Shown one piece after another: positions 1-32,814 of a DNA stretch of 32,814 nucleotides. The stretch lies in the IMG/VR virus record IMGVR_UViG_3300032081_000128, positions 1 through 32,814 of that record; one strand, written 5' to 3'. Origin of the DNA: a virus. The stretch's first letter is position 1. Every line of letters starts with the position of its first letter. The position numbers were made by a program, and so were the translations under genes. A model generated the notes under the pieces. The model had not been told where the DNA came from, ran no database searches, and saw only the letters and a program-made list of their open reading frames with translations.

Positions 1-14
1 ACAACGGAGGTTTT

Positions 15-197
15 ATGAAGGGTGAATGTAATCTATTTGACGTAGAGATGTTGGTTGACATTACAGTTCAGTTCACAAACGAGGACGGGCTGATCATCTT
101 AGACTCTGTTAAGTGGTACGGTGTTGAGCTGGTCGAGATGATTGGTCAACACGTTTACGATAAAATTGTTGAACATATTGTTGACGAAGAACTGTGA
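15..197 (+). CDS. Small acidic hypothetical early protein
   Basis: A 60-residue protein that I do not recognise. It follows a strong Shine-Dalgarno sequence (CGGAGG at 5-10), which fixes the ATG at 15. It is strongly acidic: about 14 Asp/Glu against 3 Lys, with the acidic residues spread along the chain and an acidic C-terminus (DEEL). No signal peptide or membrane segment is visible. It is the first gene of the + strand operon, upstream of the replication genes, a position where phages often place small host-takeover or anti-restriction proteins; that role is only inference here. Its promoter must lie left of the window or, if the genome is circular or circularly permuted, in 32491-32814. 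Confidence 0.7.
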   Translation: MKGECNLFDVEMLVDITVQFTNEDGLIILDSVKWYGVELVEMIGQHVYDKIVEHIVDEEL

Positions 198-211
198 GCT
201 GTGTTTATAAT
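181..211 (+). promoter_or_regulatory. Candidate sigma70 promoter inside the operon
   Basis: TTGACG at 181-186 and a perfect TATAAT at 206-211, separated by 19 bases. The spacer is longer than the preferred 17, so strength is uncertain. It overlaps the end of the first gene and would start transcription near 218, giving a leader of about 50 bases before the ATG at 269. Confidence 0.35.
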
Positions 212-268
212 CTATACAGAAGCAGAAAAGTTTAATTTAAAAATATTATCTTATAAGGTATTTAACCT

Positions 269-451
269 ATGAGTATCTCTAAAGAACAGAAAGTAAGTGA
301 GCTTGTTGAGCGACAGCTTGAGACGTTAACGCTCATTGAGGCTATGAACATTGCAGGTAACTTCTTCTCTGACTTGTTAGAATCAATGGACGACGAAGAA
401 GTTGACGAGCTTTACACTGACATGGGGGCAGGCCGTTATGGCATTCACTGA
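269..451 (+). CDS. Small acidic hypothetical protein upstream of primase-helicase
   Basis: A 60-residue protein with no family I recognise. It is acidic (about 14 Asp/Glu against 4 Lys/Arg), with a cluster around residues 40-47 (MDDEEVDEL), and looks helical. The ribosome site is weak (AAGG, far from the ATG). Its 3' end overlaps the primase-helicase start at 438 by 14 bases, so the two are probably translationally coupled. A candidate promoter lies about 60 bases upstream. A helper role for the primase or an early regulatory role are both possible; nothing in the sequence decides between them. Confidence 0.65.
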   Translation: MSISKEQKVSELVERQLETLTLIEAMNIAGNFFSDLLESMDDEEVDELYTDMGAGRYGIH

Positions 452-2057
452 GACACATCAGCCTTGTTCTGATTGCGGTAGCAGTGATGCGTTATCGTAC
501 AATGAGGACGGCTCTAGTTATTGTTTTAACTGTAGCAAGTACACGAAAGCCGACAAGGTAGATAACGTCAGAGAGCTAGGTTCTATCAGCGATAAGCCTA
601 AGCCGTCATTCACCCAGACAGAACATCGTTTAATCACAGCGGAGTATCGTACGATTACTGACCGTTTGATTACAGGAACGACGGCGAAGAAGTACGCAGC
701 ACTCAAGCAGGGTGACGTTACAACATTCGGTTACTATAACCCTGACGATCCAACAAAGCCGATAGCTGCCAAGGTTCGTAACCCTGACAAGCGGTTCAGT
801 ATCATTGGAGATTGGAAGCAAGCAGGCTTGTATGGACAGCACTTGTTCTCTGAAGGTGGTAAGTATGTAACTATCGTTGAAGGTGAGTATGATGCGTTAG
901 CGGCTCACCAAATGACAGGTAGTAAGTTTCCCGTTGTCAGTGTCCGTAACGGTGCAACGTCGGCGGCAAAGGACTGTCGCCTCTTTTATGATTGGCTGAA
1001 CAGCTTCGAGAACATTGTTATTTGTTTCGATGCTGACGAGCCGGGACAGAAGGCAGCGAAGGAATGTGCTGATCTGTTCGGTAACAAAGCAAGGATTGTT
1101 AAGCACGTCAACGGCTACAAGGATGCGTGTGATTATCTTGTTAACAATCAGTCGGAGATGTACACCAAAGTATTCTGGTCTGCACAGCCTTACACACCTG
1201 AAGGTATCGTGGGTGCTGGTGAGCTACGTGATCTGATCAAGAAGCCGCTTGTTAAGTCTAAGGTACAATACCCCTTCGAGGGGCTGAACAAACACCTGTA
1301 CGGTATACGCACAGCAGAGCTGGTTACTATTTGTGCAGGCTCTGGACTAGGTAAGTCTACTCTCCTACGTGAGGTAGTCAGTTCCATCATGGCACAGTCT
1401 GAGGATAACCTTGGTCTGATGTTTCTTGAGGAGACACCTGAGCGTACCATGCGTGGCCTTGTAGGTCTTGAGCTGAACAAACCTATCCACTTACCTGACT
1501 GTGAGTACGACGATCAAGACATTGACCTTGTTTACGATACGATGGACTATGAGAACCGTGTCTATCTCTGGGAACACTTCGGTAGTAACGAGATAGAAAA
1601 CGTACTGGGCAGGATGAGATACTTCGTCAAGGTACTAGGCGTACGTTATATCGTACTGGATCACGTCTCTATCTTGGTCTCTGACCAGAGCAACGGCGAT
1701 GAACGACGTGCCTTGGACATGATCATGACTAAGCTACGCACGTTCGTACAGGAGATGGGTATTTGCATGTTCCTTGTGAGCCACCTACGACGCCCTGAAG
1801 GGAAGCAATTGGAGGACGGTGCTGTCACTAGCCTTGGTATGTTACGTGGCTCTGCGTCGATTGCACAGCTCTCTGACGCCGTCATCGGTGCTGAACGTAA
1901 CAGTCAGAGTGACGATCCCGTTGTTAGAAACACGACCGTGCTGCGTGTGTTGAAGAATAGGTACACTGGCAAGACAGGAAAGGCATGTGAGGTTTTCTAC
2001 AACGAGGCTACTGGACGACTAACACAACGTGAGGAAAAGAATGATGTCGCATTATGA
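438..2057 (+). CDS. T7 gp4-type DNA primase-helicase
   Basis: A 539-residue bifunctional replication protein that makes RNA primers and unwinds DNA at the fork. Domains in order: an N-terminal zinc-binding domain with Cys10, Cys13, Cys29 and Cys32, in a context close to T7 gp4 (PCSDCGSSD); a TOPRIM primase core with EGEYDAL (Glu about 148) and FDADEPG (Asp about 198 and 200); a linker; and a hexameric helicase domain with Walker A GSGLGKST (about 301-308), FLEET with the catalytic Glu (about 330), a hydrophobic Walker B strand ending LDH, and a late SHLRRPEG motif. The ATG at 438 is chosen over 402 because it puts the zinc domain at the same distance from the N-terminus as in T7 and shortens the overlap with the previous gene. 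The next gene starts inside its last codons. Length is close to T7 gp4 (566). Confidence 0.95.
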   Translation: MAFTETHQPCSDCGSSDALSYNEDGSSYCFNCSKYTKADKVDNVRELGSISDKPKPSFTQTEHRLITAEYRTITDRLITGTTAKKYAALKQGDVTTFGYYNPDDPTKPIAAKVRNPDKRFSIIGDWKQAGLYGQHLFSEGGKYVTIVEGEYDALAAHQMTGSKFPVVSVRNGATSAAKDCRLFYDWLNSFENIVICFDADEPGQKAAKECADLFGNKARIVKHVNGYKDACDYLVNNQSEMYTKVFWSAQPYTPEGIVGAGELRDLIKKPLVKSKVQYPFEGLNKHLYGIRTAELVTICAGSGLGKSTLLREVVSSIMAQSEDNLGLMFLEETPERTMRGLVGLELNKPIHLPDCEYDDQDIDLVYDTMDYENRVYLWEHFGSNEIENVLGRMRYFVKVLGVRYIVLDHVSILVSDQSNGDERRALDMIMTKLRTFVQEMGICMFLVSHLRRPEGKQLEDGAVTSLGMLRGSASIAQLSDAVIGAERNSQSDDPVVRNTTVLRVLKNRYTGKTGKACEVFYNEATGRLTQREEKNDVAL

Positions 2058-2538
2058 AATTACTTTATCTGAAACTGAACAGAAGGTTGCTGAGTACATA
2101 GCAAAGAAACGCTTCGAGTCTGCTAGAAAGATGGGCATACCTAATAACAGAAAAGGCCCGCAATCAGATCACGAAACAGATCTGGAAGGTGTTGCATCTG
2201 AGATGGCAGCAGCTAAGATTTTAAATGTCTGGCCTGACCTAGAGGTAGACGTGATACCTGACCATGATCTGTTAGTGAAGGGAAAAACATTAGATATTAA
2301 AGCTACCAAGTATGTTACCGGACATTTGATTGCTGGCGTACATAAAAAAGGAAAGCCTTGTGATTGGTATATGTTAATGATAGGAACCTTCCCAACCTAC
2401 AGAGTAGGTGGACTTGCCAGACGTGAGCAGTTATTATCAGACAGTACACTTAAAAACTTTGGATCTGGTATGCTTCACGCCATGAAACAAGAAGAACTAC
2501 TATCGGTCGATGATTTTATTGGGGAACTTATTGAATGA
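2041..2538 (+). CDS. Putative PD-(D/E)XK-fold nuclease
   Basis: A 165-residue protein between primase-helicase and polymerase. I see the ordered elements of a PD-(D/E)XK active site: Glu54 in GVASEMAAAK, Asp76 in PDHDLL, and Asp85-Ile-Lys87 in LDIKAT, the (D/E)xK signature on a predicted beta strand. The N-terminal 45 residues look helical and basic. The ATG at 2041 follows GAGGA at 2031-2035; an adjacent ATG at 2044 is equally possible, and a GTG at 2029 is less so. It overlaps the primase gene by 17 bases and the next gene by 4 (ATGA). A T7 endonuclease I homologue is encoded separately at 5541, so this would be a second nuclease, perhaps for recombination or host DNA breakdown. The fold is inferred from motifs only. 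Confidence 0.55.
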   Translation: MMSHYEITLSETEQKVAEYIAKKRFESARKMGIPNNRKGPQSDHETDLEGVASEMAAAKILNVWPDLEVDVIPDHDLLVKGKTLDIKATKYVTGHLIAGVHKKGKPCDWYMLMIGTFPTYRVGGLARREQLLSDSTLKNFGSGMLHAMKQEELLSVDDFIGELIE

Positions 2539-2777
2539 GATGTATAGCGTGTGACGTAGAGCTAACAGACTACGAAGCAACAAGACGATTCGCTGTTAGC
2601 CAAGAGTTTGTAGATTTGTGCAACAAGTGCTTCGCTGTTAGTCTAGATGACGGTGATGTAATTGACCGTGCTGATCTACGAACACTCGCAGACATAGAGG
2701 AGATGATACACCATGAGCAAGATTGGGACTTGGATATTGGAACAGGAACAGTTGACGGAGACTTACCAGAAGTTTAA
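2535..2777 (+). CDS. Small four-cysteine zinc-finger-like protein
   Basis: An 80-residue protein with two CxxC pairs (Cys3/Cys6 in MRCIAC and Cys29/Cys32 in CNKC), a spacing typical of a small zinc finger or ribbon. The remainder is acidic, especially the C-terminal 30 residues. The ATG overlaps the preceding stop as ATGA, so it is translationally coupled. It sits directly before the DNA polymerase gene; a DNA-binding or replication accessory role is plausible but not shown. I do not recognise the family. Confidence 0.75.
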   Translation: MRCIACDVELTDYEATRRFAVSQEFVDLCNKCFAVSLDDGDVIDRADLRTLADIEEMIHHEQDWDLDIGTGTVDGDLPEV

Positions 2778-2949
2778 CCACGACGCTGAACGTAACGAAC
2801 TGAATGAGAGATACGATGAATACCTGTTACTTGGACATAGAAACTACTTTGGATCACTCAACGATCTGGTGTGCCGTTACGAAGGTGAAGAACAACACCC
2901 AAGTACATACGACACCAGAGTCTTTGAAGAAGGTGTTGAACAATGCTGA
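2713..2949 (+). CDS. Possible overlapping small gene before DNA polymerase
   Basis: A 78-codon frame starting at an ATG inside the zinc-finger gene and running 134 bases into the polymerase gene in another frame. Its first 38 residues (MSKIGTWILEQ..., then charged and helical) look more protein-like than a random frame, and they fill the gap between the zinc-finger stop and the polymerase start. The later half overlaps the polymerase exonuclease motif, and its composition there is what a shadow frame would give. It could be a real overlapping gene, or the 5' end may only help translational coupling. No clear Shine-Dalgarno precedes it. Low confidence. Confidence 0.22.
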   Translation: MSKIGTWILEQEQLTETYQKFNHDAERNELNERYDEYLLLGHRNYFGSLNDLVCRYEGEEQHPSTYDTRVFEEGVEQC

Positions 2950-4456
2950 AGAAATTGTGGGACATAATCTCATCGGCTTCGATGTTGGTGTGCTTGATCG
3001 TGTTTGGAACGTACGCATCCCTAGGCATCTTATTGTGGATACTCTCTACCTCTCCCGACTCTACAACCCCAGCCAAGATGGAGGACATTCACTGCGTAAT
3101 TGGGGAGCAATCCTTGGAGGAACAGGGAAGCTCGACTTCACAGACTACGACGGTGGACTAACAGAAGAGATGATCGAGTACTGTATCGCTGACGTTGAAC
3201 TGACTGAGCGGGTACATAAGTGGCTTGAACTACAAATATACAAGGAAGGTTTCTCGCAGCAGGCTATTGATCTTGAGCATCGCATAGGCTGGATCGTGAC
3301 TGAGCAGGAACGCAACGGCTTTAAGCTTGACGTACCCTTTGCAGAGAAGTTGATGATGGATCTTATGTTTGAGATGAACAACATCGAGTCAGAGTTACAA
3401 GCTATCTTCCCACCTATCGTTGAAGAACGCTGGTCAGAGAAGACAGGTAAGAGACTGAAGGATAAGGTAACAGTGTTCAATCCCGGTTCACGGAAGCAGA
3501 TAGCAGAACGACTGCAAGGTCTGGGTGTTAAGTTTGACAAGAAGACTGAGAAGGGCAACATCATTGTCGATGAAAAGGTACTGGACAGTATAGATCTGCC
3601 TGAAGCCAAAGCTGTTGCACGTTACATGATGCTGCAAAAGCGAGTAGCTCAGATAGATTCATGGTTGAAAGCAGTGAAGGACGATGGTAGAGTACATGGT
3701 AGAGTCATCACTAACGGAGCTGTGACAGGACGTATGACACACCAGTCACCTAACATGGCACAAGTACCAGCAGTATCTGCGCCGTTTGGTAATGAGTGCC
3801 GCTCATGCTGGACAGTGGATGAAGGTAATAAGTTAGTTGGCATCGACGCCAGCGGTTTAGAGCTACGTATGTTGGCTCACTATATGGACGATGAGAGCTA
3901 TACTAATGAAATCCTCAATGGCGATATTCATACGGCTAATCAACGAGCAGCTGGACTTGAGACGAGACCTCTTGCGAAAACATTCATTTATGCGTTTCTG
4001 TATGGAGCCGGAGATGCTAAGATCGGAGCTATCGTTGGAGGAAATAGCGTTACTGGACGCAGACTTAAAGAAACATTTCTTTCTAACACGCCGTCTCTTG
4101 AAAGAGTTAGAGGAGATATTCACAGACAGGCTGTATCAGGCATCCTTGATGGACTCGACGGACGAAAGCTCAGAGTCAGATCAGAACACGCCGCACTGAA
4201 CACATTATTACAAGGTGCTGGGGCTATCGTTATGAAACAAGCTTTGGTACACTTGTCAGATAAACTACGTAACATCCCACACAAATTTGTTGCAAACGTC
4301 CATGACGAATGGCAAATAGAAACACCAGCACACTATGCTGATACGGTTGGACGTATGGGTGTACGTGCTATCAGAATCGCCGGTGAGACACTCAGCCTAC
4401 GGTGTCCCTTAGACGGCGAGTATAGAGTAGGTAACAATTGGGCAGAGACACATTAA
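2816..4456 (+). CDS. T7-type family A DNA polymerase with 3'-5' exonuclease, no thioredoxin loop
   Basis: Replicative DNA polymerase of 546 residues (T7 gp5 has 704). The N-terminal 3'-5' exonuclease has the DxE motif at Asp7/Glu9 (YLDIETT), Asp56 (IGFDVG) and Asp126 (YCIADVELT), so proofreading should be active. Polymerase motifs: QxxP-like SPNMAQVP; motif A DASGLELR (Asp344); motif B R384...K388TFIY392AFLY396G; motif C VHDE (His496-Asp497). Tyr392 corresponds to T7 Tyr526 and E. coli Phe762. Where T7 has a loop of about 75 residues that binds host thioredoxin, only about 20 residues are present (around 199-218) before FNPGSR, so that processivity mechanism appears absent. The ATG at 2816 puts the exonuclease motif near the N-terminus as in T7 and has GAGAG upstream; ATG 2804 is an alternative. 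SSB follows 10 bases downstream. Confidence 0.95.
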   Translation: MNTCYLDIETTLDHSTIWCAVTKVKNNTQVHTTPESLKKVLNNAEEIVGHNLIGFDVGVLDRVWNVRIPRHLIVDTLYLSRLYNPSQDGGHSLRNWGAILGGTGKLDFTDYDGGLTEEMIEYCIADVELTERVHKWLELQIYKEGFSQQAIDLEHRIGWIVTEQERNGFKLDVPFAEKLMMDLMFEMNNIESELQAIFPPIVEERWSEKTGKRLKDKVTVFNPGSRKQIAERLQGLGVKFDKKTEKGNIIVDEKVLDSIDLPEAKAVARYMMLQKRVAQIDSWLKAVKDDGRVHGRVITNGAVTGRMTHQSPNMAQVPAVSAPFGNECRSCWTVDEGNKLVGIDASGLELRMLAHYMDDESYTNEILNGDIHTANQRAAGLETRPLAKTFIYAFLYGAGDAKIGAIVGGNSVTGRRLKETFLSNTPSLERVRGDIHRQAVSGILDGLDGRKLRVRSEHAALNTLLQGAGAIVMKQALVHLSDKLRNIPHKFVANVHDEWQIETPAHYADTVGRMGVRAIRIAGETLSLRCPLDGEYRVGNNWAETH

Positions 4457-4466
4457 GGAGAAACTT

Positions 4467-4871
4467 ATGTCTGCAAACAAACTACCACCCATCACTGTAC
4501 GCGGAACCGTCTACTGGTGCGAGCGTAACAAGCTCAACAAGTACAGTAACAAGTACCAAGTGCAGCTTGGCAACCTCAGCGAGAAAGCTGTTGAGGCCAT
4601 TGAAGAGATGGGTATCGCACCAAGCAACAAAGGTGATGACCGTGGCTTCTTTATTACAATGAAGTCTAACAACCCTATGCGGTTGACCGATGCTGACGGT
4701 ACTGAGATACCTGAAGATGTGTTAATCGCTAACGGCTCTGAAGCTATTGCTGTTGTCGGTTACTACGATTGGTCTGTTGGTACTGGACGTTCACCATCCA
4801 TGATCAAGATGAAGGTTACTAACCTGATCGAATACGCTGACAACTCAGTCTCTGAAGCAGAAGCGTTGTGA
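4467..4871 (+). CDS. Probable single-stranded DNA-binding protein (gp2.5-like)
   Basis: A 134-residue protein with an ideal ribosome site (AAGGAG) before ATG 4467. It begins with short beta strands (VRGTVYWCERN, KYQVQLGNLSE), followed by a helix and a GFFITMKSNN strand, a pattern seen in compact phage OB-fold SSBs. It ends in a short acidic tail (SEAEAL), shorter than that of T7 gp2.5 and without the final aromatic residue. Its place between polymerase and 5'-3' exonuclease supports a replication role: coating single strands and contacting polymerase and helicase through the tail. The stop codon overlaps the GTG of the next gene (GTGA). Family assignment rests on overall pattern and context, not on a sharp motif. 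Confidence 0.7.
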   Translation: MSANKLPPITVRGTVYWCERNKLNKYSNKYQVQLGNLSEKAVEAIEEMGIAPSNKGDDRGFFITMKSNNPMRLTDADGTEIPEDVLIANGSEAIAVVGYYDWSVGTGRSPSMIKMKVTNLIEYADNSVSEAEAL

Positions 4872-5557
4872 TCCTGATTGATGGTGACATTGTGGCTTAT
4901 CGTTGTGCCTTCAAGTGCAATGATGAGTCAGTCAAGACTGCCTGTTATACTACGGGCAGTTTCTTGTCTGATCTGGTAAGCGATCTATACACTATGATAG
5001 ACGGCGAGCCTGACTACCGTGTTTACCTAACAGGTAAGGGTAACTTCCGTAATGATGTAGCCGTTACTGCGCCTTACAAGGGTAACCGTAAGGACAAAGA
5101 AAAGCCTGTACACTTGCAAGCTATACGTGAATACCTAATCAAAGAGTGGAATGCTGTTGTATCAGAAGATGAGGAAGCTGATGACTTGATTGCTATCGAC
5201 GCTACCACCATCCCTGACAGCATCATTGTCAGTCTTGACAAGGACTTCCAGCAAGTACCGTGCAGACATTACAACTTCAACAAACGTCAACTGACTTCTG
5301 TTAATGAAAAGGAAGGTCTGTTGTTCTTCTATCGTCAGATCATCATGGGTGACAAAGCTGATAACATTGTCGGTGTGTATGGTATTGGTGATAAGAAGTC
5401 TCAGAAGATCCTTGAAGGACTGTCAGAGATAGAGATGTTCAACAAGTGTGTTGAGTTGTTAGAGTCTGAAGAGCGTGTCATCGAGAACGCTAGGCTGCTC
5501 TGGCTACGCCGTGAACCTAATCAAACATGGGAAAGACCAAGTGAAGAAGAGAACTAA
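4868..5557 (+). CDS. 5'-3' exonuclease (FEN/PIN family)
   Basis: A 229-residue flap/5' exonuclease resembling the T7 gp6 and polymerase I N-terminal families. Metal-binding acids are in order: LIDGDIVAYR (Asp5, Asp7), EEADDLI (Asp105, Asp106), SLDKDFQQ (Asp124, Asp126) and GDKADNIVG (Asp162, Asp165). A helix-hairpin-helix follows (VYGIGDKKSQKIL), the DNA-binding element of this family. It would remove RNA primers and degrade DNA ends for recombination or nucleotide recycling. It starts with GTG, and its start overlaps the SSB stop by 4 bases. The 3' end overlaps the endonuclease start by 17 bases. Confidence 0.92.
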   Translation: MILIDGDIVAYRCAFKCNDESVKTACYTTGSFLSDLVSDLYTMIDGEPDYRVYLTGKGNFRNDVAVTAPYKGNRKDKEKPVHLQAIREYLIKEWNAVVSEDEEADDLIAIDATTIPDSIIVSLDKDFQQVPCRHYNFNKRQLTSVNEKEGLLFFYRQIIMGDKADNIVGVYGIGDKKSQKILEGLSEIEMFNKCVELLESEERVIENARLLWLRREPNQTWERPSEEEN

Positions 5558-5951
5558 ACGTAACATCCCAAAAGGATATGACAGTTGGTTTGAATATGAT
5601 CTTCATCAGAAGTTCAGACGATGCGAGTACCATGTAGGTAAGTTAACATACACCCAAGTTAAAACGTACGAGCCTGACTTTGTATATTACAGTACACATT
5701 CCACTATATATATTGAAGCTAAGGGGAGATTTAGAGATCGTGCGGAAGCGAGGAAGTATGTTGACATCAGCAACGGTCTTGGGGAGGAGGAGGAGCTGGT
5801 ATTTGTCTTCCAAAACCCCAGAACCGCCATGCCCGGAGCAAGACGTAGAAGTGACGGGACAAGATACACCATGCAAGAGTGGGCAGAGAAACAGGGCTTC
5901 ACATGGTACACACCAGAAACCTGTCCTGCTGGATGGAGTAAAAAGCAATGA
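5541..5951 (+). CDS. T7 endonuclease I-type Holliday junction resolvase
   Basis: A 136-residue homologue of T7 gp3, which resolves Holliday junctions and branched replication intermediates. The catalytic set is intact in order and spacing: Glu18 (SWFEYDL), Asp46 (YEPDFVYY), and Glu59-x-Lys61 (IYIEAKGRF), matching T7 Glu20, Asp55, Glu65 and Lys67. The C-terminal part keeps the family pattern of a strand (VFVFQNPR), then a Tyr/Trp-rich end with PAGW close to T7 PAEW. I choose GTG 5541 because it places Glu18 as in T7 and leaves a basic N-terminus (KKRTKRN); an ATG at 5475 would need an 83-base overlap with the exonuclease gene. T7 puts this gene before the primase; here it comes after the exonuclease. 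Confidence 0.85.
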   Translation: MKKRTKRNIPKGYDSWFEYDLHQKFRRCEYHVGKLTYTQVKTYEPDFVYYSTHSTIYIEAKGRFRDRAEARKYVDISNGLGEEEELVFVFQNPRTAMPGARRRSDGTRYTMQEWAEKQGFTWYTPETCPAGWSKKQ

Positions 5952-6712
5952 CTAGACATCTTGTAATACCTGATACGCAAGTAAAACCCGGTAACAGTGT
6001 TGATCATCTATACTGGGCCGGTAAGTATGCAGCCGCAACAAAGCCTGACGTTATCATTCATCTGGGGGATCACTGGGACATGGAAAGTCTCAGTAGCTAT
6101 GACGTAGGTAAAAAGTCCTTTGAAGGACGGCGGTACACACGAGACATACAAGCAGGACAGAACGCTATGGAACACTTCCTAGCGCCTATCGAAGCAGAGA
6201 AGGAACGCTTGCGTAGTAACAAGAAGAAGACATGGACACCACGGATGGTATTCTTGTTAGGTAACCATGAACAACGGATTGAACGTGCTATTGAATCTGA
6301 TCCGAAACTAGAAGGACTTATGAGTTATGATCATTTCTTATTGGAAGAAGCCGGATGGGAGGTTGTCCCTTTTCTACAACCAATCATCATCGACGGCATC
6401 GCGTACTGCCACTACTTCACGAGCGGAGTCATGGGCAGACCAGTCACCTGCGCAAAACTCATGTTGCAAAAGAAGTTCATGTCGTGCATCATGGGACACG
6501 TGCAAGACAGAGACATAGCCTACGCACGTAAAGCAGACGGTAGTAACATCACTGGATTGTTTGCTGGTATCTACTACAACCATAGTGAAGACTACTTAAA
6601 CCCACAAACGAACGGTAGTTGGTCTGGAATCTGGATGCTCAATGAAGTAGACGACGGCTCCTTTGATGAGCTACCTATTAGTATGCAGTATCTTAGGAGG
6701 AAGTACGGATGA
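5948..6712 (+). CDS. Calcineurin-like metallophosphoesterase
   Basis: A 254-residue metal-dependent phosphoesterase. Motifs in order: VIPDTQ (Asp9; Gln11 where many members have His), LGDHWD (Asp41), LGNHEQR (Asn106-His107), CHYF (His155) and GHVQDR (His184). Together these form the dinuclear metal site. Substrate is unknown; phage relatives in replication operons have been proposed to act on nucleic acid ends, nucleotides or signalling phosphodiesters. The start overlaps the endonuclease stop (ATGA) with GGAG upstream. There is no signal peptide, so it acts in the cytoplasm. Confidence 0.88.
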   Translation: MTRHLVIPDTQVKPGNSVDHLYWAGKYAAATKPDVIIHLGDHWDMESLSSYDVGKKSFEGRRYTRDIQAGQNAMEHFLAPIEAEKERLRSNKKKTWTPRMVFLLGNHEQRIERAIESDPKLEGLMSYDHFLLEEAGWEVVPFLQPIIIDGIAYCHYFTSGVMGRPVTCAKLMLQKKFMSCIMGHVQDRDIAYARKADGSNITGLFAGIYYNHSEDYLNPQTNGSWSGIWMLNEVDDGSFDELPISMQYLRRKYG

Positions 6713-6996
6713 GTGTAGACAACGCAAGTCCTGAAGAGTGGGATACAATCACGGCACTAAACAATCTTTCAATACGAAAGAAAGCAGACCCTGTAGACCA
6801 ACCTGACCACTACAACAAAGGTGCTGTTGAGGCTATAGAAGCTATCAAGGCATCCATGCCTGAGCATGAGTTTCGTGGTTATCTTAAGGGTAACGCATTG
6901 AAGTACCTCTGGCGCTACGACTACAAAGGTAAACCCATCGAAGACTTACGCAAGTGTCGGTGGTACATTGACAGATTGATTAAGGAATTAAATTAA
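6709..6996 (+). CDS. DUF3310-family protein
   Basis: A 95-residue protein with the phage DUF3310 pattern: DHYNKGAVEAIEAI in the middle, then YLKGNALKYLWRY and a C-terminal helix with KCRWYIDRLI. Members have been annotated as nucleotide kinases, but no P-loop is present here and I would not assign that activity. The first 30 residues are variable. It has a strong ribosome site (AGGAGG), overlaps the phosphoesterase stop by 4 bases, and its own stop overlaps the reductase start (TAATG), which suggests co-expression with nucleotide metabolism. Confidence 0.85.
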   Translation: MSVDNASPEEWDTITALNNLSIRKKADPVDQPDHYNKGAVEAIEAIKASMPEHEFRGYLKGNALKYLWRYDYKGKPIEDLRKCRWYIDRLIKELN

Positions 6997-8867
6997 TGGA
7001 CGCATATCAACAGTACATTCACAAGTCCCGCTACGCACGTTACCTACCAGAGGAACAGCGCCGTGAGACTTGGGAAGAAACAATCGACAGGTACTTAAAC
7101 TTTTGGATTGAGAAAGGTAATCTAACACTTGAAGAAGCTAACGGCATCTTCGCAGACATTCACGATATGGGTGTTATGCCTAGCATGAGAGCGTTGATGA
7201 CGGCTGGTGACGCACTTGACCGTGACAACGTAGCTGGCTTTAACTGTAGCTACCTACCTATTGATCACCCTAAAGCGTTTGACGAGATGATGTACGTACT
7301 TATGTGCGGTACAGGCGTAGGTTTCTCTGTTGAACGACAGTACGTATCTAAACTACCTGAAGTAGCGGAGGAATTTCATGATACCGATTCAGTTATACAC
7401 GTCGCCGATAGCAAAATTGGATGGGCTAAAGCTTACCGGGAACTTATTAGCTTGCTCTATTCAGGCCAACTTCCAAAATGGGACGTGTCTGGAGTACGAC
7501 TTGCAGGGGCAGCCCTTAAGACCTTCGGAGGTAGAGCATCTGGTCCAGAGCCTCTTGTCGATCTGTTCAACTTCACAGTCAGCGTCTTTCGGGAGGCTGC
7601 TGGACGTAAACTTAGCTCCATCGAATGTCATGATCTCTGCTGTAAGATTGCACAGATCGTCGTCGTCGGCGGTGTACGCAGGTCCGCTCTCATCAGTCTG
7701 TCTAACCTCACTGACGATAGACTCCGACGATGCAAGTCAGGCCAGTGGTGGAACGACAACCCTCAACGGGGACTAGCCAACAACAGTGCGTGTTATACAG
7801 AAAAGCCAGACTTTGAGGCATTCCTAAATGAGTGGAAAAGTTTATACGAGTCCCGATCAGGAGAGCGAGGTATGTTCTCTAGAGTCGCAAGTCAAAAGCA
7901 AGCTGCAAAGAACGAGCGACGAGATGCTACCTATGATTTTGGAACTAATCCATGTAGCGAGATCATCCTACGACCTAACCAATTCTGCAATCTATCGGAA
8001 GTTGTTGTCAGGTCAACCGATACGTTGTCAGACCTTAAACGAAAAGTACGTGTTGCGTCTATCCTTGGAACTTTACAGGCTACCTTAACTAACTTCCGTT
8101 ACCTTCGTAAGATATGGCAGAAAAATACTGAGGAAGAAGCGTTACTAGGTGTATCACTAACAGGTATCATGGACCATCCAACCCTATCAGGAAGGAGAGA
8201 TAAAGGTGTTCTCAAAACTTGGCTTACTGAACTCAAGGAAGAAGCAATTAACACTAATAAGGAATGGGCTAACAAGCTTGGTATTAATACTAGCACTGCC
8301 ATTACTGCTGTTAAACCTTCCGGTACTGTTAGTCAGTTGGTTGATTCTGCATCTGGCATCCATCCTAGATACTCGGATCAGTACATTAGACGAGTTAGAG
8401 CAGATGCAAGAGACCCCCTCTGCCAAGTCTTAGAAGCCGCAGGAGTTCCTGTAGAGGACGATGTAATGTCACCCAGTACCAAGGTATTCTCCTTCCCTAT
8501 AAAGTCTCCTGACGGGGCTGTGGTGGCCTCTGAGATGGGTGCTATGGAGCAACTTGAACTATGGGAGATCTATCAGGACTTCTGGTGTGAACACAAACCA
8601 TCAATGACTTGTTATTATCGTGACGATGAGTTCTTAGAGGTGGGTCAGTGGTTGTACAACAAGTTCGATAAGATCAGTGGTGTATCGTTCTTGCCGTACT
8701 CAGAGCATACCTATCAACAAGCACCTTATGAGCCTATTGACTTAGAGACTTATGAGACGTTGAAGGCAGAGTTCCCAGAGACTATTGAGTGGAACATCTC
8801 TGAGAACTCTGATATGACTGAAGGATCACAGACGTTAGCCTGTACAGGTAACAACTGCGAGATCTAA
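6996..8867 (+). CDS. nrdJ: Class II (adenosylcobalamin-dependent) ribonucleotide reductase, monomeric type
   Basis: A 623-residue reductase of the monomeric triphosphate-reductase type (Lactobacillus leichmannii RTPR). Active-site residues: Cys84 (GFNCSYLP) and Cys331 (QFCNLSE) as the reducing pair, and Asn318, Cys320 and Glu322 in TNPCSEIIL, Cys320 being the thiyl radical site. The spacing from Cys320 to Cys331 equals that of RTPR Cys408-Cys419. The C-terminal shuttle pair is Cys616/Cys621 in CTGNNCEI. CGTGVGFSVER is a typical class II segment. It makes deoxynucleotides for phage replication without oxygen or a metal-radical subunit but needs host vitamin B12 coenzyme. It is shorter than RTPR (739), apparently mainly in the regulatory N-terminal part. 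AAGGA precedes the ATG. Last gene of the operon. Confidence 0.93.
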   Translation: MDAYQQYIHKSRYARYLPEEQRRETWEETIDRYLNFWIEKGNLTLEEANGIFADIHDMGVMPSMRALMTAGDALDRDNVAGFNCSYLPIDHPKAFDEMMYVLMCGTGVGFSVERQYVSKLPEVAEEFHDTDSVIHVADSKIGWAKAYRELISLLYSGQLPKWDVSGVRLAGAALKTFGGRASGPEPLVDLFNFTVSVFREAAGRKLSSIECHDLCCKIAQIVVVGGVRRSALISLSNLTDDRLRRCKSGQWWNDNPQRGLANNSACYTEKPDFEAFLNEWKSLYESRSGERGMFSRVASQKQAAKNERRDATYDFGTNPCSEIILRPNQFCNLSEVVVRSTDTLSDLKRKVRVASILGTLQATLTNFRYLRKIWQKNTEEEALLGVSLTGIMDHPTLSGRRDKGVLKTWLTELKEEAINTNKEWANKLGINTSTAITAVKPSGTVSQLVDSASGIHPRYSDQYIRRVRADARDPLCQVLEAAGVPVEDDVMSPSTKVFSFPIKSPDGAVVASEMGAMEQLELWEIYQDFWCEHKPSMTCYYRDDEFLEVGQWLYNKFDKISGVSFLPYSEHTYQQAPYEPIDLETYETLKAEFPETIEWNISENSDMTEGSQTLACTGNNCEI

Positions 8868-8868
8868 A

Positions 8869-11760
8869 CTAGGGGGCTTCGGCCCCTTCTTCTTTAACTA
8901 CAGTAGTTGTTGTACCAACAGGACTACCCATTATCGCCATTGCAGTTCCAATAGAATTGTTTAACAAAGGAACCTGCATAATATGATTCCAAGCCTTCTC
9001 AACATTCTTTGCTGGATCTTCTGATATAGGCGCTGTTATCAAATCAATACCTGCCGCAGTTCCTTGTTCAATCAAACCACCCGCAGGCGCAATAGAAGTA
9101 ACAGCCCACTCATAGGGGTTAGCTTTAAATCTGTTGTACTGGTATTGCGATGTTGGTGCTTTGTTTAAAGTCATAACAGAGAGTGGTTGATCTACCAACG
9201 CTTTAAACAATAACTCCTCTCCTGTTATTTCGTCCTCTCCTCCAGAGAAAACAAAGTCACGAGCCTCATCAAGAACAGCGTAACCAACACCAGCACTGGC
9301 GATGTACAAAGCGGCATTCTTAGCTGCCTGTCCTTCGTTACCAGCTGTTAATTCATCAATTACTTTTTTACGCAGTAAAGATCTTTGTACAATAGCAAAA
9401 CCCATCAACGTATATAGAGGACGTATTACAGGGTTTGTTGACCAAGCCAAAGGTCTCCCCGCTACTGAAGTAAGCTGCTGTTGTCCTAGTCCTGCATATG
9501 CAAGCTCAGACATAAGCTTCAACTCTTTTTCTGACATGCCTTCAAGGTTTTTACCGTGTCTTCGGAAAGCATTAATGATAGTAAACCTTTCTGCTTCAGA
9601 GAAATAGTTACCCCACTTCTCGTTAAACTTTCCTTTCTTAGCTAAGTCATAGCCGTTTTCAATAACGCTATTCATTACAGCACGTTTACCTATCTTATCC
9701 ATGCCGCTGAACAACGTCCACTTCATCCCCTTCTCAAGACCTTTAGCTGCAAACCTGCTTGCTTCTCTTATCGCAGAAGGATCATCAGACATTCTACCGA
9801 CTTCATCAACAAGCTTGTTAGCAAACTCTCCTTGAGTCTGTCTATTAATACCTGTTAACTCAGGGTCTACAAAACTTTTTTGATTTCTATCAAACGCTCG
9901 TTTAGTCCCACGAATTGTAGCAGCAACTCCGTTGAGCATAGGAGATACAAAAACATCGTGAAGGTTCAACACAGCAGACTTCAACGACATCAATGTGCCG
10001 CCATAAGACAAAGTAGATATTAACTGAGCCACAGCAGGAGCGTGTTGTTGAGAACCAATAACCATGTCCTCAATAATTCTAGCACCTCTTTCAGCTACGT
10101 TGTCAGGAAGATCTTCAGAGAGGCGACGAGCTACAGCCTGAAAAGCTTCTTGGCCTGTTGGACTTTTAACACCCAAAGATCCTACATCAATACGCTTTGT
10201 TATCTCATTTAAAAAGTCGTTTTGGTTAAGTAACTTAAAGTCAGTTAAAAAAGGATTTTGATACTGCTCAATCATTTCATCAGTAGCTGCTGCCCTGTTA
10301 CGCAAAGCACGCCTAGACTGGTCCTGTTGAACTTCTAAGTAATTTTTTCTACCACGTTTTGCATACGCAGCTTTCTCACCTAGCTCTTCGATAGGTTGCA
10401 TTTGTATGTGTAATCTGTCAGTTAAAACTGAGGTTTCTTCGCCTATGTTAAAGCGATGTTCTTTAAACAACTGACCTCTAAAGTTTAAATAGTTATTGAC
10501 AGCACGTATCTCTTGACTTGAAACACCAGCGTCAGACAAACGCTTAAAGAATTGAGATCTGTTGTTGCCTTTTAAGCCACGAGAATAATCCAGCATAGCT
10601 TTAGCGGCTTCTTTATTAGTTCGCCACAGTTGGATAACAGGAACTACAGGAAGAAGATAATCATCGTAAGCTCTATTCATCTTAACGCCAGAAGACTGTG
10701 CAGCAATAGTAGCAGCTCCTGCAATCTCAGGACTTACTTTGTAGTACAACGCGTCTTCAGCAGTGTCAATAGCTTGTGTTGTTAAACCTACGTCTTTTTG
10801 AGCCTGCCTTCCAAGAGTAAAAGTTACGCGCTTAGGTGCTGTTGTCATTCCCCGCAACTCAGAAAAATCTTCTGTCTTCTGTAACTGCTTGCGTAAGTTG
10901 TATTCTACCTGCATCTGCTCCCTAGCTTTTTGAAAGGCAGTAAACTGATCATCAATTGCAGGTTTAATATCAGCTTTCTTGTCTACTTTTCCTACTCCGG
11001 GAATGTCATAACCTTCTTTGGCGTTGCCAGTGGCTCGTAAACCACCGTATGAATAACCGCCTTCAACACGTTTTACTGCGCCTCCGCTGCCATCTGGTGT
11101 GACAGATCTTGCTTCTATTTGAGGACGATAGTCATCAGTCATCTTTTGAATATCATCAGCTACTTTACCGATTGTTTCAGATTCTTTAGCGGCTGACACC
11201 AAAGCAGACGCAGCAACGGCTTCAGGAGTTTTAGTCATTCCCAAACCAGCAATGTCTTTCAAAGCAGATGAAATCTTTGCAGGATCACGAGCAACTTGAA
11301 CAGCACCGGCGCCTCCTGCCGTAGCTAAAGTAGCAGCCAAACGAGGACCAAACAAAGCGGCAGTGCGTTCTTCCATAAAGGGACGATCTAGATCAAGCGC
11401 CGTTCCTGACATCGCTTCACGAAGAGTACGAACATCCTTACCTGTTATTGCTTCGTAAGGAACACGACCAATAGAAGTGAAAGCATCAATAGTATCTACA
11501 GCAAGACCTACGCCAGCAGAAGACATTTCTTGAATACCCTCTGCTAAGTTCTCAAGCACAGTATCTTCAGCCGCTTCTAGTCTGTAAGCCGCTTCTGCCT
11601 GCTCTTGTTGTGCTTGTGTCAGCTCTGCTTCTAACGCTTTACGCTCTGGTTGTACACGTAACGCACGATAAGCATCAGCAACTGTCTGAAACTCTTCAGT
11701 GCCTTTCTTGTCTTCGTTCTCAACAAGCCAAGCAGCGTACTTATTTAACCTATCAGACAT
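8869..11760 (-). CDS. Large probable internal virion / DNA ejection protein
   Basis: A 963-residue protein, last gene of the late operon. The N-terminal 70 residues are charged and helical (about 48-60 coiled-coil-like, ELTQAQQEQAEA). Small-residue hydrophobic stretches follow (AALFGPRLAATLATAGGAGA around 134-153; a further one near residue 810), suited to membrane insertion or channel formation. The rest is mostly helical. I find no transglycosylase motif such as that of T7 gp16. Size, position after two other Gln/Ala-rich proteins, and composition fit the ejection proteins of P22-like (gp7, gp20, gp16) or T7-like (gp14-16) phages, which form a conduit across the envelope. AGGAC precedes the ATG; the upstream stop is two bases away. 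Its last codons contain the convergent terminator. Confidence 0.6.
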   Translation of the reverse strand: MSDRLNKYAAWLVENEDKKGTEEFQTVADAYRALRVQPERKALEAELTQAQQEQAEAAYRLEAAEDTVLENLAEGIQEMSSAGVGLAVDTIDAFTSIGRVPYEAITGKDVRTLREAMSGTALDLDRPFMEERTAALFGPRLAATLATAGGAGAVQVARDPAKISSALKDIAGLGMTKTPEAVAASALVSAAKESETIGKVADDIQKMTDDYRPQIEARSVTPDGSGGAVKRVEGGYSYGGLRATGNAKEGYDIPGVGKVDKKADIKPAIDDQFTAFQKAREQMQVEYNLRKQLQKTEDFSELRGMTTAPKRVTFTLGRQAQKDVGLTTQAIDTAEDALYYKVSPEIAGAATIAAQSSGVKMNRAYDDYLLPVVPVIQLWRTNKEAAKAMLDYSRGLKGNNRSQFFKRLSDAGVSSQEIRAVNNYLNFRGQLFKEHRFNIGEETSVLTDRLHIQMQPIEELGEKAAYAKRGRKNYLEVQQDQSRRALRNRAAATDEMIEQYQNPFLTDFKLLNQNDFLNEITKRIDVGSLGVKSPTGQEAFQAVARRLSEDLPDNVAERGARIIEDMVIGSQQHAPAVAQLISTLSYGGTLMSLKSAVLNLHDVFVSPMLNGVAATIRGTKRAFDRNQKSFVDPELTGINRQTQGEFANKLVDEVGRMSDDPSAIREASRFAAKGLEKGMKWTLFSGMDKIGKRAVMNSVIENGYDLAKKGKFNEKWGNYFSEAERFTIINAFRRHGKNLEGMSEKELKLMSELAYAGLGQQQLTSVAGRPLAWSTNPVIRPLYTLMGFAIVQRSLLRKKVIDELTAGNEGQAAKNAALYIASAGVGYAVLDEARDFVFSGGEDEITGEELLFKALVDQPLSVMTLNKAPTSQYQYNRFKANPYEWAVTSIAPAGGLIEQGTAAGIDLITAPISEDPAKNVEKAWNHIMQVPLLNNSIGTAMAIMGSPVGTTTTVVKEEGAEAP
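8871..8895 (+). terminator. Rho-independent terminator of the replication operon
   Basis: GGGGC (8873-8877), TTCG loop (8878-8881), GCCCC (8882-8886), extendable by G-T and A-T pairs, then a T-rich run (CTTCTTCTTT) on the + strand. C(UUCG)G is an exceptionally stable tetraloop. It starts four bases after the reductase stop and lies inside the C-terminal codons of the convergent - strand gene. The - strand tail (CTAGTTTAG) is less U-rich, so it should work best on + transcripts. Confidence 0.85.
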
Positions 11761-11762
11761 TA

Positions 11763-12965
11763 TTAAAGTCCTACTATTTGATCAGCCTTAGTGGTAAGTT
11801 GTGTGGACTCTTCTTCCTCTTCAGTTTCAACAGGTTCTGTTATAGCTTGTTCGCCCAGTTCAGCACGACGTTGTTCTAGTAGATCATTAATCTGATTATC
11901 TCTAGCAATTCTGGCCAAACGTGTAGCTTCTTTTCTAACCGCTTCAGGATCGTCTTTAACAGTCATACCAAACGCTCCTGTAGTAACCACGTTTTCTTCT
12001 GCCTGTGTCATCTGTTCATCAATCTGAGCTTTAGTAGGCGGTTTAGTTTTTTGTCTTTCAAGCGTGCGAATATCTGAACGGATAGAGTTTTTTCTACCTA
12101 CTTCTTTAGACACCTCTGCTCTAACGGCTCTATTAAGAGACTCTAGTGAGGTTTCTGCTTGCTTTCTCTCACCCGGATTCCATGTTTCTCCAGCTTCAAA
12201 GTCAGGCTGTTTAACTTCCGCTAACTCTGACAAGAATTGATCTTTTAATTGTGGGTCAATGTTAGCTTGATTGATTCTATCTTGTAAGCTACCAGTAGGA
12301 AGAGGTTCTTTTTTCATTGCTGCGTTTTCAGCGGCCCGTGTTTTAGCGTTTTTAAGCTGTAGTTGAAACAGTTCATCTCTTGCTTTATCTTCTTTTAGCT
12401 CATCAATAACATTACCAAAACCAGACTTGACTACATTTTGTTCAAACTGCTCTCTAGATTCAGCGGGAACATTATAATATGCTTGACTAATCGCAGCCTC
12501 TTGTTCTTGACGTTGTTGATTTTTTAACCGAGCCTGCGCAAACTCTCTATTAGTTTCAGCATCCTGTTCTGCTTGAGTACGTCCTGCAATTGTAGTAGGA
12601 TCTACACCTGCCTGAACAGCAACACGACTCATTATTTCTTCTATACGTTGCTTTTCCTCTATTGTACCAGCAGCTTGTCTAGCGGCTTCAAGTCCACGCA
12701 AGCTTGTAAGAGATCCTTGACGTACTGCTTGATCTTTGGCGGTTGTTGCCTGCATTAACTCTTGAGGAGTCTTTGCAATACTTGCCATGTAGTCGGCTCT
12801 TTCAACAGCTCCCATATCACGAAGCATGCCCATACGTTTTCTTTCTTCTTCTTCTTCACGTCTACGACCCGGAGCAGCACCTATCTGTTGTGCAGCAGTA
12901 AACAACCCCTGAGCATACTGAGGCTGTGTTGCAGCTTGTACAAAACTTCTACCAAATCTAGCCAT
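11763..12965 (-). CDS. Probable ejection / internal virion protein, Gln- and Glu-rich coiled coil
   Basis: A 400-residue, strongly helical protein rich in Gln, Glu, Ala and Arg, with a run of charged residues at 34-43 (RRREEEEERK) and several heptad-like stretches. The N-terminus (MARFGRSFVQAATQPQYAQG) resembles that of other podovirus internal proteins placed after the tail nozzle. The C-terminus is acidic (VETEEEEES). There is no catalytic motif or membrane segment. It lies between the two other candidate ejection proteins and has a good AGGAG site. Likely packaged in the capsid and delivered with the DNA; this is inferred from context and composition. Confidence 0.55.
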   Translation of the reverse strand: MARFGRSFVQAATQPQYAQGLFTAAQQIGAAPGRRREEEEERKRMGMLRDMGAVERADYMASIAKTPQELMQATTAKDQAVRQGSLTSLRGLEAARQAAGTIEEKQRIEEIMSRVAVQAGVDPTTIAGRTQAEQDAETNREFAQARLKNQQRQEQEAAISQAYYNVPAESREQFEQNVVKSGFGNVIDELKEDKARDELFQLQLKNAKTRAAENAAMKKEPLPTGSLQDRINQANIDPQLKDQFLSELAEVKQPDFEAGETWNPGERKQAETSLESLNRAVRAEVSKEVGRKNSIRSDIRTLERQKTKPPTKAQIDEQMTQAEENVVTTGAFGMTVKDDPEAVRKEATRLARIARDNQINDLLEQRRAELGEQAITEPVETEEEEESTQLTTKADQIVGL

Positions 12966-12982
12966 TATTTATACTCCTAAAA

Positions 12983-13903
12983 TTAATCGCCAAAGCCGGG
13001 TAAACTTCTAACGCCTTGTTCTACTAGATCAAAAAAATTAACTCCACCAGATCCGCTTCCACTACCACTTCCGCTAAACAAACCAGACAACAAGCCAGTA
13101 CCTGCTGCACCCATAAGGTTAGCCTGTCCTAAACCAGCACCAAGCAGAGCGTCAATGCCCGAAGCAGAAGCTTCGCCAAAGAGACCAGTACCGTACAACT
13201 GCGCTTGCTGTTGTTGTGCCGCAGCAGTTTGTCCGGGAGTTAAACCTTGAAGAAGCATTTGCTGTGGTAAATAACTAGACCCTAAGAACTGTCCACCCAA
13301 CGCAGCTTGCTGTGCTTGTTCAGCCTGAGCTTGCTGCATAGCAGATAACATAGCTCTATTACGTGATTCTTCTTGAGCTTGAGCCATAGCTAGTTGCTCA
13401 GGAGTACCGCCAAACTGTGCAGTCTGAACACCAAGACGACCTTGAGCAGCCAACCGCTCTTCTAAAGCTAAACGCTGACGCTCTTCTTCAGGAGCCATAG
13501 CAGTTCGCATACGCTCATAAACAGCCTGTTCACGATCTGTTGTAGGCATAGCTGCTTGCTGAAAGAACTGTCCAGCACCGCCAAACATCTGTTGACGAAA
13601 CGCTTGCTCTTCTGGAGAAACGCCCATCTGATATGTCATAGCTCCCGTTGTAGGATCTTGCATCATACCAAACTGACCACCAGTAGAAGTAGTTACAGTA
13701 TAAGGTCTAAACGCAGCTTGACCCATTTGAGTCTCAGCTAGTTGTTGACCTAACGTTAAGCCACGTTCTCCAATATCACCCAGTCTTCCATAGGCAGAAG
13801 TAAGTAAGCCAAGACCAGCAAGACCTTGACCACCACCGCCTCCTAAGAAATCAAAAAGATTTTCAACGAAACCGGGATCTTGAGGTTGATTTTCATCGGC
13901 CAT
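12983..13903 (-). CDS. Probable ejection / internal virion protein, Gly-Gln-rich
   Basis: A 306-residue protein with Gly-rich hydrophobic segments at both ends (LFDFLGGGGGQGLAGLGLL near 17-35; GTGLLSGLFSGSGSGSGSGG near 268-287) and a central Gln/Ala/Met-rich helical region (about 140-225). The pattern of amphipathic or hydrophobic ends with a helical core is common for small podovirus ejection proteins, comparable to P22 gp7. A strong AGGAG site precedes the ATG. It is the first of three such genes after the nozzle gene. No catalytic motif is visible. Confidence 0.55.
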   Translation of the reverse strand: MADENQPQDPGFVENLFDFLGGGGGQGLAGLGLLTSAYGRLGDIGERGLTLGQQLAETQMGQAAFRPYTVTTSTGGQFGMMQDPTTGAMTYQMGVSPEEQAFRQQMFGGAGQFFQQAAMPTTDREQAVYERMRTAMAPEEERQRLALEERLAAQGRLGVQTAQFGGTPEQLAMAQAQEESRNRAMLSAMQQAQAEQAQQAALGGQFLGSSYLPQQMLLQGLTPGQTAAAQQQQAQLYGTGLFGEASASGIDALLGAGLGQANLMGAAGTGLLSGLFSGSGSGSGSGGVNFFDLVEQGVRSLPGFGD

Positions 13904-13916
13904 TGTTTTCTCCTAA

Positions 13917-15431
13917 TTAAATCGTTTTACCAACTAGTGCTAATAAGTTAATTTCTTGAAGTGACATCTCAAATCCGTTTATGTCTGCTTCAAGTCCTAC
14001 AACAACAGTAGCGCCAGATGAGGTAGCATTAACGCTTGATCTGTTTAATAAAAATCCTTGGTTGTACTTACCTATGTCATACTCAGCAACACCATAATAT
14101 GAAGGTACTTGGTCTCCAAGATCAATACTTGCTGTTTTATAATTTGTATCAAAATCATACGCCCACTTTAAAAAGACTGCGGATGTGTTACCACCAAAGA
14201 TAACTGGACGAATCTTCTTAAGTATTTTAATTCTAGAAGAATCACCAAAAGATAAACTAGGACTGTAATATTTAAAACGGTATGAAGAATTGTTATCAGT
14301 ATATCCTTTGTACTCTCCTATACCACCAATAACGCCTATTAAAAGATCTCCGTTGTCTTTCCTGTGATACGCAGTAAACACAGAAGAAGGCCATCGAGTT
14401 ACTCTGTACGACCCATCTTCTAAAGTTCCTTTTAAATTAAAACACAAAGTCATCTTTTGACTAGTAAAAGTTATTAAGTAAAAGTTTTCTTCTGGACTAT
14501 AAACAGATCTAAAAAACTGATTCTCTTCTTGTATAAGCTGGATAATGTCTTTAGTAATTGTGTTACTTAGTTTTGTTAAAGGCAGTGACTTCTGCTGTAT
14601 CACTCTGCCAAAACTTCTTAAACCTTCGTGTGACAAGAATAAAACATCGGTACCTGTATATTGTACAGTATCTCTGTCAACACAGCCTACTCCGTTTACT
14701 GTATCAAACAAGCTCATTGTTGCTGGTGCTTCAGCGCCTTGGTATACAACAATACTATGTCTACCGAATATAATTAACAATCCGTTGTGAGCCGCTAAAG
14801 ATACAATCTCGTCATAACCGTCGGGCCATACTTTAGAAATGTCAATACTGCCGCTAGTACCACCTGCAAAGTCGTGACCAATTAACAAATCTGACCAGTA
14901 CACGGTAGACTTGTCGTTGTTTACGTCAGCAACCCAGAGCCTACCAAATGCTGCAAGTACCTCGTTACCGTATTTTCCTGTAATACCAGCAGCGCCTGTG
15001 ACGCTCGACAGTGTTACTACAGAAGAACCGTCGTACACTAAAGGTTCATGATTTATTTGAAAGAAGTAAGTCTTGTTGTTAAAGTTTACAATCTTCCAAT
15101 TGTCAGCAGTAATTGTGTAACCACTAGGTGTTTCATCAACAAGCGTTGTTGTACCGCTGAGTATTTTATTGTTACCTACACTCAGTATTTCAGTGTTTCC
15201 TTGATTGTCTTCAAACTCATGAACAGCCCTGATAGCATTACTACCTAGAGGTGTAGCAGAAGTAGTTGTTAACGTATAGCCTTTACGTGCAGCAATACGA
15301 CCACGTTTGTCAATCACAGCATTGTCTGCAATCTCAGCAAACGACGGATCTTGTGCCAGCGGCGAGTCTTCAGTGTTAACACCTTTGAACGCCGGAGCCA
15401 GAAGATTAATACTTTTCAGTTCTTGAGCCAT
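13917..15431 (-). CDS. Tail nozzle / tail tubular protein B-like
   Basis: A 504-residue, almost entirely beta-rich protein. The N-terminus (LLAPAFKGVNTEDSPLAQDP followed by a FAEIADNAVIDKRGRI-type segment) is typical of P22 gp10-like nozzle and podovirus stabilisation proteins. Repeated blade-like segments follow (GRLWVADVNN, NGLLIIFGRHSIVVYQG, DVLFLSHEGLRSF), consistent with a beta-propeller. It would form the distal tail tube that contacts the ejection proteins. It follows the adaptor gene by one base and has an AGGAC site. Confidence 0.75.
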   Translation of the reverse strand: MAQELKSINLLAPAFKGVNTEDSPLAQDPSFAEIADNAVIDKRGRIAARKGYTLTTTSATPLGSNAIRAVHEFEDNQGNTEILSVGNNKILSGTTTLVDETPSGYTITADNWKIVNFNNKTYFFQINHEPLVYDGSSVVTLSSVTGAAGITGKYGNEVLAAFGRLWVADVNNDKSTVYWSDLLIGHDFAGGTSGSIDISKVWPDGYDEIVSLAAHNGLLIIFGRHSIVVYQGAEAPATMSLFDTVNGVGCVDRDTVQYTGTDVLFLSHEGLRSFGRVIQQKSLPLTKLSNTITKDIIQLIQEENQFFRSVYSPEENFYLITFTSQKMTLCFNLKGTLEDGSYRVTRWPSSVFTAYHRKDNGDLLIGVIGGIGEYKGYTDNNSSYRFKYYSPSLSFGDSSRIKILKKIRPVIFGGNTSAVFLKWAYDFDTNYKTASIDLGDQVPSYYGVAEYDIGKYNQGFLLNRSSVNATSSGATVVVGLEADINGFEMSLQEINLLALVGKTI

Positions 15432-15432
15432 A

Positions 15433-16086
15433 TTAGATAGTCCTAAAGATCATCTCTTCTGGGTGCTTAGCTGCATCAATAGCAATAGCGTCTGATAGGT
15501 ACTTATCGGCGATTTGAAAGTACTCAGCAGTAGAAGTACCTCCTGTTTCGCCACGCTCACGAGCCAACAAAGCTACAGCGAAATGTATTACTGGCTGTGA
15601 AGGAACAAGTAAAACATCAGTATCGCTAGTTAAAGGTGCTTGCCGCTTAATAACGTCAAAACGTAAATCATAAACACCATCAGGATGAGGGCTAACAAGT
15701 ACTTTAGTATCACCAGCAGAATCTAAACCATCAAAAGTATAGTAACGCGGTGATCCAACAATTCCGTTATTAATATAGAGTTGCTCGTTAAACCAGTCTT
15801 TAGTTTGATAACCCATAAAACAGTTTTGAGTATCGTTAATTACAGACATGACTTTAACATTGTCGCCTGATCCTGTTAGTATTAACGAGTCGCTACCGAC
15901 TAACGATGCTGTTTGTTTAATAATTGTATCTCGAAGTGCAGACCAATCAGCAGCTTCTTCTACTAACTGTTTAGCATCGTTAATAAAATCACCAGCCATT
16001 TTAGAATACGTATTTGCAGTTACTGTTGTTACTTCATCTTCTCTTAGACGACGCAATACGTTATTCATTATGTTTAAATATGTCAT
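15433..16086 (-). CDS. Head-tail adaptor (tail tubular protein A / P22 gp4-like)
   Basis: A 217-residue protein. Its N-terminus (YLNIMNNVLRRLREDEV, then a helix with DAKQLVEEAADWSALR) matches the pattern of podovirus adaptor proteins that dock under the portal, and a beta-rich middle follows (GSPRYYTFDG, YDLRFDVIKR). The last 50 residues are helical. The ATG overlaps the preceding stop as ATGA, with GGGAG about 10 bases upstream. It lies directly before the nozzle gene, the usual order for these two. Confidence 0.75.
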   Translation of the reverse strand: MTYLNIMNNVLRRLREDEVTTVTANTYSKMAGDFINDAKQLVEEAADWSALRDTIIKQTASLVGSDSLILTGSGDNVKVMSVINDTQNCFMGYQTKDWFNEQLYINNGIVGSPRYYTFDGLDSAGDTKVLVSPHPDGVYDLRFDVIKRQAPLTSDTDVLLVPSQPVIHFAVALLARERGETGGTSTAEYFQIADKYLSDAIAIDAAKHPEEMIFRTI

Positions 16087-17081
16087 CCAAGTAGTCTCCC
16101 AAACAGACCGTCTAGTTCTCTTATATAATCTTTCTTTGGTGGTGCAATAAGTTGTTGTAATTGTACAGGGGTATAACCAATAGAAGTCATGAACGGTGTA
16201 AACTTATCTTTAAACATACCTTGTTGTGGTGCTGTACCGCCACCTCCACCGCCTTCACCGCCGCCACCACCACCGCCGCCTAAAAAGGGAACGCCAATAC
16301 CAACAGTAAAACCGGGATCTGTCGGTCTATAGTCATCTATAACACCACCACTACCTTGACGAGGAAGCCCACCGGGATAACCGTAGTCTGGATCACCCAT
16401 GTCACTGTAGTCAGGAATCTCTCCAGCAGTTTCTTGACCTGTACCGTTTTCTCCAGCACCATCACCGTCGTCTTCACCGTCACCTTCGCCGTCACCTTCA
16501 CCGTCTTCTTCTCTAGGAGGTAGCGTAGGGAATGGAATGTCAATAGGCATGTCAGGATCTACACCTATTTCATCTTCAAGTGTAGTGTCTGCGTTGATAT
16601 CAACTTCTTCTTCTAGCTCCGTTGGTAACTCTTCAGGTGGCCCTTCTAAGTCTTGCTGTGCTAACCACTCATCAAAACCACCAGCTTCAGCAATATCTAT
16701 AGCAACTTCTTGTAGTTCAGCAGGAACTGTTGTTGGTCCAAAGTCTCCCTTAATTGCTGCAATAGCTTCAGCAGAAACGCCTTCTGGAATACCTTGTTCA
16801 CCGATAATAGTTTCCATAAGAATCTGAAAAATAGTATCTTCTAAAGTTTCTGTTGGACCTATTTGATCTTCAGGTAGAATTTCCATATTACGATCAGCAG
16901 CACGAGAAGCAGTCATAGCAGCATCTTGAGCAGCATTACGAGTATCCATCATTCCAAACGTAGAAGGATCTGCTCTGACAGTACCACGCTCAAAAGCTGT
17001 AGGCGCAGATACACCACGAGGGTTTACTTCTCTTAAAAACCGCTCAATAGGAGTAAAACGAGGATCATCAAACACAGCCAT
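16083..17081 (-). CDS. Low-complexity acidic/glycine-rich structural-operon protein
   Basis: A 332-residue protein I do not recognise. N-terminal part (1-75): FDDPRFTPIERFLREVNP, mixed charge. Middle (about 90-190): acidic, predicted helical. Then a run of Asp/Glu-Gly repeats (EDGEGDGEGDGEDDGDG, about 188-204), and a poly-glycine tract interrupted by one Glu (about 268-283). The C-terminus (FKDKFTPFMTSIGYTP to the end) is conserved-looking and ends LDGLFGRLLG. It lies between holin and adaptor genes. The ATG at 17081 has GGAAG upstream; an in-frame start 12 codons earlier would run into the holin gene. Probably a virion or tail-assembly protein with flexible linkers. Confidence 0.65.
   Translation of the reverse strand: MAVFDDPRFTPIERFLREVNPRGVSAPTAFERGTVRADPSTFGMMDTRNAAQDAAMTASRAADRNMEILPEDQIGPTETLEDTIFQILMETIIGEQGIPEGVSAEAIAAIKGDFGPTTVPAELQEVAIDIAEAGGFDEWLAQQDLEGPPEELPTELEEEVDINADTTLEDEIGVDPDMPIDIPFPTLPPREEDGEGDGEGDGEDDGDGAGENGTGQETAGEIPDYSDMGDPDYGYPGGLPRQGSGGVIDDYRPTDPGFTVGIGVPFLGGGGGGGGEGGGGGGTAPQQGMFKDKFTPFMTSIGYTPVQLQQLIAPPKKDYIRELDGLFGRLLG
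16236..16280. repeat. CCGCCA/CCACCG microsatellite-like tract (poly-Gly codons)
   Basis: A near-pure C/G/A triplet tract on the + strand encoding the interrupted poly-glycine run of the - strand gene. Gains or losses of whole triplets by slippage would change the linker length without breaking the frame. Confidence 0.7.
16462..16512. repeat. TCACCG/TCGCCG six-base imperfect tandem repeat
   Basis: Repeats of TCACC(G/T) and TCGCCG in tandem on the + strand, encoding the Asp/Glu-Gly repeat on the - strand. The unit is a multiple of three, so length change keeps the frame. Confidence 0.7.
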
Positions 17082-17082
17082 A

Positions 17083-17427
17083 TTATTTCTTCCAGTTAGC
17101 CAGACCACGTAGGCCAAACGATGCTGCCACAGCAGCGCCTAGAAAACCTTTGTACCACTCAGGCATAGAATCTAACGCAGCAAAGCCAGACATTACTACA
17201 GGAACCATAGAAGGAAAGAATGCAAGAACACACGGGACTGAAAACAAAATAGTAAACCATTCGTCTTTCCATGAGTTGTTTGCATTGTTAGCATGGATGT
17301 TTTCCCAGTTAGCGTCCTGCTGTATAGCTACCATCTTACGCTCATGGACAGCCTTCTTTTCTTCAGACTTGCGTTGAAGGTGTCCACCAACAAGATTAAC
17401 AATAGGGCCAATCAAAGCCTGTATCAT
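17083..17427 (-). CDS. Holin of the 3-TM (GTA holin-like) family
   Basis: A 114-residue membrane protein. An N-terminal amphipathic/hydrophobic segment (IQALIGPIVNLVGG) is followed by a charged linker, then WKDEWFTILFSVPCVLAF (about 53-70), a second hydrophobic stretch (MVPVVMSGFAAL, 74-85), and PEWYKGFLGAAVAASFGLRG (89-108). The SWKDEW and PEWY...FGLR motifs fit the phage/gene-transfer-agent 3-TM holins that permeabilise the inner membrane and set lysis time. The start overlaps the preceding stop (ATGA). The likely endolysin is far away at 31761, so the lysis genes are split. Confidence 0.8.
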   Translation of the reverse strand: MIQALIGPIVNLVGGHLQRKSEEKKAVHERKMVAIQQDANWENIHANNANNSWKDEWFTILFSVPCVLAFFPSMVPVVMSGFAALDSMPEWYKGFLGAAVAASFGLRGLANWKK

Positions 17428-17621
17428 CTAGCAAACTCCAAGATAGCAATAGCCATAGTGACGATAATAGCAATAGAAGCAAAACCACCTGTCATCATCT
17501 TCTCAAGCTTATCAAAGCGTTGATTGTGTGCATCCAGTTGCATCTGAATCATTTCATAACGAATACTACACTCACGCTCATGAGCTTCTAACCGACTTAT
17601 TGCTTGCTCTAGATCTGACAT
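17424..17621 (-). CDS. Small tail-anchored membrane protein with coiled coil
   Basis: A 65-residue protein: residues 1-42 are a charged coiled coil (LEQAISRLEAHEREC..., QRFDKLEKMM), then one membrane segment at the C-terminal end (GGFASIAIIVTMAIAILEF). This topology, next to the 3-TM holin and translationally coupled to it, suggests a holin regulator (antiholin-like) or accessory lysis protein; a virion membrane-contact role is also possible. No lipobox or signal peptide. Confidence 0.65.
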   Translation of the reverse strand: MSDLEQAISRLEAHERECSIRYEMIQMQLDAHNQRFDKLEKMMTGGFASIAIIVTMAIAILEFAR

Positions 17622-17623
17622 GA

Positions 17624-17986
17624 TTATTCCTTACCACTCTGATGATCCACAGTTATCTGTGCATTCAGTTTACCTATCTCTACTTCTATTTTATTTAGCT
17701 GCCTACGTAACTCGTGTATCTCTACGTTGCGTTCTTCCAGAGCCATGATCTTAGCGTTCTGTATAAGATCGTCTGGTAACGCACCACGTAGACCCAAAGG
17801 CCATTCACGAACAAACGCAGAGTTTTCCAGTATGTTCATGTTTTGTATTTCTTGACCGTGTTCAATAGAGATGATACGAGTGTCAAGAGTTACGTAAGCA
17901 GTAGTAGCCATAACGATGCCAGCACCAAGAGCAACTAAGTTTCTTAGCGGTATAGCTACTCTGGTGTCGTCATCGATCTCAGGCAT
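17624..17986 (-). CDS. Single-pass membrane protein with C-terminal coiled coil (possible i-spanin-like)
   Basis: A 120-residue protein: a short acidic N-terminus, a membrane segment at about 16-36 (NLVALGAGIVMATTAYVTL), then an outside region ending in a long coiled coil (EERNVEIHELRRQLNKIEVE, about 82-112). N-in topology with a periplasmic coiled coil resembles inner-membrane spanins, and the gene sits beside the holin. No o-spanin lipoprotein is seen nested or nearby, which weakens that reading. The ATG overlaps the previous stop as TAATG. Confidence 0.6.
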   Translation of the reverse strand: MPEIDDDTRVAIPLRNLVALGAGIVMATTAYVTLDTRIISIEHGQEIQNMNILENSAFVREWPLGLRGALPDDLIQNAKIMALEERNVEIHELRRQLNKIEVEIGKLNAQITVDHQSGKE

Positions 17987-18291
17987 TACCAAGGCACGCC
18001 ATCAACAGTAACAGGATCTTTCTGTTCTGCGATGTTAGCCGCTAGGGCCGCCTCAGTAGCTTCCTGATCGACTTCTTCCCATACCCAGCCCATAACAACT
18101 TCTTCTGTTAAATCGTCGTATGGAACGAATGAGGGGTCCTCAGGGTCATATGAGAAACTGCAAGTGCCGTAAGAAGAAGCAGAGTAAGTATCTTCTCCAA
18201 CAGTTTCAGATTCAGTTACACGCCAGTGTGCGACGATAACGCCACCGTCTGATACGTGACGCTCAAGTGTTGCAATAGTCCATGTAGCCAT
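17986..18291 (-). CDS. Small conserved fibre-associated phage protein
   Basis: A 101-residue protein directly after the S74 fibre gene and coupled to it by TAATG. Features include VIVAHWRVTESE near the N-terminus, a Ser/Tyr-rich beta region, and a helical segment GWVWEEVDQEATEAALAANI, ending GVPW. I recognise this arrangement from small proteins encoded after fibre genes in marine phages (GWVW... and a final Pro-Trp), whose function is unknown. A fibre chaperone or fibre-tip component is a reasonable guess. Confidence 0.65.
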   Translation of the reverse strand: MATWTIATLERHVSDGGVIVAHWRVTESETVGEDTYSASSYGTCSFSYDPEDPSFVPYDDLTEEVVMGWVWEEVDQEATEAALAANIAEQKDPVTVDGVPW

Positions 18292-21200
18292 TAGTTAGTC
18301 TCCAGTTGTGCCACTCTGGCACGTAGTGATTGAATTTCTTTTACAAGCATAGGCACTAGCTTTGAGTAGTCTACGCCCATCATGTCGTCTGAGTCTTCTG
18401 GTACTGACACAGCCTCTGGTGCAACGCTCTGTAATTCCTGAGCAACCATGCCGTACTTCTGGTGTGACCCGTCAGCCTTCCAGTCAAACGAACGTACTTG
18501 GATAGCGTCAATGTCGTCAGAAGCAGAAGGTGCGTCTACGATGTTTTCTTTGAGGCGTTGATCTGAGGAGGTGTTGTAGGCGGTAGCGGAGCCTGACGTT
18601 ACAATGCTACCTACAACTCCATTTCCGTTTCTGAAGCGGATTGCTGTTGACGCCGAACTGCCTGTCAAAGTCGTTGTAGTAATCCCAGCTTGTCCGCCGT
18701 CTACAACTTTCACGTTTACAAAAGATTCTGATTCGCTTGTCTGACCAACCAACAAGTTGCCACTAGAGTCGATGCGGAGGCGTTCTAACTGGTTAGTAGC
18801 AAACTGCATACTGTTTGAATCATGTGCGTAATTAATGTAACCAGCATAAGTGTCGGAACCACTTGCCGAATCACCAAAGTGGATTGTGTTAGCGCCATTA
18901 GTTGGATTAGCTAACATTTGAATTACCGACTGACCAGCTGATGTGCCGCCAATGTAAGGAGTGCCTGACAGGTAAAGGTCTTTGAAGCGTGAATCTGACT
19001 TGCCTAAGTCAACGAGGTTGTCACGCAAAGCGGCAGAGCCATTACAGGGTCGGATATAACTTCCAATGTCATCGAAAAATAATCCAGTGTTTCCGCTAGT
19101 TATAAACAGCTCACCGTCACTTGTTCCGCCATCAGATAGCTTAGTACCAACGCTTCCCACGGTTGAGCCGTCTTTGTAGAAAACTGCAATAGACCCGTCA
19201 GAAGTTTCTCTGTTAAGAGACAGGACAGGATTACCGTCTCTAGTTGCCCAGAGTTGCCCATCTGCTTTTGCTTCAACGCCTACTGTGCCAATACCTGTGC
19301 CAGTCTTCCCAACCAACAAGTTGCCGCTTGCATCAAACCTAGCCATCTCCCCTGCGTTGTTATTGAACCGCAAGGCACCGCCGTTTGTAGCGTCTCTGTA
19401 GTGGATCTTTGCACCACTGTCATCGGCAGTAAAGGAAAGACGGGTGTTGTTAGTACCGTCAAACTTATAGACACGTAATTGAACGTCTGAGGCAGTGTCA
19501 ACGATATCGACCTTGACGTCTGGTGATGTTGTTCCTACGCCCAAGGCATTAGTATAAGCAGTGCCTGACATGTAGAGGTCTTTGAAGCGGTTGCTTGAGT
19601 CTCCAATATCAATCGTATTGTCAGCATCGCCGCTAGAAGTAGCTGTAGATGTCCAAGGCCAAATAGCATTAGTAGACCCAGCATCAAAGAAAATCATGCT
19701 GTCGTCTGAGCCAATAAATAATCGACTTAGTTCAGTACCAATACTACCGACTGCGGTGCCGTCTTTTTGGAACTCTAAGATAGAGCCGTCATTAGTGTTT
19801 CGACCAAGAATGTGAGTGCCACTAGCAAACGTACCGACAATTTGTCCACTAGCGTTTAACTCTGCGCCTGCTGTGGCGTTTGATGTAGTAGTCTTACCAA
19901 CCAGCAAGTTGCCGCTCGCATCTATACGCATGGCTTCTGACCAGCTAATGGCTGTGCCTGCTGTACCTGATGCGGCTTGCTGAAATTTAATTTCATTAGC
20001 GTCAAAGAATAAACGAGAGGTTCCAGCGGTGTACTTGTAGACCTCGCTGTTGTTTGTCTTGAATACATAGTTTGTGCCGACCATTCCGTCAACACCACCA
20101 GCCGAACGGCCGACAAGGTTCATGCCGCCTTGCTCGAAGTTTCTCCACGTACCGCTAGAGTTTTCTGGAGTAACGCCTACACCTACGTTCCCGCTCGCAT
20201 CTATGCGGAGGCGTTCTGTGTTGTTGGTGCCAAAGATTAAAGGATTATTTTCATAGTGATAAACATAACCATCTTCAGCACTACTTAAACCTACGAAAAG
20301 ACCGTCTGTTGATGCAGTGCCTGTTCCAGTATTTGTAATTCTTATGCCAGAAGAATCACTTGATGGCCTATGAACATGGAATACTTCTCTAGGCGTAGTA
20401 GTTCCAATAGAAACAAAACCACTAGCGTCGATACGCATGCGTTCTGCGTTGTCGCTTTTAAATACGATATTGCTATTTGCGCTTCCATTGCCTTGATCAG
20501 CAGACAAGATGAGGCTTCCGCCAGCACCATCTATCTGGGCATAAACTCCATCAGGGTTAGAGTCTTCAAGTCTTATAACAGGGTCAACAGATTTTAAATG
20601 CAAGGTTTGTGACGGACTGCTAGTACCAATACCAACATTATAGTTTTCATCAATAACAAACTTTGTAGTTCCGTTGTCTTTAATGCGAACTGCATCGTCT
20701 ACAGTGCCAGTCCCATCAGCATTATGGTTAATGTCTAACGCACGACTACTACCACTATTTGATATTTCTAGAGCATTACCAGTTGTGTTGCCTTTTGTAA
20801 TTACAAAGGCTGAAGAGGCTACATTGTTGTCAACTGTTAGCTTTTCATTACTAGCTGACCACGTTAACTTCGCAGTCGTACCCGTGTCTTCGTAGAAGCT
20901 AATGTCTCCGCCTTCCTCTGCAAGGAATATATTTTTAGTGCCTGCATCACTTGAAACAATAAAAGCTCTGTCAGTTTGGTTATTGTCGTTATCCACATCA
21001 ATGCGTAAACTGCCCGTAGATTTAATCCAGCCGCTATTAAAAAATACGTCAGTACCATCAACAGTAAGGCCGTCGCTGACCACTGTACCCGTAACGTCGA
21101 TGCCTGTGGAGGTGACAGCAACTTTTTCATTGCCTTGGTTATAAAGGCGTGTTTCTCCACCTTGAATGCCTAAGAAAAACCTAGTACCTGTGGAGTCTTC

Positions 21201-21509
21201 TAAAGAAAGGTTTTGCCCCTGTATTTGCAGGTTGCCTGTACCACCTTCAGCTATATAACTATTAGACCCATCATGATAAATCTGTAGGTCAGAGCCAGCA
21301 CCGAAGACGGCCTTGTCGTTGTCGCCAAAGTTAATGTCAGCAGTTGTTGTTAGACCTGCTGTAGTAATAACACCGTCAACCTCTAGCTTCGTTGAAGGGT
21401 TGCTAACGCCAATACCAACATTACCATCACTTTTTATTCTAAGTTTTTCATCAGTAGCAGAAAGGCTAAATATAAAATTAGCAGTGCTTCTATGATCTAT
21501 AAAATCCAT
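18291..21509 (-). CDS. Long tail fibre with C-terminal S74 self-cleaving chaperone domain
   Basis: A 1072-residue fibre. It has at least eight spaced copies of a short beta motif (R-I-D-x-S-G-N-[LV]-x-[VI]-G, for example RIDASGNLLVGKT) and a longer duplicated block ending RFKDLYLSGTPY (earlier copy RFKDLYMSGTAY). The last 93 residues are a Peptidase_S74 intramolecular chaperone: TSSDQRLKENI with Ser982 and Lys987 spaced as the Ser-Lys cleavage dyad, then YGMVAQELQSVAPEAV and a terminal coiled coil (LVKEIQSLRARVAQLE). The chaperone trimerises the fibre and cuts itself off before Ser982. The N-terminus (MDFIDHRSTANF) starts directly inside the repeat region with no recognisable tail-attachment domain. 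A strong AGGAG site supports this start. Confidence 0.88.
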   Translation of the reverse strand: MDFIDHRSTANFIFSLSATDEKLRIKSDGNVGIGVSNPSTKLEVDGVITTAGLTTTADINFGDNDKAVFGAGSDLQIYHDGSNSYIAEGGTGNLQIQGQNLSLEDSTGTRFFLGIQGGETRLYNQGNEKVAVTSTGIDVTGTVVSDGLTVDGTDVFFNSGWIKSTGSLRIDVDNDNNQTDRAFIVSSDAGTKNIFLAEEGGDISFYEDTGTTAKLTWSASNEKLTVDNNVASSAFVITKGNTTGNALEISNSGSSRALDINHNADGTGTVDDAVRIKDNGTTKFVIDENYNVGIGTSSPSQTLHLKSVDPVIRLEDSNPDGVYAQIDGAGGSLILSADQGNGSANSNIVFKSDNAERMRIDASGFVSIGTTTPREVFHVHRPSSDSSGIRITNTGTGTASTDGLFVGLSSAEDGYVYHYENNPLIFGTNNTERLRIDASGNVGVGVTPENSSGTWRNFEQGGMNLVGRSAGGVDGMVGTNYVFKTNNSEVYKYTAGTSRLFFDANEIKFQQAASGTAGTAISWSEAMRIDASGNLLVGKTTTSNATAGAELNASGQIVGTFASGTHILGRNTNDGSILEFQKDGTAVGSIGTELSRLFIGSDDSMIFFDAGSTNAIWPWTSTATSSGDADNTIDIGDSSNRFKDLYMSGTAYTNALGVGTTSPDVKVDIVDTASDVQLRVYKFDGTNNTRLSFTADDSGAKIHYRDATNGGALRFNNNAGEMARFDASGNLLVGKTGTGIGTVGVEAKADGQLWATRDGNPVLSLNRETSDGSIAVFYKDGSTVGSVGTKLSDGGTSDGELFITSGNTGLFFDDIGSYIRPCNGSAALRDNLVDLGKSDSRFKDLYLSGTPYIGGTSAGQSVIQMLANPTNGANTIHFGDSASGSDTYAGYINYAHDSNSMQFATNQLERLRIDSSGNLLVGQTSESESFVNVKVVDGGQAGITTTTLTGSSASTAIRFRNGNGVVGSIVTSGSATAYNTSSDQRLKENIVDAPSASDDIDAIQVRSFDWKADGSHQKYGMVAQELQSVAPEAVSVPEDSDDMMGVDYSKLVPMLVKEIQSLRARVAQLETN

Positions 21510-21522
21510 TTGTGTTCTCCTG

Positions 21523-24500
21523 CTATGACCAAGCTACTGTCAGTTTATTGTTTACGCCTTCCATTACGTTTGTGACGTTAGAAGCTACTGAAACGTAACC
21601 AGCATTAGACGTTCCTGTTTTAACAAGACAGCTATTACCGTTAATAACACCGCTAAGAATATTGCTAGGAGTAGTAGGATTAACATAGATACAAGGTTCT
21701 GCTGCATCTGTTTTAGCTGTGTTACCAATAACTTGAAAGTGCTGTACGTCTTCAATAGTAATAGTTCTTTCAGTGTTGTTGTTACTAATAATTGCGTTGT
21801 TTGTGCCGTCTACTCTAGTAACGCCTTCAACCAAACCGTTGCCTTGTATTTTTACAGAGGATAGCCCTGTTACATTAGCATTAGCAAAAGAAATTCCCCC
21901 ACCAATATGTGCGTTGTCACTAACTACAATCTTAGCTGTAGCTCCTTGAGACAAAGAGGTTATGTAGTCTATGTACTTATTGCCTACTACATTAAAGCTT
22001 TCTGTAAGCTTAGTAGTGTTTGTTATGTTTCCACCAATGTATGAGTTAACAATATTAACGTTGTGTGTTTCATCAGGAATAAACAATCTAGCAGTACCTG
22101 TTCCTGTACCTGCGCCAGTTGCAATAAAGACTGTACCAACATTACTATCGGCCGCGCCAATAGCTGTAAAGTCTGTAGTACCTGTAGTAACTATTTTATA
22201 AGTATTGGTAGCACGTATTTCGTCTGCGTTTTTAATTGCACCTTCTGCATTGGCTGCTCTAAACGGAAGAACATCACCAGTTAAGTACACATCATCAATT
22301 GTTAAGTTATTTGGGTTATCAACCTTAATACCACCACTAGCTAAGAAACCATGGGCTAAACGCACGTCTTGTTGTATCTGAGAACCGGGCAGTAACAAAA
22401 AGCTAATAGCGTCTGCTGGGTTTCTACAGGTACCTTCTACATGGAAGTTTGTAATTGAACATGATGTGTCGTGTTGACTAGAGCCTCGTATAAGCTTATT
22501 TACATAAGCAGTAGAAGCGTCTGTTTTTAAGAACACATTGTTAAAGAAAGCTTTGTTACCGTTAGTTAAATAAATCTGAAGCAGTGAGTTATCTTGTCCA
22601 GTTGTGTCAATAGTCGCTCGTGCTGTTATGTCTACAATCAGATTGTTTACATTTGCTTCTTCACAGCCCTCAATCCAAAACGCACCAGACGGGTTGTTAG
22701 AAAAAGACTGAGTAGAATCATTAATAACTGTGATGTTACTAGCGTTAAACTTTTTGTTGCGGTCAGCAGTTACACCACACGAAGCATAGTTTTTACAGAT
22801 AGCGTTAGATATACTGTACTCGCCTCCAATAGCAAGGAAGTTAAACGATCCCTGCGGAGCTGCTGTAGTAGACGAAAAGTCCATCGGTGAGCCATCAACA
22901 TTAAATGTAGCAGGCAATAGTCCTACGTCTTCTGCGTAAACATCAGAAACAATAGTTCTGCCTTTATGAGCAGTAATGTTGTTACTTCCGTCAAAGACAG
23001 CCTGATAAACTGCAAAGCTTTGGAACGACAAGTTCTTAAACACACATCCCTGAATAATTGTAGTGCCGTATGAGTTTACGCGTACTGCTGCAATACCGTG
23101 ATGGTTTTCAAAACGACAGTTAGTTATGTGCGTAGTAGTTTCTTCGTTGTTAGCATTTACTTTTAAAAACGCGCTAGGCGTTGGCTCAATAGTATCATAA
23201 CCGCCAAAGTTAGTAGTGGTATCAGTCCACGGCTCATTGCCGACCTTGTAGTCTCCACGACCGCCATCAAGAAAAATATTGTCTAAAGCAATTGTCATGG
23301 CTGTTGTGCCTGATCCGGCATCGCAGTTGAATCTACCTTGGTCTGAGTATGACGTACCTAACTTAAACTTAAAGTTACGCATACGACAGAACGCACCTTG
23401 GTCAACATCAATGGTTGTTGTAATCAAGTACGTTTTATTACCACCGTCTAACCAAGCGCCTGATACAGCTACAGAGTCCATTGCCGCTTGTAGTTCTACC
23501 GTATCGTCAAGATCGGCTGTGCCTGTACCTGTTCCTGCGCCTGTAGCAACAAATACTGTACCTACATTACTATTTGTTGCTCCAATTGAAGTAAAGTCTG
23601 TACTGCCTGTCGAAACAATTTGATACCTCTGTCCAGTAACAAAAGAACCAGCGGTTACTGTTTGAACACCTTTTGCACCAAAGGCAGCAGCAGAAGCAGC
23701 TAAGTGTACTTCACCAGAAGTTACAATAAAGTCTGCTGAGTCAAAAGAAGCAACGCCTTTATTAGATGTTGATGCGTTTTCACCAGCAATTGTTACAGTG
23801 TTACCAGTAGCAGAAGTGTCAATACCTTCACCACCAACAATGCTTAATACTTCTGAGTCAAGATCAATGGCAATAGTGCCACCGTCAGTTGTAACATCTA
23901 GATCTTGAGCAGTGACTTGGCTGTCTACGTATGACTTAATAGATTGTTGAGTAGCCAGCGCAGTCGCACTGTTGCTAGACATATTGTCTTGGTCAAGGAT
24001 ATCTGTAACTGTTACTGAGCCTGTACCAGACAAACCATTAAACTCTACAGTTCCTGCAACGTCAAGACTTGTAGCATTTACAGAAGTAAACGAACCAGCC
24101 GCAGTAGAAGAACCACCAATGACAGCACCGTCAATAGTACCACCATTGATGTCTGGAGTGTTTACGTCAGGAGACGTGATAGTTTTATTAGTAAGTGTTT
24201 GTGTACCTGTCAGCGTTGCAACGGTAGAATCAATATTAAAAGTTACTTCATTGCCTGAACCAGCAGTATCAATACCAGTTCCACCTGTAAGCAATAAAGT
24301 TTCTGAGTCTAGGTCAATGCTTAACGCACCACCTGAGTCAGCTTGGAAGTCTAGGTCTTGTGCAGTTACTTGTGAGTCAACGTAAGCTTTTACGGACTGC
24401 TGTGTAGGAACCAAAGTTGCGCTATCGGACGACATATCGTCTTCATCAACAAACGCAGTGATGTCAATAGTTCCATCGGAAATAGTTTCAAAGGTCAACG

Positions 24501-24663
24501 TACCTGTAAAGGTCGGACCTGCTAAATCAGACTTACTTGCAATAGCTACTGCTATATTATCAAACTCAACTTCAAACTCAGATCCACGTATAATTTTATC
24601 GGGATCGCCTGTGTTTAAAGTATCCTTTACTGCAAAGTCTGTAGTCTTAGTATAGTTCGACAT
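21523..24663 (-). CDS. Tailspike: modular N-terminus and right-handed beta-helix receptor-binding body
   Basis: A 1046-residue protein. The ATG at 24663 (AGGAC upstream) gives MSNYTKTTDFAVKDTL...IIRGSEFEVEFDNI, a typical virion-attachment start; an ATG at 24711 would lie within the capsid terminator and add a non-homologous leader. Two related modules follow, at about 74-144 and 225-290 (DDMSSDSATL...TQQSVKAYVDSQVTAQDLD and its copy), then a 38-residue GTGTGTA module (about 344-382). A beta-helix body starts near 383 (ELQAAMDSV, GNKTYLITTTIDVDQG) with many N-rich rungs. A second GTGTGTA module (about 821-859) interrupts it before the last beta-rich part. The body probably binds or degrades host surface polysaccharide; catalytic residues cannot be read from sequence. 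Confidence 0.82.
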   Translation of the reverse strand: MSNYTKTTDFAVKDTLNTGDPDKIIRGSEFEVEFDNIAVAIASKSDLAGPTFTGTLTFETISDGTIDITAFVDEDDMSSDSATLVPTQQSVKAYVDSQVTAQDLDFQADSGGALSIDLDSETLLLTGGTGIDTAGSGNEVTFNIDSTVATLTGTQTLTNKTITSPDVNTPDINGGTIDGAVIGGSSTAAGSFTSVNATSLDVAGTVEFNGLSGTGSVTVTDILDQDNMSSNSATALATQQSIKSYVDSQVTAQDLDVTTDGGTIAIDLDSEVLSIVGGEGIDTSATGNTVTIAGENASTSNKGVASFDSADFIVTSGEVHLAASAAAFGAKGVQTVTAGSFVTGQRYQIVSTGSTDFTSIGATNSNVGTVFVATGAGTGTGTADLDDTVELQAAMDSVAVSGAWLDGGNKTYLITTTIDVDQGAFCRMRNFKFKLGTSYSDQGRFNCDAGSGTTAMTIALDNIFLDGGRGDYKVGNEPWTDTTTNFGGYDTIEPTPSAFLKVNANNEETTTHITNCRFENHHGIAAVRVNSYGTTIIQGCVFKNLSFQSFAVYQAVFDGSNNITAHKGRTIVSDVYAEDVGLLPATFNVDGSPMDFSSTTAAPQGSFNFLAIGGEYSISNAICKNYASCGVTADRNKKFNASNITVINDSTQSFSNNPSGAFWIEGCEEANVNNLIVDITARATIDTTGQDNSLLQIYLTNGNKAFFNNVFLKTDASTAYVNKLIRGSSQHDTSCSITNFHVEGTCRNPADAISFLLLPGSQIQQDVRLAHGFLASGGIKVDNPNNLTIDDVYLTGDVLPFRAANAEGAIKNADEIRATNTYKIVTTGTTDFTAIGAADSNVGTVFIATGAGTGTGTARLFIPDETHNVNIVNSYIGGNITNTTKLTESFNVVGNKYIDYITSLSQGATAKIVVSDNAHIGGGISFANANVTGLSSVKIQGNGLVEGVTRVDGTNNAIISNNNTERTITIEDVQHFQVIGNTAKTDAAEPCIYVNPTTPSNILSGVINGNSCLVKTGTSNAGYVSVASNVTNVMEGVNNKLTVAWS
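22085..22200. repeat. GTGTGTA module, copy 2 (tailspike)
   Basis: Encodes YKIVTTGTTDFTAIGAADSN followed by VGTVFIATGAGTGTGTARL on the - strand. It pairs with the copy at 23515-23630, which encodes YQIVSTGSTDFTSIGATNSN and VGTVFVATGAGTGTGTADL. The two are also clearly alike at the DNA level, so they derive from one duplicated or captured module. Confidence 0.85.
23515..23630. repeat. GTGTGTA module, copy 1 (tailspike)
   Basis: First copy of the duplicated module, at about residues 344-382, between the N-terminal linker modules and the beta-helix. The copy at 22085-22200 is 1.4 kb further along the gene. Confidence 0.85.
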
Positions 24664-24681
24664 CTGTAAGTCCTGTTGCAG

Positions 24682-24722
24682 AGAAAAAGAAAGGGAAAGA
24701 AAAGGGGCCATTGCTGACCCCT
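24682..24722 (-). terminator. Rho-independent terminator after the major capsid gene
   Basis: On the - strand: AGGGG TC (from 24722), a six-base AGCAAT loop, then GG CCCCT (to 24703), giving seven pairs including one G-T, followed by a U-rich run (TTTCTTTCCCTTTCTTTTTC) to 24682. It begins 8 bases after the capsid stop. Partial readthrough would supply the tail genes while capsid transcripts remain most abundant, as with the terminator after T7 gene 10. Confidence 0.85.
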
Positions 24723-24729
24723 ATTGGAC

Positions 24730-25692
24730 TTATGCGTCGTATACAGCTAGTACCAAACCAGCTTCAGGACGGTATACCTGAACGCCGTAGAGAGTGTCAG
24801 CAGTGTACAGCGTTGAGAGGTACTCCTGCTTGTACTGAGTCTGTGAACGTACAGACATCTGCTCTGCGTGTACAAGAGCTTCTTTTTGCATGAGGATACA
24901 ACCACGTACATTGGACTCAAGTGTTGGGCAGTTAGATGAAACGTAAACGTCTACACCGTAAAGGTTGCCGATAAGACCAGTGTTTACAGTCTGTCCTGAT
25001 ACGAAGTCAGAAGACGAGAACCGTGGAGTACCCATAATGGTGTTACGTACTGCAGGAGGAACAATAATGCAACGTCCGTCCATTGGTACGTCAGCATCGT
25101 CTAACTTTTGGATTGCTAAACGGAAACCGTCATCAGTAAAGTCGTCACCTGATGTAGTAGAACCTACAGCAAAAACGTCAAGACCTGAAGTTGCACCAAA
25201 AGAGTAGCTGTTGCTGTTGACCCAATCAGCACCAGAAGGAGCAGCAAGGTCAAGAGTACCGTCACCAAAACCAGTAGCAGCATTCATAAGGTCAGTGTCA
25301 ACCTTAAGTGCCAACTGATAACCAGCATCTTCAGTGTAGAACTGACGGAGGCTGTTAAGTGCTTGTACTTCTACGATGTCTTCGATAAAACGTGAGTACT
25401 CGAAGTGACGATCAACAGAAATCTGCAATTCACCTTCTACGTTTGCTTGGATGTTGACAGCAGTGTCAGCAACCTTAGCAGAAGCAGCGCCACGGATGGG
25501 CTTAGGAATGTGAATTACATCGCCTTTCTTACCTGTCATTGGCAGCTTCTTAACAAGCGGAGCCATCTTCAGGTTCTTTTGATATGCAGCAATTACTTCG
25601 TCACTCCAGATTTCTGGAATAAAAGTAGCAGCAGCAGTTTTGTTGACGATACTTCCGCCGCCAACCGTACCGGGATAAGTTTGAGTAGCCAT
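24730..25692 (-). CDS. Major capsid protein
   Basis: A 320-residue coat protein, size and pattern typical of HK97-fold podovirus/marine phage capsids. Early segment FIPEIWSDEVIAAYQKNLKM then KKGDVIHIPKPIRGAASAKV (N-arm and E-loop); IQANVEGELQISVDRHFEYS (P-domain strand); a long helix region ending KVDTDLMNAATG; and a C-terminal A-domain with GRCIIVPPAVRNTIMG and LIGNLYGVDVYVSSNCP. It has a strong AGGAG site. It lies after the scaffold gene and before a strong terminator, the usual capsid position. Confidence 0.92.
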   Translation of the reverse strand: MATQTYPGTVGGGSIVNKTAAATFIPEIWSDEVIAAYQKNLKMAPLVKKLPMTGKKGDVIHIPKPIRGAASAKVADTAVNIQANVEGELQISVDRHFEYSRFIEDIVEVQALNSLRQFYTEDAGYQLALKVDTDLMNAATGFGDGTLDLAAPSGADWVNSNSYSFGATSGLDVFAVGSTTSGDDFTDDGFRLAIQKLDDADVPMDGRCIIVPPAVRNTIMGTPRFSSSDFVSGQTVNTGLIGNLYGVDVYVSSNCPTLESNVRGCILMQKEALVHAEQMSVRSQTQYKQEYLSTLYTADTLYGVQVYRPEAGLVLAVYDA

Positions 25693-25706
25693 GATAATCT
25701 CCTAGA

Positions 25707-26507
25707 TTATTTTACGCGACCCTCCGCATACGCTGCCATGATCTCATCGGCTAATGCTGTATAACGGTCAGGGTCTGTTCTCATAAGTTTAATAATATCG
25801 GCCCTTCGATATACTTTCTTCCTAGTCCCTTCGCTACTGCCTCGTGCATTACCTGTATTAGCTGCTTTTAGTTGTTGCTTACGTGCCTGTTTTTCAACAT
25901 CGGCAGTTTGTTGAGTTACTGCTTTACGTTCTTTCCAGAGTGTAAACAGTTCATCAGCAGAGTCAGCATCATACTGTTGGTCAGCGGCTACAAATAATTG
26001 AGTCCTAATTTTTGAAGCTTTAATCCACTCAGCAAACTTGGGATCACCAAGGATCTCTTGCATGTCTGGGTGTTTAGTATTGAGAGTAGCCAATGCAGCT
26101 TGTTGCTTATACTGCGATGAATACTGCTCTGCTTCTCTAATCTTAGGATGATTCTCAATTGCACGATTAACAGCACCTTGTGGATCAGTGAAGTAATCTA
26201 TATCTTCTTCAGGCTCAACGTTTTGTTGAGGTGCTTGAGTTGATGTTTGACTAGCAATGTAATCATCCACCACTTTACGAAGTTCTCCTACTTCACCTGA
26301 CTGACGACCTAAAAGCTTTTCAGCCTCTTGGTGCATCTGTACAACTTCTTCCAAAGACTTACCTTGATACTTCTCTGGAATAGTAGGTTGCTCTTGAGGT
26401 TGTTCAACTTGTTCTTCTTCTACAAACTGAGTCTCAACTGCTTCTTCGTTTATATCGTCCACGTTATCCATTTCTGGTTGTGGGTCAACTAATGTTGCTC
26501 TTGACAT
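25707..26507 (-). CDS. Capsid assembly scaffolding protein
   Basis: A 266-residue, helical and highly charged protein just before the capsid gene. The N-terminal 45 residues are acidic (EEEQVEQPQEQP), followed by IPEKYQGKSLEEVVQMHQEA, a segment typical of phage scaffolds. A coiled coil is next, and the basic C-terminal part (KKVYRRADIIKLMRTDPDRY) probably binds the coat protein. It is expected to direct procapsid assembly and leave before or during packaging. GGAG precedes the ATG and can pair with an upstream CTCC (see 26515-26539). Confidence 0.88.
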   Translation of the reverse strand: MSRATLVDPQPEMDNVDDINEEAVETQFVEEEQVEQPQEQPTIPEKYQGKSLEEVVQMHQEAEKLLGRQSGEVGELRKVVDDYIASQTSTQAPQQNVEPEEDIDYFTDPQGAVNRAIENHPKIREAEQYSSQYKQQAALATLNTKHPDMQEILGDPKFAEWIKASKIRTQLFVAADQQYDADSADELFTLWKERKAVTQQTADVEKQARKQQLKAANTGNARGSSEGTRKKVYRRADIIKLMRTDPDRYTALADEIMAAYAEGRVK

Positions 26508-26514
26508 TATTAAG

Positions 26515-26539
26515 CTCCGTGATTATAATCATTATGGAG
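26515..26539 (-). other. Imperfect inverted repeat covering the scaffold ribosome site
   Basis: In the 32-base gap between zinc-ribbon and scaffold genes, CTCC (complement of 26536-26539) faces the GGAG Shine-Dalgarno (complement of 26515-26518), with ATAATGATTATAATCAC between. In the - strand RNA the stem has two A-C mismatches, so it is weak. It could modestly tune scaffold translation. Confidence 0.3.
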
Positions 26540-26752
26540 TTACTGTTTACTACCTGCTTTTTCGTGTTCCCTAACCCACTTCATGTGCTGCCCGGGAAAA
26601 TCCCCAGAAGCACCGTCAAGGTGGAAAGACGGGGCAGATACCATTTTTGTAGCGTTGGCACCGCAACCGCACCTACTGGTTGTAGTACCATCCTTTACAA
26701 ATTTTTCAAAAACATGTCCGTTAGTACAACGGAAGTCATATACTTTATACAT
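26540..26752 (-). CDS. Small zinc-ribbon protein
   Basis: A 70-residue protein with putative zinc ligands Cys9, His13 (CTNGH), Cys28 and Cys30 (RCGCGANATKM), resembling the FmdB/regulatory-type zinc ribbons. The C-terminal half contains APSFHLDGASGDFPGQHMKW, a pattern I recognise from many phage zinc ribbons encoded near the capsid genes. Function is unknown; DNA or protein binding is plausible. It overlaps the previous gene by 8 bases, and its ribosome site is weak, suggesting coupling. Confidence 0.8.
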   Translation of the reverse strand: MYKVYDFRCTNGHVFEKFVKDGTTTSRCGCGANATKMVSAPSFHLDGASGDFPGQHMKWVREHEKAGSKQ

Positions 26753-26999
26753 CTAAAGGTTCTTCAGCCTCTGCTTCTGCTTGATCACGAGCAGCTTCGA
26801 TAGTACCTTGTAGATTAATAACAGTTGCAAAAGCAGCTACTTGACCTTTACGAAAGTACAAATCTTCCTGATCTTTTACTGTTTGAATGTCTGCTAACTG
26901 CGTTGCGTTGTTGGAAAGTTCGCTAACGAGTTGTTTGAAACCTTCATGATTAAACAATTCATTGTAATTGTTAAAGTATGTTTCAAGCTCGGGTGTCAT
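26745..26999 (-). CDS. Conserved helical hypothetical protein
   Basis: An 84-residue helical protein of a kind common between portal and scaffold genes in marine phages: YFNNYNELFNHEGFKQLVSE at the N-terminus, then TVKDQEDLYFRKGQVAAFAT, and an acidic tail (AEAEAEEPLDV). No catalytic motif. It is the first gene behind the consensus promoter at 27030-27058 and has a clear GAGGA site. Role unknown; an assembly factor is possible. Confidence 0.75.
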   Translation of the reverse strand: MTPELETYFNNYNELFNHEGFKQLVSELSNNATQLADIQTVKDQEDLYFRKGQVAAFATVINLQGTIEAARDQAEAEAEEPLDV

Positions 27000-27029
27000 A
27001 GTTTCCTCTAAAGTTTACTGTATAGTTAT

Positions 27030-27058
27030 ATTATACCATACATTTTGTTAAATGTCAA
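27030..27058 (-). promoter_or_regulatory. Consensus sigma70 promoter with extended -10
   Basis: On the - strand: TTGACA (complement of 27053-27058), 17-base spacer, TATAAT (complement of 27030-27035), with TGG before the -10 as an extended -10. Both hexamers match the consensus exactly. Start near 27023, about 24 bases before the gene at 26999. The -35 overlaps the stop codon of the preceding gene. It drives the 84-aa gene, zinc ribbon, scaffold and capsid up to the terminator at 24682-24722. Confidence 0.9.
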
Positions 27059-27309
27059 GACTTTTTAGAAGTTTTTCTTCTACGGCCTGACGCTGTTACT
27101 GCATGTTTAATTTTAGCTGGTCCTGTTTTACGTTTAGCAGAGGACTTTTTTTCTGCTGCGGTCATCTTAGCTGCAACGGCTTTAGGTCTACAAGAAGGGT
27201 AAGGACGTTTACTCTTGGTAGCTGACTTACGACCGCAAGGCTTACCCGTTTTAACGTCCACCCAATCTTCTTTAAACCATTTAGTAAGACCGCTTTTGGT
27301 TTTACTCAT
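27055..27309 (-). CDS. Basic small protein (WFKEDWVDV type)
   Basis: An 84-residue, very basic protein. The N-terminal segment LTKWFKEDWVDVKTGKPCGR, followed by KRPYPSCRP and KMTAAEKKSSAKRK, matches a family of small phage proteins I recognise (DUF5872-like; the family name is from memory). Two Cys in CGRK and PSCRP contexts. The C-terminal third is a Lys/Arg tail (ASGRRRKTSKKS). Likely nucleic-acid-binding or virion-associated; no function is established. ATG 27309 is preferred over a GTG at 27321; it overlaps the upstream gene by 8 bases. Confidence 0.75.
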   Translation of the reverse strand: MSKTKSGLTKWFKEDWVDVKTGKPCGRKSATKSKRPYPSCRPKAVAAKMTAAEKKSSAKRKTGPAKIKHAVTASGRRRKTSKKS

Positions 27310-27457
27310 AGGTTCCACCACGTTTTTTATACTCTTTAGTCAACCAACCTGAAGCATAAGCACTAGGCCAAACCTTGTACTTCTTTTTAGCCTCTGCTTT
27401 GACTCGTGAGTAAAGAGCTTTGTTTTTAGGTTTAGGACTACTTTTTGCCTTTGCCAT
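27302..27457 (-). CDS. 51-residue basic protein (KNKALYSRVK type)
   Basis: Found by reading the - strand between larger genes. Protein starts MAKAKSSPKPKNKALYSRVK, then WPSAYASGWLTKEYKKRGG, and ends TYE. The SRVKAEAKKK and WPSAYASGWL segments match a small family that recurs in marine and other phages. The ribosome site is very good: AGAAGG six bases before the ATG. It overlaps the upstream 37-codon gene by 20 bases and the downstream gene by 8. Net charge is strongly positive. Function unknown. Confidence 0.8.
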   Translation of the reverse strand: MAKAKSSPKPKNKALYSRVKAEAKKKYKVWPSAYASGWLTKEYKKRGGTYE

Positions 27458-27551
27458 AACTAACCTTCTTACCTGTTTTCTTGGCAGCTGCTTTAGCTTT
27501 CTTTTTACCTGCTGCTGTGTATGCGTACTTCTTACCGTTTACCATTGGCAT
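27438..27551 (-). CDS. 37-residue lysine-rich mini-protein
   Basis: A tiny gene: MPMVNGKKYAYTAAGKKKAK, then AAAKKTGKKVSYGKGKK. More than a third of the residues are Lys. AAGGAG lies six bases before the ATG, embedded in the stop region of the preceding exported-protein gene. The VNGKKYAYT...GKKKAK layout is one I have seen in other phages near portal genes. It overlaps the next gene by 20 bases. Histone-like DNA condensation, packaging help or host interaction are all possible; none is shown. Confidence 0.78.
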   Translation of the reverse strand: MPMVNGKKYAYTAAGKKKAKAAAKKTGKKVSYGKGKK

Positions 27552-27553
27552 AG

Positions 27554-27787
27554 TTAGCTCCTTATTTGATAGTAGTCTTCAATTGTACACCGGACTTGTC
27601 GTCCTTCATGTTTAAAGTATATTGATGCGCCTACTCTAAGCCACCGTAGTGATACTTGAGTTACGTCTTCAGATACTGCACAGTCCGGAACTACTACGTA
27701 CTGCTGATCTGCTTTCTCAACGAGAATCTTGGTGTTAGCTGATGCCTGTAAAGACAGCAGCATTACCGCTACTATTAGTTTTCGCAT
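27554..27787 (-). CDS. Small exported protein with signal peptide
   Basis: A 77-residue protein with a classical signal peptide: MRKLIVAVMLLSLQASA, then a likely signal peptidase I site after ASA (about residue 17). The mature part has about 60 residues with two Cys (DCAVSED and VRCTIED), able to form one disulphide in the periplasm, and beta-rich character. A strong AGGAG site precedes the ATG. It is placed among structural genes, not next to holin or endolysin. Possible roles are superinfection exclusion, endolysin control or a periplasmic chaperone; the sequence does not decide. Confidence 0.75.
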   Translation of the reverse strand: MRKLIVAVMLLSLQASANTKILVEKADQQYVVVPDCAVSEDVTQVSLRWLRVGASIYFKHEGRQVRCTIEDYYQIRS

Positions 27788-27799
27788 TGTGTTCTCCTA

Positions 27800-27831
27800 A
27801 CGTCATCACGACGTGTTATAGCCTCACGGCT
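27800..27831 (-). other. Two small stem-loops in the 58-base leader of the exported-protein gene
   Basis: On the - strand: AGCC-GTGA-GGCT (27831-27820) and ACGTC-GTGAT-GACGT (27814-27800). Neither is followed by a U-run, so they are not standard terminators. They may be RNA processing or stability elements between the basic 94-aa gene and the exported-protein gene. Confidence 0.35.
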
Positions 27832-27845
27832 GTAAGTTTAAGTTT

Positions 27846-28130
27846 TTACCATTTAGATTTATTTGCCCAATAAGCCGCAGACATTTTGCCTTTAGCTATG
27901 TTCTTTGCATGACGTGCTTTAAATGATTTACGTCTTGCTTTTTCTTTAGCAGTGGTAGGATTTTTACCTGCACCGCTAACGCCTTGTTGTCCGTACCTAA
28001 TAGTCTTAACTTTGTCGCCTTCTTTAGCAACAACTACGTGAGACTTCTTAGGATGATTAGGTGTCCGCTTTGGTTTGTTGTACCCGCTTACGCCCGCTCG
28101 TGCTAGTCTTGGGTCCTTCTTTGCTGGCAT
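27846..28130 (-). CDS. Conserved basic phage protein (KARRKSFKARHAKNI type)
   Basis: A 94-residue basic protein with segments KPKRTPNHPKKSHVVVAKEG, VKTIRYGQQGVSGAGKNPTT, ARRKSFKARHAKNIAKGKMS and a final AAYWANKSKW. I recognise this order as a widely distributed small phage protein (possibly the DUF6321 group; the number is from memory). High Lys/Arg content suggests binding to DNA or to the virion interior. Its ATG overlaps the portal stop by one base, and the gene also overlaps the coiled-coil gene at 28057-28242. Confidence 0.82.
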   Translation of the reverse strand: MPAKKDPRLARAGVSGYNKPKRTPNHPKKSHVVVAKEGDKVKTIRYGQQGVSGAGKNPTTAKEKARRKSFKARHAKNIAKGKMSAAYWANKSKW

Positions 28131-28242
28131 TAGATAGTTCCTCCACCTTGCGTTCCAATTCCTCTAGGCGCTGGAATGTTCCTTTGAAGTGGTTGTTCAC
28201 TTGGTCCAGTAGGGACTGCATTTCTTTCTGCGTTATTAGCAT
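28057..28242 (-). CDS. Small coiled-coil protein overlapping portal 3' end
   Basis: A 61-residue frame running across the portal stop and the next gene's start, in a different frame from both (overlaps of 113 and 74 bases). Support: AGAAGG eight bases before the ATG; an amphipathic helix/coiled coil with hydrophobic heptads (SLLDQVNNHFKGTFQRLEEL, ERKVEELSN); and a basic, Ser/Thr-rich tail (GRKRVQQTK). The shadow of a random frame would rarely give such a regular heptad. The overlapped portal tail (NAVPTGPSEQPLQRNIPAPR) is Pro/Gln-rich and disordered, so it can tolerate a second frame. Function unknown. Confidence 0.62.
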   Translation of the reverse strand: MLITQKEMQSLLDQVNNHFKGTFQRLEELERKVEELSNASKEGPKTSTSGRKRVQQTKADT

Positions 28243-30163
28243 TAGTTTTGCCTTCTATTTGTTTCTCTTTAAGGAGAGTATCAGCAACACGCATACGTCG
28301 CTCAAACTCTTTATCTTCTTGATCACCTTCTTTAAGGTTTCGGGTGATAGCATTGATCTTATCAATCTCTAATTCTTGCGGTACAGCCATAGCTTCAGCA
28401 ACTAGCTTAGTAGCTCGTGCGTTAGACTCTTGAGCCTGAGCAGACAACGCTGCTGTTTGTGACTGCTGGAACTGAAGTTGTGCTTGTTGCGCTGCCTGAG
28501 CCATTTGCTGTGCTTGAGGATTAGGCTGCATTGCTTGAGCCATAGCCGTAAGAAGTTCTTCACGGTTAGACAGGTTCATGTTGTCAATAACAGATTGAAT
28601 TAACGTGTTGTACAATGGAGAGTCCTTACCCATTGTCTGTAGCAATTGAACTAATTGAGTAACTTCGTACTCACGAGCAATAATACCCAAAGTACTGCTA
28701 GCGTTAAACTTGTAATCTGCAACGGGGTAAGATTCGGGATCAAACTGCATATACCTATAAGCTGCTTTCTTGACAAACGGAATCAAAAAAGATTGTTGGA
28801 AGTTAATTAGTGTCCGCTTGTGACGTTTAATAATAGCGCCAAGAGACATACTAATGCCAGCGGCAGTACTCTCGCCATTAACTTGACCTGCAATTCCTGC
28901 TGAGTCCACTGCTCCTGTTGCCTGCTGTACCATTTGCTGCAATGCTCCGGCCTGAGCAAAAGTGATTTGACTAACTTGACCAAAGTTAAAAGGTTGAAGG
29001 ACTTCACGAGGATCTCCACTAGTTAGTATCATCTTTCCGGGACGTACTTCAGGTTTTGAACCACGAGGTAGCCTAGTTGCGTCAATAGCCATCATAGGAT
29101 GGATCGTAAGACTTAATGCATCAATTCTTGCACGTAGCTCTGTGTCAAGTGCTTTTTGACTGTTATAACCTTTTTCACATACACCACGACCCCAGAAACG
29201 TCCGGGTACTACGTCCCAAGGAAACGCAACAATAGGACGATCCTGCATCATATAAGGATTAGCTTCTGCCTTAAGAAGGATACCGCCATTAGCAATCACT
29301 ACAACGGCTTCTACGTAACGTGATTCAGATCCTTGCTCACCTACCTCTTCTTCGTTATCGTCGCTTGTAGCGTCATCTAGAAGCTCTCGTGGCACTAAAC
29401 CGTAGTACTTAGTCAAACGAACTTTGTCGTCACTGTAAACAGTTAAGTCTTGATCAGGTTCCAAGTCAGTATCAGGAGCGGCAGAACCAACATATACGTC
29501 ACGGTACACTCCTTGTTCTTGTAGAAGTTCTACTTGGTGTCGGCTTACAAACTCATCAATAGCTACACCCATAGCATCTTCTACAGACGTAGCTACAGGA
29601 TCAATTAAAAAGTTCTGAGGTAGTACAGGCTTAAGTTTTACTTTAACACGATCAGTAATATTTACTCCTACTGCTTGTAAGTCTCCACCCATAACAGGTT
29701 GAGTAGCAGGAGCCATCTCTTTCATTTCTTCAATAACAATTTCACCAATGCCTGTACCAAATACAGCAGCATTAATAAGACATTCAGCAACGGCCTTACG
29801 TACCATACACTCTTCAAAGTCTTCCGTTAATTTATTACGAAGGAACTGTACGTCTTGCTTGTTAGTGTCGCCCATGTTATCACTAACATCAAACCACTTA
29901 CCACGACCAAACGTAGCCTCTTCTAGTTCCGCTACATTAGACTCAACTGCTTGTTGAAGTGCAGGAGAAATAATACGGGAACGCTCAGACCCACGCTGGC
30001 TGTCAGCAGGATCCCATTGACCACGCCATAATCTATAATATTCTTCAAATCTTTGCTCATAATTGCTTTCGTAGTTATCCCTCCAATCTTCACACTTGGT
30101 TATAACCCAATCTTCTAGAGCTTCTTGGATCATCAGAGGATCTTGTTCATATAGTTCAGTCAT
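28130..30163 (-). CDS. Portal protein (head-tail connector)
   Basis: A 677-residue portal. The N-terminus is helical (ALEDWVITKCEDWRDNYES, then YYRLWRGQWDP), followed by RSRIISPALQQAVESNVAE and AAVFGTGIGEIVIEE, which are typical podovirus portal segments. The middle holds the beta-rich wing and a loop region (DRPIVAFPWDVVPGRFWGRG; GQVNGESTAAGISMSLGAI). The C-terminal 150 residues are Gln/Ala-rich helices (barrel-like), then a Pro-rich tail ending GTQGGGTI. It forms the dodecameric ring through which DNA is packaged. The start is one base after the terminase stop. Confidence 0.9.
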   Translation of the reverse strand: MTELYEQDPLMIQEALEDWVITKCEDWRDNYESNYEQRFEEYYRLWRGQWDPADSQRGSERSRIISPALQQAVESNVAELEEATFGRGKWFDVSDNMGDTNKQDVQFLRNKLTEDFEECMVRKAVAECLINAAVFGTGIGEIVIEEMKEMAPATQPVMGGDLQAVGVNITDRVKVKLKPVLPQNFLIDPVATSVEDAMGVAIDEFVSRHQVELLQEQGVYRDVYVGSAAPDTDLEPDQDLTVYSDDKVRLTKYYGLVPRELLDDATSDDNEEEVGEQGSESRYVEAVVVIANGGILLKAEANPYMMQDRPIVAFPWDVVPGRFWGRGVCEKGYNSQKALDTELRARIDALSLTIHPMMAIDATRLPRGSKPEVRPGKMILTSGDPREVLQPFNFGQVSQITFAQAGALQQMVQQATGAVDSAGIAGQVNGESTAAGISMSLGAIIKRHKRTLINFQQSFLIPFVKKAAYRYMQFDPESYPVADYKFNASSTLGIIAREYEVTQLVQLLQTMGKDSPLYNTLIQSVIDNMNLSNREELLTAMAQAMQPNPQAQQMAQAAQQAQLQFQQSQTAALSAQAQESNARATKLVAEAMAVPQELEIDKINAITRNLKEGDQEDKEFERRMRVADTLLKEKQIEGKTNANNAERNAVPTGPSEQPLQRNIPAPRGIGTQGGGTI

Positions 30164-30164
30164 A

Positions 30165-31418
30165 TCAGTATCCTGCTACAATATCTAAAATTTCAGGCTC
30201 GTCAAAATCTAAATCATCAATGCCATAAGGCACATTAGCTAACTGGTCAATGTACGCTAAAGCATCTACTAAATCGTCATGGGTTAATGGATCAGGGAAC
30301 TGAAACAGTTGATCTAAGAAACGACTGTTCCACTCCCCTTTGTTTAATTCTATAATTCCGTTTTCAAAGCGTCCCTGCAATGCCCACATAATTCTATCTG
30401 TTTTCTTTTTGTTCCCGTGAGAAAGCTCTTCTACTCTAAAGAACATGCCGTATCGCTTTTGCATATCCATCAAAGGAGACATTACAGCTTGTTTAGCAAT
30501 ACCTCTTTCAATACCAACTGATATGGGACGGTAATCTCTAACGGCCTGAAATATCTTAAGTGCCGTTTCGTCAAGACTCCATCGTCCATAAATAATATTG
30601 TCAACATACCAACCATGCTCACTGACCTTAACCACGGCGATAGCTGTGTCGTCAAGTTTACTGCTTTTAGTTTTCTTTTTGTTGACTTCTTCAAAGCCAG
30701 CCAAGTCAACGGCAATGTAATAATCTCCTACTTCAGGTTCTTCGTCGCTAAAAGAAACCCAGTCCTCTTTAAACATTTCTGACCCACGAGCTTCAAACGA
30801 CGCCATAAATTCTTGACGGAACGCATAGCTCGACATGCTTCGTTTAGCAATATCAATTTCCGACGGGTCCAATAAAGGATTATCGTAAGATGTAAAATGC
30901 CAAGCTTTGTACGTAGGGTCATCATCTAGCTCCGCATATTTGTAAAGTTCGTAAAAATGGTTCCGTCCCATTGGTGTCCCAATGAACATTGCACATCCTT
31001 TCTGATCCGCCAAGGCAGGTCTTAAGATTTGCTCAAACACCTCTGGTTTCATGTCAGCGTATTCGTCCATGACTAGAAACTTGAGGCTGACACCTCGCAT
31101 GGTCTCTGGTCTGTCGGCACCTTTGAGGCTGATGGTAGCACCGTTGACAAGCTTAATTTGCAAATTATTAATGTGACTACCACTAATAACAGGATTTCCC
31201 AGTTCAAGTAGGGTTTGCCACATAATGTCTCTGGCTTGTCCCTGAGTAGGTGCGACGTAAAATACATGGCCTCTGTCCGCCTGAAGTGCGTTAACAATTA
31301 ACATCCACGCTGCTAGCCTAGACTTTCCTGTACGTCGCCCAGCAGCTACTATTTTAAATCTTGTATCGTCTGCCCAGACATCTTGCTGCCAAGGCAGTAG
31401 TTCTATATTAAGATCCAT
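30165..31418 (-). CDS. Terminase large subunit
   Basis: A 417-residue packaging motor. ATPase domain: adenine-binding LLPWQQDVW, Walker A AAGRRTGKS (25-33), Walker B FLVMDEYAD (Asp118-Glu119) and coupling motif IGTP. Nuclease domain (RNase H-like): Asp238 in AVDLAG, Glu304 in GIERG, and Asp381/382 and Asp385 in HDDLVDALAY. It cuts concatemers and pumps DNA into the procapsid. Shorter than T7 gp19 (586) but normal for marine podoviruses. The ATG overlaps the preceding stop by 11 bases, and I see no strong ribosome site, suggesting coupled translation. Confidence 0.95.
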   Translation of the reverse strand: MDLNIELLPWQQDVWADDTRFKIVAAGRRTGKSRLAAWMLIVNALQADRGHVFYVAPTQGQARDIMWQTLLELGNPVISGSHINNLQIKLVNGATISLKGADRPETMRGVSLKFLVMDEYADMKPEVFEQILRPALADQKGCAMFIGTPMGRNHFYELYKYAELDDDPTYKAWHFTSYDNPLLDPSEIDIAKRSMSSYAFRQEFMASFEARGSEMFKEDWVSFSDEEPEVGDYYIAVDLAGFEEVNKKKTKSSKLDDTAIAVVKVSEHGWYVDNIIYGRWSLDETALKIFQAVRDYRPISVGIERGIAKQAVMSPLMDMQKRYGMFFRVEELSHGNKKKTDRIMWALQGRFENGIIELNKGEWNSRFLDQLFQFPDPLTHDDLVDALAYIDQLANVPYGIDDLDFDEPEILDIVAGY

Positions 31419-31761
31419 TAAAGTTATTAAACACCGCAGGTGCTTCTAACAAATCAAACGTAACAACTACTTCTACGTTGCCTGCACTACCACTAGATGC
31501 CTTAATAATATCTCCGGGCTGTAGAACAAACACTGCACTACCGTCAATCAATAGATTTTCCTTTGAGGATATGTTAGTACCGTTGTAGATATACACATCT
31601 GGAGTAGGACTAGGCTTGTCTACAAACAATGTAATGCTATTCGTAGCATTGTGAAGGTTAGCTACAAAAGCCATGTTCCAGTGTGCTACGTAACCGTTAG
31701 GAATAGTAACAATTGTCTGCGTACTTGTGTCTGTTAAGTTCTTGTTCTTTGTATATAACAT
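31408..31761 (-). CDS. Beta-rich hypothetical structural protein
   Basis: A 117-residue, beta-rich protein with YTKNKNLTDTSTQTIVTIPN at the start, a strand AHWNMAFVANLHNATNSITL, and later VFVLQPGDIIKASSGSAGNV then VEVVVTFDLLE. The short strands and Gly/Asn turns fit a jelly-roll or Ig-like fold, as in head decoration or fibre-head proteins, but no specific family is clear. The ATG overlaps the endolysin stop as TAATG; an upstream GTG at 31773 is less likely. It lies between endolysin and large terminase. Confidence 0.6.
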   Translation of the reverse strand: MLYTKNKNLTDTSTQTIVTIPNGYVAHWNMAFVANLHNATNSITLFVDKPSPTPDVYIYNGTNISSKENLLIDGSAVFVLQPGDIIKASSGSAGNVEVVVTFDLLEAPAVFNNFNGS

Positions 31762-32111
31762 TAGTAAGTCCACATAACAGGTGTTGTACCACGCGTATCA
31801 ACGTGTACAAAATCAGAAGCAATACCTATCCCAGTAAAACCTAAACGAATAGCCTCCGTTACAATCTTAAGGCGAAACACGGCGTTTGTTATTTTTATAT
31901 CCGCCGCGATTCCCTGAGCATGGGTGCCGGGTACGTCTTTCTTAGCCTCAATCGGATGCTCAGTCGGATGTCGATACCCGCTAGTGATCGTGAAAGGAAA
32001 CCCACACGCTGCTCTTAACTCGTCCATCTTCTCTAAAAAGTCTCGCTCCATGTTATTGGTGCCAGTGACTTGACAGTTAAACTCTGAAGGATCAAAATGC
32101 TTAAGATTCAT
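31761..32111 (-). CDS. Endolysin, peptidase M15 (D-Ala-D-Ala carboxypeptidase-like)
   Basis: A 116-residue zinc peptidase predicted to cut peptide crosslinks in peptidoglycan. The zinc site is visible: SGYRHP, then His64 and Asp71 (THAQGIAAD), and His103 with Asp105 (DFVHVDTR). No signal peptide or membrane segment, so it needs the holin (17083-17427) to reach the wall. ATG 32111 is preferred over a TTG one codon upstream; it overlaps the previous gene by 11 bases. It could alternatively be a virion-associated lysin, since it is encoded beside the packaging genes. Confidence 0.88.
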   Translation of the reverse strand: MNLKHFDPSEFNCQVTGTNNMERDFLEKMDELRAACGFPFTITSGYRHPTEHPIEAKKDVPGTHAQGIAADIKITNAVFRLKIVTEAIRLGFTGIGIASDFVHVDTRGTTPVMWTY

Positions 32112-32490
32112 CAATTACTTCGCCTTCTATAGTTGTAGGTTGTTCAACATCTACTGTACCAACACCACTAATATTAATCTGAATGGCGTTACGACCACCA
32201 TCCTTAACAATATCCTTCTCAAACGCTGCAACGGGAAGTATTCTGTCCATTACAAGCTTCCACGCCGCTGCTTGATTCTTATGATCGTGGTCAAGAGCCG
32301 CATCAAAGATAGTGTCTAACACCTTTCTTGACTTTGGAGACGCTAACATACGTGCTTTGTATTCGTTAATGACGGCAGCGTCACCCTTCGGGCGACCAAC
32401 AGCGTTGCGATTACCTTTTTTTACTGTTGTAACGTCACTTTTACGCGGTCTTCCACGCTTTCGGCGAGGAGGATTATCAACATCTGACAT
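32101..32490 (-). CDS. AT-hook DNA-binding protein, candidate terminase small subunit
   Basis: A 129-residue protein and the first gene of the late operon. The N-terminus has an AT-hook-like motif (RRKRGRPRKS, residues 9-18) and a second GRP core (AVGRPKGD). The middle is helical (SRKVLDTIFDAALDHDHKNQ, then AAAWKLVMDRILP), and the C-terminus is beta-like and acidic. Position two genes before the large terminase and DNA-binding features suggest the small terminase that selects packaging sites, or a late regulator. No direct homology is recalled. AGAGG precedes the ATG and overlaps the TCTTTAAAG repeat. Confidence 0.6.
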   Translation of the reverse strand: MSDVDNPPRRKRGRPRKSDVTTVKKGNRNAVGRPKGDAAVINEYKARMLASPKSRKVLDTIFDAALDHDHKNQAAAWKLVMDRILPVAAFEKDIVKDGGRNAIQINISGVGTVDVEQPTTIEGEVIDES

Positions 32491-32497
32491 ACATACC

Positions 32498-32520
32498 TCT
32501 TTAAAGACTCTTTAAAGTCT
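32498..32520. repeat. Tandem TCTTTAAAG-[AT]CT repeat at the late-operon ribosome site
   Basis: TCTTTAAAGACT (32498-32509) and TCTTTAAAGTCT (32509-32520) abut; a further copy, TCTTTAAAGACA, is at 32593-32604. The TTTAAA core is palindromic. The copy nearest the gene contains part of the Shine-Dalgarno sequence of the gene at 32490, so a bound protein or RNA structure there could affect translation or transcription. Confidence 0.75.
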
Positions 32521-32532
32521 TGTTACCGTGCT
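32509..32532 (+). repeat. Composite inverted repeat, arm A
   Basis: 24 bases: TCTTTAAAG, a 5-base variable centre, then TTACCGTGCT with one overlap base. It matches the reverse complement of 32579-32602 at 19 of 24 positions without gaps. The arms are separated by 46 AT-rich bases. Confidence 0.8.
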
Positions 32533-32578
32533 TATATGACATACATTTAATAATTATCATATAAAATTTATCTTACCC

Positions 32579-32602
32579 AGCGCGGTAAAGAATCTTTAAA
32601 GA
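32579..32602 (-). repeat. Composite inverted repeat, arm B
   Basis: Reverse complement reads TCTTTAAAG, variable centre, TTTACCGCGCT. It lies about 10 bases downstream of the expected start of the late promoter (32618-32646), a position where a bound repressor would block transcription. Confidence 0.8.
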
Positions 32603-32617
32603 CATAATATACTATTT

Positions 32618-32646
32618 ATTGTACCATACTTTTAGGGATTTGTCAA
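32618..32646 (-). promoter_or_regulatory. Near-consensus sigma70 promoter of the late operon
   Basis: On the - strand: TTGACA (complement of 32641-32646), 17-base spacer, TACAAT (complement of 32618-32623), with TGG forming an extended -10. It shares the TATGGTA-AAT context with the promoter at 27030-27058. Start near 32611, giving a leader of about 120 bases that contains both arms of the inverted repeat. Confidence 0.88.
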
Positions 32647-32814
32647 GCATTATTTTTAACAAGACTACATTGTCCTTTAAACTGTACCAGCACGGTCCAG
32701 ATTCTGAACTGCTTATGTTATTGATTTATATATTGTTTCTTGTTAGATAACTAGGGGTTATTTTAAGGTTCAATTTTGCTCTTTTTTGTATCTGAGTGGG
32801 ACATGCACGTTGAT

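Follow-up and report, generated by a model that had tools for sequence, protein, structure and literature searches.

Phage Ig-like domains are promiscuous and, according to the survey of Fraser and colleagues as related in PMC7602432, occur in proteins of the tail fibre, baseplate, major tail and major head and include insertion domains of coat proteins; the same account states that they are thought to aid adhesion through carbohydrates (PMC7602432). Rickettsia palindromic elements are outlined in PMC10969869 as palindromic DNA, coding inserts of ~150 bp that lie in frame in unrelated genes and have been reported in metabolic genes. For phage receptor-binding proteins, it is reported that tailspike parts recombine, with N-terminal adaptors and bodies being shuffled (PMC10684548).

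The locus described here lies in IMG/VR record IMGVR_UViG_3300032081_000128, the whole 32,814-nucleotide stretch of which was analysed and is referred to below as the window. It encodes a tailspike-like protein with two copies of a small module which, like Ig-like domains as presented in the above account, is found across several virion protein classes (tube, sheath, tip J, head and others). The module, however, measures 47 residues as against the Ig sandwich of 7–9 strands, gave neither a Big/Ig match in Pfam nor a fold match in the PDB, and is nearly always internal to its frame here. The phage Ig-like domain would be the best analogy by manner of working and not by membership, the sequences being unrelated. 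With Rickettsia palindromic elements, as outlined in the source cited, the module shares its nature as a short in-frame insert with empty sites in relatives, whereas its copies have no palindrome in common, its conservation is at the protein level and its hosts are virion proteins. In contrast to the mosaicism outlined for receptor-binding proteins, the mini-domain is inserted in loops and moves independently of the junction between adaptor and body.

A repeated module in the window tailspike

The tailspike-like protein (1062 aa; window 24711-21523, minus strand) has an N-terminal region matching phrog_892, a tail fibre family (E 1.3e-32), and a putative beta-helix body (residues 402-1062; 21526-23508, minus strand) common to 22 further IMG/VR alleles, near-identical copies excluded. 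An AF2 model of the body built from nine sequences was beta-rich with a repeated strand pattern (mean pLDDT 64), and its top Foldseek matches were beta-helix enzymes and phage tailspikes, including CBA120 TSP1 (4ojl) and Sf6 (2vbm), at E 2e-3 or weaker, with none at E<=0.001 and query-normalised TM-scores mostly below 0.3. The protein resembles pectate-lyase-like beta-helix tailspikes in its GDGxTDDT motif and repeated beta-strand pattern, but the modules are extras to that fold; both had a pLDDT of about 40-60 in this model, too weak to place them.

The core of copy 1, YQIVSTGSTDFTSIGATNSNVGTVFVATGAGTGTGTA, lies at 23515-23625 and that of copy 2, YKIVTTGTTDFTAIGAADSNVGTVFIATGAGTGTGTA, at 22090-22200, both on the minus strand, in direct orientation and 1425 nt apart. 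They are identical at 30/37 residues and 87/111 nucleotides, as the sequence-only reading had recognised in reporting the same module twice in one tailspike. Counted from the first ATG, the cores are residues 363-399 and 838-874; counted from Met17 (MSNYTK...) they are 347-383 and 822-858, close to the ~344-382 and ~821-859 of that reading. The best 37-residue match to copy 1 was 13/37 among 500 shuffles of the rest of the tailspike, by which chance likeness of the two copies is excluded, and 9-11/37 in three other window proteins. A search of the whole 32814-base record found only these two copies. The 38-residue unit drawn initially captured a real repeat and was too short, since with relatives the module extends over ~47 residues from TAGSFVTG: copy 1 then covers residues 353-399 (23515-23655, minus strand; profile search) and copy 2, the start of which is divergent, residues 829-874 (22090-22227, minus strand; profile search and allele alignment). 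The proposed bracketing of the body holds for copy 1, which precedes the beta-helix and sits exactly at its onset, GDGxTDDT, which we take to be the helix-start motif of beta-helix tailspikes; copy 2 is in a body loop with 188 further residues of shared body downstream. The pair encloses ~430 residues. The neighbouring gene (18291-21509, minus strand), which contains internal direct repeats measuring 60-80 nt, encodes a module-free 1072-aa tail fibre with a Peptidase_S74 endosialidase chaperone at its C-terminus. Elsewhere in the window, a protein of 963 aa (8869-11760, minus strand), which matched nothing in PHROGs and nothing credible in Pfam, adjoins a ribonucleotide reductase gene on the opposite strand.

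An initial IMG/VR search with copy 1 gave 134 relatives, the best 80 of which were taken on, and a second scan with a 33-row alignment gave at least 443 confirmed relatives; the module is thus present in hundreds of IMG/VR contigs. GTDB genomes contributed 19 loci, the majority on MAG contigs, and most of the collection is uncultured. At a cut-off of E 1e-3, 282/293 hits were kept; L001/L002 (the window itself) and ORFs under 50 or 60 aa were also left out of the counts. These 282 modules lie in 194 ORFs across 236 sources, some contigs being present in several copies; ORF and site counts include such copies, as some loci are one contig (e.g. L004, L081, L160, L243). One module was found in 142 ORFs and two to seven in 52. 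Forty whole virus records, picked as carriers, each had at least one match and at most 8 (G021), the listed matches being stop-free. Giant phage ORFs of 5341-6481 aa were observed in six of the records (L088, L090, L171, L172, L178 and L182 in G005, G007, G020, G021, G024 and G027), which hold 2 to 8 modules each, some in tandem.

Iterated profile searches of the relatives' loci gave the consensus TAGSFVTGxxYxIxxVGTTDFTxIGAxxNTVGxxFxATGAGSGTGTA, in which G, A, F, Y, I and T make up most of the near-invariant positions, with a core formed by Y11, I13, F21, I24 and F35. The near-invariant glycines and alanines and the aromatic and aliphatic core residues point to a compact fold. The module has no conserved charged, histidine or cysteine positions such as mark a typical active site, and nothing in it resembled a catalytic centre. 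AF2 modelling of the isolated module (55 aa) gave a pLDDT of 82.4 and a pTM of 0.61, with a few short strands and one helical turn, and Foldseek against BFVD recovered this fold within predicted proteins from uncultured phages and viruses, with seven matches at E<=0.001, all phage or virus, superposing on the module at 0.4-1.1 Å. No match was found in the PDB, either by fold (two hits, E above 7) or by sequence profile (best E 0.15), VIA-align returned none at Z 2 or more among 3 chains, and profile searches gave a best E of 0.038 in PHROGs, chance-like matches in NCBIfam and, for 33 modules in Pfam, only the chance-like YjbE, Glucokinase and Phosphatase. Membership of a known protein family was rejected on these weak matches to PDB sequences, PHROGs, Pfam and NCBIfam. 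A tblastn search of INPHARED with the consensus and a long variant returned nothing, the low-complexity filter masking glycine/threonine-rich queries; three INPHARED records (S-TIM54 and two Manatee Spring records) were matched and, given the masking, these numbers are no sign of rarity in cultured phages. In cyanophage S-TIM54, the module-like stretch lies in a protein annotated as virion structural. In one library of open-access literature, none of the listed titles and abstract openings described the module, and no paper was found to contain its motif strings. Together, the module is apparently a previously undescribed small protein domain of ~47 residues. Longer variants occur at residues 301-357 of the L074 ORF 1-4101 (WNTIAGTSG-type) and in L264 after NFKFR (WTDIGYDDSDG-type), which suggests that the superfamily is wider than the 47-residue form counted here.

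Filled and empty insertion sites

Neither module occurs in the tailspike alleles L003, L006, L008 and L010; L004 carries copy 1 alone and L011 copy 2 alone. Between the window and L003 proteins, identity is 97-100% for the greater part of residues 58-342, falling to 70-87% near 163-237, and mainly 83-100% for residues 403-700; at site 1, the module alone intervenes. DNA identity is 99% immediately upstream of this site and 87-90% downstream. In the empty allele the sequence is GA-VGDGST-DDT and in the filled one GA-KGVQTV-[47 aa]-DL-DDT, so that the insertion cassette (codons 347-401; 23509-23673, minus strand) stands in place of the VGDGST of L003. A second filled/empty pair is provided by L004 and L008, the flanks of which are 94-96% identical in amino acids.

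The 23-allele alignment of the body family, from which near-identical contigs had been removed by hand, showed modules at four different sites. The helix-start site is filled in 4/23 alleles (the window, L004, L085 and, with a divergent module, L264), the site after NFKFR in L264, and the site after GNEPW in L257 and L258. Six of the 16 alleles reaching the site-2 loop are filled there, the window, L011, L241 and L242 with a single module and L257 and L258 with a tandem pair; the window module lies after FRAANA and the L257/L258 pair before it, which suggests independent insertion events. Across all carriers, and by comparison within the collected loci, a strict empty homologue was found for 38/183 testable sites, in 9/66 host clusters. 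As judged from these alignments, homologues without the module at the same site show it to be an in-frame insertion into putative loops, and such presence and absence at homologous sites is direct evidence for the mobile unit in unrelated tail proteins that had been suggested from the window alone.

Carrier proteins and possible role of the module

With modules masked, the carrier ORFs fell into 74 sequence clusters at E 1e-10; several of these clusters are distantly related, with phrog_3287 recurring among them, and the number of independent hosts is therefore 74 at most. Fifty carriers were scanned against PHROGs, of which 27 gave a match and 23 did not; tail, head or connector families were among the matches of 25/27, while 2/27 matched families of unknown function only. 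Named carriers include tip J and tail fibres (L084, L061), minor tail L (L206), tail tube (L079), sheath (L198), major head (L213), connector and head closure (L096, L200, L162), distal tail (L164, L136), baseplate wedge (L129), tail appendage (L235) and tailspikes (L075, L221), to which Pfam adds tail tube PF18906, minor tail L PF05100 and connector PF05135. The top PHROG label of carrier L194 is 'amidase, lysis', followed by virion structural and head closure, and the window protein at 13917-15431 matches the same three families. Only 1/282 modules lies within 25 aa of the frame start and 7/282 within 25 aa of the frame end. The module is not strictly a virion part, because surface or secreted proteins of bacteria contain it too: a PATR/YDG autotransporter-like protein in an open frame of 5089 aa (L157, isolate Limnohabitans radicicola JUR4), an Ig-repeat protein and a multicopper oxidase with fn3 (L154, L155). 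Surface exposure is probably the common denominator of the carriers.

The module is most probably a small autonomous domain of ~47 residues that undergoes promiscuous in-frame insertion into loops of virion surface proteins. It would fold as an independent globule with adjacent ends on the tip of a loop, and its role would be to decorate the particle surface. The proteins that carry it assemble with different symmetries, and its occurrence in proteins of the head, tube, sheath and spike speaks against a function bound to a single symmetry. It is tentatively put forward, by analogy with Ig-like domains, that the module may be a weak, broad adhesion domain; otherwise it could act as a stabilising or spacing knob. 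A mobile domain without a ligand, acting as a neutral or solely mechanical knob for spacing or solubility, is a possible, if somewhat doubtful, alternative: it would fit near-invariant positions that are of the fold-keeping kind, without typical active-site residues, and insertion in hosts of differing assembly symmetry, whereas the recurrent independent gain in virion proteins and the adhesin-like bacterial carriers suggest a benefit at the surface.

Probable routes of movement and possible meaning for phage virions

Mobility of this kind could also reflect selfish coding DNA resembling Rickettsia palindromic elements, which would transpose in frame while the peptide is merely tolerated. In favour of such an element are insertions in frame at numerous positions in numerous genes, polymorphism for presence and absence, and multi-copy records with up to 8 matches. 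Codon and neighbour tests were run on ungapped 47-residue modules of at least 35 bits (164 by distinct DNA, 157 by distinct protein), a set outside which window copy 2, with 46 aligned residues, falls. Between host clusters, the same codon was used for the same amino acid at a frequency of 0.345, as against 0.325 expected; modules in different hosts averaged 62% amino acid identity, and DNA identity between modules of different host proteins was at most about 73% (103/141 nt, within the listing of the ten best protein pairs). Synonymous sites are thus not conserved between hosts, so it is the protein that is under selection. Copy 1 contains an imperfect 14-nt inverted repeat (23542-23584; 93%, 15-nt gap) that is absent from copy 2, so the copies share no palindrome. 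With near-random synonymous positions, no common palindrome, strong amino acid conservation and identifiable hosts that were virion or surface proteins in the scans, palindromic selfish DNA was rejected, and a selfish element in general is regarded as improbable. An RNA element was also rejected, there being no Rfam match in window 21500-24750.

The two window copies use the same codon at 16/30 shared residues (12.8 expected), and in multi-module ORFs the nearest relative lay in the same ORF for only 4/51 modules; on both counts a recent internal duplication was rejected. By this codon and neighbour evidence, the window's two copies would be separate acquisitions, or at least not the product of a recent duplication.

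The sequence-only reading had further proposed that the pair is a recombination anchor, each copy supplying homology by which the body is swapped between phages, in which case breakpoints in related alleles should cluster at the modules. Two direct copies do bracket the body, and recombination between tailspike N-termini and bodies does take place where copy 1 sits. The longest exact DNA match between the copies is, however, 13 nt, and a crossover between direct copies would delete the body and not replace it. L004 has an L008 background (94-95% nucleotide identity, codons 261-351) with a window-like cassette (92%) and some 30 codons beyond. Over codons 403-440, bounds set after inspection, its informative sites are 20 window-like to 4 L008-like, compared with 46 to 207 elsewhere in a compared stretch that itself opens at codon 235 with a window-like run (Fisher p 1.4e-10). 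From this pattern of sites, copy 1 appears clearly to have been exchanged between two tailspike alleles as a patch of ~250 nt, the body remaining in place, and this is the one clear case of transfer; since L003 is also 90% identical to L004 downstream, the donor may be any allele of the window/L003 type and not necessarily the window phage. The left edge of this patch coincides with that of the cassette, and is the sole breakpoint of the kind an anchor predicts. Module 2 (codons 829-874) lies well inside a tract of the window resembling L011/L241 (codons ~716 to ~970; approximately 21802-22566, minus strand), so that the tract breakpoints are not at the module. For codons 828-874, the 23-row alignment gives 67% nucleotide identity between the window and L011, a value arising from gaps shifted by one column; in an earlier codon alignment, the 37-residue core showed no difference in protein and almost none in DNA.

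At the helix start, the body is preceded by one of three N-terminal groups, with the module present at the junction in 3/7, 0/11 and 1/5 of their alleles; the junction is used without it in 19/23. Neighbouring module pairs are rarely wide, with 5/88 more than 300 aa apart and 55/88 within 60 aa. Bodies therefore vary while breakpoints fall largely elsewhere than at the modules, and the few shared nucleotides, the module-free junctions and the rarity of wide pairs further indicate that the modules are passengers and not anchors; a role as anchor is considered highly unlikely. An ancestral internal repeat, needed as a structural pair for the tailspike trimer, would account for two copies in one protein and is scarcely credible given same-body alleles that lack both (L003, L006, L008, L010 and others) or have one only.

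In L010, L012, L013, L257 and L259, the beta-helix body of the window is fused to a tip-J/fibronectin-like protein that holds an empty DYPAQ site as in gpJ-type carriers. From these fusions, the body seems to cross between different tail types.

For the mobile loop domain favoured here, new sites would be colonised by rare illegitimate recombination and then kept by selection, and filled sites would spread through ordinary homologous exchange via the flanking host sequence. It is suggested, tentatively, that the module is a very small, protein-selected mobile domain of phages and some bacteria, below the size of any Ig-like decoration and carried in loops of nearly every exposed protein of the particle or cell surface, regained at the same loops and probably serving attachment to cells or particles in water. 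If so, a common and so far unnamed feature of the virions of uncultured phages would have been recognised, and annotation would improve for stretches that now fall outside Pfam, PHROGs and NCBIfam. The mini-domain would also mark insert-tolerant loops in capsids, tubes, sheaths and spikes, where it would be gained repeatedly. The window/L003 and L004/L008 pairs are natural alleles differing mainly by one module, and because such filled and empty alleles exist, the question of why phages keep adding surface domains to their structural proteins becomes testable.
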